This document shows, piece by piece, positions 1 through 64,000 of a DNA stretch of 64,000 nucleotides; within the stretch, counting starts at the first letter, position 1, and each line of letters begins with the position of its first letter. The notes under the pieces are model-generated. The model searched no databases. It had not been told where the DNA came from and saw only the letters and a list, made by a program, of their open reading frames with translations. Source of the DNA: a virus; IMG/VR virus record IMGVR_UViG_3300030117_007501, positions 62,001-126,000 of that record; one strand, 5' to 3'. The translations under genes and the position numbers were made by a program.

Positions 1-1
1 A

Positions 2-352
2 GATATTGATTTCGAAACTACAAAAAAGAAGTACGAAGCATTATCTCTTGAAATTTCTCAACTTTCGAAACTTTTCCAAAAGAAAGAGTACAAAAAAGTC
101 TATGATCATGCCTCTAAACTAAAGGAAAAGATTAAAAACATGCGCGTAGCAGGATTAGAGGATGAAGGTGTCTATTCTGCGGAGAATTTGGCGTTTAAAA
201 TGTTAAGAAACAATGATGAAATCAAAGATTTGATGTCTTTGAGGACAACCTCATATGATATGATGATGTCAATGAGTAAAGAAGAGACAAAAAAAATAAA
301 CATATCTGAAAATTGGAAACTATTTCGTAAAGGAGGCTTGGTAAATGGATGA
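2..352 (+). CDS. C-terminal part of an unknown coiled-coil protein (5' end outside window)
   Basis: The frame is open from the left edge to the stop at 350-352, so the true start lies outside the window. About 116 residues are visible. The first 45 are rich in Lys, Glu and Leu and look like a coiled coil; a Met-rich stretch follows, and the C-terminus holds SENWKLFRKGG. That last segment resembles the N-terminal tag (ENWRxF) of several small proteins further on, but here it is at the C-terminus. The next gene overlaps it by 8 bases, with a strong Shine-Dalgarno (AAAGGAGG) inside this one, so the two are translationally coupled. I do not recognise the family. An internal ATG at 140 is possible but has no need to be the start. 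Confidence 0.7.
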   Translation, partial: DIDFETTKKKYEALSLEISQLSKLFQKKEYKKVYDHASKLKEKIKNMRVAGLEDEGVYSAENLAFKMLRNNDEIKDLMSLRTTSYDMMMSMSKEETKKINISENWKLFRKGGLVNG

Positions 353-680
353 TTCAATGAAAAAATGGAAAAATTTTCTTTTAAAAGAGGAAAATGAGTT
401 GGATGTAGTCGACAAAAGCCCCGTAGTAGATGCGAGAAGAGGAGATTCGGAAATTCTTGGCGAATATTTGCAAGAAATTCAAAACATGGCAATGAGAATT
501 TTAGAAATGGAGAAAGAAATTAAAGAAAAAGAGCTTTCTTATTATCCTGGGTATGAATTTCGAAATGCCGCAAAGCAACTAGCTGACGCTGACGAGTTTG
601 GTAGCCTCGCCAACAGACTCAGTAGGTGGATATCCAACGAAACTAGGATGAAAACCCTCCGTCACGAACTCGAAAAGTAA
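345..680 (+). CDS. Small protein of unknown function with tag-like N-terminus
   Basis: 111 residues. The start is fixed by AAAGGAGG about 8 bases upstream. The N-terminus (MDDSMKKWKNFLLKE) is a loose version of the MKxIMExWRxFxxE tag and ends in L-K-E, like a T4-type prohead protease site. The middle (residues about 45-65) is charged and probably helical. No catalytic motif is visible. It overlaps the upstream gene by 8 bases and is followed 2 bases later by the nuclease gene. Function unknown; packaging into the capsid is an inference from the tag only. Confidence 0.75.
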   Translation: MDDSMKKWKNFLLKEENELDVVDKSPVVDARRGDSEILGEYLQEIQNMAMRILEMEKEIKEKELSYYPGYEFRNAAKQLADADEFGSLANRLSRWISNETRMKTLRHELEK

Positions 681-682
681 AA

Positions 683-1024
683 ATGACTAAATATAAGGCA
701 AAACTAATCCGGATTGTCGACGGAGACACCATCGATGCAGAAATCGATGTAGGTTTTGACGTATTTGTTAGAAAAAGGATTCGTTTATGGGGAATTAACG
801 CCCCTGAGACGCGTTCTACGGATAAAGATGAGGTTAAGGCTGGGGAGATGACTTTACGTCGCCTGAGCGAGATTCTAGCCCTCTCAAATGGCGAATTTGA
901 GCTGATAACTCATGGTGATGGCAAGTTCGGCAGGTGTTTGGGGGAAATATTCGTAAAAGATCATAAGGAAAGCGTGAATCAGGTACTAATTAATGAAGGA
1001 TTCGCTACGGAGTACGAAAAATGA
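683..1024 (+). CDS. Staphylococcal-nuclease-like (SNase/TNase) protein
   Basis: 113 residues, an almost complete single SNase (OB-fold) domain. Seen: VDGDTI at residues 12-17 (metal-binding Asp side), then R34 and E42 in RLWGINAPE, matching Arg35 and Glu43 of staphylococcal nuclease by spacing. KFGR at 81-84 supplies the second catalytic Arg. The position of the family's Asp40 is Asn39, a change also seen in other homologues. Known members are Ca-dependent enzymes that cut DNA and RNA to 3'-phosphate products. There is no signal peptide, so it should act inside the infected cell or be packaged. It lies between two small unknown genes with a 2-base gap before and an ATGA overlap after, so it is part of one operon. 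Possible role: host nucleic acid breakdown. Confidence 0.88.
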   Translation: MTKYKAKLIRIVDGDTIDAEIDVGFDVFVRKRIRLWGINAPETRSTDKDEVKAGEMTLRRLSEILALSNGEFELITHGDGKFGRCLGEIFVKDHKESVNQVLINEGFATEYEK

Positions 1025-1329
1025 AAAAGCTTTTTGAAAATTGGTATGGGTACCTCGAAGATCACCCGGATGCACCAACACCAGGGGAGATTGCAGATGA
1101 AAAAAGATATAACGAGAGGATTGGAAAGCTACAAGACATGGTTATGCAAATCGCGCCCGATATTGTTGCCCGTTTAATAGGGCTTAAGAGCCCCGGACAG
1201 TTTATAGACTCTGAAGATTTCGCCGCTGACGTTGCCTTTCAAGCGGAAGGTAACAACCTTGACGAATTGTGCGAATGGCTACTAGAAGAATTTAACGTCG
1301 ATATATCAGATGTAGACGAAGAGGGGTAG
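1021..1329 (+). CDS. Small acidic protein with MKKLFENWYGYLED N-terminus
   Basis: 102 residues, starting in an ATGA overlap with the nuclease gene. The first 14 residues resemble the tag found on at least seven other small proteins here (Met-Lys, hydrophobic, Glu-Asn-Trp, aromatic, Leu-x-acidic). The rest is acidic, with helical segments and an acidic end (DVDEEG). No known domain recognised. The shared N-terminus suggests common targeting rather than common function. Confidence 0.75.
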   Translation: MKKLFENWYGYLEDHPDAPTPGEIADEKRYNERIGKLQDMVMQIAPDIVARLIGLKSPGQFIDSEDFAADVAFQAEGNNLDELCEWLLEEFNVDISDVDEEG

Positions 1330-1333
1330 TCGC

Positions 1334-3796
1334 GTGCCAAATTCGTTTCATAAAATTTGGAAACAGTTCCGAACAGATCCAGCACTACTCCTAGAAGCAA
1401 GAATAAAGGACATAAAAGCAAAATACCCCGATTTAGATCTATCTGGTTTCATAAATTACGGCCGCGATCAAATACAGAGCGAACTTGGGCCCAAGGGAGT
1501 TTCGAAATATCTCTTATGGTTTGCCCGTGAAATGCACAATAATTTTAAAGACGACATAGAGGAAGATCAATATTGGCACTCGAATGCTCGTTTCGACGAA
1601 GACGTTTTCGCTGTCGCGCGAGAAATACTAAGCACTATTGAATTGTTTCATATTAGACATCAAAGGTTAGAAGATAAAGATATTTACAACTATAACTCGG
1701 CAGAAATTCTTTCTATGCTCGAAAAAATGGGCCCGTCTGAGAGAGAGAAGAGACAGCGCAAGAAAGAAGAAGCGATGGAAGGATCTGAAGTCGTGTATGA
1801 TGATAATAATATATTTGCAATTCGCCCATATACAAAAGAGGCTTCTTGCTTTTATGGCAAAAACACCAGATGGTGCATATCCGCTACTGAATCTCGAAAC
1901 TATTTTCAACAATACACTTCAGAATATCAAGCATTTGTGATGGCGAGATTTGATAATATCCCTACTACCAACGAGCTTCACAAGCTTGCTCTTGTTTATA
2001 GTCGCGATGGTGATTTACAGCAGGTGTTCGACGCACCAGACGATGAAGTAGGCGAGAGAGCTATCTATAAAGCAGTGACAATAAATACTTTCGGGAATGA
2101 CAAGGATTACGATATATTAGGTGAAGAAGAGAAGGAAAAAATAGATGAAATAGCTGCAGATATTGTCCACAGTGGATATATAAACGTCCTAGACAATCCT
2201 CCGGATCCTACAGGAAGCTGGGAAGAGGAAATCACAAACCTAGAGGCGGAATACCAAGAAAAAATCAAGCATGCATACTACAGCGCTGAAGTTGAAGACT
2301 ACGGTGAAGGCAATTATGTATCGTTTAGTGGGGGATTTACAGTAGAGATTGATGAAGGGAAGTTCAAAGGAGGAGAGTACGAGTTTCCTGACAATTATCG
2401 GGATTTGACTGAAGTCACGCGTGATATATCTAGCAGACTTGAAAGGGCTCAAATATATCATGAAGATGTAGAAATCTCAGACTACGATGGAAAAGTAATA
2501 TTTGAAATTAGAGCAAGTACTGATGGTTTTGAGCTGGATCCACAAGGGTATGACTCTTTTCTATATCAACTTTCCGGTTACGACAAGAATTATGGCACGA
2601 TACAACGAATCATAAACAAGTATTTGGCGCAAAAAGGATATATCGCAAAAGCAGCGTTCGACACATTTCAAGCAACGCTTGAAGAGTTACAAAAGAAGCT
2701 TAAGAACTTTAAAATCACCGATTATAGTGAATATGCTGGTGAAGAGGAGATAATATTTGCTAGCAAGGAAAATCTAATAATAACAGATTTTAGCCCGTTC
2801 TTAGTTAAACAAATATCTGAATATGTTGGTGGCAAATATGTCAGCGAAGAAGTTAATCAGAGAATGTTTGAAAAATTAAAAGAACTCAACCAAGCGATAC
2901 AAACTTATCTCTCACAACAGCTCGAATTACCTCTGCAGGGAGCCGATCCTCGCGTTGTCAGAAAACTAGCTATACCAGAGACATTGCGAGTTGTCCTTTA
3001 CGACAGCCTCAATCTAAATGATGAAAACTCCACCTTTGCCAAAATCTCCGTAAGGATAGATAACCCAGAGGCTAGCCAGGAAGAGATAGATATGGTTGTC
3101 GATGTTGTTCAATTTCTGGATGAGAATTACGAAAGAGTTGTTGGTGCTGCCATTGAATCTGCACAAGAGTTGGCAGCTGAAGTCTGGAGTGCTCAGAAAG
3201 AGTTTATGGATAACTTGCCCCCTGTTGCAAAAGAGGTGCTTGAACTGGGCAAAAACTCAACCGATCATGATGCAAAAAGAAGGATGGATAGAGTCAAAGA
3301 CATATCGATAGGGGCGTGGAGAAACGAAAGAGACGAAATATCTACAATGTCAATACTAGTAACTCAGGTGCTATCACCTCTTTTTAGAATACTCAAGTTT
3401 AACGGAGACGTAGGCCATGAAGTTCAAAACCCATTCACCACAGCAGAGATAGATGATTTGATGCGCCTAACAATGGAGTCCAATGATATGAACAGCAACC
3501 TTAACAGAAGAATTAAAGAAATTTATATAAAACGAAGTTGTACGAAGAAAACAACTGGGGAGAAAGGCGACTGTGCCGTACTTAGCCCCTCCACGAAGAA
3601 GCAAACTGCTTGCTATGATGATTGCGATACTGCGAGGGCTGCAAAACACATGAATGAAGAAGCAGAAGAGTTTTTCTCAAAAATCAAAAAAGAATCAGAA
3701 CTAGATGATAAAGACAACATAATAAAAAACAGAAAGTATGATATCATAGATATTATGGATCCAGACTTTAATCTGTGGGAGGTAAATGATGAATAG
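1334..3796 (+). CDS. Large unknown phage protein with YGxxTRWC motif
   Basis: 820 residues from a GTG start at 1334, preceded by GAGGGG. The N-terminal 150 residues are helical and charged. Residues about 165-215 hold the block YGKNTRWCISATESRNYF followed by a hydrophobic strand, an arrangement I have seen in uncharacterised proteins of large phages and whose activity I do not know. The middle is acidic and rich in Tyr and Glu, perhaps with small repeated beta-rich units around residues 320-400. The C-terminal 80 residues carry a Cys group (SCTKK, DCAVL, ACYDDCD) that could form disulphides or bind metal. It overlaps the next gene by 11 bases. Function unknown; a virion or internal protein is one possibility. 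Confidence 0.8.
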   Translation: MPNSFHKIWKQFRTDPALLLEARIKDIKAKYPDLDLSGFINYGRDQIQSELGPKGVSKYLLWFAREMHNNFKDDIEEDQYWHSNARFDEDVFAVAREILSTIELFHIRHQRLEDKDIYNYNSAEILSMLEKMGPSEREKRQRKKEEAMEGSEVVYDDNNIFAIRPYTKEASCFYGKNTRWCISATESRNYFQQYTSEYQAFVMARFDNIPTTNELHKLALVYSRDGDLQQVFDAPDDEVGERAIYKAVTINTFGNDKDYDILGEEEKEKIDEIAADIVHSGYINVLDNPPDPTGSWEEEITNLEAEYQEKIKHAYYSAEVEDYGEGNYVSFSGGFTVEIDEGKFKGGEYEFPDNYRDLTEVTRDISSRLERAQIYHEDVEISDYDGKVIFEIRASTDGFELDPQGYDSFLYQLSGYDKNYGTIQRIINKYLAQKGYIAKAAFDTFQATLEELQKKLKNFKITDYSEYAGEEEIIFASKENLIITDFSPFLVKQISEYVGGKYVSEEVNQRMFEKLKELNQAIQTYLSQQLELPLQGADPRVVRKLAIPETLRVVLYDSLNLNDENSTFAKISVRIDNPEASQEEIDMVVDVVQFLDENYERVVGAAIESAQELAAEVWSAQKEFMDNLPPVAKEVLELGKNSTDHDAKRRMDRVKDISIGAWRNERDEISTMSILVTQVLSPLFRILKFNGDVGHEVQNPFTTAEIDDLMRLTMESNDMNSNLNRRIKEIYIKRSCTKKTTGEKGDCAVLSPSTKKQTACYDDCDTARAAKHMNEEAEEFFSKIKKESELDDKDNIIKNRKYDIIDIMDPDFNLWEVNDE

Positions 3797-3974
3797 TGAT
3801 TCTCTACTATATCTTATAACTGGTTTTACCCTTGTTAACTCTTTTCTATGTTTGCTGTTACCTTTCCTCTTGTCCAAGCAATTATTGCAACTAAGAGAGG
3901 ATATAGAGATGACAGCTCGAAACCCAATGGCAGCTAAAAAAGAATTCATTAAAAGAAAAAGAGAAGGAAAGTGA
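3786..3974 (+). CDS. Small single-pass membrane protein
   Basis: 62 residues (61 if the second of two adjacent ATGs is used). Residues about 7-31 form one long hydrophobic segment (LYLITGF to LLLPFLL), followed by a basic tail (KKEFIKRKREGK), which places the tail in the cytoplasm. The gene overlaps its upstream neighbour by 11 bases and the next gene by 4. Small inner-membrane proteins of this kind in phages include lysis accessories and superinfection proteins, but nothing here tells which. The length is short for a class I holin. Confidence 0.6.
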   Translation: MMNSDSLLYLITGFTLVNSFLCLLLPFLLSKQLLQLREDIEMTARNPMAAKKEFIKRKREGK

Positions 3975-4240
3975 AAAAAAAGAAAAGAATCGTTTTCCCC
4001 GATCTTTTCTTACAAATTGTCAACTCCTTCACAAAAGAGCCGCGAAGCGATATACCCGACAACACTAGAGATGAAACAGACACACTCTTGTCTCTCTTGG
4101 GTGTGGAACCCACATTAGCGCTAGACTATCTAAACTGTTGGCTTATATTAAAAAAAATATCCCCGCTACCCGAAGATGTCTTAAAGACTTTTGAACAATC
4201 TGTTACTATACTGTTGTCTTCTAAAAATAAAAAGGACTAA
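3971..4240 (+). CDS. Small protein of unknown function
   Basis: 89 residues from a GTG start that overlaps the end of the membrane-protein gene; AAGGAAA sits just upstream. It begins with a poly-Lys run (KKKKR) and continues into Leu-rich helices ending in SKNKKD. No motif recognised. The next gene (purA-like) starts 2 bases after the stop, so it belongs to the same operon. Confidence 0.65.
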   Translation: MKKKKRIVFPDLFLQIVNSFTKEPRSDIPDNTRDETDTLLSLLGVEPTLALDYLNCWLILKKISPLPEDVLKTFEQSVTILLSSKNKKD

Positions 4241-4242
4241 TC

Positions 4243-5241
4243 ATGATAGCAGATGTAATTGTTGACTTGCAGTACGGTGACTGTGGCAAAGGTAAGGTTG
4301 CGCACCACCTAGCTAGAACTGGTGAGTATACTCACGTAATAAGATATAATGGTGGATGTAACGCTGGGCACACGATTTATCACGAAGGGAAGAAGTTTGT
4401 AACACACCATATACCGTGCGGAGTGTTCTTTGGTATCAGATCTATTATCGGGCCCGGGTGTGTGATTAACGTAAAGAAGTTTTTTGATGAGATTGATGAA
4501 TTGGAGTCTCACGGAATTAATGCACGTGGGCTAATAGGGGTGGCATCAAATGCTCATATCATCACTGACTTTCACATGGCTCAAGATGGGCAAGACGAAA
4601 TCATAGGTACGACAAAGAGGGGCAATGGACCGGCATATAGAGATAAGTACGCAAGAAGAGGAGTTCGAGCAATTGAGATACCTGAACTTGAGCCCTTCAT
4701 TGTCGACATGTATACGGAATTGCACGATAGTCCATTCTATGAAGAGAGTGTAATACTTTTTGAAGGAGCACAAGGGTTTGGGCTGGATATTGATTGGGGT
4801 GATTACCCCTACGTAACTTCTAGTCATTGCACGGTTGGTGGTGCTATATTAAATGGAGTACCAGCTAGAAGTATTCGTGATGTCTGGGGTGTAGCTAAAA
4901 TTTATGAAACCTATGTCGGAAATAAATTGTTTGAAGGCGTCGATCCAATCTTTGCAAAGATTAGAGAAGCAGGTGAAGAATTTGGCGCAACAACGGGACG
5001 CCCAAGACAAGTAAATTGGATGGATTTTGATAACATGATTAAAGCTATTGATATCAATGGTGTTAACAAGCTAGTGATAAACAAGGTAGATGTACTAGAA
5101 GAGGTAGGCAGGTGGTGTGTTTATTCTGGAATTAACCAATTCGAATTCGACAAATCTGCAGACATGCAATTCTGGATAGAGGAAAATCTTAAAGATAAAG
5201 ATGTGGAAATAATGTTTTCTTCTTGCAAAGATGCTATATAG
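4243..5241 (+). CDS. purA: Adenylosuccinate synthetase, short (archaeal/phage-length) form
   Basis: 332 residues against about 430 in E. coli PurA; short forms are known in archaea and among phage PurZ enzymes. PurA joins IMP and aspartate using GTP. Seen: phosphate loop YGDCGKGK at 11-18 with the catalytic Asp at 13, catalytic His43 in NAGHT, the IMP loop GTTKRGNGPAY and ARRGVR, FEGAQG, the aspartate loop GATTGRPR at 248-255, and the guanine-type motif NKVD at 280-283. Because Asp13 and NKxD are kept, ordinary PurA chemistry is favoured over PurZ (2-aminoadenine synthesis), where as I recall the Asp is replaced. Unusual changes: Cys14 where E. coli has Glu, and Cys39 where it has His. It is the last gene of its operon; a TATTTATAG box follows at once. 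Confidence 0.88.
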   Translation: MIADVIVDLQYGDCGKGKVAHHLARTGEYTHVIRYNGGCNAGHTIYHEGKKFVTHHIPCGVFFGIRSIIGPGCVINVKKFFDEIDELESHGINARGLIGVASNAHIITDFHMAQDGQDEIIGTTKRGNGPAYRDKYARRGVRAIEIPELEPFIVDMYTELHDSPFYEESVILFEGAQGFGLDIDWGDYPYVTSSHCTVGGAILNGVPARSIRDVWGVAKIYETYVGNKLFEGVDPIFAKIREAGEEFGATTGRPRQVNWMDFDNMIKAIDINGVNKLVINKVDVLEEVGRWCVYSGINQFEFDKSADMQFWIEENLKDKDVEIMFSSCKDAI

Positions 5242-5245
5242 GGGC

Positions 5246-5254
5246 TATTTATAG
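5246..5254 (+). promoter_or_regulatory. TAWTTA-type box one base before a start codon
   Basis: TATTTATAG is followed by T and ATG. Six other genes have a box of the same shape one or two bases before their ATG. It may be a -10 element giving a leaderless mRNA, or a translational operator. An AGGGG 11 bases upstream is the only Shine-Dalgarno candidate. Confidence 0.45.
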
Positions 5255-5255
5255 T

Positions 5256-5846
5256 ATGTCTTTCAAACGAAAAAGAAAACCAACCTTCGAAAATACCTAT
5301 ACTAGCAACAAGTTGGATGATATTAACGAACAATTTGCAAAAACTACCGCAATTGCCGGAAACACTACAATAACCATAGGTTCATCAGCCAGTACTGATA
5401 TTGGAATGAGCGGAGTTAATTTGCAAGATGAACAATTCAGCGTTAGCGATGGTACCGTATCTGTGACATATACATACTTGCAGGCATGCAACTCAGACAA
5501 TTCAGATTGTCCGTCAGCTACACAACTCAAGACAGGATCTGGTAGGACAGCAGCGCAGGCTGCAGCTGAAATAGCTACAAAAATCAATGCTAGCTCTCTA
5601 AGCATAACAGCTAGCGCTTCTTTGAACGTTGTAACTCTCACACCTGCCACTGGCGTTACAATAACCGTTACAGAATTAAATGATGGACAACTAGGCGGAA
5701 ACGCCAGTGACTGGGTTGCCGCTACTGCAGCTGATAGCACAACCACAACTACATCAAAAGCTGTTCCATTTGTGTATGGAGTTTGTGGCGCCTTCAATAT
5801 AAGAAAACGTTCTACTGCAATACCCTATAAAACCACTTTAAAGTGA
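5256..5846 (+). CDS. Probable virion surface protein with a beta-rich repeat domain
   Basis: 196 residues from the ATG at 5256. A longer reading from 5223 lies inside purA and is not favoured. After a basic start (MSFKRKRKPTFENTY) the protein is Thr, Ser, Ala and Gly rich, typical of phage fibre or decoration domains. The pattern of alternating strands, AAAEIATKI helix, then ITASASLNVVTLTPA and QLGGNASDW matches two segments of the 887-residue tail protein at 55369 (helix AAAFAAAV, then VRLTQ and GGFGGN). This suggests a shared domain. Two Cys (QACNSDNSDC) lie in an insertion. It starts 14 bases after purA behind a TATTTATAG box, so it may have its own late promoter. Confidence 0.72.
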   Translation: MSFKRKRKPTFENTYTSNKLDDINEQFAKTTAIAGNTTITIGSSASTDIGMSGVNLQDEQFSVSDGTVSVTYTYLQACNSDNSDCPSATQLKTGSGRTAAQAAAEIATKINASSLSITASASLNVVTLTPATGVTITVTELNDGQLGGNASDWVAATAADSTTTTTSKAVPFVYGVCGAFNIRKRSTAIPYKTTLK

Positions 5847-5862
5847 CATAAACGATCAAAAC

Positions 5863-5875
5863 CTCTAATTACTAA
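5863..5875 (+). promoter_or_regulatory. CTCTAATTACTAA repeat, candidate promoter element
   Basis: This 13-base string sits in the 57-base gap before the metalloprotease gene and recurs exactly at 53540-53552, in the gap before the gp6-like gene. Its core TAATTACTA is also at 11159. All three are upstream of a gene with its own Shine-Dalgarno, as expected for a -10-like element. Confidence 0.4.
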
Positions 5876-5903
5876 GTATTATTGTTATTTGAGGCGCCAT
5901 ATT

Positions 5904-6800
5904 ATGATAGATGATATAAAACCGCTAGCTGAAGAATTCATGTCTTACTGTCAAAAGAAGCATGGGTTTGAAAAACCTCCTGTAATGAATTTTATAGAAG
6001 ACGAAGAGAATGCCATGGATCCCATGGGTAAGACTGCATATTACGATCCTCAAAAACAAGAAATAACTCTGTACATAACCAATCGCCACCCGAAAGATAT
6101 ACTTCGCTCTTTGGCACACGAACTCACTCACCACCTACAAAACCTTAGAGGGGAGTTTGATAATATTGGTGAACTAGGAGAGGATTACGCCCAGACAGAT
6201 GATCATATGAGAAAAATGGAATTTGAAGCATATGCCTCTGGATTGGACGTACGAGATTTTGAAAATGATAGAAAAAAAGCTTTACAAAAGGAGTCAAGTA
6301 ACATGAGCACCAGTATTAAATCATTGCTGAGAAAAATTATTAAAGAAGTTTTAGACGAAAACAAGGTTGAAGAGGGATTCAAGAGTCTCGATGATCTTCC
6401 TCGCGCGCCCGAGGAGGCAACAGACATGTTTGGACGCAAGGAGGAAGAAGACGAGGAGTACGTAAAGAATCCTAAAGATCCTCGTACACACTTAAACAGG
6501 TACGGAGATCCTATCTGGCCGGACGGTTCGCCTAGGCTACATTCAAAATCTTGGCGCCCCGACGAAGAAGAATTAACAGAAGAAGAAGAGGCTTTGTTAG
6601 ATTCTGTTCTTAATGAGACTGAAGAAGAAACACTTGAAGAAAATGAAGAAGAAACTCTCGAAGAGGAAGCTTCGACAGATACAGAAGAGACAACAAAGGT
6701 TCAGACACCAGAACAAGAAAACGCCATTTACGAAAGCAGGTTCACAAGCAGAGACAACAAACTTTTTGAAAGACTGCTTAACAAGTGGGCAAAAAAGTAG
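5904..6800 (+). CDS. HExxH metallopeptidase domain fused to a long acidic tail
   Basis: 298 residues from the ATG at 5904, which has GAGG about 9 bases upstream; a TTG five codons earlier is less likely. Residues 60-80 contain AHELTHHLQ, a zinc-metalloprotease motif (HELTH at 72-76), followed by a Glu-rich helix with EFEAYASG that can supply the third ligand. Residue 134 (Met, base 6303) has its own ideal ribosome site and begins a second region, MSTSIKSLLRKIIKEVLDE. After it come a linker with RYGDPIWPDGSPRLHSKS and a very acidic Glu/Thr tail. The acidic part recalls prohead core proteins. The next two genes also end in acidic tails, so the three may work in head assembly. The substrate is unknown. 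Confidence 0.75.
   Translation: MIDDIKPLAEEFMSYCQKKHGFEKPPVMNFIEDEENAMDPMGKTAYYDPQKQEITLYITNRHPKDILRSLAHELTHHLQNLRGEFDNIGELGEDYAQTDDHMRKMEFEAYASGLDVRDFENDRKKALQKESSNMSTSIKSLLRKIIKEVLDENKVEEGFKSLDDLPRAPEEATDMFGRKEEEDEEYVKNPKDPRTHLNRYGDPIWPDGSPRLHSKSWRPDEEELTEEEEALLDSVLNETEEETLEENEEETLEEEASTDTEETTKVQTPEQENAIYESRFTSRDNKLFERLLNKWAKK
6287..6305 (+). promoter_or_regulatory. Internal ribosome binding site and in-frame start inside the metalloprotease gene
   Basis: AAAGGAG at 6287-6293, a 9-base spacer and ATG at 6303 form a near-ideal start in the same frame as the host gene. Use of it would give a separate 165-residue acidic protein without the protease domain, as known for nested scaffold genes in other phages. 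Whether it is used cannot be seen from sequence. Confidence 0.5.
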
Positions 6801-6815
6801 TAGGATAATCATATT

Positions 6816-9188
6816 ATGTCTAACAAGCAACTTCTAACAGAGGGTGGTGCTGCAGGACACATGTCCCACCCCTATGAAAACGTAGGTTTGACGTTCGCGA
6901 AACTTAAGGAGATGTTTAAAATAGCATCACAGGGGTTTCCCGGACTCAAGGTTACTGAAAAGCTTGATGGGCAAAACATTTTTATTTCCTACAACCCTGT
7001 TAGGCAGGAGGCTCTGGCAATAAGGAACAAATCTCATGCCCAAGCCGGTGGCATAAATAAGAAAACATTAATAGCTGCCCTCACAACTGACAGGCCTGTC
7101 GACAAAAGAGTTCCCCAAAGTGTTGTTGAGGCTTATGTTGACGCTCTCACTAATTTCGAAACTGTCGCAAACCTTGTTCCTGGCGAGTATTTTGTTCGGG
7201 AAGACGGAGGACTAATCTTTTACAATGCAGAAGTTATGGATCCTAGAAGCCCAAATGTAGTCGATTATGATGCTCAGACTCTTGCAGTTCATAGAGTTGG
7301 ACACGTAGTTGTGATAGACGGCGTGTCTCATAAACTAGAATCAGAAGAGGCGGAAAGACACGCGATACAGCTAGAAGAAATATTAGACAACATGGCTGAT
7401 GACTCTAGTATGCCTTCTGTCAAAGTAAATGCCATTAATGATTTTAAAGACTTTGTAGAAAAGAAGGATGCATATAAAAGAGCTATATCCAATGTCGATA
7501 GTATAATACGCGACGTTGGAATATCTCATGGACAGACTCTCGGCGATTATCTTAAAACAAGAGTTTTTATTATATTAAGTAGAAAGTTGGCAAACATGAA
7601 CTTCAGTCAAGAGGCTGTCGACGCCATGGCTGAAGCTGTTGTTTTTTATGGTAGTGAAAAGAAGATGCCTAGAGTGAAGACTGAAATCGCAATTGCGCTG
7701 TCTGAAATTCCAGAACATCTAACTCAGGAGAGGGAAGTATGTGTTAATATATTGAGAGACAGGGTGGCTCTCAAGGAATTATCAGACGCAGCTTCACAGC
7801 CGTTAATTAATGTAGTGCATAAATTTGCAGTTGAAATACTTGAGAATTTTACAAGCGCTTACATCATGCAAGCTGACGTTACAGTCGGAAAGCTCCGAAA
7901 GAAAATAGGACAGAAAATGAAGGATATCAGAGCATCTGCTGATCCTGATGATCTTCAAAAACTTCAAATAGGGCTGCAAAAGATACTAGGTGGTGAAGTA
8001 TCGGCAGAAGAGGTTCTCAGCGATGCTTCAATTGCTGCAGCACTAGAAAAAATAACGACAGCTGTAGAGGGGATTGTTTTCGAATTCGAAGGTAAGACAT
8101 ATAAGTTTACAGGCAACTTCGCACCGATAAACCAAATAATGGGATTGGGAAGGTACAGTAGAGGATCAAAGAAAGAAGTTTCAGAAGACATTCTAGGTGA
8201 AGATCCGACTCCAGAAATAGAAGAAGAGTCTCCTGAAGTTTCTAGAAAAATAGCAGTTTTTCCTGGAAAATTTAAACCTCCTCATCGCGGACATCTTCAT
8301 TTAGTGAAGGAGACTCTAGCAAAGGGAGCAGACAAAGTAGTTATATTTGTTTCTCCTCTTTCAAAGGGAGATATATCAGCTGAAGAATCTATATCAGTTT
8401 GGAATCTTTATCTTCGCTCATCAGCGATAGATCCTAACAGGGTTGTGGTAATGAGATCTCCATATAACTCCCCAGTAATGGCAGCGTATTCAATAATGGA
8501 TGAGGCAATTCCTGGCTTACGCAATCAAGGTATACCTCAACCAGGGGACATGATAATACCAGTCGCTAGCACCAAGCCAGACGAGCGAGGAATTTCTGAT
8601 ATTCAAAGATTTGCTAAATTTTCTCAATACAGTCCAAAACTAGAAGGTGTGGTGCCAGCTGATGTGCGGGATTGGGCGGTAGATCCAGAACTGGATTCGC
8701 AGGGAACTTATAATGCTAGTGATTTTCGAGCCGCGCTAGATAGCGCACAAGATATATCTAGGTTTATACCTGATGGTGTTTCGCAAGATGAGGTTCGGCA
8801 GCTGTTGAACTTTTTCTCCAGCGAAGAGGAATCTCCGTCAAACATTAACGAAACTTTATTTTCAATGATAGAAAAGATACTAGTTTCAGAAGGTGATTGG
8901 CAACCGGTTGCGAAAAAGAGATTGAGAAAGGGTATGAAAAGAATTTTTGGTGGAAAAAAAGATATCATCAAACATGGAAAACCATTCACCATCGATCCAA
9001 ACATAGGATCATCAAATGCGTTTTTGGCAAAAGAGTCGGACTGCGCCGATGAAGAGACTGAAGAGCTTGAAGAGATATCTGCAATGGGCGGCGCCGGTGG
9101 CGGCGCAGTGCAAGGATATTCTGCTCCTATCGGCAAAAAAGAAGACGAAGAAGAATTAGACGAAAACCAAGAAGAAGAAACTAATTAA
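6816..9188 (+). CDS. Fusion of a KxDG ligase-type nucleotidyltransferase and an HxGH nucleotidylyltransferase
   Basis: 790 residues, three regions. (1) Residues 1-about 460: the N-terminus LLTEGGAAGHMSHPYENVG leads to EKLDGQN at 48-54, whose K49-x-D-G is motif I of covalent nucleotidyltransferases (DNA/RNA ligases, capping enzymes); IRNKSH and the later FEFEGKTYKFTG fit this fold. (2) Residues about 475-620: VFPGKFKPPHRGHLHLV with HxGH at 490-493, the signature of NMN-adenylyl, pantetheine-phosphate and glycerol-3-phosphate cytidylyl transferases. (3) A basic then acidic C-tail with GGAGGGAVQGY and a Glu-rich end. Region 1 could seal nucleic acids, region 2 could make or use an activated nucleotide; substrates are unknown. 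L-T-E near the N-terminus also fits a prohead-protease site. It is flanked by acidic, scaffold-like proteins. Confidence 0.78.
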   Translation: MSNKQLLTEGGAAGHMSHPYENVGLTFAKLKEMFKIASQGFPGLKVTEKLDGQNIFISYNPVRQEALAIRNKSHAQAGGINKKTLIAALTTDRPVDKRVPQSVVEAYVDALTNFETVANLVPGEYFVREDGGLIFYNAEVMDPRSPNVVDYDAQTLAVHRVGHVVVIDGVSHKLESEEAERHAIQLEEILDNMADDSSMPSVKVNAINDFKDFVEKKDAYKRAISNVDSIIRDVGISHGQTLGDYLKTRVFIILSRKLANMNFSQEAVDAMAEAVVFYGSEKKMPRVKTEIAIALSEIPEHLTQEREVCVNILRDRVALKELSDAASQPLINVVHKFAVEILENFTSAYIMQADVTVGKLRKKIGQKMKDIRASADPDDLQKLQIGLQKILGGEVSAEEVLSDASIAAALEKITTAVEGIVFEFEGKTYKFTGNFAPINQIMGLGRYSRGSKKEVSEDILGEDPTPEIEEESPEVSRKIAVFPGKFKPPHRGHLHLVKETLAKGADKVVIFVSPLSKGDISAEESISVWNLYLRSSAIDPNRVVVMRSPYNSPVMAAYSIMDEAIPGLRNQGIPQPGDMIIPVASTKPDERGISDIQRFAKFSQYSPKLEGVVPADVRDWAVDPELDSQGTYNASDFRAALDSAQDISRFIPDGVSQDEVRQLLNFFSSEEESPSNINETLFSMIEKILVSEGDWQPVAKKRLRKGMKRIFGGKKDIIKHGKPFTIDPNIGSSNAFLAKESDCADEETEELEEISAMGGAGGGAVQGYSAPIGKKEDEEELDENQEEETN

Positions 9189-9209
9189 AATAAATTGGGA
9201 GACTTTTAA

Positions 9210-10022
9210 ATGTTATCAAGAGAAGAAATGGCAAAAGAAATGGTTTTGAGAGAAAATATCCAAAAAGCCGTATCGATAGTTAAGAATCGACACATTCAGG
9301 CTAGAACTACAGAAATTTTGCAAGAAATCAAGCTCCGCTCCATTATACAATCTCTGATAGTTGAAGCTGCAGCTGATCCAGAAGAGGATCCTCATGAGAA
9401 CACAGGAATCAATGTATTGAGAGATATGTTGAAGAACTCCAATATATTGAAAACACTATCGCAGGCATTCAAGTCTCTAACAACCGACAAAAACCAAAGA
9501 GACTCATTTAGAGCGCACATTGTTAATGCTGTACAGAGCACTTTGGCGCCAATAATGGCAAACGATGAAGCTTCTACTGAACCTTCATCAGATTTAGAAG
9601 AAGAAATCGAAATTGACATAGAAGATGACAAGTTCATACCCACCGATGATGTCGAAGTAGAAGAAGAGCCTGAAGAGGATCCGAAAGCAGATTTTTCACT
9701 AGATGGTGAAGATGAAACCGGAAGAAACAGAGCTTTTGAAGTTTATAATAAAATAGAACAATCAATAATAGATTACTTTAGCGTACTTGGAAATGAGCAA
9801 GATAAAGAAATGTTCTATGACTATCTTATAACTAACATTAAGTTATATTTCGACAAATTTGAAGAAGAATTGTCGACAAAAATTCAAGAACCCACCAACC
9901 CAGAATACGAAGACGCTAAAGATGCCGTATCTGATGAGGCGCTAGCTGATGAAGAGCCTCCACCAGAAGAGCCAGGCGCAGAAGAAGAAGCAGACATAGA
10001 TATCGACTCCTTGCTAGCTTAA
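9210..10022 (+). CDS. Acidic scaffold/prohead-core-like protein
   Basis: 270 residues, start fixed by GGGAG 8 bases upstream. It has a helical N-terminal third (residues 1-55) that includes SLIVEAAA, an I-V-E site of the T4 prohead-protease type. A strongly acidic linker follows (EEEIEIDIEDD), then a second helical domain (residues about 175-225) and an acidic Pro/Glu tail ending DIDIDSLLA. This composition is typical of phage scaffold or core proteins, but no sequence family is recognised. It is the last gene before a 207-base gap with regulatory signals. Confidence 0.6.
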   Translation: MLSREEMAKEMVLRENIQKAVSIVKNRHIQARTTEILQEIKLRSIIQSLIVEAAADPEEDPHENTGINVLRDMLKNSNILKTLSQAFKSLTTDKNQRDSFRAHIVNAVQSTLAPIMANDEASTEPSSDLEEEIEIDIEDDKFIPTDDVEVEEEPEEDPKADFSLDGEDETGRNRAFEVYNKIEQSIIDYFSVLGNEQDKEMFYDYLITNIKLYFDKFEEELSTKIQEPTNPEYEDAKDAVSDEALADEEPPPEEPGAEEEADIDIDSLLA

Positions 10023-10053
10023 TTTTTTTCTTTACTTTTCCTGAAATATATGC

Positions 10054-10061
10054 TATAAATA
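10054..10061 (+). promoter_or_regulatory. T4-type late promoter box TATAAATA
   Basis: A perfect TATAAATA, the T4 late promoter -10 box read by gp55, lies 32 bases after the stop of the scaffold-like gene in a gene-free gap. A gp55-like sigma factor is encoded at 37564. The gap runs to 10229 and also holds TAATTAAAA at 10090 and the palindromes at 10180-10217; no gene is seen in it. Confidence 0.5.
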
Positions 10062-10179
10062 CTTTGTATTAACGAAGCATTTGTTGAGTTAATTAAAACA
10101 AAGAAGCTTAAAGAAATTGTATAGAAAAAAATTAATATGAAAATTAAAATATTATGATTACTGAAAAGTTAAGAAACTA

Positions 10180-10192
10180 CCTTACGTTAAGG
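10180..10192. promoter_or_regulatory. Palindrome CCTTA-CGT-TAAGG, candidate operator 1
   Basis: A 13-base inverted repeat with a 3-base centre. Its core CTTAYGTTAAG recurs 24 bases downstream, and a half-site GTTAAG lies at 10168-10173. All are just upstream of a gene for a Fis-type HTH protein, so autoregulation is plausible. Confidence 0.45.
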
Positions 10193-10202
10193 GTATAGCT
10201 AT

Positions 10203-10217
10203 GTCTTATGTTAAGAC
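10203..10217. promoter_or_regulatory. Palindrome GTCTTA-TGT-TAAGAC, candidate operator 2
   Basis: A perfect 6-base inverted repeat around TGT, ending 12 bases before the HTH gene's ATG. It shares CTTAYGTTAAG with the palindrome at 10180. In RNA the stem could extend by a G-U and an A-U pair at 10201-10219, so an mRNA hairpin is the alternative reading. Confidence 0.45.
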
Positions 10218-10229
10218 GTGTGATTGAAT

Positions 10230-10580
10230 ATGCAGAACCCTAGATCTAAAAACAATAAAACACACCAATATAGTCTTGCTAGAGAACTCAGAAATTCTAG
10301 AAAAACAACTGAGCAATTTGAAATGATGCTTTCTAATCTAAAACTAGAAGAGATAATAGCTCTTAAGTTAGAATTGTCAGCTGGCCCCTTAAAAGGTAAA
10401 TTGTTTGGGTTTCCATTGTGGAATTCTTCTTTTCATATTGTTAAAAGCGCATTAATTAATTTTGCTCTGTCAGCTGCCTCATCTCATAAAGAGGCAGCAA
10501 ACATACTTGGAATAAGCCTCTCAGAATTAAGAAAAAGCATTAAACAATTTAATATTAAGCAATCAGGAGATGAGAAGTGA
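10230..10580 (+). CDS. Small DNA-binding protein with C-terminal Fis-type helix-turn-helix
   Basis: 116 residues from the ATG at 10230; a TTG two codons earlier is possible. No strong Shine-Dalgarno is visible. The C-terminal 40 residues (SSHKEAANILGISLSELRKS then IKQFNIK) match the Fis/NtrC C-terminal HTH pattern, in which a helix with AA-x-x-LGIS is followed by a recognition helix ending in x-x-x-x-x-I. The N-terminus is basic and the middle (LEEIIALKLELSAGPLKGK) may be a dimerisation region. Two palindromes directly upstream suggest that it represses or activates its own transcript. It overlaps the next gene by 4 bases (GTGA). Confidence 0.65.
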   Translation: MQNPRSKNNKTHQYSLARELRNSRKTTEQFEMMLSNLKLEEIIALKLELSAGPLKGKLFGFPLWNSSFHIVKSALINFALSAASSHKEAANILGISLSELRKSIKQFNIKQSGDEK

Positions 10581-11020
10581 CAAATTTATTTTTATTAATA
10601 TCGCTATTGGTGCCTACGTTAGCACCGCCAAAAGTTGAGGCTGTTAAACCACCAAAAATCCCAACTATTAAAGAAGCTTCATTGGACGAGGTTTTTAAGT
10701 ATTGTCCAGTTTTATCAGAAAGTTATTCAATGCCAAAAACAATATATGATCCGGGCCCGGCGGTGCACTTGATCAAGCTTGATAATTGCTTAGAAACAAA
10801 GTCACTACTAGTGGTTTCCTGGGTAGGTAAAAGCAGAAATTTAGAAAGAATTTTTACAGAATTGGTAGTCACTCATTATGCGTTGTTTGTGGCAGAAAAA
10901 ACAAAGGAAAAGACAACAGTCGAATATGTCAACACTAAATCTCAAAAGCCTGTAGATCCTAGATTGCCAGCTGACTTTGAGGGTATGGCTAATTTTGCTT
11001 TTTACATTTTAAAGAACTAG
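10577..11020 (+). CDS. Exported protein of unknown function
   Basis: 147 residues from a GTG that overlaps the previous stop. The N-terminus (TNLFLLISLLVPTLAPPKVEA) looks like a signal peptide or an N-terminal membrane anchor, although it has no basic n-region before the hydrophobic core. A Pro-rich linker and a mixed alpha/beta domain follow, with two Cys (YCPVL near residue 48 and DNCLE near 74) that could form a disulphide outside the cytoplasm. The family is unknown. Being exported, it might act on the envelope, for example in exclusion or lysis control. A 185-base gap with a terminator follows. Confidence 0.65.
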   Translation: MTNLFLLISLLVPTLAPPKVEAVKPPKIPTIKEASLDEVFKYCPVLSESYSMPKTIYDPGPAVHLIKLDNCLETKSLLVVSWVGKSRNLERIFTELVVTHYALFVAEKTKEKTTVEYVNTKSQKPVDPRLPADFEGMANFAFYILKN

Positions 11021-11119
11021 TTAATTATGAAAGCTTTCAGACAGCTTTCAAGCAAGTTTTTATAGTTCTTTTTGTTTTGTCGCTAATAGTCTCGAGCCAA
11101 AAAAAGATTAAATCATATT

Positions 11120-11146
11120 AGGCACGTCGATTGGCGTGCCTTTTTA
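11120..11146 (+). terminator. Intrinsic terminator
   Basis: A perfect 7-base stem (AGGCACG / CGTGCCT) with an 8-base loop is followed by TTTTTA. It closes the operon ending at 11020. The rest of the 11021-11205 gap holds only short repeats (AGCTTTCA twice near 11033-11050) and the TAATTACTA box at 11159. Confidence 0.85.
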
Positions 11147-11158
11147 TGTTTGCTGAAA

Positions 11159-11167
11159 TAATTACTA
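11159..11167 (+). promoter_or_regulatory. TAATTACTA candidate promoter element
   Basis: Lies 12 bases after the terminator and 38 before the next ATG, the place expected for the promoter of the new operon. The same nine bases occur at 5866 and 53543. Confidence 0.4.
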
Positions 11168-11205
11168 TACAACGTTGAAGACGAAGACACAAGGAGAGGA
11201 TATAA

Positions 11206-11535
11206 ATGCCAAAATTCAATGGACAAAACAAAAAGAAAATAGATCCAAGATACTTCATGGACGAAAAGAAGGAAACTATCTCAGAGTCAAAAGAAGAGGT
11301 AAAAGCCGAAGGGCAATATCCATCCCCCAGTGGAGATTCAGTCACAGACGAAGACGTGGTAAGATCAGTATACAATCTTTTAAAAGATAACCAAAGTTCA
11401 GGTTATCGAGCACTTGCCGGCAGGTTCATGGAAATGATGAAAGAGCGGGGAGTGATATCACAAGAATCAGGAGAAGAAATGGACAAGAGTTACAAAGCTC
11501 GTGCTGCCCGCCTAGCGGGTATACCAGGAATCTAA
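11206..11535 (+). CDS. Small hydrophilic protein of unknown function
   Basis: 109 residues, with AAGGAGAGG upstream giving a clear start. An alternative reading frame from 11175 is not favoured. The first half is charged and probably disordered (PKFNGQNKKKIDPRYFMDE). The second half has two helices around RSVYNLLKDNQSSGYRALA and ends in KARAARLAGIPGI. It is the first gene of an operon that continues into the Cys-rich microprotein and the tagged small proteins. No domain recognised. Confidence 0.72.
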   Translation: MPKFNGQNKKKIDPRYFMDEKKETISESKEEVKAEGQYPSPSGDSVTDEDVVRSVYNLLKDNQSSGYRALAGRFMEMMKERGVISQESGEEMDKSYKARAARLAGIPGI

Positions 11536-11561
11536 AACAACACCCTAGGGAGACTATTAAT

Positions 11562-11660
11562 ATGAAGAATTTTATGCACAAACTATTGAACCTTTTTAAC
11601 CCAAAGCACTGCTGCTGCTGTTGCGGATGTTGCGCATGCGAGAAGGCTTGTTGTAGTTAA
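11562..11660 (+). CDS. 32-residue Cys-rich microprotein
   Basis: ATG at 11562 with AGGGAG about 9 bases upstream, stop at 11658-11660, two bases before the next ATG. After a short helix-like start (MKNFMHKLLNLFNPKH) comes CCCCCGCCACEKACC: 10 Cys in the last 16 residues. The dense Cys block could bind Fe-S, zinc or copper, or be lipid-modified (palmitoyl-like). It is easily missed because of its length. An iscU-iscA pair lies 2 kb downstream in the same region, which makes a metal link attractive, but this is only inference. No family recognised. Confidence 0.65.
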   Translation: MKNFMHKLLNLFNPKHCCCCCGCCACEKACCS

Positions 11661-11662
11661 TA

Positions 11663-12190
11663 ATGAAACTCATAGTAGAAAACTGGAGACGCTATATCAA
11701 GGAGGGCTTGGAAGAGAGGAGAGCAGATGCAAAACTTTTTTTCGATGCTCAAGATGGTACGTTGAGAGAGTTGATATTAGCATGGATAGAAGAATCCCTT
11801 CCTCCAGAAGGAGTGAAGAGATATCATTCTCGAGATGATAGGTGGGCTGGTTCCGATTTTGCTCGAGCAGAAGCTCAAAGATATATTTCAGAGTATTTTC
11901 CAAACTCCCCAATAGAAGGTATGATGAACACCAACGCTGCCGACAGTGAGGGTGATAATTGGAGATCAGTTGGTATAGAGCCGCTGGACTATGATGCATT
12001 CTTAAGTTTTGACACCCTAATACAAACTATAAAAAGTATGTATGAAGACAGTCGAATGAGCATACTTCACAACGATTTGATGAAATTGGGGAGTCATAAA
12101 TACCCTGGAGGTATCGTACACTATTCGTTGTTGTATTTTGGCAGAGAACTGATATCAGCAAAGAAAAGATATGAAAGGAGAAGGCAATGA
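11663..12190 (+). CDS. Tagged small protein, MKLIVENWRRYIKE type
   Basis: 175 residues. The N-terminal MKLIVENWRRYIKE is a good copy of the shared tag and ends in I-K-E. The remainder is helical with many charged residues and a basic end (YERRRQ). No catalytic motif is recognised. It begins 2 bases after the microprotein stop and ends in an overlap with the next tagged gene, so several tagged proteins are made from one transcript. Confidence 0.75.
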   Translation: MKLIVENWRRYIKEGLEERRADAKLFFDAQDGTLRELILAWIEESLPPEGVKRYHSRDDRWAGSDFARAEAQRYISEYFPNSPIEGMMNTNAADSEGDNWRSVGIEPLDYDAFLSFDTLIQTIKSMYEDSRMSILHNDLMKLGSHKYPGGIVHYSLLYFGRELISAKKRYERRRQ

Positions 12191-12471
12191 AAGATATAAT
12201 GGAAAATTTCCGAAATAACGTAATCAATGAGAAGATAGGTGAAGCTAGGGGTTCTACTGCCGGCGAAGGTATGCCTCTCAAGCGCGCTTTTGAGTATGCT
12301 ATAGAATACGCCGCCTCAAAAGGACAGAATTTCTCAGGAGCGTTAGGGCATGCTCAAAAGGTAAGACTTAGAAATTGGGTTCGAGATAACGTTGCAAATG
12401 AAAATATGTCAGATCCAGTTGCCGAGGAAGCTATTAGAGCGGCTATAGATTCTAAGGTAGCTTATAGATAA
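12187..12471 (+). CDS. Tagged small protein, MKDIMENFRNNVINE type
   Basis: 94 residues, preceded by AAAGGAGAAGG. The tag MKDIMENFRNNVINE ends in I-N-E. The rest (RGSTAGEGMPLKRAFEYAI, then a helix with RLRNWVRDNV) is short and helical and has no known domain. It overlaps both neighbours by 1-4 bases (ATGA and TAATG), so translation is coupled. Confidence 0.75.
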   Translation: MKDIMENFRNNVINEKIGEARGSTAGEGMPLKRAFEYAIEYAASKGQNFSGALGHAQKVRLRNWVRDNVANENMSDPVAEEAIRAAIDSKVAYR

Positions 12472-12821
12472 TGAAAATGAAACTCATAATGGAAAGTTTC
12501 AGAGCAAACATGGGGCTTACTCAGTCTATGGGTATCGGAGGCAATTACGATAATGAGTCAGAGGCAGCTATAGATCCTAATGCAAGGCAGATTATTCATG
12601 GCGAGGTTACCACAAAAATAGAGGAAATAGGCATGGATTGGATTCTTGACGATATAAGCGATGATTTATTTGCTCTTGGGGATCAGTCAAAAAGCTCTGG
12701 AGAATACAGAGAAAAAATTAAAGATTACCTAAACAGCAAGGCTGATGAATTTGGATATTCTAATTTAGGTGATGAAGTGTTTGAAGAGAGGGGGACTAGT
12801 GATCAATCCATGGATGTCTAG
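12471..12821 (+). CDS. Tagged small protein, MKLIMESFRANMG type
   Basis: 116 residues from the ATG at 12471 in a TAATG overlap, or 114 from the ATG at 12477, which would align its MKLIMESFR exactly with the other tags. There is no [LIV]-x-E directly after the tag, unlike its neighbours. The rest is acidic and helical. Function unknown. The methyltransferase gene starts inside its last 23 bases. Confidence 0.7.
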   Translation: MKMKLIMESFRANMGLTQSMGIGGNYDNESEAAIDPNARQIIHGEVTTKIEEIGMDWILDDISDDLFALGDQSKSSGEYREKIKDYLNSKADEFGYSNLGDEVFEERGTSDQSMDV

Positions 12822-13344
12822 ACTAGAAATAGAGACGATAGAGAAATATCTAAAACCTAGCTTTAAAATGCTTGAATACGGCTCAGGCGGGAGCACTCTT
12901 TACTTTTCGAGATTGGTACAAGAGTATTATAGTGTCGAGCACGATGCGGAGTGGTACGAAAAAATAACAAAAATCTTAAAAAACACAGAAAACAAAATCT
13001 GCAAGTACAGCCTAGTGGAAGTAGCAAAAGAGGATATCAAACCAGCGCCTGTACAGCAAACACCAGTGCCATGGTCCCAACTTGAAACTTCAGACTATTA
13101 TTATCTTTTTGAAAAATATATCAAAGAGCCTTCTAAATTTGGTGCCAAATTTGATGCTGTTTTGATCGATGGCCGTGCTCGCCCGGAGTGCGCAAAATTT
13201 ATTTACAATTTTTTATCCCCGAACGCATATGTTTTTATACATGATTATTGGCCGCGGCTTTATTATCATGTTGTAGAGGATCAATATAGAGTAATAGATC
13301 ACGTGAAAGCCGGTCAAAGCTTGGTGGTATTGCAGATAAGATGA
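12799..13344 (+). CDS. Class I SAM-dependent methyltransferase-like protein
   Basis: 181 residues from the GTG at 12799, which has GAGAGGGGG just upstream; an ATG 10 codons earlier is the alternative. Motif I is seen as MLEYGSGGSTLYFS near residues 24-37, followed by the acidic end of strand 2 in YYSVEHDAEWYEKI. FDAVLIDGRARPECA is a motif III/IV-like strand with an Asp. This is the layout of small O- or N-methyltransferases that sit in glycan or secondary-metabolism clusters; the substrate cannot be told. It overlaps the previous gene and is followed by the tmRNA. Confidence 0.72.
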   Translation: MINPWMSRLEIETIEKYLKPSFKMLEYGSGGSTLYFSRLVQEYYSVEHDAEWYEKITKILKNTENKICKYSLVEVAKEDIKPAPVQQTPVPWSQLETSDYYYLFEKYIKEPSKFGAKFDAVLIDGRARPECAKFIYNFLSPNAYVFIHDYWPRLYYHVVEDQYRVIDHVKAGQSLVVLQIR

Positions 13345-13358
13345 GGATAAACAAATAG

Positions 13359-13661
13359 GGGGGTGATCAGGTTTCGACAGGGTAAGGATAATAATACGTG
13401 CAAGGATGTGTGGGTAGGCACAGTAAAAATACCCAAAACTATAAATGCAAACGATGATATCGAAGCAATGGGGGAGGTGGCATTAGCCGCATAACCCAGA
13501 GGGTTTTCCAGATACCCTTCTAACCCAACATCTGGATTTGTTATATTTGATAATTTACATATTTGTGACTTATAGCTGTCTGAAGCTAGAATCAGACTAA
13601 CCTTGTGAATGACGTATTATTTGAGATGTTCTGGACGCGGGTTCGACTCCCGCCACCTCCA
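13359..13661 (+). ncRNA. ssrA: Transfer-messenger RNA (tmRNA)
   Basis: One-piece tmRNA. The tRNA-like ends pair as GGGGGTG (13359-13365) with CACCTCC (13654-13660), followed by discriminator A13661; CCA is not encoded. The 5' part has the conserved ATCAGGTTTCGACAGG, and the 3' T-arm is ACGCGGGTTCGACTCCCGC. The tag frame starts at GCA 13447 and reads ANDDIEAMGEVALAA then TAA at 13492-13494. Paired segments after it (CCAGAGGGTTTTCC with ATACCCTTC, and CCAACATCTGG) fit the pseudoknots. tmRNA frees stalled ribosomes and marks the product for ClpXP; the ALAA end suits that. Tags like this occur in proteobacteria, and phage copies are uncommon. Confidence 0.93.
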
Positions 13662-13671
13662 CTAACTTTTC

Positions 13672-13705
13672 TTGACATTATAATAATTAATTATTATAAT
13701 TAAAG
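13672..13705 (+). promoter_or_regulatory. Perfect sigma70 promoter for iscU, probably leaderless
   Basis: TTGACA at 13672-13677, a 17-base spacer and TATAAT at 13695-13700. The start point expected 6-8 bases later falls on the iscU ATG at 13707, and no Shine-Dalgarno is present, so a leaderless mRNA is likely. The same bases hold the TAATTAAAG box (13697-13705). Confidence 0.8.
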
Positions 13706-13706
13706 T

Positions 13707-14096
13707 ATGGCATATTCAAAAGAAGTAATAGAGCACTTCGAAAATCCTAGGAACGTAGGATCATTAGATAAAGATGACAACTCTGTGGGAACAGGTATTG
13801 TTGGTGCCCCTGCTTGTGGGGATGTCATGAAGCTTCAAATCAAAGTAAATAATGACGGTGTAATTGAGGATGCAAAATTCAAAACATACGGTTGTGGTTC
13901 TGCTATAGCCTCTTCATCTTTGGTGACGGAATGGATAAAAGGTAAAACACTGGATGATGCCAAAAAAATAAAAAACAAAGATATAGCAAATCACCTTTCG
14001 CTTCCGCCTGTAAAAATACACTGCTCTGTTCTGGCAGAGGATGCCATAAAATCTGCTATTGAAGACTACAGGAGCAAAAATGATAACATTGACTGA
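13707..14096 (+). CDS. iscU: IscU, Fe-S cluster scaffold protein
   Basis: 129 residues, full length for IscU. It assembles [2Fe-2S] clusters from sulphur given by IscS and hands them on with HscA/HscB. All functional residues are present at the E. coli positions: Cys37 and Asp39 in GAPACGDVMK, Cys63 in TYGCGSAIASS, LPPVK at about 99-103 for HscA, and Cys106 in KIHCSVLAED. The sequence is very close to the E. coli protein as I recall it, which suggests recent gain from a gammaproteobacterium-like host. It is the first gene of a new transcript with its own sigma70 promoter and overlaps iscA by 17 bases. No iscS is seen here, so host IscS would be needed. Confidence 0.95.
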   Translation: MAYSKEVIEHFENPRNVGSLDKDDNSVGTGIVGAPACGDVMKLQIKVNNDGVIEDAKFKTYGCGSAIASSSLVTEWIKGKTLDDAKKIKNKDIANHLSLPPVKIHCSVLAEDAIKSAIEDYRSKNDNID

Positions 14097-14394
14097 ATTT
14101 GCAGCGAATAAGATTAAAACACTTCTTGCCGAAAAGCAAGAAACCGGCATTCGTGCCGGCATCAGGGGCGGGGGATGTTCTGGTTTTACTTATAAATTGG
14201 AATTTGATAATCAAGCCGAAAATGACAGAGTAATAGAAAGCCATGGGGTTAGTCTCTATGTGGATGCAAAGAGTTACTTGTATTTAATGGGAACTGAGAT
14301 AGATTTTGTAGATGAGCTGAACCAGTCTGGATTTCGGTTTGTGAACCCAAACGCGAAAAGAACGTGCGGCTGCGGTGAGTCTTTCTCTGTTTAG
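14080..14394 (+). CDS. iscA: IscA-type (HesB/A-type carrier) Fe-S protein
   Basis: 104 residues from the ATG at 14080, which has CAGGAGC 4-10 bases upstream inside iscU. A-type carriers bind iron or Fe-S clusters and pass them to target proteins. The three family Cys are present: Cys33 in RGGGCSGFTY, and Cys96 and Cys98 in TCGCGESFSV at the C-terminus. Length and layout match IscA; ErpA or SufA are close relatives and cannot be excluded. The gene is translationally coupled to iscU. The pair forms a small operon, after which a TAATTAATA box begins the next run of tagged proteins. Confidence 0.92.
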   Translation: MITLTEFAANKIKTLLAEKQETGIRAGIRGGGCSGFTYKLEFDNQAENDRVIESHGVSLYVDAKSYLYLMGTEIDFVDELNQSGFRFVNPNAKRTCGCGESFSV

Positions 14395-14398
14395 GTAC

Positions 14399-14407
14399 TA
14401 ATTAATA
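14399..14407 (+). promoter_or_regulatory. TAATTAATA box two bases before an ATG
   Basis: The box is followed by AT and the ATG at 14410, with no good Shine-Dalgarno. The same nine bases recur at 53127 ahead of the gp25-like gene. It belongs to the set of AUG-proximal boxes. Confidence 0.4.
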
Positions 14408-14409
14408 AT

Positions 14410-14847
14410 ATGAAGCTTATAATGGAAAATTGGCGAAAGTTTGTTAACGAGGCTGAAAAAGATAATCCCTGCTGGGATGGGTATGAAATGATTGGCACTA
14501 AGATGAAGGATGGAAAAGAAGTTCCAAATTGTGTGCCAAAAGAGGATTCCTTAACTGAAGAAGATGAGCCCATTGAAGAAAAAGTCGACAAAGACTCCAT
14601 GCCATGTAACGAGCCTCGCACAACAAAGAGTCACAAAGGAAAATCACACGTCGTAAAAGCTTGTGAGGATGGTGTAGAGAAAATAATACCCTTCGGAGAG
14701 AAAGGCGCTAAAACAGCGGGCAAGCCAAAAAAGGGTGAAAGCGAAAAAATGAAAAAAAAGAGAAAGAGTTTTAAGTCCCGTCACGCCAAGAATATCAAAA
14801 AAGGTAAAATGTCCGCTGCATATTGGGCTGACAAGGTGAAGTGGTAA
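14410..14847 (+). CDS. Tagged basic protein, probable internal head protein
   Basis: 145 residues. The tag MKLIMENWRKFVNEAEKD gives the clearest copy of the shared N-terminus and ends in V-N-E. Then comes PCWDGYEMIGTKMKDGKEVP followed by NCVPKE, a segment I recall from structural proteins of large marine phages. After an acidic stretch, the C-terminal 60 residues are very basic (KMKKKRKSFKSRHAKNIKKG, then AAYWADKVKW) and should bind DNA. A basic DNA-binding body behind a capsid-targeting-like tag fits a protein packed with the genome. Cys34, Cys50 and others could form a small metal or disulphide site. Confidence 0.75.
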   Translation: MKLIMENWRKFVNEAEKDNPCWDGYEMIGTKMKDGKEVPNCVPKEDSLTEEDEPIEEKVDKDSMPCNEPRTTKSHKGKSHVVKACEDGVEKIIPFGEKGAKTAGKPKKGESEKMKKKRKSFKSRHAKNIKKGKMSAAYWADKVKW

Positions 14848-14851
14848 ATAC

Positions 14852-15472
14852 ATGAAACGTATAATGGAAAATTTTCGAAAATTCATCGATGCCGGTGGAG
14901 AAGCAGCTGCCAACCCAGAAGCGAATTTACCAGAAGAGGCTAAGCAAGCGGTTGCAACTATCTCATATTTTCTTGGTTATATAGAAAAATTACAAAAAGA
15001 AATAGAATTGTATGGGCGCGATAGCGCTTCAGAAAGGCCTGTGGCATTTCCTAGAGGCATGCATGAATTGTATAAGGTTCTTAAGTCTGTAGCCTACAAT
15101 GTGAGAACGTTTCATTATGATTTGTTTAGTGGAGAATATCCCCTTATTGAAGATATTTCGTTTGAATTTAAAGAACTCGGCTACCTCGACGCCGAGGATA
15201 AAGTAAGGAATGATGTCTTTGTCTCGCTTTTAGACTTGGAGAGTATGTTCTTTCAAGAGGTTGTTGAAACTGGTATGAGTTTTGATAGTGCCGTAGGCAT
15301 AATGAACGATGAACTCTCTAGTGAAAGATTTCAAAGATACGAGGCGGGATCCCACGAGAACACTAAAGGAAAAGTAAGAGAAATTTCAAATATTGTCAAA
15401 AATGACAATGAAGCACAGCTGGCTTTAGATGATTTTATGCATGATAGCCAGAGGAGACATCGAAGGAACTAG
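14852..15472 (+). CDS. Tagged protein, MKRIMENFRKFIDAG type
   Basis: 206 residues. The tag MKRIMENFRKFIDAG is clear, but the [LIV]-x-E end is I-D-A here. The body is helical and acidic with Tyr- and Phe-rich helices (ATISYFLGYIEKLQKEIELY), and ends in RRHRRN. No known domain. It starts 4 bases after the previous tagged gene. Confidence 0.72.
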   Translation: MKRIMENFRKFIDAGGEAAANPEANLPEEAKQAVATISYFLGYIEKLQKEIELYGRDSASERPVAFPRGMHELYKVLKSVAYNVRTFHYDLFSGEYPLIEDISFEFKELGYLDAEDKVRNDVFVSLLDLESMFFQEVVETGMSFDSAVGIMNDELSSERFQRYEAGSHENTKGKVREISNIVKNDNEAQLALDDFMHDSQRRHRRN

Positions 15473-15505
15473 GGGTTCGACTTTTAATGTTTCCGTTAGC
15501 GAGGT

Positions 15506-15514
15506 TATTTAATA
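15506..15514 (+). promoter_or_regulatory. TATTTAATA box one base before an ATG
   Basis: The box is followed by T and the ATG at 15516; the spacing equals that at 5246, 13697, 16227, 16545 and 38315. A weak GAGG lies 11 bases before the ATG. Confidence 0.4.
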
Positions 15515-15515
15515 T

Positions 15516-16079
15516 ATGAAGATTATAATGGAAGGTTGGAGAAGCTACTTGAATGAATCTAGATTCAAGGGGTTCGAGAGAGAGCTTAAGAACAAGGTGT
15601 TTCCTCATTTACCGGATTTTGTGTTTAACGACATGTACGGACACGAAGGCGTAAAAGATTATGCTGTTGAAAGGACTGAAGACATAAACAAGATAGGGTT
15701 AGAAAAGTTCTTCAAGACAGATGAGTTTGCAAAAAGTGTTTACGATAGATACAACCTGCAGTGGACTAAGAAGCCTGTTGTTTTGGAGTTGGAATGGGAA
15801 GATATAAACTCAGAAGAGAGAAACTTTTTGATGAACAAACACTTGGGTAAAAATCCAAACTTTCCTATGGATAAATACAGAGAGAAAATTAACCGCATTC
15901 AGACAACCACCCCAGGTTTGGGAGCCGGCGATCATGAGCCTGTTATATTCAAGATGGAGGGAGATAGTGTCGTTGATATTTTAGGCGGCCGCCATAGAAC
16001 TTTTGCTTCTTTTCTTGATGAAGAAGGAGAAATTAAACCGGGCCCAATTAAAATAAAGGCTTATATCGGAAGAGTGTAG
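15516..16079 (+). CDS. Tagged protein with ParB/Srx-like GGRHR motif
   Basis: 187 residues. The tag MKIIMEGWRSYLNE ends in L-N-E. The C-terminal third has a hydrophobic strand, then VVDILGGRHRTFASFLDEEG, the G-G-R-H-R loop of the ParB N-terminal/sulfiredoxin-like fold. That fold includes nucleotide-hydrolysing partition proteins, DNA nicking enzymes and phage modification proteins. The family's preceding Glu-Pro-type loop may be HEPVIF. The activity is unknown, but a nucleic-acid enzyme behind a capsid-targeting-like tag would be an ejected effector candidate. Confidence 0.68.
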   Translation: MKIIMEGWRSYLNESRFKGFERELKNKVFPHLPDFVFNDMYGHEGVKDYAVERTEDINKIGLEKFFKTDEFAKSVYDRYNLQWTKKPVVLELEWEDINSEERNFLMNKHLGKNPNFPMDKYREKINRIQTTTPGLGAGDHEPVIFKMEGDSVVDILGGRHRTFASFLDEEGEIKPGPIKIKAYIGRV

Positions 16080-16086
16080 CTGTATC

Positions 16087-16170
16087 ATGTTTGAGTTGAA
16101 TGAAATTATCTTTTGGACAATAATCTTTGTTACCCTTTACGTTACGAGGGACAGTTGCAAACATAGGTAG
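16087..16170 (+). CDS. Possible 27-residue membrane peptide
   Basis: ATG at 16087, stop at 16168-16170, in an otherwise empty gap of 157 bases. The peptide (MFELNEIIFWTIIFVTLYVT then RDSCKHR) has one hydrophobic segment and a basic end. No convincing ribosome site, so it may be chance. Confidence 0.3.
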   Translation: MFELNEIIFWTIIFVTLYVTRDSCKHR

Positions 16171-16226
16171 CTGAAAATATTGCCTATAAGTCACCTACAC
16201 GTAACACCATCTCTCTTTCTATTACA

Positions 16227-16235
16227 TACTTAAAG
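16227..16235 (+). promoter_or_regulatory. TACTTAAAG box one base before an ATG
   Basis: CATACTTAAAGT is followed directly by the ATG at 16237. CATACT can serve as a -10, with a weak GTAACA 18 bases upstream as -35. No Shine-Dalgarno is present. TTAAAGTATG is identical at 13707 and 16555. Confidence 0.45.
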
Positions 16236-16236
16236 T

Positions 16237-16527
16237 ATGAAGCTTATTTTATACATAATATTGTTAATCTTGCCTTGTTCCGTTGGCGCTGAGCCAAAAC
16301 TTTGGTTTTCTAATAAATTTGAGGTTGGCTATGATAAGGTATTTGTGGGTGAAAAGGTAACAATCGATAATGGCGTGTTCGTAAAGAATTCCTTATGTGC
16401 AGGTTTAAAATTCAAACTATCAGATGCCGTGCAGTACAAAACGTTCTACCTACTGCAAAATTCAAAAAAACAAAAATGGGCAAACGAACACTTTCTTGGT
16501 GCTGAAATATCTTTTAAGATGAAGTAG
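16237..16527 (+). CDS. Exported beta-rich small protein
   Basis: 96 residues. A typical Sec signal peptide (MKLILYIILLILPCSVGA) ends in V-G-A, a signal peptidase I site. The mature part of about 78 residues alternates hydrophobic and polar residues (LWFSNKFEVGYDKVFVGEKV) and ends in EISFKMK, as in outer-membrane or periplasmic beta proteins. Function unknown. The start codon directly follows a TACTTAAAG box, so the mRNA may be leaderless. Confidence 0.68.
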   Translation: MKLILYIILLILPCSVGAEPKLWFSNKFEVGYDKVFVGEKVTIDNGVFVKNSLCAGLKFKLSDAVQYKTFYLLQNSKKQKWANEHFLGAEISFKMK

Positions 16528-16544
16528 AATTTTGCGCTTAGCCA

Positions 16545-16553
16545 TAATTAAAG
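16545..16553 (+). promoter_or_regulatory. TAATTAAAG box one base before an ATG
   Basis: CATAATTAAAGT is followed by the ATG at 16555; 11 of these 12 bases equal those at iscU. CATAAT can serve as a -10, but no good -35 is seen. No Shine-Dalgarno. Confidence 0.45.
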
Positions 16554-16554
16554 T

Positions 16555-16947
16555 ATGCAATTAACAAAAAACTTTCATATTGACGAATTTAAGTGCAGAG
16601 ACGGCTCGCCAGTGCCCGATGAATATTTGGAAAACGTAAAGCTGTTGGCAGAAAATTTACAGGCACTAAGAGATAAAATAGGAATACCTATAAAAATAAC
16701 ATCAGGTTATCGATCACTGGAATACAACACAAAGATAGACGGCGCAAAAAGAAGTCAGCACTTGCTGGCTAAAGCTGGAGATTTAATAGTAAGAGGAATA
16801 ACAACAACAGAGCTAAGAGATGTTATTTTAGAACTAATAGAAGATGGGCAGATGTTGGAGGGTGGAGTTGGACTTTACAGACATTTTGTACATTATGATG
16901 TTAGAGGGTATAAGCGCCGCTGGTACGGCAAGGGAATGAGACCCTAG
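16555..16947 (+). CDS. M15-family peptidase (D,D-carboxypeptidase/endopeptidase), probable lysin
   Basis: 130 residues, the length of a single M15A domain. It should cut peptide cross-bridges of peptidoglycan. The zinc ligands by pattern are His69 and Asp76 in SQHLLAKAGD and His113 in FVHYD; ITSGYRSLEYN carries the substrate-side Arg. There is no signal peptide, so as an endolysin it would need a holin or be virion-borne. A second copy of the same domain is fused into the tail protein at 38627 (residues 231-365), with the shared KCRDGSPVPDEY/RCKDGTPVPDKY start. The standalone copy may therefore be the lysis enzyme and the fused one the entry enzyme. Confidence 0.88.
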   Translation: MQLTKNFHIDEFKCRDGSPVPDEYLENVKLLAENLQALRDKIGIPIKITSGYRSLEYNTKIDGAKRSQHLLAKAGDLIVRGITTTELRDVILELIEDGQMLEGGVGLYRHFVHYDVRGYKRRWYGKGMRP

Positions 16948-16958
16948 AGGCTTAAGGG

Positions 16959-17621
16959 ATGGCAAAAACAAAAATCAATCCAAAAACTTTAGACTGGGAC
17001 GAGGTGCCAGACGGAACTATCGCATCTGGTGCAAATCTAGGGCTAGATTCGAACGACAACTTAGTTAAAGCCTCCGTCAGCGGCGGTGGCGGTGGCGGAA
17101 CAGATACTCAAAACATTACACTTGTCGGCTCTGCATATGGGTATAATAATTATACACACAGATACACCGTGCATGAAAACGGCTCTTCAACATCGACATT
17201 GGGGACTAAGTGGACGGAGTACAAGGCTGGTTGGGGCGGCCCAACCAGTACGAGCGTTTCTACTACGGGTGTGGAGGCATTAGCAAACTGGGCATGCTGG
17301 ATAGCGCCAGAGGATTGCACTCTTAAGGATTTTTATGGGGCGTATACATCAGATAACGGAAGTATTGACGTTTACCTGTCTTTGTGGCAGGCATCTCCCT
17401 CGAATCAGGACACCAGCGTTACTTGGACTAGAAGAGCTTTTGTCACTAGATCTGGCGGCTCAATAACTTCTGGCGGCTTAACGCCCGTATCTAGTACTGG
17501 TATGAGCGTGAGTGTCACGGCAGGAGACTTGTTCGCTGTGGCATTATCGGGTGAAACAGGTTCAGATTCTGGAGCTTTAGGGAATGTATTTTTTACTGCT
17601 GCCATTAAGGTAGAGGTGTAA
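16959..17621 (+). CDS. Probable fibre or decoration protein
   Basis: 220 residues, start set by TTAAGGG. The N-terminal segment (KINPKTLDWDEVPDGTI) and the glycine run SGGGGGGT act as a linker to a Ser/Thr/Gly-rich, beta-rich C-terminal domain with WACWIAPEDCTLKDFYGAY. Such layouts are common in phage fibre tips and capsid decorations. No enzyme motif seen. It follows the M15 peptidase by 11 bases and may be co-transcribed with it. Confidence 0.65.
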   Translation: MAKTKINPKTLDWDEVPDGTIASGANLGLDSNDNLVKASVSGGGGGGTDTQNITLVGSAYGYNNYTHRYTVHENGSSTSTLGTKWTEYKAGWGGPTSTSVSTTGVEALANWACWIAPEDCTLKDFYGAYTSDNGSIDVYLSLWQASPSNQDTSVTWTRRAFVTRSGGSITSGGLTPVSSTGMSVSVTAGDLFAVALSGETGSDSGALGNVFFTAAIKVEV

Positions 17622-17627
17622 AAGTAT

Positions 17628-17656
17628 TTGACATTTTATTATACATGAAGTATAAT
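17628..17656 (+). promoter_or_regulatory. Perfect sigma70 promoter
   Basis: TTGACA at 17628-17633, a 17-base spacer and TATAAT at 17651-17656. The start point should be near 17663, giving a short leader with AAAAGG before the ATG at 17680. It would drive the small gene, tilS, the tRNA and clpP with host RNA polymerase. Confidence 0.85.
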
Positions 17657-17679
17657 ATATTACATTGAAAAGGTACGCT

Positions 17680-17856
17680 ATGAAAACAAGAAAATACATT
17701 GCAACATTTTACAACAAGTCTAGCGAAGAGCGTAGAGACATCGATTACGAAAGACTAACTTTCCCTGAAGCCTTTACTGCCGCAAACCACCAAAGGCTGG
17801 TTTGGGGTTACGGGTGGGAAATAGAGAAAATCTCGAAGGAACTATTAAGCAACTAA
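17680..17856 (+). CDS. Small protein of unknown function
   Basis: 58 residues from the ATG at 17680, which has AAAAGG 6 bases upstream; a TTG five codons earlier is less likely. The protein (MKTRKYIATFYNKSSEERRD) is mixed and charged with two Trp (VWGYGWEIEKI). No family recognised. First gene after a perfect sigma70 promoter, so expected to be expressed early. Confidence 0.65.
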   Translation: MKTRKYIATFYNKSSEERRDIDYERLTFPEAFTAANHQRLVWGYGWEIEKISKELLSN

Positions 17857-17874
17857 TGGACGAAGACTTTAGAT

Positions 17875-18492
17875 ATGATTCGAATTATAGGAAAAATACC
17901 ACGAAGAGTGACTGTTGCTTGCTCTGGTGGAATCGATTCAATGTCGATAGTCAACTTTCTACTGGAAGGTAGGAGAAAGGTGCATTTAGCCTATTTTAAT
18001 CACGACACTCCCCACTCTCGAGAAGCTGAACAATTTGTAAAAAGATATGCCGCAAAAAATAAATTAACATTAACTGTTGGAAGAGTTAAGGGTTCTCGCG
18101 GCAAGCAGTCCCTTGAAGAGTTTTGGAGAAATGAAAGATATAATTTTCTTACAAGCTTGGGAGATAATTTTGTTATAACATGTCACCATCTGGATGATGT
18201 TGTGGAAACATGGTTGTTTAAGTGCCTGCATGGAAATCCAGGCTTAATTCCTTACAGGAGGGAACCGAACATATATCGCCCATTCCTGATGACGGATAAA
18301 AATTCAATAATCTCATACGCAGAGAGAAAATCAGTTGAATGGATTGACGATCCTTCCAACAGGATGACAAAAAACATAATGAGAAATCACATTAGGCACA
18401 ATGTTATGCCTCAAATTTTAAAGGTTAACCCTGGAATAAGAACAACTATTCGTAAAAAATTAATTGAAAGTCACACTAAAGATAGTGTATAA
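17875..18492 (+). CDS. tilS: TilS-like tRNA-Ile lysidine synthetase, catalytic domain only
   Basis: 205 residues, roughly the N-terminal catalytic half of bacterial TilS (E. coli about 430). TilS uses ATP to join lysine to C34 of tRNA-Ile2, changing both its codon (AUG to AUA) and its amino-acid identity. Seen: PP-loop SGGIDS at 17-22, YFNHDTPHSREAEQF, SLEEFWRNERYNF, CHHLDDVVETWLFK at 103-116 and the family block IDDPSNRMTKNIMRNHIRH near the C-terminus. The C-terminal tRNA-binding domains of larger TilS are missing. The gene lies 9 bases before a CAU tRNA carrying Ile2-type identity pairs, so enzyme and substrate are encoded together. The start has only a weak ribosome site. Confidence 0.88.
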   Translation: MIRIIGKIPRRVTVACSGGIDSMSIVNFLLEGRRKVHLAYFNHDTPHSREAEQFVKRYAAKNKLTLTVGRVKGSRGKQSLEEFWRNERYNFLTSLGDNFVITCHHLDDVVETWLFKCLHGNPGLIPYRREPNIYRPFLMTDKNSIISYAERKSVEWIDDPSNRMTKNIMRNHIRHNVMPQILKVNPGIRTTIRKKLIESHTKDSV

Positions 18493-18501
18493 TAAAACAA
18501 T

Positions 18502-18578
18502 GGACCTCTAGCTCAATTGGTTAGAGCATCCGGCTCATAACCGGCAGGTTCACGGTTCAAGTCCGTGGGGGTCCACCA
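18502..18578 (+). tRNA. tRNA with CAU anticodon, probably tRNA-Ile2 (lysidine-modified)
   Basis: 77 bases with encoded CCA. Acceptor stem GGACCTC/GGGGTCC, D-loop AGCTCAATTGGTTAGAGC, anticodon loop CTCATAA (CAT at 18536-18538), T-arm CACGGTTCAAGTCCGTG. The pairs C4-G69 and C5-G68 are, as I recall, the acceptor-stem features by which E. coli TilS picks tRNA-Ile2 over elongator tRNA-Met. With tilS next to it, Ile2 (reading AUA) is favoured over Met. AUA is common in the phage genes, for example 4 of the first 5 Ile codons of the PhoH gene. Confidence 0.85.
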
Positions 18579-18606
18579 AATATTATGTAGGAGAAGAAAA
18601 AAAGCA

Positions 18607-19245
18607 ATGGAAGACTTATATTGGACATCTGGTGGTCGCAAGAGAGACAAAGAGTTTCGAGACTCTGATGGAGGCTACGGTTCCGGCGGCGCGAATGGAG
18701 GAAACAGCAATAACATTGTAGATGTTTCAAATAATAGAATATTCTTCTATTCAACAGTCGATAGGGGGAAAGTGCTAAAGTTGAATAAAGCACTGCTTAG
18801 CTTGGGAATTAGCATGTCACATAGGGCACTTCACTTGGAGACAGACGTCGTACCGATTAGGCTCCACATTAATAGCTATGGAGGTTCCGTCTTTTCGGGA
18901 TTTGCAGCAATTGATTATATCCTACAATCAAAGGTGCCGGTACATACTGTCATTGATGGTTGTGCTGCCTCCGCAGCCACACTGATGAGTGTAGTGGGAG
19001 CAAAAAGATATATGCACAGGAATTCGTTTATGCTTATTCACCAATTGTCCAGTGGGATGTGGGGAACTTATCGACAACTTCAGGATGATATGGAAAATTG
19101 TGACGTTTTGATGGATAGGATTCGTGAAATATATAAGAGACACACTAAGATTCCTAAAACAAAGCTAAATGAACTACTTAAACATGACTTGTGGTGGGAT
19201 GCCGAGACTTGCCTCAAGTATGGAATGATAGATGAGATTATCTAA
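18607..19245 (+). CDS. clpP: ClpP-family serine protease
   Basis: 212 residues from the ATG at 18607 (AGGAGA about 12 bases upstream); the longer reading would start inside the tRNA. The catalytic triad by pattern is Ser122 in DGCAASAATLM, His145 in FMLIHQ and Asp194 in HDLWWDAE. INSYGGSVFSG at 88-98 is the oxyanion/substrate loop. Residues 1-36 are a Gly/Ser/Asp-rich extension (DSDGGYGSGGANGG) with no counterpart in the bacterial enzyme. In phages ClpP-like enzymes often act as head-maturation proteases, but this one lies with tilS and the tRNA, away from head genes. It could join host ClpX/ClpA to degrade proteins, including tmRNA-tagged ones. Confidence 0.88.
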   Translation: MEDLYWTSGGRKRDKEFRDSDGGYGSGGANGGNSNNIVDVSNNRIFFYSTVDRGKVLKLNKALLSLGISMSHRALHLETDVVPIRLHINSYGGSVFSGFAAIDYILQSKVPVHTVIDGCAASAATLMSVVGAKRYMHRNSFMLIHQLSSGMWGTYRQLQDDMENCDVLMDRIREIYKRHTKIPKTKLNELLKHDLWWDAETCLKYGMIDEII

Positions 19246-19262
19246 GAAGAGGTAAAAAGCAA

Positions 19263-19559
19263 ATGTCTAGATCAATAACAGAAGAAGAATCAAAGAATCT
19301 CCTAAAAGATATCATGGGTGATTACTTAAATGAGCTGGGGATTAATTGGGATAATCATAAGAGAGTGCCAAAAAAGGATGATACCTTCCGCATAACTGCC
19401 GAAGCGCTGTCTTTGCCCGCGCTCATCCACCTTTCGGAACACAAGAACGTAAGAAATGTTTATTTCCATCCATCAGTTTCTCCACCCGGCAAGGGCGACG
19501 TGATATCAATGCGATATCGAGTTTATATTGAATATAAGAAGATAGAAGATGAAAAATAG
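19263..19559 (+). CDS. Small protein of unknown function
   Basis: 98 residues, with AAGAGGTAAAAAGC upstream. An N-terminal helix (EEESKNLLKDIMGDYLNELG) is followed by a beta-rich part (LPALIHLSEHKNVRNVYF, VISMRYRVYIEYKK). No motif recognised. It overlaps the next small gene by 11 bases. Confidence 0.65.
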   Translation: MSRSITEEESKNLLKDIMGDYLNELGINWDNHKRVPKKDDTFRITAEALSLPALIHLSEHKNVRNVYFHPSVSPPGKGDVISMRYRVYIEYKKIEDEK

Positions 19560-19716
19560 AGACAAGAGCATCGAAAAGCTCAAGATGGAGATTGAGGAAT
19601 TGATACGAGAGATAGACAGTGCAAAAAAGAAAAATTCACCTGCACACGCAAAGCGACTTAACTTAATTAAAGAAATGAAAGAGCGCAAGTTGCAAAATTG
19701 GATTAACGCCAGCTAG
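19549..19716 (+). CDS. 55-residue coiled-coil protein
   Basis: ATG at 19549 inside the end of the previous gene, with a weak AAGATAGAAG upstream; stop at 19714-19716. The protein is almost all charged helix (SIEKLKMEIEELIREIDSAK), a heptad-like coiled coil, ending KLQNWINAS. Its last 14 bases overlap the 3' end of the convergent protease gene on the other strand. Function unknown. Confidence 0.6.
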   Translation: MKNRDKSIEKLKMEIEELIREIDSAKKKNSPAHAKRLNLIKEMKERKLQNWINAS

Positions 19717-20584
19717 AAGTTTCTTTTGTTTTCCCGATATGTTCTCTTTTTCCTTTTGAATAAGCCTCAAGCGCCTCCCGGAGAAACAAGATAATATTAT
19801 CATATGTTGTGGATATCGTCATGTGTGTATATATCGTAGAAGCCGCAAAAACATTTCCAACCAACTCGAATCTAGAATTTAAAATAGGGCTCCCGGAACT
19901 ACCCCCGATGGCGGGGATAGTATACATCGATGCACCTATATCAGCCATGTAGCCGCTGTAATGTCCGGATAATATCGGAACTGCCGGTGGATGAAATATT
20001 CCACCCGGCGCCGCTATATTGTAGTACACATCTCCAAGCTCTGGGCCCTTGTTGGCAATTTTAAGAGCTTTTGATTCAGTCATCGATGGCGAGTGAATTA
20101 AGCACAAGTCAACACCTTCATCGAGCTTCATGAAGACTACGTAGGCGTCGTATACTTCGTTGTGGATAGACTTGAGCTTTATAGAGAAATTTAATTCTTG
20201 TATTGCCATTCCTGTTCTGTCAATCCCCTCACTAACATCGCATACATGAGCAGCAGTCAATATGAGGCTTCCTTTCTTCTTGTCGTTTAGAATAACGCTT
20301 CCGGAAGCACTAGATTTAAACGTTGCTCCCTTGATACAAGTGGTTCCGGAAACGGGAGTGCACTTCGAAACAGTGGCGTATTTGATTATTTGAACGAAAG
20401 ACTCAGTAGGGACTCTTTTCTTTTTTGGTAGTATATCCGCAAAGACATCGACTGAAGAATGGCATCCCGTGCAACTACCTGCAAAAATAAGACAAATCAA
20501 AGATGATAGTGTAATGTATTTGATTATTTTTTCAAATTTATTGGTAGTTTTTCCTTCCACAATATAACTATAGGTTATAATCAT
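19703..20584 (-). CDS. Trypsin-like serine protease, membrane or lipoprotein anchored
   Basis: 293 residues from the Met at 20584; the frame extends 32 codons further up without a convincing start. A basic start and hydrophobic core (KYITLSSLICLIFAGSC) with a lipobox-like A-G-S-C suggest a lipoprotein or signal peptide. The chymotrypsin-fold triad is His113 in LTAAHVCD, Asp159 in GVDLCLI and Ser230 in GGSSGSPILN. Several Cys outside the core (SKCTPVSGTTC, AHVCD) suit an oxidising compartment. It should cleave envelope or external proteins. This is the only minus-strand gene in the window and is probably a moron with its own promoter; it is convergent with one neighbour and divergent from the next. 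Confidence 0.85.
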   Translation of the reverse strand: MIITYSYIVEGKTTNKFEKIIKYITLSSLICLIFAGSCTGCHSSVDVFADILPKKKRVPTESFVQIIKYATVSKCTPVSGTTCIKGATFKSSASGSVILNDKKKGSLILTAAHVCDVSEGIDRTGMAIQELNFSIKLKSIHNEVYDAYVVFMKLDEGVDLCLIHSPSMTESKALKIANKGPELGDVYYNIAAPGGIFHPPAVPILSGHYSGYMADIGASMYTIPAIGGSSGSPILNSRFELVGNVFAASTIYTHMTISTTYDNIILFLREALEAYSKGKREHIGKTKETSSWR

Positions 20585-20621
20585 TAAAATATTAATGTTT
20601 TTCTTGACGGAGAGATTAAAA

Positions 20622-20825
20622 GTGATAGAATTTGTGAAAATATGCATGTTTTTGGTGTCCCCCATTACACTCAGCAACACGCCATGTGAAAAAATTGAAA
20701 AGTATTCCTATACCATTGATTTTATGGAGCAGGAGAGAAAACAAAATTTCAAAAAGAATCATCTAATAAAATTGCCTACTGAGTGGGCTAGAATTGAGAA
20801 AAAGCCAGTTAAAGCCTCTAATTAA
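20622..20825 (+). CDS. Small exported protein divergent from the protease
   Basis: 67 residues from the GTG at 20622, preceded by GGAGAG with a 7-base spacer. The N-terminus (MIEFVKICMFLVSPITLSNT) is a short signal peptide, followed by a charged body (EKIEKYSYTIDFMEQERKQN). TTGACG at 20604 and TAGAAT at 20626 form a promoter-like pair, which would start the transcript near the alternative ATG at 20646. It is small, exported and divergent from the trypsin-like gene, so it could be its inhibitor or partner, but no motif proves it. Confidence 0.5.
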   Translation: MIEFVKICMFLVSPITLSNTPCEKIEKYSYTIDFMEQERKQNFKKNHLIKLPTEWARIEKKPVKASN

Positions 20826-20852
20826 TATAGATTGGAAAAAAAGAGGTAACAA

Positions 20853-22166
20853 TTGGCAAAATCAACTTACGTCCTCGACACTAGCGTCTACCTAACAGAT
20901 GCAAATGCTATAGAGTCCTTCGCGAACAACGATGTTGTAATACCCCTAAAGGTGTTGGATGAAATCGACATGCACAAGAAGAGACAAGATATGGTAGGTG
21001 TTCAGGCTCGATCGATAATAAGAAAATTAGATAATCTTCGTTCAAAAGGAAATTTAGTAAAAGGAATCAGGCTTGGCAAAGGAAAGGGCATAGTGACTGT
21101 TCGCGGTTATGATCCTTTTGCGCTACCAGACGACTTAGAACTAGATGACTCAGATAACCAAATAATAGCAACGGCATTATCTCAAAAAGCAATTAACGGC
21201 AGAAGAAAAGTCATAGTCGTCTCACGCGATATTAACATGAGAGTAAAATGCGATGCTCTAGGATTACTTTGTGAAGACTACAACATGGAGCAAGTTGTCG
21301 ACACGGCAGACGGGCTTTACGATGGGTTAAAGCACTACTTGGTAGACGATCAGGTTGTCGATACGTTCTACGAAGGTGGTGATGTATTTCTAGATAAAGA
21401 AAAGATTAAAATATTCCCAAATCAGTTTATAATGTTGATATCGAACTCAAACGAGAAAAAAACAGCATTAGCAAGATTTCGAAATTACAACTCTCCCTTG
21501 AAGCCGCTTCAGGACTATTCCAAACGCGGAGTATGGGGCATTCGCCCGAGAAACAAGGAGCAACAGTTCGCTTTAGAATTGTTGATGGATCCCGAGGTGT
21601 TGGTTGTTACTCTTGTCGGTAAAGCTGGGAGCGGAAAAACATTGAAAGCATTGGGTGCGGGATTGGAGCAGGTGTTGGAGCAGCCGACATATCAAAAGAT
21701 ATCAGTCATGAAGCCAGTCGAACCTGTTGGTAAGGACATTGGGTTTCTGCCTGGTACTTTAGAAGAAAAGCTTTTACCATGGTTAGCGCCCATACAAGAC
21801 AACCTACAATTTTTGTTTGCCGACGACAGGGTTACTCTTGAGATGCATGTAGAGGAGGGCAAAATAGAAATAGAAGCCCTAACATACATAAGAGGTAGAT
21901 CAATAGCAAACGCCTATATGATAATAGACGAAGTACAAAACATGACTCAGCATGAGATAAAGACTGTGCTGACACGTGTCGCTGAAGGAACAAAAATAGT
22001 TCTTACCGGCGACGTTGATCAAATAGATAATGTATATGTCAATGCAACCAACAACGCCTTAAGTTATGTTGTGGAAAAATTTAAAGATCAAGAAATAGCA
22101 GGGCACGTCACTTTGCAGAAAGGTGAGCGCTCCCGTGTCGCCTCCATAGCGGCAAAAATACTTTAG
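20853..22166 (+). CDS. PIN-PhoH fusion (PhoH2-type ribonuclease/helicase)
   Basis: 437 residues from a TTG at 20853 behind AAAGAGG. The N-terminal PIN domain (residues 1-about 140) has YVLDTSVYL with Asp9, LDEIDMHK, and DDSDNQIIATA with the later metal-binding acids. The C-terminal PhoH domain is an SF1-like ATPase: Walker A GKAGSGKT at 256-263, PVGKDIGFLPG, and Walker B YMIIDEVQNMT, with the TGD motif VLTGDVDQID. PhoH2 proteins unwind and cut RNA, and phoH genes are common in marine phages. Likely role: RNA turnover during infection. The small gene at 22178 follows in the same operon. Confidence 0.9.
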   Translation: MAKSTYVLDTSVYLTDANAIESFANNDVVIPLKVLDEIDMHKKRQDMVGVQARSIIRKLDNLRSKGNLVKGIRLGKGKGIVTVRGYDPFALPDDLELDDSDNQIIATALSQKAINGRRKVIVVSRDINMRVKCDALGLLCEDYNMEQVVDTADGLYDGLKHYLVDDQVVDTFYEGGDVFLDKEKIKIFPNQFIMLISNSNEKKTALARFRNYNSPLKPLQDYSKRGVWGIRPRNKEQQFALELLMDPEVLVVTLVGKAGSGKTLKALGAGLEQVLEQPTYQKISVMKPVEPVGKDIGFLPGTLEEKLLPWLAPIQDNLQFLFADDRVTLEMHVEEGKIEIEALTYIRGRSIANAYMIIDEVQNMTQHEIKTVLTRVAEGTKIVLTGDVDQIDNVYVNATNNALSYVVEKFKDQEIAGHVTLQKGERSRVASIAAKIL

Positions 22167-22177
22167 AAAGGAAAAAC

Positions 22178-22432
22178 ATGAATACTGACGATAATATAAA
22201 CTCTGAACTTAAAGACATTATAGTAGAGTATGTTGGGAAAAAGAAAAATCCCGCAAATGATGAAATAACGGTGGAACTTATAGTCGAAACGATGGCTGAT
22301 GAGTTTCCGGAATTCTTGATGGCTATAGCGGAAGAGAACTGGATACTTGGATACCGCCAGGCTCTTAGTGATGTCGAGCAGGGAGAGAAGCTTTACAAGC
22401 AAAGAAAAAATGAAGAATTATTTGCAGAATAG
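22178..22432 (+). CDS. Small acidic protein of unknown function
   Basis: 84 residues with GAAAGGAAAAAC before the ATG. The protein is acidic and helical (NSELKDIIVEYVGKKKNPAN and FPEFLMAIAEENWILGYRQA). It resembles small helical proteins found beside phoH genes in other large phages only in general character. It overlaps the next gene by 23 bases. Confidence 0.65.
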   Translation: MNTDDNINSELKDIIVEYVGKKKNPANDEITVELIVETMADEFPEFLMAIAEENWILGYRQALSDVEQGEKLYKQRKNEELFAE

Positions 22433-23075
22433 AAGGAACAGCTTCATAGAGAAGGTTCTGGGCAACACAATTGTGATAGCCAAAGATAAACTTCCCGACA
22501 ATGTTGACATTGACGTCGTGCTGTCAACACTGAAAAAGCTTGTGCCCTTGAGCTTCTTTCGCGATATTGATTCTATATATATAGGACAATTTCAACATCT
22601 GATAGACAGAGAAGTGCACGCTATGTATAGTGACGGCGCAATATACGTAACAAACAATCAGGCTAGCAGCACAGACTTGGTTGAAGACATAATTCATGAA
22701 GTAGCTCACTCTTTGGAGGAGAGCCACACTTCTGAAATATATGGCGATGGGAAGATAGAAAAAGAATTTCTTGCAAAAAGGCAAAAGTTGTATTTTATTT
22801 TAAAAGAAGAGGGGTACAACACTGAGCTAAGTTATTTTTTCGAAACTGAATACACGGAGGAGTTCGACTCTTTCTTATATAAGGAGGTTGGGTATCCGAT
22901 GCTTTCCGCCTTATCAGTTAATCTTTTTTATTCTCCGTATGGGGCAACATCTTTGCGAGAATATTTCGCAAACGGGTTCGAAGCCTTCTTTTATCATCGC
23001 GATGTGCACTATTTAAAAAAGGTGAGTCCAAATTTGTTTGACAAACTGCAAATAATAGCTTATAATAAGGAGTAA
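22410..23075 (+). CDS. HExxH zinc metallopeptidase-like protein
   Basis: 221 residues from the ATG at 22410, inside the end of the upstream gene. HEVAH at 96-100 within DIIHEVAHSLEESH gives two zinc ligands and the catalytic Glu. SLREYFANGFEAFF further on has a Glu likely to be the third ligand, an arrangement seen in anthrax-lethal-factor-like and other gluzincins. No signal peptide, so it acts in the cytoplasm or after ejection. Target unknown. It is the second metallopeptidase in the window (the other is at 5904) and the two are not obviously alike outside the motif. Confidence 0.78.
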   Translation: MKNYLQNRRNSFIEKVLGNTIVIAKDKLPDNVDIDVVLSTLKKLVPLSFFRDIDSIYIGQFQHLIDREVHAMYSDGAIYVTNNQASSTDLVEDIIHEVAHSLEESHTSEIYGDGKIEKEFLAKRQKLYFILKEEGYNTELSYFFETEYTEEFDSFLYKEVGYPMLSALSVNLFYSPYGATSLREYFANGFEAFFYHRDVHYLKKVSPNLFDKLQIIAYNKE

Positions 23076-23080
23076 ACACG

Positions 23081-23476
23081 ATGAGTAAAACAACAACCAC
23101 TCTAGAGAATGGAACAACAATAGAGATAACAGAGAGTAATAATACCATAACTGTTGAGGCAGAGGTGCCTCGTAGAGCTTTAGCGACACAGGAAAAGGTA
23201 ACTTGCAATAATAGTACGATAACTGAAACTCTTAAAAATGCGGGTATCGAGGTGGGAAGCCTTATATCTGGTACAACTATTTCAAACTCCAAGAGTGATA
23301 CGGAATTAAATGGAAGGTGGACTTTTGAAGCACCAAGAACCACAACAACTACAAAGAAAACAACCACAAAGAAAACAACTACCAAGAGAACAACTCGTAC
23401 AACTGGTGGAACCAAAACAACAAAAGCAAAAAAAGAAGAGGAAGTATCCAAGTCGGGGACGGATAAGTTACTCTGA
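23081..23476 (+). CDS. Small protein with Thr/Lys repeat tail
   Basis: 131 residues, with AAGGAG before the ATG. The first 80 residues are Thr-rich and beta-like (TTLENGTTIEITESNNTITV). The C-terminal 50 consist of TTTKK-type repeats ending in KAKKEEEVSKSGTDKLL, a flexible basic tail that may bind nucleic acid. The last 167 bases are also open in the frame of the nuclease that follows, and that nuclease lacks a clear start of its own, so the two may be one product made by a +1 shift. Function unknown. Confidence 0.62.
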   Translation: MSKTTTTLENGTTIEITESNNTITVEAEVPRRALATQEKVTCNNSTITETLKNAGIEVGSLISGTTISNSKSDTELNGRWTFEAPRTTTTTKKTTTKKTTTKRTTRTTGGTKTTKAKKEEEVSKSGTDKLL

Positions 23477-24227
23477 ATTAAAAATGTGGAACGACTGTGC
23501 CTTCAAGCACAAGCTGAACTACTTGGACGAAATTCAAACGTTTTTTGGAAATGAATATACAGCTTTCGGAACAGCGATGCACTCTGTATGTGAAAATTTT
23601 CTCTTAGAACAAGAGTTTAATCCAGCAGAGTTTTTTCAGCTAACCTTTCTAGAAGAGTTGTCAAAACTAAAGTCTAAAAATGTCCCTCTTCGGAAAGACA
23701 TGGTTTTAGAAATGAGGCAGCAGGGGCAAAATATATGTGATTATGTAATGCCGGCTGTTAACGATTACTTCGAAGAGTATGAGGTAGTATCAGTTGAAGA
23801 GCAGTTGATGGAAGGCATTGAAGACTTTCAGTCAGAAGGGCTTAAATTTAAGGGATTTATTGACTTGGTGGTAAAAACACCAGATGGTAAATACCATATT
23901 ATTGATTGGAAGTCTTGTAGTTGGGGGTGGGATATGAAACGCAGAAGCGATAGCATCACGACGTACCAGCTTACTTTGTATAAACACTTTTTTGCAAAAA
24001 AACACAACATAGATTTAAAAAACATAGAAACACACTTTGCGTTACTCAAGCGCACAGCGAAAAAAGAAAACGTAGAATTCTTCAGAGTTACAAGTGGGGA
24101 CAGAAAAAGAAATAATGCCTTAAAACTTTTGGAAAAAGCTGTTAAAAATATAAATGAGGAAAATTTCTTTAAAAACAAGATGTCTTGTGCAAGATGCGAT
24201 TACCACAAGACATCCCACTGTCCGTAA
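23310..24227 (+). CDS. PD-(D/E)XK nuclease of the Cas4/RecB type, likely Fe-S
   Basis: 305 residues as an open frame, but only from about residue 50 (base 23460) does it look like a real domain. Seen: RISYSELKMWNDCAFKHKLN (the usual start of this family, with its first Cys), FGTAMHSVCENFL, LKFKGFIDLVVKTPDGK with the catalytic Asp, HIIDWKSCSW with the D-x-K part, and CARCDYHKTSHCP at the C-terminus. The first Cys plus the three C-terminal ones match the four-Cys Fe-S site of Cas4/AddB nucleases. It should process DNA ends. No normal start codon with a ribosome site lies near the domain start; ATG 23310 reads a low-complexity stretch that shadows the upstream repeats. Confidence 0.8.
   Translation: MEGGLLKHQEPQQLQRKQPQRKQLPREQLVQLVEPKQQKQKKKRKYPSRGRISYSELKMWNDCAFKHKLNYLDEIQTFFGNEYTAFGTAMHSVCENFLLEQEFNPAEFFQLTFLEELSKLKSKNVPLRKDMVLEMRQQGQNICDYVMPAVNDYFEEYEVVSVEEQLMEGIEDFQSEGLKFKGFIDLVVKTPDGKYHIIDWKSCSWGWDMKRRSDSITTYQLTLYKHFFAKKHNIDLKNIETHFALLKRTAKKENVEFFRVTSGDRKRNNALKLLEKAVKNINEENFFKNKMSCARCDYHKTSHCP
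23335..23402 (+). repeat. Imperfect coding repeats (TTTKK units)
   Basis: About four imperfect copies of a 15-base unit resembling ACAACTACAAAGAAA encode Thr-Thr-Lys-Lys runs. Such simple repeats change length easily by slippage, and the frame of the next gene passes through them. Confidence 0.6.
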
Positions 24228-24241
24228 CAGCAGGAGAACAA

Positions 24242-25498
24242 ATGACTGACAAAATGAAGATTCTAACTATTTCTGATAATCCATATTCCCCATCTGGAGT
24301 CGGAATGCAGACAAGGTACATGATTGAGGGGCTACTAGATACTGGAAATTATAATTTTATATCTCTCGGAGGAGCGATTCGCCACGCGGATTATCGTCCA
24401 ATAAGGCAAGAGAAGTACGGGGAAGATTGGGTGACGTACCCAGTAGACGAATTCGGAACTCCGGAGGTTATTCGCGCTCTTTTGGCTAATGAGAAGCCGG
24501 ATGCTGTTTGGATTATGACAGATCCAAGGTTTTGGGAGTGGCTCTGGATGATGGAGAATGAAATACGCGCAAACGTTCCTTTGGTGTATTATCACGTATG
24601 GGACAACTATCCTTATCCAAAATTTAATAAGTTTTATTATGATTCGAATGATGTAGTAGTTTCAATAAGTAAATTAACAAATGACATAGTGGCAAATGTA
24701 TCCCCAGGTGTGGAGCTTCACCATATCCCTCATTCGGTACCAACAGATATTTTCTACAAGAGAGAACCAGTGGATTCTCAGGTTTCAGACTTCAAGAAAA
24801 ATATTGGAGATAAGGTGGTTTTCTTTTGGAACAACCGAAATGCCAGAAGGAAGCATAGCGGTACATTGATTTTCTGGTTTAAAGAATTTTTAGATATGGT
24901 GGGCAGGGATAAAGCTATGCTGATTATGCACACAGAGCCCGGCGATCCTCACGGACAGGATTTGGAAGCCATCTTGGGAGAGCTGGGGCTGCTTAATGGG
25001 GAAGTGATGCTTTCCACCGAAAAGGTTGGACTCGAGAAGCTAGCGGATCTCTATAATATAGCAGACTGCACAATTAACATATCGGATGCCGAAGGTTTTG
25101 GTTTGGGTACTTTGGAGTCTCTTGCATGTGAAACTCCAATAATTGTGACTATGACTGGAGGACTGCAAGAGCAGGTTACTGACGGCAGTGAGTGGTTCGG
25201 AGTGGGGCTAGAGCCATCCGCAAAGGCAGTTATAGGCTCACAGCAAGTACCCTATATATACGAAGATAGAGTATCAAAAGAAGACTTTCTGAACGCCATA
25301 AACAAGATATACAGTATGACTGCAGAGGAGAGAGCGGAATTGGGAAGAAAGGGAAGGGAACACGTTTTGACTAACTATGGGTTCGACGACTACAAAAAGA
25401 AGTGGGATGACTTGTTTAAGAGTATAAAAGAGAATCATGGATCTTGGGAAGCTAGAAAGGGATATAAATCATGGGAATTCAAGGAGATAGCAGCATGA
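24242..25498 (+). CDS. GT4-family (GT-B fold) glycosyltransferase
   Basis: 418 residues from the ATG at 24242, preceded by CAGGAGAACAA. The N-terminus ILTISDNPYSPSGVGMQTRY is the acceptor-side loop of GT-B enzymes; the C-terminal half has FFWNNRNARRKHSG and the donor-binding motif SDAEGFGLGTLESLACETP, the E-x(7)-E pattern of GT4. It transfers a sugar from a nucleotide donor, probably to a glycan on a protein, lipid or DNA. It opens a compact locus of about twelve overlapping sugar genes. The next gene starts in its last bases. Confidence 0.88.
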   Translation: MTDKMKILTISDNPYSPSGVGMQTRYMIEGLLDTGNYNFISLGGAIRHADYRPIRQEKYGEDWVTYPVDEFGTPEVIRALLANEKPDAVWIMTDPRFWEWLWMMENEIRANVPLVYYHVWDNYPYPKFNKFYYDSNDVVVSISKLTNDIVANVSPGVELHHIPHSVPTDIFYKREPVDSQVSDFKKNIGDKVVFFWNNRNARRKHSGTLIFWFKEFLDMVGRDKAMLIMHTEPGDPHGQDLEAILGELGLLNGEVMLSTEKVGLEKLADLYNIADCTINISDAEGFGLGTLESLACETPIIVTMTGGLQEQVTDGSEWFGVGLEPSAKAVIGSQQVPYIYEDRVSKEDFLNAINKIYSMTAEERAELGRKGREHVLTNYGFDDYKKKWDDLFKSIKENHGSWEARKGYKSWEFKEIAA

Positions 25499-26766
25499 AA
25501 AAAGTATTGATAGAGGGCCCATTGCTGACTCAATCTGGTTATGGTGAACATTCCAGATTCGTTCTTAGGGCACTACAAAAGAGAGGCGATGTAGACTTAT
25601 ACATCCAGCCCTTAGCGTGGGGGACAACTAGTTGGCTATCGGAAGACAACGAAGAAAGAAGAGAGATGGACAAGCTGGTACAGAAGACAAGCAGCTATGT
25701 TATGCAATTTGGAGAAAACCCACAGTATGATGTTCATATTCATGTAGGTATACCCAGCGAGTTCGAAAAGAAAGCGCCGCATGCTATTCATGTAACTGCG
25801 GGAATTGAAACAACAAGAATATCTGATTTGTGGCTGCAGAAAACTTTTGAGATGGATAAGATAATTGTACCGTCTAATCACTCTAAGTGGGCGTTTGAAA
25901 ATACAACTGTTGAGGTGGAGGATAGAGGAAGAAGGTTTGGAGTCACCTGCAAAACGCCAATTGAGGTAGTTCCCTATCCCGCAAAGCAGATAGAGGAAGA
26001 TAAAGACTTCTCTATAGATTTGGATTTTGATTTCAACTTCCTCTCAGTTGCGATGTGGGGCGTTAGAAAGAACATGGAAAACACCATTAAGTGGTTCCTT
26101 GAAGAGTTTAAAGACGAAGAGGTTGGCTTAGTACTCAAGACGGGATTATCAAGAGGTTCCATATTGGACAGGAAGATGACAGAATTCAGAATCCAGAGAA
26201 CTCTCGAAACAGTACCAGATAGAAAGTGCAAGGTGTATCTGCTTCATGGAGACTTAAGCGAGTCAGAAATGACATCTCTCTACAAGCATAAAAACATAAA
26301 AGCGATAATCTCAGCATCCCATGGCGAGGGGTTCGGACTGCCTTTGTTCGAGGCTGCAGTCAATGGCTTGCCTGTACTAGCTCCAGCGTGGAGTGGGCAT
26401 GTTGACTTTCTTACTGCACCCGTCAAGACTACATCTAAAACTAGAAAGGTGAAGGAGAAAGAGTTGTATGCAAAGGTGGAATACACAATTCAGCCGATAC
26501 AGAAAGAGGCTGTGTGGAATGACGTTTTGGTAGATGGTTCTATGTGGTGTTACCCAAGAGAGAAGAGTTTCAAGAATCAGCTAAGGAACGTGTACAAGAA
26601 CCATGGCATGTACAAGTCTTGGGCTAAGAAGCTGCAAAAGCACATTGTTGGCGAGTACGAACAGGAAAAAATACTAGACAAGATGAGTCACACTTTGCTC
26701 GGAGATGAATCAGCTACATCGATAGAGGAGCAGTTGGCTGCGCTAACAATTAGGAAATTTGAATGA
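25495..26766 (+). CDS. GT4-like glycosyltransferase
   Basis: 423 residues from the ATG at 25495 in an ATGA overlap, with AAGGAG upstream. GPLLTQSGYGEHSRFVLRAL at the N-terminus and SHGEGFGLPLFEAAVNGLPV (the GT4 E-x(7)-E motif) show the GT-B fold. It is similar in plan to the gene before it but not a close copy. After the motif an insert (TKTRKVKEKELYAKVEY) separates the last helices. The donor may be the GDP-sugar made by the genes at 32669-36814. Confidence 0.86.
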   Translation: MKKVLIEGPLLTQSGYGEHSRFVLRALQKRGDVDLYIQPLAWGTTSWLSEDNEERREMDKLVQKTSSYVMQFGENPQYDVHIHVGIPSEFEKKAPHAIHVTAGIETTRISDLWLQKTFEMDKIIVPSNHSKWAFENTTVEVEDRGRRFGVTCKTPIEVVPYPAKQIEEDKDFSIDLDFDFNFLSVAMWGVRKNMENTIKWFLEEFKDEEVGLVLKTGLSRGSILDRKMTEFRIQRTLETVPDRKCKVYLLHGDLSESEMTSLYKHKNIKAIISASHGEGFGLPLFEAAVNGLPVLAPAWSGHVDFLTAPVKTTSKTRKVKEKELYAKVEYTIQPIQKEAVWNDVLVDGSMWCYPREKSFKNQLRNVYKNHGMYKSWAKKLQKHIVGEYEQEKILDKMSHTLLGDESATSIEEQLAALTIRKFE

Positions 26767-28394
26767 ACATCCTTTTTATATCTGATTTTTTTCTTAGAGA
26801 TGGGGTTACTGGCGGCGCCGAGTTGGTTGACGACGAGCTAACTACATTACTGTCGAAAGAGAATGATATCGATATGATAAACAGTTATCTGGTAGACATC
26901 AAACTCTTGGAGTCTGAAAAATATGATTCGATATTGGTGTCTAATTTTGTCAACCTTTCTGAACAATGCAAGGAGTTCCTCTCCTCTAATAAGAATTATT
27001 TTATCATGGAGCATGATCACAAATACTTAAAAAGCAGAAATCCGGCAACATACCACAACTATGAAGCTCCAACGGACGAAGTTGTAAATGTGGAGTTTTA
27101 TAAAAATGCAAAAGCTGTATTTTGCCAGACAAAGATGCACACCGAGCTACTCAGAAAAAATATAATGTTGGACAACATAGTAAATCTTGCCGGAAGCTTG
27201 TGGTCGGAAGAGGAGTTTGAGGTAATAGAGAAATACTCAAACACTGAAAAGGTTAATGAAAATTTGGTAATCTCCAGTGAGAACCCAATAAAGAATACCA
27301 AATTCGCAATACAATATTGTGAGAGATATGATATGCCATACAGTCTGGTGCCTGCTGCTGAGTTTGAAACATTTATCTCTAATTTGTCCACTGGAAAGAC
27401 AGTAGTATTTTTTCCTCTCACTTGTGAGTCTTGCTGTCGCGTGCTGGTTGAAGCTAGGATGCTTGGTTGTTCGGTGCTGACGTCAAATTTGGCAGGAGCA
27501 ACTTCAGAGGAGTGGTTTAAACTTTCTGGCACTGAGTTGATAAACGAAATGCGAGAAAACAAGAAAAGAATTTTAAAGAAAATAACTGATGCAATGAATC
27601 TCTCGAAGGAACACTTTGTTGAGTTTGATATCCCCAAGGTATCGATAATAACTTCCGTCTACAATGGGGACAAATTCATAAGACAGTTCATGGAAGACAT
27701 GACTTCTCAAACCATGTTTCACAATAGCGAATTGATATTGATAGATTGTAATTCCCCCGGCAACGAGAAGAGTGTCATTGACGAGTATTTGGAAAAACAT
27801 GACAACATAATATATGAACGACTGGACAGTGATCCAGGCATATATGGGGCGTGGAACAGGGCAATTGAAATTTCCACAGGAGAGTTGTTGACAAACGCAA
27901 ATCTGGACGACAGAAGAAGCAAAAATCAAATAGAGGAACTAACGCGATCGCTGGTTAATAATCCTGACATTGATTTGGTTTATTCTTCGAATTATATCAC
28001 AACAAGGCAAAACGAAACGTACGAGAATAATTCTTCATCAGGTAGGACGTATGATACTTACGAATTTTCGAAAAGCAATATGGTAAAGTGTCTCCCTGGC
28101 GCAATGCCTGTTTGGAGAAAGAGTATGCACGATAAGGCTGGCAGTTTCGATGAAAGTCTTAAGAGTGCTGGCGACTGGGAAATGTGGCTCCGTGCAGTGG
28201 ACTCTGGATCTAAGTTCAAGAAAGTGCCCGGCGTACATGGGTTGTATTTTATGAATCCCGAGGGAATGTCCACTACGAATGATAAGGAAAAAGCAATAGC
28301 CCGATTCTCAGAGGAGAAGGACGTGTTTTGGAAGTACTCTCATATTTTTGGAAAAGAAAATGTTGAAAAATACAGGAGACACTTCTCTCAATGA
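26763..28394 (+). CDS. Two-domain glycosyltransferase: GT-B-like N-part plus GT2 C-part
   Basis: 543 residues, starting in an ATGA overlap. The first 270 residues look like a reduced GT-B domain (FLRDGVTGGAELVDDELTTL, then CQTKMHTELL and a late VEARMLGCSVLTSNLAGATSE). From about residue 285 a GT2 (GT-A fold) domain begins: KVSIITSVYNGDKFIRQFME, IDCNSPGNEKSV, GIYGAWNRAIEISTGE and TNANLDDRRS, where the usual DXD is represented by N-L-D-D. A double-headed enzyme could add two sugars in turn. It may have arisen by fusion. Confidence 0.82.
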   Translation: MNILFISDFFLRDGVTGGAELVDDELTTLLSKENDIDMINSYLVDIKLLESEKYDSILVSNFVNLSEQCKEFLSSNKNYFIMEHDHKYLKSRNPATYHNYEAPTDEVVNVEFYKNAKAVFCQTKMHTELLRKNIMLDNIVNLAGSLWSEEEFEVIEKYSNTEKVNENLVISSENPIKNTKFAIQYCERYDMPYSLVPAAEFETFISNLSTGKTVVFFPLTCESCCRVLVEARMLGCSVLTSNLAGATSEEWFKLSGTELINEMRENKKRILKKITDAMNLSKEHFVEFDIPKVSIITSVYNGDKFIRQFMEDMTSQTMFHNSELILIDCNSPGNEKSVIDEYLEKHDNIIYERLDSDPGIYGAWNRAIEISTGELLTNANLDDRRSKNQIEELTRSLVNNPDIDLVYSSNYITTRQNETYENNSSSGRTYDTYEFSKSNMVKCLPGAMPVWRKSMHDKAGSFDESLKSAGDWEMWLRAVDSGSKFKKVPGVHGLYFMNPEGMSTTNDKEKAIARFSEEKDVFWKYSHIFGKENVEKYRRHFSQ

Positions 28395-29215
28395 TTATTC
28401 ATGCAAATGTACAGGTTAAGAACGAAGAAGTTCTTTTAGAAAAGATATTGCCCATATGGGAGACTTATCCTATAGATAGGTGGGTATTCTTCAACGACGG
28501 CTCCACAGACAATACGTCAAATCTGATAAGAAGCGTGCTGGGTACGAAGGCGCACATCATAGAAGGCGAAAATAAAAAATACAATCCAGCAAAAAACAAG
28601 TCTGAAATGCTCAACTACAGCCGCGAGAGCGATGCCTCTCACGTGGTAGCTCTTGACGCTGATGAATTAATTTCCTCTAATATAGTGAACGAATTTCATA
28701 AAATGGTAGAACTAAGCAGCAAGTATAATATATTGTATTATAGGTTCGAAGCGGTAGGGGACATAAACCACCACAGAGCAGAACCCGCATACGAGAAGAA
28801 TTTTAGGAATTTTATTTTTCCACTCTCGTTCACAGGAGAGTTCACGAATGAAGGCATGTCTGCACACAACCTTAAGAGTCCTCCCGTGTATTTGCCTCCC
28901 ACCCTGACAAGAGATGCAGGAATAATACACTTATCCTCAATTAACAAAGAGCATTATGCACTTAAGAATTTGTGGTATAAGCATAAAGAATACAAAGAAG
29001 AGCTAATGTCAGTCAGCGAGATAAACTCTGCGTACGATAAGTTGATAAATAATTTAGAATTTAACATAGAAGAGACACCGAAAAAAATAACAAAAGGAAT
29101 ATCTTTCGACGCTTCAGTGTTTGAAGAAGTAGCCCGCGCCAAAAGATATAAAGAATATGTTGTTCAAAATTCTGTCCCTGATTTAATAACGTTTGGAAAG
29201 GAATACCTGATATGA
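28391..29215 (+). CDS. GT2-like glycosyltransferase (paralogue A)
   Basis: 274 residues in an ATGA overlap. Starts MIIHANVQVKNEEVLLEKIL, then FFNDGSTDNTSNLIR and ALDADELISSN, where D-A-D is the metal/donor motif of GT-A enzymes. The protein at 29879 is a clear paralogue, with the same start, D-A-D-E-L block, YKHKEYKEE/YKHFEFKEY and F-D-A-S-V-x-x-x-A. Both sit around the gene at 29212, pointing to a tandem duplication. Confidence 0.85.
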   Translation: MIIHANVQVKNEEVLLEKILPIWETYPIDRWVFFNDGSTDNTSNLIRSVLGTKAHIIEGENKKYNPAKNKSEMLNYSRESDASHVVALDADELISSNIVNEFHKMVELSSKYNILYYRFEAVGDINHHRAEPAYEKNFRNFIFPLSFTGEFTNEGMSAHNLKSPPVYLPPTLTRDAGIIHLSSINKEHYALKNLWYKHKEYKEELMSVSEINSAYDKLINNLEFNIEETPKKITKGISFDASVFEEVARAKRYKEYVVQNSVPDLITFGKEYLI

Positions 29216-29895
29216 AAAAAGTTATAAGCTTCAGCCTGTGGGGTAAAAATTCCAGATACACCATCGGCGCAATAAGAAATGCAGAACTGGCACAAAGAAC
29301 ATATCCGGGCTGGGTTTGTAGATTTCATGTTGGGAGAAACACTCCTTATTTAATAGTGGAAAAACTCAAGAGCTTTCAAAATGTGGAAGTAATAGAAAGA
29401 AGCGACGCTTGTGACTGGACTAGTACGCTCTGGAGATTGGAGGATGCTTCAAATCCAGAGATTGACGTAATGATATCTCGAGATACAGACAGTCGTCTAA
29501 CATTGAGAGAGAAGTCGGCAGTAGATGAATGGCTGTCCGGTAGCAGGGGGTTTCATATCATGAGAGATCATCCGTACCATGCAACGCAAATACTGGCGGG
29601 CATGTGGGGAGCCAAAAAGGGCGCAGTCCCCGAAATGAAAGAAATGATACAGGAATATATCAAGGGTGATTTTAAGCAACTTGATCAGAACTTCCTTAAA
29701 GAAAAAATATACCCGCTGGTTAAAGACAACGCGCATGTTCATGACGAGTTTTTTGAGAAAAAGCCATTTCCGTACCCTCGTGACGAAGAGCATTTTGTAG
29801 GGCAGGCATATGCCGGCGATGATAAGATACTGGATGCTGACGGATACTTTCGTGACTACTTGTGGGAGAACTTACTGTATGATTGTCCACGCTAA
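29212..29895 (+). CDS. GT-A-like glycosyltransferase with SRDTDSRL motif
   Basis: 227 residues in an ATGA overlap. It begins VISFSLWGKNSRYTIGAIRN, continues with WRLEDASNPEIDVMISRDTD then SRL and later FHIMRDHPYHATQILAGMWG. I have seen this type as an uncharacterised glycosyltransferase-like family, with D-T-D as the DXD metal site. The C-terminus (HEVD-like acids and QAYAGDDKILDADG) is conserved in style. It lies between two paralogous GT2 genes, and the downstream one starts inside its end. Confidence 0.72.
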   Translation: MKKVISFSLWGKNSRYTIGAIRNAELAQRTYPGWVCRFHVGRNTPYLIVEKLKSFQNVEVIERSDACDWTSTLWRLEDASNPEIDVMISRDTDSRLTLREKSAVDEWLSGSRGFHIMRDHPYHATQILAGMWGAKKGAVPEMKEMIQEYIKGDFKQLDQNFLKEKIYPLVKDNAHVHDEFFEKKPFPYPRDEEHFVGQAYAGDDKILDADGYFRDYLWENLLYDCPR

Positions 29896-30700
29896 TGTGA
29901 TGGTGAAAAATGAAGAAGTGCTTTTAAGTGAAGTACTTCCTATCTGGAAAGAATATCAAATAGATAAGTGGGTATTCTACAATGACAATTCGACAGATAA
30001 CACAGAAGAACTTATAAGACAAGAGCTTGGCAAAAGGGCTGTCGTGTTGAATGATAATTTGCCAAAGTTTCACGAAGCACACCACAGATCTAGGATGCTG
30101 GAATATAGCAGGGATAACGGAGCAGACTACGCCATAGCCATCGACGCTGACGAGCTTATGTCCAGAAATCTTGTCGATAATTTTGAGGAAGTATTGGAGA
30201 TGAATTCAAAGTACAATATAATGTATTATTGGTTCAATGTTGTCGGAGACATAAACCACATGCGCCAGGATCCTTCCTATATAGAAAATTATAGAACGTT
30301 CATAATGCCACTAGCAAACACTGGAAAGTTCGACATGAGAGGGTGGAAGTACCACACACCGAGAACTCCAGTTATTAATCTACCTCATGTTGCAACAAAG
30401 GATGTTGGGTTTATCCACCTGCAATCAATCAATAAAGAGTTTTATGCCCTCAAGCAACTTTGGTATAAGCATTTTGAATTCAAAGAATACAATCACTCGA
30501 TACACGAAATAAACCACAGATATGATACTGTGGTTAACAATATGAACTTCATGGAGAAAGAAGTGCCTAGAAAGATAGTTGAGGGCATTGAATTTGATGC
30601 GTCTGTATATGATAAACTAGCAGAGGTAAAGGGATACAAAGATTATATTTTGAAAAACAAGGTAAACGATTTGATGACGTTTGGACAGGAGTATTTATGA
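29879..30700 (+). CDS. GT2-like glycosyltransferase (paralogue B)
   Basis: 273 residues from the ATG at 29879, within the last 17 bases of the previous gene; GGGAG lies about 10 bases upstream. A longer reading from 29810 is a shadow. Starts MIVHANVMVKNEEVLLSEVL, with FYNDNSTDNTEELIR and AIDADELMSRN carrying D-A-D. The whole length parallels the protein at 28391. Differences are greatest in the region 165-195, which could set acceptor choice. Confidence 0.85.
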   Translation: MIVHANVMVKNEEVLLSEVLPIWKEYQIDKWVFYNDNSTDNTEELIRQELGKRAVVLNDNLPKFHEAHHRSRMLEYSRDNGADYAIAIDADELMSRNLVDNFEEVLEMNSKYNIMYYWFNVVGDINHMRQDPSYIENYRTFIMPLANTGKFDMRGWKYHTPRTPVINLPHVATKDVGFIHLQSINKEFYALKQLWYKHFEFKEYNHSIHEINHRYDTVVNNMNFMEKEVPRKIVEGIEFDASVYDKLAEVKGYKDYILKNKVNDLMTFGQEYL

Positions 30701-31410
30701 CAACGACAATTAGGGAAGTCTGTATTCATCACCATCTTGGCTTGGGAGATCAGCTGGATTGCAATGGTTTGGTGAGACATTATGCAAAAACGAGAGACAA
30801 GGTGTATGTGTTTGCTAAAGAGCACCACCATGAAATGATATCGTACATGTATAGAGACAACAAAAAGATAGCAGTTGTACCGATAAATCCATCAGAAAAC
30901 GAGTACAAAGAAGTAGAAGATTTTCTAGATACCAAGCCTGGAATAGAGTTCAGGGTAATAGGGCATAAAAATTATAATCCTATGCTGGAAAAGATTCATA
31001 ATTTAAATTGCTGGCAGCAATTTTATTTATTAGCAGATATCTCCATGGAGGAAAGGTGGAGAGGCTTTTATTTTATGAGAAACGAAGAGGAAGAAAAAAG
31101 AGTATATGAGAAATTGAATCCAACGGGGGAGCCCTACATTTTTCTTCACGATGATCCTGAAAGAGGGTTCGAGATAGATAGGAAAAAGATAAATTCCGGA
31201 GAACTTAGGGTTATAACAAATGATGTGTCTGAAAACATGTTTCATTTTGTAGAGGTACTGAGGGGTGCCGAAGAGATACACTGTATGGAGAGTAGCTTTA
31301 AGTCCTTGGTAGAGCTTGTGGGAGTGGAGTCTAAGTTATATTTTCATGATTTTCGCAACCACCCTCTAGGGGACGCAAGAGCCGGATGGGAGATTGTTGA
31401 ATATGAGTGA
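30697..31410 (+). CDS. Unknown sugar-locus protein, possibly GT-B-like
   Basis: 237 residues in an ATGA overlap. IHHHLGLGDQLDCNGLVRHY resembles the N-terminal G-D-x-x-x loop of some GT-B transferases (fucosyltransferase- or heptosyltransferase-like). Near the C-terminus, EEIHCMESSFKSLVELVGV resembles their donor loop with E-S-S. Length is short for a full GT-B enzyme. Its place in the locus supports a role in glycan transfer, but the call is tentative. Confidence 0.6.
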   Translation: MTTTIREVCIHHHLGLGDQLDCNGLVRHYAKTRDKVYVFAKEHHHEMISYMYRDNKKIAVVPINPSENEYKEVEDFLDTKPGIEFRVIGHKNYNPMLEKIHNLNCWQQFYLLADISMEERWRGFYFMRNEEEEKRVYEKLNPTGEPYIFLHDDPERGFEIDRKKINSGELRVITNDVSENMFHFVEVLRGAEEIHCMESSFKSLVELVGVESKLYFHDFRNHPLGDARAGWEIVEYE

Positions 31411-32308
31411 GATAACAAGAGAAAGTATCCTTTGCTACAACTATATGACATTGGAAGCAGATCATTGCTTGGATCATCCGTTGGATTATTACAAGAGAGC
31501 TGGATGCGGCAGGATACATAATAAGGACGTCCTAGATCCACTAGAAGTCAAAAAAGGAGATTCGGTATTTGTCAAAACGGATTATATATTTCACGGGATA
31601 TTTCAAAAAGATATATTGGAACAAATAAAGAATCCATTCATACTAATAAGTGGAGTGTCCTCATATCAGCCTGGAGCGAACGGAGACAACAGTTATCTTA
31701 AGATACTCCAAGACAGCAGGGTGATGAAGTGGTTCTGCACAAACCCTCCAGACATCAAGTCTGAAAAAATAGTTCCCATTCCCATAGGGTTTGAAGAGCC
31801 AGAAAGAGAGGGTGGGAATCAAGAAGTTCTCTCCCACTATAACAGAAAGATACATGATTTCGACAAAAAAGAAAATAAACTTTATTTGCCATATCACACC
31901 GTTGGGAACAATCCTTCTCGAGATAGGTTTATACGACATCTGTCATCTTTGGATTTTGTCGAAGTGGAAGAAAATAGGTTACCATTTCAGGAGTATTTAC
32001 AAAAACTAGAAAAATTTAAATATATTATATGCCTAGAGGGGGCAGGGTATGACACTCATAGAAACTATGAGTCTCTCTTGGTTGGTTCTGTGCCCATAAT
32101 GAAAACTAGTACCGTCAAGGGAGTGTACGATAGAAATGAGCTACCCTCTGTGTTTGTTGACGATTGGCTCAAGGTTGACGAGAGTTTCTTTTCTCATATT
32201 AATTCCAAGACATATGACTTTAAAAATGTTAAAAATTTTATGGAAATAGGTTATCATATGAGAGATATTGAAAAAACTAAAGAAAGGCTTATGAACGATG
32301 AAGGTTGA
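31403..32308 (+). CDS. Exostosin/GT47-like glycosyltransferase
   Basis: 301 residues from the ATG at 31403, inside the previous gene's last 8 bases. The C-terminal half has FKYIICLEGAGYDTHRNYES followed by LLVGSVPIMKTS, a pattern shared by exostosin-like and other GT-B enzymes (E-G-x-G then R-x-x-E-S-L). The N-terminal half is less typical (VFVKTDYIFHGIFQKDILEQ). It overlaps the next gene by 11 bases. Acceptor unknown. Confidence 0.65.
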   Translation: MSEITRESILCYNYMTLEADHCLDHPLDYYKRAGCGRIHNKDVLDPLEVKKGDSVFVKTDYIFHGIFQKDILEQIKNPFILISGVSSYQPGANGDNSYLKILQDSRVMKWFCTNPPDIKSEKIVPIPIGFEEPEREGGNQEVLSHYNRKIHDFDKKENKLYLPYHTVGNNPSRDRFIRHLSSLDFVEVEENRLPFQEYLQKLEKFKYIICLEGAGYDTHRNYESLLVGSVPIMKTSTVKGVYDRNELPSVFVDDWLKVDESFFSHINSKTYDFKNVKNFMEIGYHMRDIEKTKERLMNDEG

Positions 32309-32672
32309 GGTATCAAACGGAGAACTGCTTGACAAACTCTCTATCTTGGAGGTAAAGAAGGAGAAAATAAAGAAAAAAGAAAAGCTCCTACATGTCGAAA
32401 GAGAGCATGCCCACCTCAAGAGCCTGGCTGGTTCATTAGAGTTTTCTCTCGAAGACTCTTCCTATGTAAGACTTAGAGAAATAAATTATCAACTCTGGGA
32501 CATTGAAGATGAGATAAGAAAGAAGGAAGAGGAAAATGACTTCGGAAAAAGATTCATAGAGTTGTCGCGTTCGATATACATTCTAAATGACGAAAGGTTC
32601 AGAATGAAGAACGACATAAACAAGAGAACAAACTCCCTCTTTCAAGAGCAAAAGGATCATAAAAATACATGA
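32298..32672 (+). CDS. DUF6165-like coiled-coil protein of glycan loci
   Basis: 124 residues. The start MKVEVSNGELLDKLSILEVK and the charged helices that follow fit the small family I know as DUF6165 (VSxGELLDKLSILEIK), often found among glycosyltransferase genes in bacteria and phages. No activity is known to me. The rest is coiled coil ending QEQKDHKNT. It overlaps both neighbours by a few bases, so it is part of the sugar operon. Confidence 0.68.
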   Translation: MKVEVSNGELLDKLSILEVKKEKIKKKEKLLHVEREHAHLKSLAGSLEFSLEDSSYVRLREINYQLWDIEDEIRKKEEENDFGKRFIELSRSIYILNDERFRMKNDINKRTNSLFQEQKDHKNT

Positions 32673-33769
32673 CAGAGTTTATACCGCAAATCGAACCATG
32701 GATAGATGCGTCAGAACTCGATCAGTTTAAAAGAATTATAGAATCAACATATGTTGTGGAACATGCTCTAACGGAGGAGTTTGAGCAAGAGATAATCAAA
32801 CTGACTGGATCTAAGTATGCCATGGCAGTAACCAATGGCACTGCTGCACTATTTTGCTGTCTTAAGTCATTGGGCATCGGCACTGGTGATGAAGTTATAG
32901 TGCCGGATTTGACATTTGTGGCAACAAGCAATTCTGTAATAATGGCAGGCGCAATTCCTGTTTTTTGCGATGTAGATCCAGACACACTATGTATTGACGT
33001 TTCAGCAATAGAATCTTTAATAACCGAGAACACAAAAGCAATAATGCCAGTTCACTTGTATGGCAATTCAGCTGACATGGAAAGCATAATGAGTTTGGCT
33101 CGACGACACAACATTAAGGTTATCGAAGACGCCGCACAAGGCGTCGGCGTGAAGAGGAAATCTAGACATGTTGGGACGATGGGGGATTGCTCTATATTAT
33201 CTTTTTACGGAAACAAAACTATCACTTGCGGTGAGGGTGGAATCATCTTGACAGATGATGAAGAGATATATAGAAAGTGCGGCATATTGAAGAATCACGG
33301 TAGACCGGAAAGAGGCACCTTCATTCATCATGAGATAGGGTATAATTTTGCTTTCACCGAAATGCAGGCAGCAGTGGGGTTATCTCAACTTCAAAAGTTA
33401 GATAGAATAATATCGAAAAAGAAAAAGATAAGGGAAACCTACAAAGAGCATTTGGGTGGAATGTTTGAATTCATGAAAGTGGACAACGATACTAACCCAG
33501 TGCATTGGTTTACTTCCATATATACCGATAGCAAGGAGGCTTTGGCGGCGCATCTTGCCGCAGCTAATATTGGAAGCAGGAGCTTTTTTTATCCACTACA
33601 CTTGCAGCCGTGCTATATTAACAATCCAAGTTTGGTTAAAATGTCGGGGACATACGAGAACAGCACTAGCGCATATTCTAGGGGATTGTCACTCCCGTCT
33701 GCATATGGAATGACAGAGCAGCAGCAAATGAGAGTTATTAAGGAAGTGCGGAAATTTCATGAAAGTTAA
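32669..33769 (+). CDS. DegT/DnrJ-family sugar aminotransferase, perosamine-synthase-like
   Basis: 366 residues. PLP-dependent enzymes of this family move an amino group from glutamate to a keto-sugar nucleotide. Seen: TNGTAALFCCL at 55-65 (phosphate site), Asp154 in VIEDAAQGVG (pyridine N), and Lys183 in SFYGNKTITCGEGG, which forms the PLP Schiff base. GDP-perosamine synthase (RfbE/Per) uses GDP-4-keto-6-deoxymannose, which the Gmd encoded at 35831 would make; this is the favoured substrate by context. Other 4- or 3-aminotransferases are possible. It overlaps the following DegT-like gene by 11 bases. Confidence 0.85.
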   Translation: MTEFIPQIEPWIDASELDQFKRIIESTYVVEHALTEEFEQEIIKLTGSKYAMAVTNGTAALFCCLKSLGIGTGDEVIVPDLTFVATSNSVIMAGAIPVFCDVDPDTLCIDVSAIESLITENTKAIMPVHLYGNSADMESIMSLARRHNIKVIEDAAQGVGVKRKSRHVGTMGDCSILSFYGNKTITCGEGGIILTDDEEIYRKCGILKNHGRPERGTFIHHEIGYNFAFTEMQAAVGLSQLQKLDRIISKKKKIRETYKEHLGGMFEFMKVDNDTNPVHWFTSIYTDSKEALAAHLAAANIGSRSFFYPLHLQPCYINNPSLVKMSGTYENSTSAYSRGLSLPSAYGMTEQQQMRVIKEVRKFHES

Positions 33770-34919
33770 ATTAGCAGAAGATACAATAGACGAAGGCGAT
33801 ATTGATTACTTAATAGACTGGCTTAAGACTTATCCTAGATTAACAAAGGGTGAAGTCACAATTCAGTTTGAAAAGAAGTGGTCAGAATATCTGGGTGTAA
33901 AGCATTCTGTGTTTGTAAACTCAGGATCATCAGCGAACTTGTTGATGCTATATACTCTGGTGGAGAATGGCTCTTTATCTCCAGGAGACACGGTGGTAGT
34001 GCCGGCAGTGTCATGGTCGACAGATTTGGCTCCGGTATTTCAGCTAGGTTTAAACCCTGTTTTGTGTGATTGTAATATGGAAACCCTCTCAGTTGATATC
34101 AATCACTTACAATACATATTTGATACAACTCGCCCTAAAGCTTTAATGTTGGTTTCCGTGCTGGGTATGGTGCCCGACATGTCTAGTTTGGTGAGATTGT
34201 GTGAAAAATATGACGTGCTTCTTTTGGAGGATTCGTGTGAGTCTCTGGGTTCAGAGTTTAAGGGAAAGAAGCTCGGCTCCTTTGGTGTCATGTCTTCCTT
34301 TTCTACGTATTTTGGACACCACATATCCACGATAGAGGGTGGCATGGTGTGTACAGATGACGACAATATGGCAAACCTACTTAAATCAATAAGGAGTCAT
34401 GGTTGGGCTAGAGATATGGACACTAGTGTGGCGACAGACTTAGAAAGGGAATTCAAAGTAGACAAGTTCAGCTCTTGTTATACATTTTATCATAGTGGAT
34501 TCAACCTAAGATCCACTGACTTGCAGGCATACTTGGGGCTTAGGCAGTTGGATAAACTTCCAAGCTTGGTTTCTAAGAGGAAGGAAAATTATGATTTATA
34601 TAACGAAAATATAAAAAATGAATTTTGGCAACCACCCAAAAGCAGTGAAGGGGTGTCTAGTTTTGCATTTCCAGTCATAACAAAACAGAGAGATAAAGTT
34701 GTGTCAAACCTAAAGCAAGAGGGGGTTGAGTGTCGCCCACTAATATGTGGTAGTCTCGGAAGACAGCCTGTGTGGATTAAGAAGCGTGGTGTCTTGGAGT
34801 TGAGAAATGCAGACATTGTTCATAAGCATGGAATGTATTTGCCAAACCATGGATCTATGGGGAAAGAAGAAGTGACGCAGATTAGTAAATTGGTAAATTC
34901 TGGCATAAGAGGTTCTTGA
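33759..34919 (+). CDS. ColD-like GDP-4-keto-6-deoxymannose 3-dehydratase
   Basis: 386 residues, close to the 388 I recall for E. coli ColD. It belongs to the DegT fold (VNSGSSANLLML at 53-64, Asp158 in LLEDSCES), but the PLP-anchoring Lys is replaced: STYFGHHISTIEGGM puts His188 in its place. That is the hallmark of ColD, which removes the 3-OH of GDP-4-keto-6-deoxymannose on the way to GDP-colitose; the E. coli enzyme, as I recall, also uses His188. Gmd and a GDP-fucose/colitose-synthase-like reductase follow in the same operon, so all steps are present. A CDP-sugar 3-dehydrase (E1-like) is the alternative, but that family carries an Fe-S site I do not see. Confidence 0.85.
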   Translation: MKVKLAEDTIDEGDIDYLIDWLKTYPRLTKGEVTIQFEKKWSEYLGVKHSVFVNSGSSANLLMLYTLVENGSLSPGDTVVVPAVSWSTDLAPVFQLGLNPVLCDCNMETLSVDINHLQYIFDTTRPKALMLVSVLGMVPDMSSLVRLCEKYDVLLLEDSCESLGSEFKGKKLGSFGVMSSFSTYFGHHISTIEGGMVCTDDDNMANLLKSIRSHGWARDMDTSVATDLEREFKVDKFSSCYTFYHSGFNLRSTDLQAYLGLRQLDKLPSLVSKRKENYDLYNENIKNEFWQPPKSSEGVSSFAFPVITKQRDKVVSNLKQEGVECRPLICGSLGRQPVWIKKRGVLELRNADIVHKHGMYLPNHGSMGKEEVTQISKLVNSGIRGS

Positions 34920-35834
34920 ATGAAGATTTTAATTACAGGTGGCACGGGCATGCTTGGTTCCGCTTTCGAGGGCGAGAATATCATAAAAACCAATTCGCGT
35001 GAATTTGACTTAACAAATCTCACCGACGCGCTCAACATGTTGCGAAAATATCAACCAACCCATGTTATTCATCTTGCAGCAAAGGTTGGAGGATTGGGCG
35101 CAAATATGAAAAACAAGGCTGACTTTTATAGAGACAATATTCTAATAAATACGAACGTTCTAGAAGCCGCAAGAATCTACAAAGTAAAGAAGCTTCTCTC
35201 CCTGATGAGTACGTGTGTATATCCAGCAAATGCAGAGTTACCTCTCAAGGAAGGCTCTCTCCACGTCGGAGCGCCCCACTCTTCTAACTTTGGTTACGCA
35301 TATGCCAAACGCGCGTTAGACGTCCAATCTCGAGCTTATAGGCAGCAATATGGTTGCAATTTTATAACAGCAATTCCAAACAACTTGTTTGGAGAACGAG
35401 ACAATTTTGATTTGGAAAATAGCCATGTAATTCCAGCTATTATAAGAAAAGTATATGAAGCTAAAAAAAACAATAAAAGTGTGTTATTATGGGGAGACGG
35501 TTCTCCGTTGAGGGAGTTTACGTATTCTAAGGATATGGCAAAAGCACTGATGTTTGTTTTAAAAAACTATAAAGACGCCACCCCGATAAACGTTGGCAAC
35601 ACCTACGAACACTCAATTAAGGAAATAGCCACTACAATATCAGATATAATGGACTTTAAAGGAGACATTATTTGGGATACATCAAAACCAAAAGGGCAAT
35701 ACAGTAAGCCGTCCTCTGGAGAGAAATTAGAGCTGTTGGGGTATGACAGGAACTTGTTTACTCCAACCAAAAAGGCACTAGAAAAGACTTGTGATTGGTT
35801 CGTTGAGAATTATCCGAATGTGAGGGGAGTATGA
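34920..35834 (+). CDS. GDP-L-fucose synthase / GDP-L-colitose synthase-like epimerase-reductase
   Basis: 304 residues, short-chain dehydrogenase fold. NAD(P) loop GGTGMLG at 7-13; MSTCVYP with Ser97 and Cys99; YAYAK at 126-130 as the Tyr-x-x-x-Lys pair; NSHVIPAI with His169. Cys99 and His169 match the epimerisation residues of GDP-fucose synthase. With the ColD-like enzyme before it, GDP-colitose synthase (ColC) is a good alternative, since ColC has the same fold and residues. Product: GDP-L-fucose or GDP-L-colitose. It begins directly after the previous stop and overlaps gmd by 4 bases. Confidence 0.88.
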
Positions 35835-36814
35835 ATAAAGAAAGCAAATTAGCAATAATAACTGGAATCACCGGACAGGACGGAAGCTATCTGGCAGAAC
35901 TTTTGTTGTCAAAAGGGTATAGAGTCATCGGACTGAAAAGAAGATCTTCATTAATAAATTCTGAAAGAGTCGATTCGGTATACGGACATGCACGGTTTCA
36001 CATGGCGTACTATGATTTGAACGATGCAGGAAGCATATGGAAAATCATAAACAAATTTAAGCCAGATGAATTTTATAATTTGGCAGCTCAGTCTCATGTT
36101 AGAGTTTCTTTCGACATTCCGGAACATACCGTCGATGGCATAGCGATGGGCACACTAAGAATAATGAATGCCTTGAGAGAGTTGAGTCCCAATTGCAAGT
36201 TTTATCAAGCATCTTCATCTGAGATGTATGGCGATGTAAAAGAGTACCCTCAAAATGAAAATACAAGGTTCTCACCAGCATCGCCATATGCTTGTGCAAA
36301 GTTGTTTGCACACAACTTAGTAAATAACTATAGGGAATCATATGGTATGCATGCTTCTTCGGGAATACTATTTAATCACGAGTCACCCCGGCGAGGAGAG
36401 ACTTTTGTAACTAGAAAAATAACAATGGCTGCAGCTAGAATTAAGCTAGGCTTGCAAGATACTTTGTTTTTAGGAAATCTCGAAGCAAAGAGAGACTGGG
36501 GTTTCGCAGGGGATTACGTAAAAGCTATGTGGATGATGCTCCAGCAAGACAAGCCAGATGACTACGTTATTGCTACTGGAGAAACACACACTGTTAGAGA
36601 GTTTTTAGAAGAAGTGTTCGAATACGCTGAACTAGATTATAACAAACATGTGAAAATAGACGCCAGGTTTTTCCGCCCTCATGAAGTTCCAATCTTGCTA
36701 GGTGATGCCAGCAAAGCAAAAGAAGCTTTAGGATGGAAACCGGAAATAACATTTAAAGAATTAGCAAAAATGATGTATGATGCTGATATGAGACAATTGA
36801 TAGGAGGACATTAG
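35831..36814 (+). CDS. gmd: GDP-mannose 4,6-dehydratase
   Basis: 327 residues, slightly short for Gmd (usually about 340-370). Converts GDP-mannose to GDP-4-keto-6-deoxymannose. Seen: [15 protein letters not shown] at 12-26 (NADP loop), LKRRSSLIN (NADP phosphate), [17 protein letters not shown] with the catalytic Glu, [11 protein letters not shown] with Tyr-x-x-x-Lys, [17 protein letters not shown] and [14 protein letters not shown]. All key parts are present. Its product feeds both the DegT and ColD-like enzymes upstream. It is the last gene of the sugar operon; a ribosome site (GGAGGA) leads to the next small gene at once. Confidence 0.93.
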
Positions 36815-37015
36815 ATGAGATTATCTGATCAAGCAATGGGAGCACTAATGATGGCGCTCCAAAAGTGCCTTATGGAGCAAAGTGATATCACAGAGATTTT
36901 GAAAGAGTTCACATTTCAGGTGGATGATGAAGAAAAACTCGTAATCAACAACCCACCAATAGTAAAAGCACAGAAGACATTTGTAGAGAAGAATTTCACA
37001 GTTGGAAGTGATTGA
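36815..37015 (+). CDS. Small protein of unknown function
   Basis: 66 residues with AGGAGG before the ATG. A helical first half (LSDQAMGALMMALQKCLMEQ) is followed by strands (KLVINNPPIVKAQKTF). I recall similar small proteins near late-transcription genes of other marine phages but cannot name one. It overlaps the zinc-ribbon gene by 1 base. Confidence 0.65.
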   Translation: MRLSDQAMGALMMALQKCLMEQSDITEILKEFTFQVDDEEKLVINNPPIVKAQKTFVEKNFTVGSD

Positions 37016-37266
37016 TGCCTCGATACTGTTATAGGTGTAAAGAATGCAATATCGAACTTGTAATAACTCATCTAATGAGTGAGTCGAGGGAGGACTGCGC
37101 CGCTTGTGAGGGAAAAGGAACTCTTGTGAAGATACCATCTCTCACTGGAAAATTAGTTAAGAAAGATGCAAGTAAGGTTGGAGAAGTCGTGAAGCAGTAT
37201 ATAAAAGACGCAAAAGAAGAAATTAAGCAAGAAAAGAAAAACCTAAAAATTAGAGAGGCAGATTAA
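37015..37266 (+). CDS. FmdB-type zinc-ribbon protein
   Basis: 84 residues from the ATG at 37015 (TGATG overlap). The N-terminus MPRYCYRCKECNIELV and a later CAACEGKG give two Cys-x2-Cys knuckles, the layout of FmdB-type zinc ribbons, which are thought to act in regulation. The C-terminal half is a charged helix (IKDAKEEIKQEKKNLKI). It lies two genes before the late sigma factor, so a role in late transcription is possible but not shown. Confidence 0.75.
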   Translation: MPRYCYRCKECNIELVITHLMSESREDCAACEGKGTLVKIPSLTGKLVKKDASKVGEVVKQYIKDAKEEIKQEKKNLKIREAD

Positions 37267-37574
37267 TGACAGCGACAATTATTGCATTAGTGTCTGTAGG
37301 TATAAATATATTTCTTCTCTTCTATATAAGGTGGCTTCTTCGAAGCATGACATTTATATCAGAGAATATGGATGGATTGTGGGTTTTGATAGAACAATTC
37401 AGACAACACGTAGACATGCTGCATGAAACAGAGATGTTTTATGGAGACAGTAACCTTCAGGCGCTGATGGAACATTCAAAAAAAGTAACAGAAGAAATAG
37501 ATTCATATAAGCTTTTACTTTTACCAGAAGAAGAAATTGAAACGGACGGAGAATATATAGAAGATGACAGCTGA
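37266..37574 (+). CDS. Small membrane-anchored protein
   Basis: 102 residues, overlapping both neighbours (TAATG at the start). Residues about 3-28 are one membrane segment (TIIALVSVGINIFLLFYIRW), followed by a helical cytoplasmic or periplasmic part and an acidic end (EEEIETDGEYIEDDS). Its size and N-terminal anchor would suit a spanin or pinholin-like accessory, but nothing specific supports this. Confidence 0.6.
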   Translation: MTATIIALVSVGINIFLLFYIRWLLRSMTFISENMDGLWVLIEQFRQHVDMLHETEMFYGDSNLQALMEHSKKVTEEIDSYKLLLLPEEEIETDGEYIEDDS

Positions 37575-38298
37575 AGAGGGTATAAAAAAGAAAGTCTTTA
37601 AGAGAAAAAGAGCAAAAAGAAAGAAAAATAATTATTTTACAAAAGTTCACGAAAACGCAATCATAGAGTATACGAATACCGATTGTCTTAAAAGGAGAAC
37701 GGAACTGTACGTCCAATTTATACAGCCCGCTCTTGATGAGATGGTTGATAAGATAATTTATACCTACAAATTCACAACACTTCCTAATATCGACACTCTC
37801 AAAGACGAGTGTAAAATATGGCTAACAACAATACTCGACAAGTATGATCCGAACAAAGGCTCGAAAGCGTTCTCTTATTTTTCAGTAGTTACAAAAAACT
37901 GGTTTATTCACAAGGTAAAAAAGAACTCGGCAAGAACAAAGAAAGAAATCTCGTATGAGGAGATGATAGAAACAGGAAGGCACGAGATAAGACAAACAGT
38001 AGCTCCAGACGAGACTTATATGCATAGGAGACTTGAGTTTGAGTTTTGGAATCTGCTGTTGGGACAGATGGATAAGTGGAATGTTGATAGTCTCAAACCA
38101 AATGAGAAGAAAGTCCTAGAGGCAGTCAAGATATTGTTGAACAATGTTGACGATATTGATATCTTCAATAAGAAGGCTGTGTATTTGTATTTGAGGGAGA
38201 TAACTGGGCTGAACACCAAGCAAGTTGTGAGCAACTTAAACAAGTTGAGAGAGAAATATAAACTTTTTAGACATAAGTGGAACCGTGGGCAGCTTTAA
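37564..38298 (+). CDS. T4 gp55-like late transcription sigma factor
   Basis: 244 residues. A very basic start (KKKVFKRKRAKRKKNNYFTK) is followed by a sigma region 2-like domain: WLTTILDKYDPNKGSKAFSY, then FSVVTKNWFIHKVKKN, the core-binding and -10-recognition helices. The C-terminal 100 residues are helical, with KPNEKKVLEAVKILL and an HTH-like TGLNTKQVVSNLNKLREKY. T4 gp55 directs host RNA polymerase to TATAAATA late promoters; one such box is at 10054. It is encoded just ahead of the tail operon and could read the TAWTTA-type boxes too. No gp33 coactivator is recognised with confidence. Confidence 0.8.
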   Translation: MTAEEGIKKKVFKRKRAKRKKNNYFTKVHENAIIEYTNTDCLKRRTELYVQFIQPALDEMVDKIIYTYKFTTLPNIDTLKDECKIWLTTILDKYDPNKGSKAFSYFSVVTKNWFIHKVKKNSARTKKEISYEEMIETGRHEIRQTVAPDETYMHRRLEFEFWNLLLGQMDKWNVDSLKPNEKKVLEAVKILLNNVDDIDIFNKKAVYLYLREITGLNTKQVVSNLNKLREKYKLFRHKWNRGQL

Positions 38299-38314
38299 AA
38301 ATATAAGTTATTTC

Positions 38315-38323
38315 TATTTACTG
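38315..38323 (+). promoter_or_regulatory. TATTTACTG box one base before an ATG
   Basis: CTATTTACTGT is followed by the ATG at 38325, with no Shine-Dalgarno, as at 5246. It stands at the head of the tail/baseplate operon, directly after the late sigma gene. Confidence 0.45.
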
Positions 38324-38324
38324 T

Positions 38325-38627
38325 ATGAGCAAATTAGACGACTACATAGAGAAAGCCACTTCAAACGTTACTGAAGATAGAGCAGCAACAAAAACACTTC
38401 TTGTGAATTTGCTAAAGTACATGCAAATATCTGACGATAGACACAAGGAAGTTGGCTTGATAGCTGCAAAGTATCTAGAAACCCTGCAGAGATCAAATGA
38501 ACAACTAGTAAAGCTAGCGAGCCTAGTTTCAAAGAAGGAGTCATCCATTCCCGGACTCACGGACGATGATAGGGAAGATTTGTTTGATATCATCAAAAAC
38601 ACAAACAAGAGTGGGGATACCGAATAA
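38325..38627 (+). CDS. Small helical protein at the head of the tail operon
   Basis: 100 residues. Helical throughout (TKTLLVNLLKYMQISDDRHK, GLIAAKYLETLQRSNEQLVK) and ending in an acidic tail (DDREDLFDIIKNTNKSGDTE). I recall proteins of this type beside late-sigma genes in several large marine phages, without known function; a terminase small subunit or transcription coactivator would have this size, but no motif decides. It overlaps the next gene by 1 base (TAATG). Confidence 0.65.
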   Translation: MSKLDDYIEKATSNVTEDRAATKTLLVNLLKYMQISDDRHKEVGLIAAKYLETLQRSNEQLVKLASLVSKKESSIPGLTDDDREDLFDIIKNTNKSGDTE

Positions 38628-39838
38628 TGTCAGGAGCAATAGAAAGCGGAGCAAAAACCCCACGTCCTCTGGCACCGGGAACAACGAACGCCACAACAAG
38701 AAAATCAGGAAAAACTAGAGCCCCAATAGGTACACGTCCAGGGCACTCTAGAATTGTGGACGCCCAAGTTGAAACTCAGAGAATGGCAAAACGAGCTTAT
38801 GAAAGCCGGACAGAGACAGCTCAGTACCCATGGGCACAAGTTTATTTCGCAAGACTGTTGAAGGTTGAAGAGGTGTCGACAATATTGGGAAACAACCTTT
38901 ATAAGAAATTATATAATCAAGTAATTCACTCATCAGCTCAAGACATACAGTTACTTGAGGTGGTGGGAGGTGTTGATTTCGAGCATGCTTGTTATAACGC
39001 ACCAGAAAACATCTACGTCAACAGTGAAGACTGGCAACATGCCCAAGCTCAAGAGCGCTGTGCGGTAGGTAAATTTGCTAAATTCTACGCGATAACGAAC
39101 GATTCACAACTGCCAGTTGTGGGTAGCTCAATACAGATTGAGTGGACGGACTTCAGTCCGAAAGTAACAGGGATAATTCGTGATTTTGCATCCGACACGG
39201 GCATGCCCGGTGGCCCAGCATCATCCCCTTCTCCGATGGGTTCATTTTCTGGGGGAACAGTTAGAAATCTCGGCGCCGCCCCGCTTGACAATACACCGCC
39301 AGTCAATGAGGCGATGCCTCTAACAGACAATTTTAAATTTAAAGACTTCCGATGTAAAGATGGTACCCCCGTGCCTGATAAATACAAAGACAGAATTAAA
39401 GAATTGGCAACTCAATTGGAGATATTAAGAGCTGAACTGGATGGTAGAAAAATGGTTATAATATCAGCGTATAGAACAAAGAACTACAATGACAAGCTTA
39501 GAATCAAAGACGGTAAAGAAGCCGGAGTATACACAAGTCAGCATATAAAATGCAGAGCAGCGGATATTGTCGTTCCCGGCCGAAGCCCTCAACAAGTGCA
39601 TGCAAGATTATTATACCTCATAAAGCAGGGAAAAATAAAAGAAGGTGGTGTAGGAATTTATGATAAGTTTGTACACTACGATACAAGAGGGGTAAAAGCT
39701 CGCTGGGATGAGAGAACTACGAAACCGACAGGACATAAGTCGATTAAGGATGGAGGCAGAGCGCCCCTGCAATCGGAATCACCAGAGGGCAAAGAAGATT
39801 CGGATACGTTTGAGCCTTTAAATAACTTGAACGATTAG
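38627..39838 (+). CDS. Tail/baseplate hub-like protein with fused M15 peptidase
   Basis: 403 residues. Residues 1-60 are a basic, Pro/Thr-rich arm; 65-185 form a domain with AKFYAITNDSQLPVVGSSIQ and IEWTDFSP, possibly an OB-like hub fold. Residues 190-225 are a Gly/Pro linker. Residues 231-365 are an M15 peptidase: RCKDGTPVPDKY, ISAYRTKNYN, SQHIKCRAADIVV (His306, Asp313) and FVHYDTRG (His350). In T4 the hub protein gp5 carries a lysozyme in a comparable place; here a peptide-cutting enzyme would open the cell wall during entry. The peptidase is paralogous to the standalone protein at 16555. Confidence 0.85.
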   Translation: MSGAIESGAKTPRPLAPGTTNATTRKSGKTRAPIGTRPGHSRIVDAQVETQRMAKRAYESRTETAQYPWAQVYFARLLKVEEVSTILGNNLYKKLYNQVIHSSAQDIQLLEVVGGVDFEHACYNAPENIYVNSEDWQHAQAQERCAVGKFAKFYAITNDSQLPVVGSSIQIEWTDFSPKVTGIIRDFASDTGMPGGPASSPSPMGSFSGGTVRNLGAAPLDNTPPVNEAMPLTDNFKFKDFRCKDGTPVPDKYKDRIKELATQLEILRAELDGRKMVIISAYRTKNYNDKLRIKDGKEAGVYTSQHIKCRAADIVVPGRSPQQVHARLLYLIKQGKIKEGGVGIYDKFVHYDTRGVKARWDERTTKPTGHKSIKDGGRAPLQSESPEGKEDSDTFEPLNNLND

Positions 39839-39849
39839 AAGAGGTTGAT

Positions 39850-41019
39850 ATGGCTAAGAAAAAGACAGGACTAGCTCTTGGGGACAAGGATGGAATAGAA
39901 ACCAAGGGTATATGTTATGATAAGAAGAAGGAAGAAGTTCCTCTCTATAACGCTAGGAAAGGCGACTATGTTATAACAGGCGAAACTGACAAGGGTGTCA
40001 ACAACAACGCATGGATAGTTTTGGGCAGAGATAGATTAAACGATGCATGTTCAGGCTATGGTGGAATTGGGCACTCTAGTTCGGGTGCAATAGATATAGT
40101 CGTAGGCAGAATGACACCAGTCCCAATGAGTGTCATGGGCGAGGGAAGCAAAAAAGAAAAGGTTTTCGTCGACCCTATGTACACCCCCATAATAGCTTCA
40201 AGCTTAGCAGGAACTAAAAAGAAAAAGGATCCTGCCAGAAGCGGACAAGCAATTACTGTGGATGCCGGCTCTGCAGCTGTAGGGGGAGAAGATTACGAAG
40301 AGATTGGTGAAGTTGGTACACCACAGGAAGACTCAGAACATGTTCAGAGTTGTTCCGAAAAAGGTATATTTTTCGACGCCGCGCGTATTTATATAAGCCA
40401 GAAGGCTGACATAGATCATTATTTTGGATTAGTCGAAGCAGGAGCTATTCCTTCTCCCGGAAGAGGGGTGGCACCCAGATCTGCAATAGCTATGAAGGCT
40501 GATGGCGTTAGGATAATTGCGCGAGAAGGCATTAAGTTGGTTACGATGGGCAATCACGGCACACCAGGCGGCACAGGCACCTACAATTCTAATGGAAAAA
40601 AGATAAATGCAGTGCAAGGAATTGCGCTTGTGGCAGGAAACGGCAAGGATCAGAACGGCTTGCCTGTCAAGCAGCACCCCATTGTTCTAGGTACTGCTCT
40701 CTGTGCAGCATTGCATGAACTGGGATCAGAGTTGGCAAAATTGGCAGGTGTCGTCGCCAAACAGGGTGAGTTGAACAGTAAGATGTACACTGCTTTGATG
40801 CATCACACTCACGGAGAAACAGCCCTCGGCGCAGTTACTCTCCTGTCTCCATCCGCAACTATGGGAGGCGCTCAGGCTATTACTGAAAATATCACTTTTG
40901 TCCAGTCTTCAGTGATAGGTATGCAAGCGAATCTTTCGACATGGGCTACCTCGCAAACCGGTGGTGGAAAAGGGGGCCCGGGCGCCAAAATTTGCAGCAA
41001 TTGGAATACGGTAAACTAA
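39850..41019 (+). CDS. Baseplate/spike structural protein
   Basis: 389 residues, start set by AAGAGG. Contains Gly-rich loops, SSSGAIDIVVGRMTPVP, IAMKADGVRIIAREGIKLVT (a strand repeat like that of gp5/VgrG beta-helices), and a C-terminal helical part with LGTALCAALHELGSELAKLA, then HHTHGE and a Gly-rich end. Placed between the hub-peptidase and the giant protein, it may form the central spike or its adaptor. No close family recognised. Confidence 0.65.
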   Translation: MAKKKTGLALGDKDGIETKGICYDKKKEEVPLYNARKGDYVITGETDKGVNNNAWIVLGRDRLNDACSGYGGIGHSSSGAIDIVVGRMTPVPMSVMGEGSKKEKVFVDPMYTPIIASSLAGTKKKKDPARSGQAITVDAGSAAVGGEDYEEIGEVGTPQEDSEHVQSCSEKGIFFDAARIYISQKADIDHYFGLVEAGAIPSPGRGVAPRSAIAMKADGVRIIAREGIKLVTMGNHGTPGGTGTYNSNGKKINAVQGIALVAGNGKDQNGLPVKQHPIVLGTALCAALHELGSELAKLAGVVAKQGELNSKMYTALMHHTHGETALGAVTLLSPSATMGGAQAITENITFVQSSVIGMQANLSTWATSQTGGGKGGPGAKICSNWNTVN

Positions 41020-41020
41020 T

Positions 41021-44000
41021 ATGGCTAACATGAAAATACGAATTGTAAAAGGAGAAGTTTCAGCATCTGCCCTGAGAGCGTATTATTATGGCACATCAGT
41101 TGAAACCAGACAGCAAGACGAAGATCAGGGCATCAACACTATATCTCCCGGAGATGTATACACTTTTGAGTTCAAGTATAATGACATCGGCAAAGGAGAA
41201 TATAAGCTAGGCTACTCCGGAAAGGAGATGCTGGCGATAAAAGAATTTTTAGCCTCGGTGGTTGATCCAAGCACGTACAGGATAGAAGATAGGGGAATTT
41301 TCGGAGCCCGAAGAACAAGGGTAGCTTCAAGCGACGCAGAGGCGGCAACAGATAGGAATTCCCCTATATCGATGAGAGACGGATTTACTTTCGATGAAAA
41401 GACTCAAGCAGCCCTAACAATATGGCAAATGAACAACAGTGCCAGTATAAGAGAGTACGGAATTACTCATTTGGGTTGGACACGGGACGCAGACAGCCAT
41501 TACAGTGAAGAAATAGGCAGCTTTGGGCTAGCTTCATTTGCTATAGCTCACGGCTGGTCTCAGGGTAGAAAACATTTTTATGATGAGGGGTTTGGATCCC
41601 CGCCGAGCAAGGTTGACGCGGCAACAGAGCAGATAAGAGAAGCAATATCTCCAAACCCCCCTTCATCACCAAGCCGCCTACATATGGCTGCAACCCGAGT
41701 CGCTGATGTAATCCATGAGGCTGTCCCCAAAGACAACGAAGGTAGAGCAATTGAAACTGGGGAGCTGACAAAGGAACAACATCAGCAGCACGCACTATCA
41801 GAGTTGTCGACTCCAGAGCCTAGCGGCAATCAAGCGCCATGGGAAGATCCGTCCGGAAAGAGAATAGGCGTATTCGTTGATACTGATTTTACTTTAGAAA
41901 ATCCTCCTTCTTTTTCTTATGAGGAGGACATGATATCTTATCTTCTAATGAAGGAGCGTGAAGCGCTCGAGAAGGTGTTCGATCATTATGGAAAGGCAAG
42001 CACTTGGCCATTCCCGATAGGTAGAATGGTGAACGAAGAAGAGCCTACAATGTCCGCTTGGTATGATATAGAAGCCATGCCGGAAGCTATAAATGTCACT
42101 ATAGACGAAACTCCAGCCGGCGCCATGCGCTATGATCAATTTGAAGCGCGCTACTCTTGGGCACTTCGACAAGGTGCCGCAGCGAGAGGTAGAATACCTT
42201 TAGTGTGGGCGGAGGCAGGAGTTGTAATTACGCCGAAAGAGTGGAGGCTGGGCTTAGCAGCAACGCCAGATTTACCAGAAGAAGATAGATCGTCACAGCA
42301 CTTTACCGACATTGACGTTGTTGTTAGAGAAGTTTTTCGCGCTCCAAAAGCTCGTCCGGGTGATGTGTATAGGCTTCAGTTCTGGGTTAACAAAGGGATA
42401 TTGCGAGAAGGAGCATCATCAGGGGGAACTAGGTTTACACCAGCTGATGTTATAACTGCTGCAGTTGTTAATTACGAAAAGGCAGCTGGGGCAATTGATG
42501 CTGCCGGAGAGTTTCTGGAAAACCCTGGCGCTGCAGTAGAAGCATGGGTTGGAAAAGCCGAAGACAGAATAAATAAATCTGTCGACGCAGCTGAAGATTA
42601 TGTTCGCTCTAATCTGAGGTATGCTGATCAAAACAAGAAGAAGGTGGCAAGAAACGTTTGGAAGAAGTGGAGAGAAGACACCAGACGAAGGCAGGCGGAT
42701 CAAAGGTATGCTAGTGCCGAAGCCCGCGCTGCACAGATATTGGAAGCTAGAAAAAAGTCCGGCTTCCCAACTCCCTCTCACGTAACATATGAAGCTAGAA
42801 CATTCAAAAAGCACATAGAGGCTGTCGCCTCTAAGATGGATGAGTTTCAGAAAGAGTTGGTAGAGTGGCAAAAAGCCTCAGTTAAAAATGTAAAAACATC
42901 AGGAGGTTCGTTTGTTCCGGTGTTGGATTTGTCGGTGGAGGCTCAAAACTTACGAGACTGCATACCAGCTTTCGAAAGAATATTGGGAAGGAACGGATTC
43001 AAACTAAGAGACAAGTTTGGAGAATATATAAAAGTCTCCTACGTACCAGACAAAGATGAGACGTCCGCGAAAAACGTGCTAGGGGCATTGATAGCTACCA
43101 TGTCCTTTGTTCCTAGGAAGGGTGAAGGTGTTTTTGGTACTAGATCTGCATCAGCTTTTGTGGGAGGGGATTACCAGACAGACGAAGAAAGCGAAAAGAT
43201 GACAATCCGCGTGAAAGCAGGCGCTAGAGAGTTCGACTCGCACATAGAAGCAAAAAGTTTAGAAGACATATCTGATCCCGCCATCGTGAATAGGAGAAAT
43301 AGTCTCTATTCTAAACTTAAGCACCCCTTCAACAACCCAAGAACTCTGGCATACCTGATGCAGCTAGAGGAGATGTACAACTACATCAATAAGCCTGCCG
43401 ACTGGGGGAGCGACTGTAATGATGTTTTAATGCCAAAGTCCATTCCTTTTGCCATGCAGTTTACATATCCTCTACCTGGTATCAAGCCAAGAACTCCAGA
43501 TAACTATGGGAAGCCAAAGGAAGGGCCCGATTCGTTTGACAAGGCAGCGCTGCAAGTTGATGGTTCAATGCTTAAGATGATGGGCGAGATAAAGACTGCA
43601 AGTCAAGCTGTTTCGGAAAAGATAGCCATATCAGAGGAAGAAAAAGACGCTCTCCTAAAGGTGGAGCAGGGCAAGGTATATGACATAAACGATTTGCTGC
43701 CTCTCGGCGAATTGTGCACATGGGAAGAAATACAGCAAAAGGTGTTGAAAAAGTTTGACTTCAAAATGATGTTGTGTGAGTGGGCACAGTGTTTAGCTAT
43801 CCCCTGGCCTATTGAGTTTGATTGGGATTTGAACTTTGACTTCGACTGGCCAAAGATTCCAACATTTGATTTATACATGTTGTATCCTATAATTGTAGCA
43901 AATCTCCTAGAGATGCTGATAAGACTTCTTTGTACAATAATTATGAAGCTGTTGGATATGATAAGGTTGCCGAATTGTGATGACTTGTTCGACGCTGCAT

Positions 44001-47000
44001 TGTACGGCATATCGTCTATAGCAAACGCAGTAGAGGAGTACCACAACCAAAAGGACGGAGAAGGGGGTATTGTACTCTTTAATGCAACTTCCGGAGTTAA
44101 TCCTATAAATGCTGAATTTTTGAAACTGATAAAGGCGCAAACTCCCGGACAAGCAGAGGCTCAAAAAAGATTCATACAAAACTTGGCAGACTTTGGAGTA
44201 TCTGCAGAATACATGGAAGACAATAATCTTGACGGTGAAACTGTCTCGGCTCTTTTCGAAGATGTATCGAGAATTTTGACTCCTACAGAACTTTGTGCTC
44301 TTTTGCAGGGAGCGCTTAACCACGAAACAGTAGAGTTGGTAAGAAGTCTAATAATATCAACCCAGCCGTCATTAGCATCCTTTTTCAGAAATGATACAGC
44401 GGTATCTCAGTTCTTCTCCTCTCTTGGAGGCTTATTGGGGCAAGAGATATGCGATATTGTCAGTAGAGCCCCCGCCGAAGCGATGTCTTCCGGAAGGTGC
44501 GATGACGGCACTAACTTGAGAGACTACTTGGCAGCTGGCGGTGCCGACGCTCAACAGATAGCTAACGCACTAGCTATAGCCAAAGCAGAGGCAGATAGAA
44601 GATTGGCAGTCGCCAACTCACTAGCAAGTTCAAATCCGCTGGATGGTGTTGTACCAAAAAATGTAGTAGATTTTTCAGATCCTAATGCTGTTATTTCAGA
44701 TATACCACCTGCTTTAATGAATCAACTGTCAAATGGGGTATCATCTATAATAGGAACAGTCAAGGGAACGTATTTGCAGGAAATAACAAGATATGTCCCA
44801 TCTCTATATGATACTGACTCCCGAGCAATGAATTTTCTAGATCCTGAATTTAACATATTTTTTAGAATTCAGGCGGAAATAGCAATGAAGATATTAATGG
44901 ACTTTGAAAGTCAAACTCCCAAACTGCTCTCCGATATGCCGCTACCTAAGTGGGAGGCTAGAAATTCTCTGTACACCACATACAGATACAATTTTGAAGG
45001 ATTCCAGAGGCAATTGATTCCGATGCCATTTTCTTCGCCACCCTATCGAATTGAGTATAAGGAAACAGTAATTGAAGTTCCAAACGCTTTTGAAACGAGT
45101 GGCTTGCCTGGTTCGAGCTATCGAAGTCTAGAAGACTGGCTTCAGCAGAGTAATCTCATGTCTGACGAGGGCAGTCCAATGGGGCAATTTGTGCTAAGAA
45201 CAGTGTTGGATGACGAGGAGGGAGTAATACTAGAAGAAGACACCTCAGTCCAAGAGCATCCAGAACTGGGCCCAAAGCTTATATCTGCAACTATGTTATC
45301 GAAAACTGAGCCACAAGACGGTTCCATATTGTTTGGCGATGATGACTGGCAATATACAACTAAATATGGAAAAGTTAAGTCCGCTAGCGATATTGCAAAC
45401 ATACAATTGGCGGCAGACGGACGCTACGGTGAAGCAGGTGAACCAACTGCCGTTGCTGACTTTATTAAAGAAGTTATGGATGATGTAAAATCTCGACTAA
45501 ATGAGCTTCAAATGCATATAATGAGAGATTTGGAGGTTAACCATAAGCAAAGGGTGGAGTCTAATATTGCACCGGATGTCAGGAGATTGATATTAAAGGA
45601 AGAAGAAATAAAGAGAGAACAGCTACCAGCAACTCTAGAGAGAATTTACGGGCCCGCCGCTGAGGTATCCAACTTGGAGCATTTTTATGCGGATGAGGAA
45701 GGGTTCAGGATGATGATCCCAGAAGTCGTGGACAACGAAGGCACTTCTTATGATGCAGATATAACCTATATAGAATATCCCGCAGACTCTCAAAATAGGA
45801 ACGTAGTCTCAACGGTTATTCGAGATAACGTCGTACTTAAAAACAGTCAGCAGGACGCTGCGACAATTATAAGAGTTGACGAGTGCGATGAATCTATTAT
45901 CGAGCTAATAAGAGAAGATTATCCCGATAATACACCTTCTTTGTTTGAAGATTTCACTATTCCTCCGGGCAAAAATCAGCGTCCCGAGTCTTTATTTCAC
46001 CTAACAAAGAAGAATTTTGAATTAGATTATCAAAGATACGGGCTCAATAAGCCAGACATGCTCGAAAGAGGTTCGAATGCTTTTCCATTGTTTCACGACT
46101 ATGTGTATACTGGCTTGTATAAGCATATGCAAGAAGTCATTTTCGAGAAAGTTTTTGATCAACTAGCTTCAAGTCCAATGTTTGATCCGGAAGAGTTGAG
46201 AAAGATAGATAATAGACTCAGAGGAAAGGCAGAGATAAGCCCAGAGGGTTGTTTGAGGTTGTCTGAAGGCTTAATGAATTTTGATAGGTTAATAAAGAAT
46301 GCCACAGACATGGTGAGAGAGGAGTTTAAGAAACCTGAAAACGCACTAGCAAATAGAGATTATTCAGATCCAGGCCCGTTTGAACAAGGTGTTTTAACCG
46401 CCTTAGTTAGCTTGATGGTGGATGTCCTATTGGTTGAGATAGCCATGAGAGGCGGCGTAGCCTTTTCAACCTACAGTACGGAAAAACTCTTAAATGATAC
46501 TGTGTTCAGGGAGTACATTCTCAAGTTTATCGATTCAAGCGTACTCGATATATCGAGAATGGGATTCGATTACGGATCCGCCTATGATGTCTTTTATAAA
46601 AAATTGGGATCCCTGTCTGGTATGCCTGTTGGCACCGATAGTCAAAGGAGAGCAGCATTATTGGAGTTCTTGGCTCTTAAGCTGTGGAATGCGGACAATA
46701 CATCGTCGGTTAGAGAAACCAGCCTTACTGACGAGGGTGTTGCTATAGCGCAAAGAATAGATAAGGCATTTGGCACAAAAACAGATACTTTCTCCCTGGA
46801 CGATAGCTTTAAGATTGTTCCCGTTTCTAGATGGATACCAAAAACTGATCAATTGTGGCAGAAATATAGAAACTTTTCGCACACAATGCCCTCCGCGACC
46901 CTGGAAATAACTAGGTATGATAATACACCCCCAAACCTAATTGAAACAGAACAAGAGTTCCTCTTGTCGCCGATAAAGCTTCCCCATCTTGATGATGTTA

Positions 47001-50000
47001 AGAAGAAGGGAAGATTTTATATTGAGAATTATATAAGAATCATCGGGCCCGGCGCTAGCAGTCTTGAGGGTGATGAGTTTAAGTTTGGGCAAGAGTTCCA
47101 AGAATTTAGAAGGACTTTGAGAGAACAGATATTCATTGCATCATTGGGCAGTCCTCACTTGGCATCGTTTGGCCAGGTAGACTTCCAGTTGGATCGCTTC
47201 GAAGCACAGGTGGAGAGAACCAACACCGCTGTAGGCGAAATAGAAGATAGGCTTGAAGAGCTTGAGGTTATGGAGCCGGTACGTATAGCCGATGACGATA
47301 ATTATTTAACCGTAGATCCTCCAACTGCTCCCGTGGGACAATCGCAGGAATTGGTTAATTCAACTGAGTTGGTTGATTTTATCCGAGCTTCATATCACGA
47401 AGGCTTCGATAAAGAGATGTGTGATATTGTTGGAGCTATATATTCGGACAACCCTCTAGATCCGTGTTACATGTCTCCAAAATCAAATTATCGATTTCCA
47501 ACAAGGCTTATTAAGAAAAGAAGAAAGTTTTTAAAAATACGCCCAAACAACTCATCGACATATAATCTCGGCCCTGCAGATGTTGCCGTAGAGGACGGTT
47601 CCCACATAAGCTTATTTATGCAGGCTCATCAATACAAGGAAGATAATTCCCGATGGGGCGTGCAGGATTCTAACAACAATTCTCCATGGGAATATTATTC
47701 TGTTCCTGCAAATGTATGTGAAATATCAAAAAACTACAGAAACATAGATAACCCGGAAGAAGACACATTTGTCAATATCTTGAATCAGTTTGCACCAGTC
47801 GAAGGCGAAGATCCACGTGCCCCGAGCGATAGGGCGGATATAATTATATCTCTAGAGGTAAAGGATATGGTGGATAAAATATATGCTCTAGAGCCTCTCG
47901 AAATGCCAGAATTTCCAGATAGGGATCATTACAACGGAGGTGAGGCGATAGTTTCATCGATGATGAATCAGTTCACTCCGATAGGAAGAGTCCGCCTGGT
48001 GACTGGTGGTAAAGTGGGGTATAGATATCCATACCGCCCTTCGGAGGTAAACGACAAAGAAACATACCCTAGGCTTAAGAGCGGACTAACAATAAAGAAA
48101 GTACAACTTTTAGATGATGAAGCTATCCCGTATGAGGTGGACGGCGAGACTGAGTGGCATCCACTCGATCCAGATGCGCCATGGATACGTGCAGGTTGGG
48201 GTGACGTCCTCGATCAAGAACGGTTTGGAGGTAGATCTTTCCATAATCTGGGCAAGTTAACGGAAGAAAGATTCGAATATCACAAAGAAAGAGGGCACTT
48301 AATAGAAAACTCTCCGGAAACACCGGGCTTGGGACGTCCAAAGGGCATATATGAAGAGTGGACAGAGTATGTGATAGATCACGAAATGTATGTCTTCGAT
48401 CATCCGGGAGAAAGTTGGCACCACCCAGATGAAATGCCGGCACTGACGTCATTGGTGATGTCTAAGATAGCGCAGTTTACTGCTATCGACGAAAACACCG
48501 GCCGCCCTAACGTCCTCGGGCGGTCTGTTTTCGCTCCAAGTATGTATAGTGGCCAAAACAGAGGCCTGCGCGCTCCACGTGAACAATGGTCCAGGCAAAA
48601 CAGGCCAAGTCGATACCGTGCTGATGAACATGCCGCAGTGATGAGGGCTTGCGATCACGAAAATCCGGGCACTCATTATCCAAGAGTGTACTCCACGACG
48701 TTCACTGCACCTAGGAACACGCGTACCATGGAACGAAATTTCAACGACACCGGCACGGCGAGCCCTGTCTTCCTCGCGTTGGATCAATATCCGTTTGGAG
48801 GAAATCATGCCATCACAGAGCATAATTCCTTCAGGAGGCTTCCGAAAAATTCTCGCCCCGACTTGTTTAATCCGGGAGCATGGTATCCCGGTGCACACAT
48901 GAGTGATGGTCAGTGGTCAGAGGGCAGTAGTTTAATAGCTAACAGAAGCAAATCAATGTCTTTTGGATACGTATTGTCTCGCCCAATGGGACACTCAAAA
49001 GCTGGTCAAGCGCCTGCCGGCCCAGAGAATTCTCGAGAATTGAGGGCTAATCAGTACGCTGTCCCAGTAAGGATGCTTGTAACGAAAGTAGATTATAAGC
49101 AGGATATGTATGACGAACAAGGAAACGTAACAAGATCTCAGATACTACATTCAGAAAGCTTCATCAACTATGAACTCCCAGAGGCAGTAAAGGGGCTGGG
49201 GCACAATGAGGGTGAAATAGTTGAGCATGATTTTTCATCTCCTGTAAACGTACAACGAGGACAAACAGTTAAGCCTGCCTTGGCAAAAATGAATTTTGAT
49301 AGGAAAACCTCCCTGCAAAGAGGGTTGAATCAGTTGGCTTTTGAATACTGCCTAGGGGGCACCAGATCTAATTCGTTGCGAGATTCCAATAGGGCAAGGA
49401 TGTTCGCTCATTATGGCTGGCCAGCTCGCGGAGTCGTGAACCCCGAAGGCGAAGTATTCCAGAGGTTTCAAAAGAGAGTTCACGCATGGATAATGGAGCC
49501 CGACAACGAACAAGCGCCTCCAGACTCCCTTCGATGGGAGGACATCTGGCCTGACGACCCACCACCCGCTCAGCGATCGCCAAATCCTGCAAACTCCTAC
49601 TACAATGAAGCGAAGCGGGCTATGGAGCGAATTCGCGACGATAATCGAGGCTCTGGAATTCAACAATTGCGGCGCCGCGAAATGTTCGTACGAGAAAACT
49701 TGCTAAACAATCCATTACACCCAGATTATGACATCATGGGCCGGATCGGTGGTGGGATGGACGATGTTGACGGAGCCGACATAATGCACCGCCATTGGAT
49801 AACTCACATGCGCAGATTCGAGCCCGGTACGACAGCTAACATCGAATTTTTAGAGGCAATATGGAGAGGAAGATTTCAGCCCGGCAATTATGGTCCGGAC
49901 AACGACTCTAGTTATCGCGGCGGCCATTTGCCTTTCATAGGTGAAAAGATAACACTAACTAAGTTTACTGAAAATGGATTAATAGGACAAGAAGAAGATA

Positions 50001-53000
50001 ATCAAGCATCAATTGTAACATCAGAAATCAGAAACCCCTTGTGGAATCCAGATGATTTTACTGGAATGTTTGCTGATGAAATCCACATGGAGCTATTATC
50101 TATATCGGCAGACACGCATGGAATCAGGCCGTTCAGTCAGTACTATACTACTGAAGCCGCACGCACCACACGTCGTGGATTGCAGCCCGAAGAGGTATCG
50201 CACGGCCCAGCACTATCTGTTTCGAAGGTATATAGTGCTGGCGCACACCAAGAGGCAAAGCATAAGTGGTGGGGTAAAGGTAGCCCATATGACGGCGAGT
50301 ATATCTATGATCCTGATGACAGAGATGATCCTTACAAAGCAAAACTAGATAACTTGTTTTACAAAAAAAGAAGAGGAGTCCTTCTTAAACAATCGACTTT
50401 GGGCACACCATGGTTTAGGGCATTGAGTGATCCAAACGCCAACAGCCAAGAGCTTAAGGGGGAAGTTACTAGGTTTCTGGAGTCTTACGTAAATTGTAGA
50501 AGATACGAAGGTTTTTGGGGGAGGACTTCTAGTCCATGGTGGCTGTGGGGTGCACAGGGCTATTATCCAGGCGCCAGAGGCGCGGATTGGACATTGCAGA
50601 CTACAAGCCGCGATCACCTCGGAAGAGAACAAGTCAGACCCATCAATATGTCTGAGGAGCGGGGCAAATATGAGAACAGTTATAGGCTGCATCTCCAATA
50701 TGACGCTTCAGATATAGTAGCATATGTGGTGGAGAAACTATTGACTCGCCCAAACCGTGATGAACCTGCAGCCGATGAAAGCAATTGGTTTGACGGACAC
50801 AGAGGGCACTATGGAGGAAATGTAAATGTTCACCGTGGGTATGGTCCATACGAGTGGTATAGAACTACTAATAATGTTTACTCTAACCGATACGACGTCG
50901 ACCCTGAAAACGTAGCAAGGCAAGATTCCATGATGGCAATTCAGAGTTTATATACGAATGATATAGTAGCTGTCTTTAGGCAATTGGGAGATTGGAATTG
51001 TCAAGCCGTAAAACACTTCGTTAATGCATTCCCAAGGGTCCAGGGCGTACGCCGCATTGATGACGCCGATGAAGACATAAGTGAAATCGTTCAGGATTAT
51101 CTCGGCCGATCTGAGACATTTACAACCTGGCTTAGTGATATAATTCCCGAACCTCAAAAACAGCCGGGCTACAGGAAGGGCGCCAAGAACGCTGGAGCAA
51201 TGTCGATAAGCTGGGATTATCAATATAAGAGATGTTTTGACAATGATCCGACAATCCGAACCTGGCCAGATTTGTGGGATATGGTACATCTCGTTGGATA
51301 CGGCGCAGGCTGGGCATTGATGTCATACGGGGGCAACGACGGCGGCGTGCCCGATGATTCTGAACACCATAACAACATTATCATGCCTAGCCAGTGCTTT
51401 AGTTATGTGCAGGGCGACGCAAATCACCCACAAGTACTGCCGGCAGAAAATAGGCATGAATCATTTATGAGTCCGTTTAACATTGTTGTTCCGGAAATGA
51501 CAAGCACAGAAAGGATAAATTATGGACAAGAAGATTCGCCAAGAAGAGAACCATCTGCTGGTGGAGTAGGGGAAATAGTCTTTGGGGATTACCAATTTAT
51601 AGACTCACCAGACATGGCAACAGCCGATATGTGGAATTTTGAAAGCAGGAAGATGCTAGATGGGACTGGGGACAAAGAGGCGAAAATAACTGCCGCAGCG
51701 GACAATAACACACTAGCTGATGGGTTCAACATATATGCTGCAAATGCTGCGATAAACTTACTACTGAGGGCAGAACAAGAAGAGAGGTACTTTTGGTCAC
51801 AATTAAGTCAATTTGGCACTGGAGAATACAATCCAGAAGGAGAGCCTATAGGCATATTCGAAAGTTTAAATAGGAGGCTGTCAGCTGAGATGTCTAGGCG
51901 CCTTGAAGTGTTGTTTGGGGAAACAGAATACCTTGTTGGATCTAGGCTCGTGTATATAGTCCCGGAAGATACGGATCCGAATTTTGGAGATTCCGGAGAG
52001 TTTTGGACACAACACGGCGAAAACCCACAAGATGAATATAGAGATTTTACAGAAATAACTCGAGAAGAAAGAACCTGGATGGTAACTGTAGAGGATGAAT
52101 CAACTGGGCAGTGGTTTAGATCTAGGTGCATCCCACTGGCATTCAATGAAGTCCCAATAGATATGAAGTGCCACTATACTAGATTTCAGAATGAAATAGC
52201 TTCAATGAGTGCAGAAGTCCTCAGTGGACTTAAGCAAAAGCCTGAGTATAGAATGTTGTCGAAATACGCTTTCCCAGTCGAGAGGTATGCAAGCATATCT
52301 AGTATATATTCTTTGATGGCGCTCTCTCAAAGAGAACAAGTCAGAGATACTCTCAGCAATACCAAGGCTAGTATAGCAAAGCTGATGAAGCTGATGTCAG
52401 AGCGTCCACCGTTTGGAAACACGATTGAGATTATGGATGGAGGCGTTTTTAGATCTGTGTTTATGGGCTCGATGAGTCCTGATGGGCCAGTAGGCTTGCC
52501 AAGCTTCATGATGGCTAAGTTTGGAGACTTCATATCTGATTTGGCGTACAACGCAATGATGACGCCACCATGGTTGATAAGATCTTTAGCATCTGGCTTA
52601 GATCCTGCGTTCAAAGACATGAGAAAGCTAGCAATGAACCCTCAATGTAAGATAGATGGAGTCAACTGGAAGAATGTCACAAAGACAGCACTTGATAACA
52701 AGATGGTTAAGGGCGTAGATACCAAGAATAGAACCTATGCACCAGTCAGTACTGCATTTCCCGCAGATTTATTCTATCGAGGTACCCAGATATCGCCTCC
52801 GTTTGTTAATAAGAATTTCTTTAAAGCATTGGTTAAGTTCGCTAATTTTGTTGCAAAAGACAACTTGCCTCCTCCTCCGAAGATTAAAGCCGGCGCAAGA
52901 TCGGCAGACACTGCAGAATACGATAAGTTGGTGGCAAGAGTGAACGATAGATACGGAACTTTCTTGGGCCCATTGGGGCTAATCGCTCTAGGTATACCGC

Positions 53001-53110
53001 CGATGCCAGGAGAGGCAGATATGTACGGCGAAGACGCCGGTTGTCCTCCGCCAGGCTCCGAAGAGGAAGAATACACACGCCCAGAGCCATGTCCGGACAT
53101 TGAAGAGTAA
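41021..53110 (+). CDS. Giant virion protein, 4,029 residues, baseplate/tail region
   Basis: One uninterrupted frame of 12,090 bases, beginning 1 base after the spike-like gene. It lacks the long coiled coil of a normal tape measure. The N-terminal 1,000 residues mix beta parts and helices (GSPTP-type linkers, a helical KVARNVWKKWREDTRRRQAD stretch). Around residues 950-985 is a hydrophobic segment (LYMLYPIIVANLLEMLIRLL) that could insert in a membrane. Residues about 2,370-3,480 differ in base and amino-acid use (many Trp, Tyr, His, Pro and CGN-coded Arg). The end is acidic and Pro/Cys-rich (CPPPGSEEEEYTRPEPCPD). The position before gp25 and gp6 suggests a baseplate hub or periphery component, perhaps ejected. 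Function unknown. Confidence 0.8.
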   Translation: MANMKIRIVKGEVSASALRAYYYGTSVETRQQDEDQGINTISPGDVYTFEFKYNDIGKGEYKLGYSGKEMLAIKEFLASVVDPSTYRIEDRGIFGARRTRVASSDAEAATDRNSPISMRDGFTFDEKTQAALTIWQMNNSASIREYGITHLGWTRDADSHYSEEIGSFGLASFAIAHGWSQGRKHFYDEGFGSPPSKVDAATEQIREAISPNPPSSPSRLHMAATRVADVIHEAVPKDNEGRAIETGELTKEQHQQHALSELSTPEPSGNQAPWEDPSGKRIGVFVDTDFTLENPPSFSYEEDMISYLLMKEREALEKVFDHYGKASTWPFPIGRMVNEEEPTMSAWYDIEAMPEAINVTIDETPAGAMRYDQFEARYSWALRQGAAARGRIPLVWAEAGVVITPKEWRLGLAATPDLPEEDRSSQHFTDIDVVVREVFRAPKARPGDVYRLQFWVNKGILREGASSGGTRFTPADVITAAVVNYEKAAGAIDAAGEFLENPGAAVEAWVGKAEDRINKSVDAAEDYVRSNLRYADQNKKKVARNVWKKWREDTRRRQADQRYASAEARAAQILEARKKSGFPTPSHVTYEARTFKKHIEAVASKMDEFQKELVEWQKASVKNVKTSGGSFVPVLDLSVEAQNLRDCIPAFERILGRNGFKLRDKFGEYIKVSYVPDKDETSAKNVLGALIATMSFVPRKGEGVFGTRSASAFVGGDYQTDEESEKMTIRVKAGAREFDSHIEAKSLEDISDPAIVNRRNSLYSKLKHPFNNPRTLAYLMQLEEMYNYINKPADWGSDCNDVLMPKSIPFAMQFTYPLPGIKPRTPDNYGKPKEGPDSFDKAALQVDGSMLKMMGEIKTASQAVSEKIAISEEEKDALLKVEQGKVYDINDLLPLGELCTWEEIQQKVLKKFDFKMMLCEWAQCLAIPWPIEFDWDLNFDFDWPKIPTFDLYMLYPIIVANLLEMLIRLLCTIIMKLLDMIRLPNCDDLFDAALYGISSIANAVEEYHNQKDGEGGIVLFNATSGVNPINAEFLKLIKAQTPGQAEAQKRFIQNLADFGVSAEYMEDNNLDGETVSALFEDVSRILTPTELCALLQGALNHETVELVRSLIISTQPSLASFFRNDTAVSQFFSSLGGLLGQEICDIVSRAPAEAMSSGRCDDGTNLRDYLAAGGADAQQIANALAIAKAEADRRLAVANSLASSNPLDGVVPKNVVDFSDPNAVISDIPPALMNQLSNGVSSIIGTVKGTYLQEITRYVPSLYDTDSRAMNFLDPEFNIFFRIQAEIAMKILMDFESQTPKLLSDMPLPKWEARNSLYTTYRYNFEGFQRQLIPMPFSSPPYRIEYKETVIEVPNAFETSGLPGSSYRSLEDWLQQSNLMSDEGSPMGQFVLRTVLDDEEGVILEEDTSVQEHPELGPKLISATMLSKTEPQDGSILFGDDDWQYTTKYGKVKSASDIANIQLAADGRYGEAGEPTAVADFIKEVMDDVKSRLNELQMHIMRDLEVNHKQRVESNIAPDVRRLILKEEEIKREQLPATLERIYGPAAEVSNLEHFYADEEGFRMMIPEVVDNEGTSYDADITYIEYPADSQNRNVVSTVIRDNVVLKNSQQDAATIIRVDECDESIIELIREDYPDNTPSLFEDFTIPPGKNQRPESLFHLTKKNFELDYQRYGLNKPDMLERGSNAFPLFHDYVYTGLYKHMQEVIFEKVFDQLASSPMFDPEELRKIDNRLRGKAEISPEGCLRLSEGLMNFDRLIKNATDMVREEFKKPENALANRDYSDPGPFEQGVLTALVSLMVDVLLVEIAMRGGVAFSTYSTEKLLNDTVFREYILKFIDSSVLDISRMGFDYGSAYDVFYKKLGSLSGMPVGTDSQRRAALLEFLALKLWNADNTSSVRETSLTDEGVAIAQRIDKAFGTKTDTFSLDDSFKIVPVSRWIPKTDQLWQKYRNFSHTMPSATLEITRYDNTPPNLIETEQEFLLSPIKLPHLDDVKKKGRFYIENYIRIIGPGASSLEGDEFKFGQEFQEFRRTLREQIFIASLGSPHLASFGQVDFQLDRFEAQVERTNTAVGEIEDRLEELEVMEPVRIADDDNYLTVDPPTAPVGQSQELVNSTELVDFIRASYHEGFDKEMCDIVGAIYSDNPLDPCYMSPKSNYRFPTRLIKKRRKFLKIRPNNSSTYNLGPADVAVEDGSHISLFMQAHQYKEDNSRWGVQDSNNNSPWEYYSVPANVCEISKNYRNIDNPEEDTFVNILNQFAPVEGEDPRAPSDRADIIISLEVKDMVDKIYALEPLEMPEFPDRDHYNGGEAIVSSMMNQFTPIGRVRLVTGGKVGYRYPYRPSEVNDKETYPRLKSGLTIKKVQLLDDEAIPYEVDGETEWHPLDPDAPWIRAGWGDVLDQERFGGRSFHNLGKLTEERFEYHKERGHLIENSPETPGLGRPKGIYEEWTEYVIDHEMYVFDHPGESWHHPDEMPALTSLVMSKIAQFTAIDENTGRPNVLGRSVFAPSMYSGQNRGLRAPREQWSRQNRPSRYRADEHAAVMRACDHENPGTHYPRVYSTTFTAPRNTRTMERNFNDTGTASPVFLALDQYPFGGNHAITEHNSFRRLPKNSRPDLFNPGAWYPGAHMSDGQWSEGSSLIANRSKSMSFGYVLSRPMGHSKAGQAPAGPENSRELRANQYAVPVRMLVTKVDYKQDMYDEQGNVTRSQILHSESFINYELPEAVKGLGHNEGEIVEHDFSSPVNVQRGQTVKPALAKMNFDRKTSLQRGLNQLAFEYCLGGTRSNSLRDSNRARMFAHYGWPARGVVNPEGEVFQRFQKRVHAWIMEPDNEQAPPDSLRWEDIWPDDPPPAQRSPNPANSYYNEAKRAMERIRDDNRGSGIQQLRRREMFVRENLLNNPLHPDYDIMGRIGGGMDDVDGADIMHRHWITHMRRFEPGTTANIEFLEAIWRGRFQPGNYGPDNDSSYRGGHLPFIGEKITLTKFTENGLIGQEEDNQASIVTSEIRNPLWNPDDFTGMFADEIHMELLSISADTHGIRPFSQYYTTEAARTTRRGLQPEEVSHGPALSVSKVYSAGAHQEAKHKWWGKGSPYDGEYIYDPDDRDDPYKAKLDNLFYKKRRGVLLKQSTLGTPWFRALSDPNANSQELKGEVTRFLESYVNCRRYEGFWGRTSSPWWLWGAQGYYPGARGADWTLQTTSRDHLGREQVRPINMSEERGKYENSYRLHLQYDASDIVAYVVEKLLTRPNRDEPAADESNWFDGHRGHYGGNVNVHRGYGPYEWYRTTNNVYSNRYDVDPENVARQDSMMAIQSLYTNDIVAVFRQLGDWNCQAVKHFVNAFPRVQGVRRIDDADEDISEIVQDYLGRSETFTTWLSDIIPEPQKQPGYRKGAKNAGAMSISWDYQYKRCFDNDPTIRTWPDLWDMVHLVGYGAGWALMSYGGNDGGVPDDSEHHNNIIMPSQCFSYVQGDANHPQVLPAENRHESFMSPFNIVVPEMTSTERINYGQEDSPRREPSAGGVGEIVFGDYQFIDSPDMATADMWNFESRKMLDGTGDKEAKITAAADNNTLADGFNIYAANAAINLLLRAEQEERYFWSQLSQFGTGEYNPEGEPIGIFESLNRRLSAEMSRRLEVLFGETEYLVGSRLVYIVPEDTDPNFGDSGEFWTQHGENPQDEYRDFTEITREERTWMVTVEDESTGQWFRSRCIPLAFNEVPIDMKCHYTRFQNEIASMSAEVLSGLKQKPEYRMLSKYAFPVERYASISSIYSLMALSQREQVRDTLSNTKASIAKLMKLMSERPPFGNTIEIMDGGVFRSVFMGSMSPDGPVGLPSFMMAKFGDFISDLAYNAMMTPPWLIRSLASGLDPAFKDMRKLAMNPQCKIDGVNWKNVTKTALDNKMVKGVDTKNRTYAPVSTAFPADLFYRGTQISPPFVNKNFFKALVKFANFVAKDNLPPPPKIKAGARSADTAEYDKLVARVNDRYGTFLGPLGLIALGIPPMPGEADMYGEDAGCPPPGSEEEEYTRPEPCPDIEE

Positions 53111-53126
53111 TAAAAATTTTCATAAC

Positions 53127-53135
53127 TAATTAATA
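53127..53135 (+). promoter_or_regulatory. TAATTAATA candidate promoter element
   Basis: Sits in the 48-base gap before the gp25-like gene, 24 bases ahead of its ATG, which has its own GCAGGG ribosome site. ACTAATTAATA is identical at 14397-14407. Confidence 0.4.
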
Positions 53136-53158
53136 TTACACGATAGCAGGGTACTATA

Positions 53159-53539
53159 ATGGCAGGAATATCAGTAAAATTACCATTGTCTATGAGTGAG
53201 TTCGACGGACCCTACACTCTTAACAAAACGTTGAAGGAAACTGTTAAACAAAACTTTAAAATGCTTTTGTTAACCATACCTGGCGAGAGAATGATGAATC
53301 CTGATTTCGGAATTGGATTACAAACATTCCTATTCGAGCCCAACGACTTTGGAACTCAAGAAAGAATCTCATCTAGGATTCATGAGCAGGTGGGCAAATA
53401 CATGCCATTCTTAGAAGTCACTGACATATATACCAGCGACGAACCGGCATCATTGATGAGCGTGACAATATCTTATTTCTTGGTACCAACCTCAGAGCAG
53501 GACGTATTGACGCTATCTTTGTCACAAAATGAAATATAA
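53159..53539 (+). CDS. gp25-like baseplate wedge protein
   Basis: 126 residues, the size of T4 gp25 / GPW_gp25 proteins. Seen: LNKTLKETVKQNFKMLLLTI then PGERMMNPDFGIGLQTFLFE, the family core with E-R-x-x-x-P-x-x-G. The wedge protein sits at the sheath-baseplate junction and helps start sheath assembly. It is followed 34 bases later by the gp6-like gene, the usual order in contractile-tail phages. Confidence 0.92.
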   Translation: MAGISVKLPLSMSEFDGPYTLNKTLKETVKQNFKMLLLTIPGERMMNPDFGIGLQTFLFEPNDFGTQERISSRIHEQVGKYMPFLEVTDIYTSDEPASLMSVTISYFLVPTSEQDVLTLSLSQNEI

Positions 53540-53542
53540 CTC

Positions 53543-53551
53543 TAATTACTA
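53543..53551 (+). promoter_or_regulatory. TAATTACTA candidate promoter element
   Basis: Part of the 13-base string CTCTAATTACTAA at 53540-53552, identical at 5863. It lies 21 bases before the gp6-like ATG, which has AAGAGGAAGG as ribosome site. Confidence 0.4.
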
Positions 53552-53572
53552 ATGACTTAAGAGGAAGGCAAA

Positions 53573-55369
53573 ATGGCAAAAAAGAAGATTGTTCCAATAG
53601 ATTACACTAGTCGAGATTTCGATTCTATTAGGAATGATTTGATAACATATGTGAAAAGATATTATCCAGACACGTACAAAGACTTTAACGAAGCTTCTTT
53701 CGGATCTCTTATGTTGGATACCGTATCGTACGTTGGGGACATGCTCTCCTTTTACTTAGATTACCAGGCAAACGAGTCATTTTTGGAAACCTCTATAGAG
53801 TATGATAACGTAGTTAAGCACGCAAGGCAGATGGGGTATAAATTTTCTGGAACTCCGATGACTTATGGGGAGTGCACCTTTTATATTCTAATACCAGCCG
53901 CTGCAGGTACAGTTACTCCTGATCAGAGATATATACCCACATTGCTTAAGGGCACGCAGGTAACCTCTCCCGCAGACACTGTTTTCACCTTAAACGAGAA
54001 TGTTAATTTTGCTGACCCTAGTAACGAAATGGTTGTCGCAAGAACTGACGCGAACGGCGCCCCTACATATTTTGCTATCCGTGCGGAAGGGCAAGTTGTC
54101 TCCGGAGACTTGATGATAGAAGAGGTAGAGATTGGCGACTTTATGAGGTTCAACAAGGTTGAGCTAGCAGGTTCAAACATATCCGAGATAGTGACTGTGA
54201 TGGATTCACTAGGTAATGAATACTATGAAGTGGATTTCTTGTCACAAGATGTAATATATAAAGAGATAGTAAACAGAGGAGCACACAGAGAATCAGTCCC
54301 CAGTATAATGAAGGCATACCCAGCCCAGCGCAGGTTTGTTGTAGAGGTTGAAAAGGGAGTAACCCACCTTCAGTTTGGGTATGGATCAGATTCAGAACTA
54401 ACTAGCAACTCTGTTGTTGATCCTTCAGAAGTTGTTTTGAATGTGCATGGTAAGAACTATGTAACCAACACGTCTTTCGATCCAAAAAACCTAACCTCCA
54501 CAGACAAGTTTGGTATTGCACCATCCAACACAACATTGACGGTGGTGTATAGAAGAAACACCAATGAGAATTCAAATGTGTCAGCAGGAGTTTTAAATAA
54601 GGTTATAAATGTAGACTTGTATTTTCCAGAACGAGCCTCGCTAGATAGCGCAAAGATTCAATTTATTTCATCGAACATAGAGTGCACAAACGAAAGCCCA
54701 GTAGTTGGGCACGTATCTCTACCTTCGACAGAAGAAATTAAAAGGAGAGCAATAAACGTATTTGCGACGCAAAACAGAGCTGTCACTAAGCAGGATTATG
54801 TTACTTGCGTTTATGCAATGCCTTCTAGGTTTGGTGCTGTCAAGAGATGTGCTGTATACAGAGATAATGACGAACTTAAGAGAAACTTAAATTTGTATGT
54901 AATATCTGAAAACTCTACTGGGCAGTTAGTTGCAACGAACTCTTCAATAAAAGAAAATCTGAGAACTTGGCTTAATGAAGTCAGGATGATTGGCGATACA
55001 ATAGATATATTGAATGCGAAAATAGTCAACATAGGCATAGAGTTTGAAGCAGTGGCTCAAGACGGCAGCGACAAAAACGCAGTACTGAATAACGCAATTC
55101 AGGCATTGTCTGAGAAGATGACAAAGATACACAGGGACATAGGTGAGCCTCTTTACGTAACAGATGTTTTCAGCATCCTTAAAGATGTCGAAGGTTTGCT
55201 GGACGTTACAGACGTTAGAATAGTGTCCAAGTCGGGTAGTTCTTACAGCGAGAATTCCATAAGCATAAGAGAGAACCTTTCACCAGACGGAAGATACTTG
55301 CATATTCCTTTCGACAGTATATTGGAAATTAAGTTTCCTTACACGGATATTGTAGGAGCTATTAGATAA
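53573..55369 (+). CDS. gp6/J-like baseplate wedge protein
   Basis: 598 residues, near the size of T4 gp6. IDYTSRDFDSIRNDLITYVK and FGSLMLDTVSYVGDMLSFYL then DYQANESFLETS are the conserved N-terminal part of gp6/baseplate-J proteins; SLPSTEEIKRRAINVFATQN and RAVTKQDYVTCVYAMPSRFG form the central J core. It makes the iris of the baseplate wedge. It shares one base (TAATG) with the next gene. Confidence 0.92.
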   Translation: MAKKKIVPIDYTSRDFDSIRNDLITYVKRYYPDTYKDFNEASFGSLMLDTVSYVGDMLSFYLDYQANESFLETSIEYDNVVKHARQMGYKFSGTPMTYGECTFYILIPAAAGTVTPDQRYIPTLLKGTQVTSPADTVFTLNENVNFADPSNEMVVARTDANGAPTYFAIRAEGQVVSGDLMIEEVEIGDFMRFNKVELAGSNISEIVTVMDSLGNEYYEVDFLSQDVIYKEIVNRGAHRESVPSIMKAYPAQRRFVVEVEKGVTHLQFGYGSDSELTSNSVVDPSEVVLNVHGKNYVTNTSFDPKNLTSTDKFGIAPSNTTLTVVYRRNTNENSNVSAGVLNKVINVDLYFPERASLDSAKIQFISSNIECTNESPVVGHVSLPSTEEIKRRAINVFATQNRAVTKQDYVTCVYAMPSRFGAVKRCAVYRDNDELKRNLNLYVISENSTGQLVATNSSIKENLRTWLNEVRMIGDTIDILNAKIVNIGIEFEAVAQDGSDKNAVLNNAIQALSEKMTKIHRDIGEPLYVTDVFSILKDVEGLLDVTDVRIVSKSGSSYSENSISIRENLSPDGRYLHIPFDSILEIKFPYTDIVGAIR

Positions 55370-58032
55370 TGGCAATAAAAAGATACATATCAAATTCTGA
55401 CACAACAATAACAAATGCATTCAAATCAGATTTGCTGAACAGGGGTTCTAACGCAAACATGGGACAAAGTGACATACTGGAAATGTTCAGTATATACGCT
55501 CAGTCGACGACATCCTCCTTAGAACAGAGTAGGATTCTTATGAAATATCCTATTGCTGATATCTTGGCAGATAGAAACTCTGGAGCAATACCTTCAAGTG
55601 GAAGTGTCAATTTTTACTTAAGGGTTTTTAATGCCGAACACGGACAGTCGGTACCAAAGAAATACTATGCAGACATTGCTCCTATCGCCGCTGCGTGGGA
55701 CGAGGGGCATGGACTAGACATGGAGGGCTACCTAGATAATGGATCAGCCTGTTGGGTATCATCATCCGATGATGCAGTAGCTCAGGTGGTGAAGGTTTCC
55801 TTTCTGTCTGACACTAGGGCAAGTTACGGGGCATCTAAGCACGTATCCGTATATAATGGCAGAGGCCAAAGACAGAATTATTGGTTCAAGACAGCGGGTG
55901 GAGATACTGCACCAACGCTAACAGGTACAGAGTATGAAGTAGACATTCAAACCGCCGCAAACAAAGCGGCTATAGCTTCTACGTTTAAGTATCAGGTGAA
56001 TCTCACAGCAGCAACATCCGGTATTACAGCTGCGTTTAGTGGTAGTAGCACCTCAGTGGTTCTTTTGACAAACGATGTTCTTAACGAGGTTTCTGAGCCT
56101 GTCACATCTGATGGGATGAGCGCAGTCTACACTGCCGACGTAGAAACGTTTGGAAAGAGTGCGCATTTGTGGGAAGAGCAAGGAGGAGACATATACAAAG
56201 AAAGCAATGTTAAACATACTACTCTGCCCGTATATAGTCAATATTTTGAAGACGTCGAAGATTTGGAGGTTGATGTGACTTCTCTCGTGGAGGAGTGGCT
56301 CACTACCGAGGCAGCAGGTGACGTACTAGCTAACAAAGCGACAGCAGAAATAACATTTTCAGGACAGCCAACAGACGGCTCGAAAATAACACTAGTCAGC
56401 ACCAACGGAAAATCAGTAACGTATAATCTTGAAAACGGAACAATAACTGGAACGCAAAATGCCAACAATTCAGCAGAGGTAAATGTTGATACCGATGCAA
56501 ACACCACTACAATGGCAGCTGCCTTCGCCGCAGCGGTAAGATCAGTAAGGGGACATAGGGACGAAATAATTGTCGACAACAATGCGGCAATAGTCAGGCT
56601 AACTCAGTCTCTTGGTGGTTTCGGAGGCAACAGAAAGGTGGATAGCAACGGAGCAGTTCAGGCTACTTTTTCAAATAGCGGATTTTTCAATGGAGGTGTC
56701 GGACTGGTAAACAACGGAATGATGCTTAAGTTGTCGGGCTCTTATGAAGACGGATCTTTGGAGAAGACATTTTATACTAAGAAGTTTTTTGCGAGAGGTT
56801 CTGAGTTCTTCTTTAAGCGCCCAATGATAGAAGCTCGTTTTGACGATTCTAAATTGGATGACAGAGGAAATTTTCATGTTAGCAGTTCTTTGATATCTGG
56901 CGCCGAAAACATGGAGACACTATATCTCTATAATAACTACAAAGGAACGTTGCGAGATATTCCAACAGTCACGGTGATAAACAAGGCTACTTTGGAAATG
57001 ACATTTATTTCTGCAGCCATCGATGGAGGCACGCTAAACTTGGTAGCTTCTGATGGAACTAGTGTAACCTTTACCGCGAGAGATCACGATCACGCCCAAT
57101 TGGGAGGCGGCTCAGTCAATGCGGCAGTAACTGCTGCAGGTGCTGTGACGTTTGATAGGGGCAATCTGGGTGCTGACGACGCCGCAGACGCACTATTGGC
57201 TGCTTCTCAATTTGCTGCAGCAGTAAACATGGCAGGGCACAACATAAGTGACAAAATCACGGCTGTCGCGGAAGGTGCTAAGGTAACACTAACTCAGGTG
57301 ACTGCCGGACACACTGGTAACACCGCTGTCACAGACGCAGCAAACTGGGATAATGGAGTTTCTGGCACTACACCAGCTAATTTTTCCGGCGGTAGCGGAG
57401 GCATATATCTTAGGTTGTTCGATGCGACTACTGGAGACGAGCTGGAGGCTAAGCCGAACTATCCAGTAACTGGTGGCTGGGATTCAACGGGAATATACAC
57501 TGCCTCTTTCGCATTGGAAACTACTGCCTCTACGGTGCAAGATATATGGCTAACAGAGGAAAATCCCGAAGGAGGAGGCGCTTATAAGCAAATTCAATAC
57601 TATACTGGCTCCTTTTCTCCCGTCACCTATGGTGCCTCGATGTCAGCGGCAAACTACGACTCAGATTACGTACTTAAAATAACAAACCTCAGATCTTCAT
57701 ATACGATAGAGGAAAAGCCCAGATTTAGAGTATACACAAGGAAGAGGAACTGGCAACCCAACATTTATACTGTTGCCAGAAATGCTGCACCTATCAACAT
57801 AATTGAAAATTCTTATTATAAAATAACTCGAGAATCTGATAACCTAGATGTTATAGACTATGGAACCGGAAGCGTCAATCACACGAGGCTTTCGTATGAT
57901 ATGAGCGGCAGTTATTTTGATTTGGACATGTCCTTGTTGGAAACTGGCTATTCTTACATGGTTTCTTTGGTTTTCAAGTTGGACGGAGTTTACAAAGAGC
58001 AGAATGAGAAATTTAAGTTTAGGGTTGAATAA
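55369..58032 (+). CDS. Baseplate/tail protein with internal beta-domain repeats
   Basis: 887 residues, overlapping the gp6-like gene. The first 100 residues (AFKSDLLNRGSNANMGQSDI, LEQSRILMKYPI) look like a wedge-binding part. Residues about 320-430 and 540-665 are two copies of a beta domain with a central Ala-rich helix (TMAAAFAAAVRSVRGH; DALLAASQFAAAVNMAGHNI) and a closing strand pair (AIVRLTQSLGGFGGN; VTLTQVTAGHTGNTAV). A third relative is in the protein at 5256. The C-terminal 180 residues form an Ig-like or carbohydrate-module-like end (GSYFDLDMSLLETGYSYMVS). By position it corresponds to T4 gp7 or gp8, without clear similarity. Confidence 0.78.
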   Translation: MAIKRYISNSDTTITNAFKSDLLNRGSNANMGQSDILEMFSIYAQSTTSSLEQSRILMKYPIADILADRNSGAIPSSGSVNFYLRVFNAEHGQSVPKKYYADIAPIAAAWDEGHGLDMEGYLDNGSACWVSSSDDAVAQVVKVSFLSDTRASYGASKHVSVYNGRGQRQNYWFKTAGGDTAPTLTGTEYEVDIQTAANKAAIASTFKYQVNLTAATSGITAAFSGSSTSVVLLTNDVLNEVSEPVTSDGMSAVYTADVETFGKSAHLWEEQGGDIYKESNVKHTTLPVYSQYFEDVEDLEVDVTSLVEEWLTTEAAGDVLANKATAEITFSGQPTDGSKITLVSTNGKSVTYNLENGTITGTQNANNSAEVNVDTDANTTTMAAAFAAAVRSVRGHRDEIIVDNNAAIVRLTQSLGGFGGNRKVDSNGAVQATFSNSGFFNGGVGLVNNGMMLKLSGSYEDGSLEKTFYTKKFFARGSEFFFKRPMIEARFDDSKLDDRGNFHVSSSLISGAENMETLYLYNNYKGTLRDIPTVTVINKATLEMTFISAAIDGGTLNLVASDGTSVTFTARDHDHAQLGGGSVNAAVTAAGAVTFDRGNLGADDAADALLAASQFAAAVNMAGHNISDKITAVAEGAKVTLTQVTAGHTGNTAVTDAANWDNGVSGTTPANFSGGSGGIYLRLFDATTGDELEAKPNYPVTGGWDSTGIYTASFALETTASTVQDIWLTEENPEGGGAYKQIQYYTGSFSPVTYGASMSAANYDSDYVLKITNLRSSYTIEEKPRFRVYTRKRNWQPNIYTVARNAAPINIIENSYYKITRESDNLDVIDYGTGSVNHTRLSYDMSGSYFDLDMSLLETGYSYMVSLVFKLDGVYKEQNEKFKFRVE

Positions 58033-61000
58033 TGTCAATTAAAAACCTTTTTGAAGAAAAATCAAAGATAGTAGCAAAGACTACGGTAAAGGACTTGACT
58101 GAGAGTTTGGAGTCTGAGGACTACATCTTTGTTCGAGATAAGAAAATTAAAAGATTTCTTCCAACGGTAGATTATTCTAAACCAGAGAATTTTGCTAGAT
58201 ACGGATTGGCAGAAAGATACTATACGGACTCTATAGAGAGAATATACCAAACTTATCCTTACGATGGGACGTTCTACGAAAAAGAAGCTTGGCACTTAAG
58301 TTCTTCATATTTAGATAATCACATATTTAGGGTTGACTACCCTAGAACAAATGGTTTTGCTCTCTTCTCTCCTTCGGGCTGGGGCACTCAATCCGCCAAT
58401 CACGATAATTATGGACTGCCAAGTACTGCTGAGTATGTGTATATTAAGGGTGGGCCCCATGCAGATCCATATGGCGACATCAAGGGCGAAAACAGTCTGG
58501 CAAACATATATGATTCCGCCAGCTATAGAGAATCAAATCTTAAAATTGATGGCGCCACAGGTAATACTGTCGAGTTTTGGCTCAAAAAAGACGGATATGA
58601 CACTTCGAAAACTAGATTAGAAGTCCTATTTGACGCTACTGTTTCGGGTTCAACGCCTGGAGACGCAGATTACGGAAGATTAAGAGTTACAATAGACAAT
58701 AATCCAGCTAGTTCTGCTTTTTTGATAACATATCAATCAGGAAGTTTAGGGTTTATAGATACTGCGATAGGTGGATCCTCAATAACCGAGGATACAATCG
58801 CAGACGGAAAGTGGCATCATTATGCTTTTACATTCAAACACAACCCTACAACTGAAAAAATTGACTCAAACCTGTACATAGACGGTGCATATAACGCAAC
58901 TGTTTCTGTTGCAGCTGCGACATTTGGAGCAATTGATGGCAACATAGTTGCAAATATCGCAGCACTTGTCGACTCTCCAACGGCAGCTAGCTCAGCTGGG
59001 CTTGGTTACGGAAAGTTGTCTGGTTCGATGGATGAATTTAGATTCTGGAAGGTAGAGAGGAATGCTAAGGAAATAGGAGAAAACTGGTTAACAAATGTTG
59101 GCGGTGGAACAAACAAGTACGAACACAATACTAAGCTTGGCGTGTATTATAAGTTTAACGAAGGAATAACAACAGATGCAACAACAGACTCGGTAGCTTT
59201 GGATTACTCTGGCAGAGTGTCAAACGGCTCATGGGTGGGGTACAGTTCTTCATCGAGAAACACCGGATCTGCCATGGTTGACTCTGGTAACGCATTGAGG
59301 GAATTTCAAGATCCTATAATTTATAGCAATCATCCAGACGTTGTATCTCTTTTGGATGAAAAAAGACAACTAGGACAATCTCATGATTATCAGAATACTT
59401 CTGCGCTATATTATTCTCTGCCAACTTGGATAATAGAAGAGCAGATGAACACCCATACGGAAGACAAGAGTACTCTTTCGGATATGATGCAGATAATGGC
59501 TAGCTACTTTGATACATTGCATTTGCAAATAGAGGCTATCACGTCTCTGAAAGATGTTAGCTATAGGGATTACCCATCCCCAACACACGTAAGTGGTTCG
59601 GATTTTGCACCATTCACAGAAAAACTATTAGAATCTAGTGGCTTCATTGCTCCGGATCTGTTCGCAGATGCCGAAGTGTTGGAAAAGTTTGGTACCAGAA
59701 ACAAGGACGGACAGTTTGAATTTGAACTACATCAAGTTAAGAACTTCATATACAGAAACATATATAATAACCTTACAAACATCTATAAATCAAAGGGTAC
59801 TGAAAAGTCCTTCCGGAATCTTTTTAGATGTTTCGGGATAGACGAGGAACTTATTAAGCTAAATGTGTATGCGGATAATCACACTTACTCGTTTTCTGAT
59901 ACGTTTTTGCACAAATCTCATAAACAAAAGGTGGTGGATTTTAATTCTCCCGACAGATATGGGGCTACAATATTTCAGTCTGGCTCTTTAAATCCATATA
60001 GAGCACACTACATTTCAGGCTCTGGCACCACAGGGGAAACCGATGTATCAACAACTGTTGAAGCAGATATCTTCTTCCCCAGGAAGGAGAGGTATGGATC
60101 AAAGTATTTTCAAGAGACGGGATTCATCACATCTTCGTTGTTTGGCATCCACACCCCATCAACAATAGCGGGTGATATGACGTGGGCATCAAATGATTTC
60201 GCCAGCATCCAGGCTCATGTAGTGAGAACATCAGAGTATGAGTCGGATGCATATTTTATGCTAACGAGTTCAGCGGGTATAATACCAGAGTTGACGTCAC
60301 CTATAGTGCATGACGTCTATGGGGATAATAAGTGGAACATTTCCTTTAGAGTCAAGCCTGCACCTCACATGGCAGCATCCCCCAGTGGCTCTATGGATGG
60401 CTCTGTGGCTGCACAAGCCGCAGCCTTTGTTGTCGAATTTCGAGGAACAAGGTATATCCTAGATAGTCTCGAAGATAGCTTTCATGTAACTGGTGCAGTT
60501 TCGAGAACTAATGCTACAAGGCTTTGTTTTGCACCCAAGACATTGTATGCGGGGGCACACAGAGTAAACTACACAGGCTCAGTGTCGGAGTACTCGGATG
60601 TAAAGATATCGAATATACGATATTGGAATGCTTATTTGTCAAACGATGAGCTGGATTTTCACTCTAAAAATCCAGATAACTTCGGTAGAATGCACCCATC
60701 AAAGCCAGAGTATGTGAATAAGTCGGATATTCTTGATAGCAACTACAGGGAAACAGACACTCTCGCTCTACATTGGGATTTTGATAGAGTAACCACGTCA
60801 GATTCTTCAGGAGAATTTGTTGTAGTAGATGCCTCATCCGGCTCGGTTGGTGCTCTTAGCACTTTTGACGGCATGACAAAAAGACACCATGTTGGCGTCG
60901 GGTATGGATTTCCAACTAGCAGCACCTCGGTAGTATCGACTATGTGGACAGCGGGACTTCAACAAGCGCTACCAGAGAATGTTTATAGCTCAGACATGGT

Positions 61001-64000
61001 AAAGGCTTTGGATTCTGACAGTGAAGTGTTCAGATATGACTCGCGCCCAATAAACTACTTCTTTTCTTTCGAAAAGAGCATGTATCAGACTATTTCTGCA
61101 GAAATGCTTAAGTTCTTTGCAACAATAAAGGACTTTAACAACCTCATCGGAGAACCAGTAAATAAATACAGACAGAGCTACAAGGGCATGCAAAAGCTGA
61201 AAGAAATGTTCTTTAGGAGGGTGGATAACACTCCAGACATAGAGAAGTATGTGGAGTACTACAAGTGGTTCGACTCAGCCCTCTCCGTGATGATAGATCA
61301 GCTCAAGCCGGCAACTACTAGATTTTCTGAAGACATAAGAACGATGATAGAGAGTCACGTTCTGGAAAGAAACAAATACTGGACTAAGTTTCCAACTATA
61401 GAGATGAAATCGGTAGATCCAATTGCCCAGCTACGCGGCGGTGCGGCAGAGCATAGAGGATTTCATTGGGGTAGAGATCATGCCCCGCTGCCCTCTAGCC
61501 CCAGAAAGGAGTCTGAAAATTGCTCATGGTGGGCGAATATGGCAGAGCGGACAACTACGGAGATATTCCGTGATGCTCACATCTCTGATGAAGTCCGCGA
61601 AGCACGCGAAGCAATAAGAAGAATAAAGATTACAAAAGTTTCGGGCTCTTCGTACTATACCCGCGCTTTGTCTCACCCATATGTTTTGGATATGAAGCGA
61701 GACAGGGTAATAGGTTCGATGGAGGAAAATAGAATACTTAATTTATATGCCATGGCATTGCGCCCTGGCACAACTTCCGGATTGTCTATTGCAGCATCCA
61801 GTGTTCAAGAGTTTTTAGATTGTGATGATTCAACTCCGACAACCAAGAGGAGAATAAGAGCAGAAGCGGTATATTTGGGCGATAATTCATATACTGACAC
61901 TGGCACAGACTTGGCTCTGCCTTTTAGATTCTACAGTTCGTCCATCGGTGACGGGTATATATCTGGCTTGACAACGTTTAAGGCAGGAGTGTCAATAACA
62001 AATATTCATCATGATTCTTACAACAATGAAATAATAGCACCACTTCAGGGTGTCTATACATCTCAGCACGTTGGGGGGAATGCTAATAGGCATGTGAAGG
62101 CAGGAGAGACAGATCCCCAATTACGCCCAGAAACTTATAAGTTGCAGATTTCCTCGGGACAGATTGTACTAGTCCACCAAGGTTTCGAAACGCCGCGCAC
62201 TTTTTGCGCCCGTGAAGGACTCGCAAAGCGTCCGGTAAACATAAGAAACATACAAACTACTACAAGTTCCGCTCATGTCGGGAACTATCAGTATGATTAT
62301 GATATCGTGTTTACAGGCGGCAGGGCATCCAACAATAGAGATTTTATAAAGAATTCTGGCTACGCTGACTCAACATATAGTCCTGTGTCTTCTGAATTTT
62401 TTGATGACTTTGTTGATTTGCCAAAAATACAAAGAGAAAGAACAAATCACGTATTGGTGAATAGATTTTCATCCCCAGGAGGGCCCGAAACAGCAGGCGA
62501 TGCTGATGGTGGACAGGGATTGGACAGAGAGACGTCAGAATTTTCAATATACAATTCTATGAACTATAGAAACTCTATAGTAAGAAGTGATTTGGATACC
62601 CTTTATGCAGAGCACTCTAACCAGTTTGGAGCTAGAAGCGGAAGCGTGCATATATCGAACACTTACGAATTTATGTCAGGATCCGGTGCTGGGTACGCTT
62701 CAGTTCATATGACTAACAGAAACAGTGCCGCAAGAAAAGAGTCGGTGGGAACAGTTAATTTCAACACCAAAGCTGTTTTACTTGACGGCTCGACAGAATA
62801 CTTGCGCTTAGATGCAGCAAGAGCAATATTCACAGATAATAATGAGATTTCTTTGTTTGCGTGGATAAAACACCCAACCGTATCAAACGCGAATGCCCAT
62901 GTTATATTCTCTATACATGATTCTTCGGGAGGAAATAGGCACCTATTTCTCTTAAGGGGTACCGCCGGCACAGACGGCACACTTCAGTTTTACCAAAATT
63001 CCACTGGTTGGCAAAAGGTATCCAACACAAGGATAGACGATGACAAGTGGCACTTGGTTGGATTTGTATACGAGGGAACAGGAAATACTCTCAAGCTGTA
63101 TTTGGATGGGGAATCTCAAGGGGATGCCTTGACGGTTACAAATATAGCATCCATAATGGCAGGCACAGACTTGGTAAGTATTGGCCAAGAGTGGGACGCC
63201 GGCCCAACGGCTAGTGACTTCTTTGATGGGCATATTGCAGATTTAGCAATATGGAACAAGTCGTTAACGCAAGCGCAAATTAGAGAAATCTATTCAGACG
63301 GCTTCTTTAAGGGCCCTCATGACTTGCTTAAGCACACTGCAAATGCAAACTTACAAGCATGGTACAGAATGGGAGACGGAGATAATGGCTCTGGCACACC
63401 GGACAGCGCCGGAGGAACAATCTTTGACATGAGTGCAAACTCATACAATGCAACGCCAGTTTCGGGCCCGACTATTGTATCTGTCCCCTCTCTTCCGGGC
63501 GAGACTCACGTCATCGAAGATAGGCTCGAGAGGGATAACTTTTTCGTGCAACGTCCGATACCTAGAAACGAACTTCAATATTCATGGGTTACTGCATCCT
63601 CTATAGAGACTACCAGTAGTTTTCCTGGTTATGTACATGAGTTCTCGATACCTTCTGGAAATACTGACTCTGTATATCAGGATGAAATTCGATTCTTAAC
63701 AGCTAGTGAAAATAACGCAAACAATGACTTTGTTGGGTTGAATAGGATTATTAACAGAGCGTTAACATCCAGCACCAACACAATCGGCAACAGTTTATCA
63801 ACCACTGAAGGCTCTGTGAACGACATATTGCTTAACAGGCAGGGCCCTTACGGATGGCCATCATGGAAGCAGATGCGGGGATCTGAACATCCCATAGCAA
63901 GATTGCATAGAAGAAACAACATAATATCAATACAGTCGCGAGATGGCACTCCAAACCAGAGAACCATGAATATCTATGATTGGCCACAAAAGATACCAGA
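58032..64000 (+). CDS. Large tail protein with two LamG-type lectin domains (runs off the right edge)
   Basis: Open from the ATG at 58032 (TAATG overlap) through the last base: at least 1,989 residues. Residues about 170-350 form a LamG/concanavalin-like domain: TVEFWLKKDGYD, DGKWHHYAFTF, LYIDGAYN and GKLSGSMDEFRFWKVERNAK. A second copy lies at about 1,575-1,755: EISLFAWIKHP, DDKWHLVGFVYEG, LYLDGESQG, GHIADLAIWNKSLTQAQIRE. The parts between contain wedge-like helical segments (YKSKGTEKSFRNLFRCFGID, NKYRQSYKGMQKLKEMFFRR). LamG domains bind sugars, so this is a good candidate for glycan recognition or fibre anchoring. Confidence 0.82.
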   Translation, partial: MSIKNLFEEKSKIVAKTTVKDLTESLESEDYIFVRDKKIKRFLPTVDYSKPENFARYGLAERYYTDSIERIYQTYPYDGTFYEKEAWHLSSSYLDNHIFRVDYPRTNGFALFSPSGWGTQSANHDNYGLPSTAEYVYIKGGPHADPYGDIKGENSLANIYDSASYRESNLKIDGATGNTVEFWLKKDGYDTSKTRLEVLFDATVSGSTPGDADYGRLRVTIDNNPASSAFLITYQSGSLGFIDTAIGGSSITEDTIADGKWHHYAFTFKHNPTTEKIDSNLYIDGAYNATVSVAAATFGAIDGNIVANIAALVDSPTAASSAGLGYGKLSGSMDEFRFWKVERNAKEIGENWLTNVGGGTNKYEHNTKLGVYYKFNEGITTDATTDSVALDYSGRVSNGSWVGYSSSSRNTGSAMVDSGNALREFQDPIIYSNHPDVVSLLDEKRQLGQSHDYQNTSALYYSLPTWIIEEQMNTHTEDKSTLSDMMQIMASYFDTLHLQIEAITSLKDVSYRDYPSPTHVSGSDFAPFTEKLLESSGFIAPDLFADAEVLEKFGTRNKDGQFEFELHQVKNFIYRNIYNNLTNIYKSKGTEKSFRNLFRCFGIDEELIKLNVYADNHTYSFSDTFLHKSHKQKVVDFNSPDRYGATIFQSGSLNPYRAHYISGSGTTGETDVSTTVEADIFFPRKERYGSKYFQETGFITSSLFGIHTPSTIAGDMTWASNDFASIQAHVVRTSEYESDAYFMLTSSAGIIPELTSPIVHDVYGDNKWNISFRVKPAPHMAASPSGSMDGSVAAQAAAFVVEFRGTRYILDSLEDSFHVTGAVSRTNATRLCFAPKTLYAGAHRVNYTGSVSEYSDVKISNIRYWNAYLSNDELDFHSKNPDNFGRMHPSKPEYVNKSDILDSNYRETDTLALHWDFDRVTTSDSSGEFVVVDASSGSVGALSTFDGMTKRHHVGVGYGFPTSSTSVVSTMWTAGLQQALPENVYSSDMVKALDSDSEVFRYDSRPINYFFSFEKSMYQTISAEMLKFFATIKDFNNLIGEPVNKYRQSYKGMQKLKEMFFRRVDNTPDIEKYVEYYKWFDSALSVMIDQLKPATTRFSEDIRTMIESHVLERNKYWTKFPTIEMKSVDPIAQLRGGAAEHRGFHWGRDHAPLPSSPRKESENCSWWANMAERTTTEIFRDAHISDEVREAREAIRRIKITKVSGSSYYTRALSHPYVLDMKRDRVIGSMEENRILNLYAMALRPGTTSGLSIAASSVQEFLDCDDSTPTTKRRIRAEAVYLGDNSYTDTGTDLALPFRFYSSSIGDGYISGLTTFKAGVSITNIHHDSYNNEIIAPLQGVYTSQHVGGNANRHVKAGETDPQLRPETYKLQISSGQIVLVHQGFETPRTFCAREGLAKRPVNIRNIQTTTSSAHVGNYQYDYDIVFTGGRASNNRDFIKNSGYADSTYSPVSSEFFDDFVDLPKIQRERTNHVLVNRFSSPGGPETAGDADGGQGLDRETSEFSIYNSMNYRNSIVRSDLDTLYAEHSNQFGARSGSVHISNTYEFMSGSGAGYASVHMTNRNSAARKESVGTVNFNTKAVLLDGSTEYLRLDAARAIFTDNNEISLFAWIKHPTVSNANAHVIFSIHDSSGGNRHLFLLRGTAGTDGTLQFYQNSTGWQKVSNTRIDDDKWHLVGFVYEGTGNTLKLYLDGESQGDALTVTNIASIMAGTDLVSIGQEWDAGPTASDFFDGHIADLAIWNKSLTQAQIREIYSDGFFKGPHDLLKHTANANLQAWYRMGDGDNGSGTPDSAGGTIFDMSANSYNATPVSGPTIVSVPSLPGETHVIEDRLERDNFFVQRPIPRNELQYSWVTASSIETTSSFPGYVHEFSIPSGNTDSVYQDEIRFLTASENNANNDFVGLNRIINRALTSSTNTIGNSLSTTEGSVNDILLNRQGPYGWPSWKQMRGSEHPIARLHRRNNIISIQSRDGTPNQRTMNIYDWPQKIP

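Follow-up and report, generated by a model that had tools for sequence, protein, structure and literature searches.

A single-domain viral TilS encoded beside a probable tRNA-Ile2 in an AUA-rich phage

A catalytic-domain TilS next to a CAU tRNA

Does a phage that encodes a TilS-like enzyme beside a CAU tRNA supply its own means of reading AUA as isoleucine? The question is raised by a 64,000-nucleotide stretch of viral DNA (bases 62001-126000 of a 158-kb IMG/VR virus contig; hereafter the window), in which 9 bases separate the stop of a tilS gene from the start of a tRNA gene (Table 1). The original prediction for this locus, a 205-residue TilS followed at that distance by a CAU tRNA carrying C4-G69 and C5-G68 in its acceptor stem, was borne out by TIGR02432, ARAGORN and Rfam.

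Table 1. Positions of the cassette and of other features within the window
Feature	Position	Strand	Description
tmRNA gene	13359..13662		complete; tag ANDDIEAMGEVALAA; RF00023, 126.7 bits
sigma70-type promoter match	17628..17656	+	TTGACA-17-TATAAT, 12/12 consensus; predicted, upstream of the cassette
small ORF	17680..17856	+	58 aa from ATG; between promoter match and tilS
tilS	17875..18492	+	205 aa, ATG start; single-domain tRNA(Ile) lysidine synthetase, catalytic N-domain only
tRNA (CAU)	18502..18578	+	probable tRNA-Ile2, that is the LAU precursor; 3' CCA encoded; ARAGORN, Rfam
ClpP-related head maturation protease	18607..19245	+	neighbour after the tRNA, outside the kit
trypsin-like peptidase ORF	19703..20680	-	325 aa, amid plus-strand genes
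second TTGACA-17-TATAAT match	23038..23066		perfect; with the match at 17628, the only two in the 10 kb scanned
three consecutive ORFs	24185..28391		matches to phage glycosyltransferase/GtrB-like families
large ORF	41021..53110		4029 codons

In a profile search, the tilS ORF scored 116.7 bits against the TIGR02432 model of the TilS N-domain (curated cut-off 93.6), and it also matched Pfam ATP_bind_3 (6e-31). Membership in TtcA or another PP-loop family was ruled out, TtcA falling far under its own profile cut-off, and the 158-kb contig yielded no other PP-loop homologue. The protein carries the motifs SGGIDS, CHHLDD and DPSN; S17, G18, G19, D21, S22, H104, H105, D108, E111, D159, N162 and R170/R174 are invariant in 63 viral TilS sequences, and the same residues of the PP-loop, HH-DD-E and D-SN...RN..R motifs align to 1wy5, 3a2k and 1ni5. 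An AlphaFold model built from the 63 viral sequences (mean pLDDT 95.6, pTM 0.91) had as its top PDB fold matches the TilS of Aquifex aeolicus (TM 0.81-0.84, E 9e-15), also in its ATP- and lysine-bound form, and that of Escherichia coli (0.82). By family, fold and intact motifs, the 205-aa protein is TilS, with predicted activity.

The A. aeolicus (1wy5, 2e21, 2e89) and E. coli (1ni5) enzymes share the catalytic-domain fold and motifs of the phage protein, but comprise 311-433 residues with one or two C-terminal tRNA-reading domains, of which the phage enzyme has none. In an alignment, phage TilS stops at residue 205, directly after the N-domain and where the C-terminal domains of cellular TilS start, in keeping with the earlier suggestion that it lacks the C-terminal domains of larger enzymes. 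Because the protein stops there, it is, judged from the alignment, neither type I (two C-terminal domains) nor type II (one). Other virus-encoded enzymes, namely the tRNA(Ile)-lysidine synthetase of Dasosvirus (a giant virus of eukaryotes, BFVD) and the 349-aa TilS of Ralstonia phage RsoM2USA (PMC8504454), are larger and were remote in the fold search.

The CAU tRNA resembles tRNA-Ile2

Rfam (65.7 bits, E 4.5e-13) and ARAGORN both called a complete CAU tRNA, which forms a complete cloverleaf with U33, A37, A38 and A73. Across 16 distinct relatives, 97.0% of stem cells were paired and double-sided stem changes numbered 48, compared with 16.3 +/- 3.3 in shuffles; these relatives showed changes on both sides of pairs 3-70, 7-66, 29-41, 31-39 and two T-stem pairs, and slid registers of the alignment were all at most 52% paired. 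Pair 4-69 is C-G in all 16 relatives and pair 5-68 in 15, the remaining one having U-G. Among distant linked viral tRNAs, C4-G69/C5-G68 is not conserved, and pair 4-69 occurs as C-G, G-C, A-U or U-A.

Besides the two acceptor-stem pairs and A73, the window tRNA has U12-A23 and C29-G41. The E. coli and gammaproteobacterial determinant G27-U43 is missing (U27 and C43 in the window), a feature reported as not general across bacteria (PMC12069591). Similar CAU tRNAs occur without tilS in many phages. The tRNA-Ile2 (CAU) of T4-like phages carries IleRS signatures and is up to 88% identical to the window tRNA, the value reached with an annotated tRNA-Ile of one such phage (H48); lysidine modification of T4-like phage CAU tRNAs was predicted in 2006 (PMC1524935). 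At the threshold used, tilS had no match in T4-like isolates with tRNA-Ile2, so these phages presumably depend on the host TilS. Together with the comparison with tRNA-Met below, these features make the window gene a probable tRNA-Ile2.

Linkage is fixed in one clade and recurrent elsewhere

Our IMG/VR alignment search returned at least 575 viral relatives of TilS, and the best 80 loci were analysed. Wherever the TilS among these 80 was at least 61% identical, a CAU tRNA lay 11-25 bases downstream of tilS (24/24 loci, representing 17 clusters at 90% identity, plus the window). No other tRNA occurs in the analysed stretch of any of these 24 loci, and on five contigs of the group measuring 104-175 kb the CAU tRNA is the only one of the whole contig. 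Beyond this close group, nine of 15 tRNAs within 100 bases of tilS were CAU tRNAs, compared with 19 of 170 other tRNAs (Fisher p 3e-5, with related loci counted individually), some lying upstream and others downstream of the gene. A chance adjacency is ruled out by the 24/24 linkage and the CAU enrichment elsewhere, and the search for tilS beside CAU tRNAs in other viruses, proposed with the original prediction, thus yielded such pairs throughout the close group and in excess among distant loci.

Elsewhere the arrangement is variable. Many viruses have no CAU tRNA within 10 kb of a single-domain tilS, the CAU tRNAs of the huge phages LR745206 and LR756502 are distant from tilS, and the linkage character changes state at least eight times on the TilS tree. 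In three sampled sister contigs (L081, L093, L094), a tRNA-Leu(UAA) replaces the CAU tRNA in the adjacent slot. Overall, Leu(UAA) and Ser tRNAs were seen 15-44 bases after tilS in L081, L093, L094 (at 10636) and L092 (at 10647), showing that tRNAs other than CAU can occupy the slot. Linkage is therefore fixed in one clade, recurrent elsewhere and non-obligatory. Saccharibacteria, in which tilS also lies beside CAU tRNAs, were rejected as a precedent, as the acceptor stems look like those of Met tRNAs. At loci L061, L065, L072-L075 and L079, the CAU tRNAs near or adjoining tilS combine a long variable arm with a D arm like that of tRNA-Leu.

The C-terminal tRNA-reading domains are missing from every sampled viral TilS, all of which measure 186-214 aa from the match start (the shortest begins within the domain). 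Among the 80 best matches in bacterial and archaeal species genomes, by comparison, 74 of 78 complete ORFs have at least 279 aa. Of the four shorter cellular matches, one is a broken frame, one is an ORF of 200 aa from a Flavobacteria record, and two come from MAG/SAG contigs (L099, L100) and place inside the viral TilS clade. In a quick tree with limited sampling and long branches, viral TilS (195-214 aa) fell on one side of a branch with an SH-aLRT of 99, against 16 bacterial rows, and on this tree forms one supported clade. A single-sequence search with the TilS of locus L053 matched only that same protein.

Phage TilS (MIJ3/PA5oct, RsoM2USA) and phage tRNA-Ile2 (T4-like) are each already known separately. 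In the searchable literature, outside which most subscription journals lie, neither the recurring pair of enzyme and tRNA genes nor the clade of single-domain viral enzymes appears to have been described. The TilS of the Arenbergviridae MIJ3 (gp263; PMC6892783) and PA5oct is likewise single-domain, with about 203 aa and 44-46% identity, and PA5oct further resembles the window phage in its AUA-rich genome and the presence of CAU tRNAs. In contrast to the window, these phages have three CAU tRNAs located 7-10 kb from tilS, within a 12-tRNA cluster. As far as the accessible text of the MIJ3 report goes, the role proposed for the enzyme is maintenance of host viability, and the enzyme is not tied to a tRNA (PMC6892783).

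AUA is overused in the window and aligns with isoleucine codons

The frequent use of AUA noted in the original prediction was confirmed by codon counts. Of every 1000 Ile codons in the window, 565 are AUA, more than the other two codons combined and more than the 421 (42%) expected from fourfold-degenerate third positions; among all codons of the window its frequency is 36 per 1000. Over the whole contig it accounts for 30 per 1000 codons and 48.5% of Ile codons. Log-odds against expectation were +0.58 for the window and +0.35 for the whole contig, and PA5oct, with about 47-50 AUA per 1000 codons, reached +0.56. T4, unlike the window phage, avoids the codon (21% of Ile codons versus 38% expected; log-odds -0.83), and two distant relatives of the window phage without a tilS match stood at about -0.1. 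The mean of the window's group was about +0.1, and most other tilS-bearing loci were strongly negative; an AUA excess accompanying every linked cassette is thus unsupported, the excess being confined to the window's group, the unlinked PA5oct and a few others. Within the window, 132 of the 214 Ile codons in the large ORF of 4029 codons are AUA, a considerable burden of this codon for one very large protein.

Complementarily, we compared AUA sites with homologues codon by codon in 41 genes of the contig. With the homologues' own AUA excluded, AUA sites aligned to AUU/AUC in 35.6% and to AUG in 3.8% of cases; control AUU/AUC sites in the same alignment gave 36.7% and 3.5%, respectively. AUA sites thus behave like other Ile codons, which argues that AUA is decoded as Ile in this phage. 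A reading of AUA as Met, whether through an unmodified tRNA or through reassignment, was ruled out for this phage by the same alignment. Decoding of AUA as Leu in the distant viruses that carry a CAU tRNA with a long variable arm likewise found no support: AUA sites in L061, L065 and L072-L075 align with Ile, and L079 has few AUA sites.

The original prediction had supposed a host in which AUA is rare. This argument holds for PA5oct, because its host Pseudomonas aeruginosa uses 0.9 AUA per 1000 and has a slow TilS (PMC12514573); for the window phage, it can be made only by analogy with PA5oct.

A model for the cassette and competing explanations

We consider it likely that the cassette enables the phage to make and lysidinylate its own tRNA-Ile2 for AUA decoding, with charging by the host IleRS. 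The tRNA gene would give a tRNA-Ile2 precursor with a CAU anticodon, in which the single-domain TilS would use ATP and lysine to convert C34 to lysidine, as expected from established TilS biology (PMC11938285, which also provides the precedent for charging of CAU tRNAs). Host IleRS would then charge the lysidinylated tRNA, so that AUA is read as Ile, and joint expression of the enzyme and the tRNA would serve AUA decoding in a phage that uses AUA more than any other Ile codon. The steps that we infer are that the enzyme is active, that this tRNA receives lysidine and is charged by the host IleRS, that both genes are transcribed together and that the phage benefits. A lysidine-bearing phage tRNA-CAU has been measured in a T4-like vibriophage (reviewed in PMC13191261). 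No IleRS gene was found on any of nine contigs of the window's group, which are possibly incomplete, and host IleRS therefore most likely charges the tRNA; charging and t6A37 modification must be host-supplied. The AUA kit originally proposed is backed by the linkage of TilS to a probable tRNA-Ile2, the conservation of this linkage in relatives, the AUA excess and the alignment of AUA sites with Ile, while its self-containment was wrong in this detail. The further idea that the enzyme is specialised for this one tRNA remains speculative, as the same enzyme occurs in the many viruses without a nearby CAU tRNA.

Several observations speak against this model: the pair is not obligatory, linked cassettes outside the window's group show no AUA excess, three sister contigs carry tRNA-Leu(UAA) in the adjacent slot, and the tRNA is only slightly nearer to E. 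coli ileX than to metT. The missing C-terminal domain also counts against it. In E. coli and Burkholderia cenocepacia, acceptor-stem nucleotides tell tRNA-Ile2 from tRNA-Met and the C-terminal domain contacts the stem; residues of that domain were reported as essential for lysidinylation in these type I enzymes (PMC12514573), yet the phage protein has none of them. The likeliest candidate solution is that tRNA-Met is rejected by recognition of the anticodon arm combined with co-expression of enzyme and tRNA. A role of C4-G69 as a signal read by the phage enzyme is weakened, the reading domain being missing and the pair varying in distant linked tRNAs. Because of this missing domain, and because both pairs vary across the wider family, C4-G69 and C5-G68 may instead serve IleRS/MetRS or the host TilS.

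Three other explanations were weighed against the preferred reading of a phage-made and phage-modified tRNA-Ile2. That the enzyme mainly supplements host TilS on the host tRNA-Ile2, with the phage tRNA as one more substrate and a linkage that reflects convenient placement among tRNA genes, not a dedicated kit, would fit the many viral tilS genes that have no CAU tRNA within 10 kb, the non-CAU tRNAs that fill the adjacent slot in some viruses, and the finding that TilS enzymes of AUA-poor bacteria are among the slowest published (PMC12514573). We nonetheless regard it as unlikely, given that linkage is invariant in the window's group, where the CAU tRNA is often the only one on the contig, and that adjacent tRNAs elsewhere show a strong excess of CAU. 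It appears highly improbable that the tRNA belongs to the elongator tRNA-Met class, with a TilS-like protein that is decaying or acts on another target. ARAGORN does label the gene tRNA-Met, because CAU alone cannot separate the two classes, and its identity to E. coli metT (69%) is near that to ileX (72%). However, pairs 4-69, 5-68, 12-23 and 29-41 together with A73 fit tRNA-Ile2, whereas metT has U4-A69 and A5-U68; the best-matching E. coli genes carry a tRNA-Ile annotation, the T4 AUA-class tRNA-Ile shares C4 and C5, and the tilS motifs are invariant.

Rated lowest of all, with only a slight chance of being correct, is a counter-defence function, in which the lysidine-bearing phage tRNA and its enzyme would replace or protect a tRNA that a host anticodon nuclease destroys. 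Compensation for host tRNA loss is a known role of phage tRNAs (reviewed in PMC13191261) and the cassette has a tmRNA gene about 4.5 kb upstream, but neither a nuclease target nor a repair gene is associated with it here, and the AUA excess is a sufficient translational reason.

More tentatively, and at somewhat less than even chance of holding in all its parts, the data may point to a broader picture: a separate minimal viral TilS lineage that chooses tRNA-Ile2 through the anticodon arm and enzyme-tRNA co-production without an acceptor-stem-reading domain, cassettes that have arisen repeatedly in phages, and one clade that thereby shifted AUA from an avoided to a preferred Ile codon. Should the enzyme prove active, few known TilS enzymes would be smaller, and lysidinylation with rejection of tRNA-Met would be possible without the C-terminal domains thought to give specificity. 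A 205-residue protein and one tRNA would then form a testable system for the question of tRNA recognition, and the phage would supply not only a tRNA but also the modification on which its meaning depends, instead of borrowing that modification from the host. With the cassette, it could also be tested clearly whether codon usage is driven by the tRNA-modifying enzymes that phages encode.

Genomic neighbourhood of the cassette

The 58-aa ORF preceding tilS has weak homologues upstream of tilS in three relatives (L019, L022 and L039; tblastn, 31-40% identity, E 1e-11 to 8e-6). Of 18 group members, 17 have the head protease gene less than 900 bases downstream of the tRNA. tmRNA genes were present in seven of 11 contigs of the window's group, the window contig included.

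Upstream of tilS in relatives (L027-L040, L047-L100 and L186-L207), a TATAAT-like -10 hexamer ended 5-8 bases before the start in 31 of 65 viral tilS genes, compared with 90 of 1554 other ORFs; restricting the control to genes with an upstream gap gave 21 of 50 versus 74 of 865 (related loci were counted individually in both comparisons). Shine-Dalgarno-like motifs were in turn rarer before viral tilS (12% versus 41%). The tilS mRNA is accordingly predicted to be leaderless in these relatives; the window's own tilS has no such start-proximal hexamer. Farther downstream, the three consecutive ORFs with glycosyltransferase and GtrB-like matches suggest a sugar-modification cluster.
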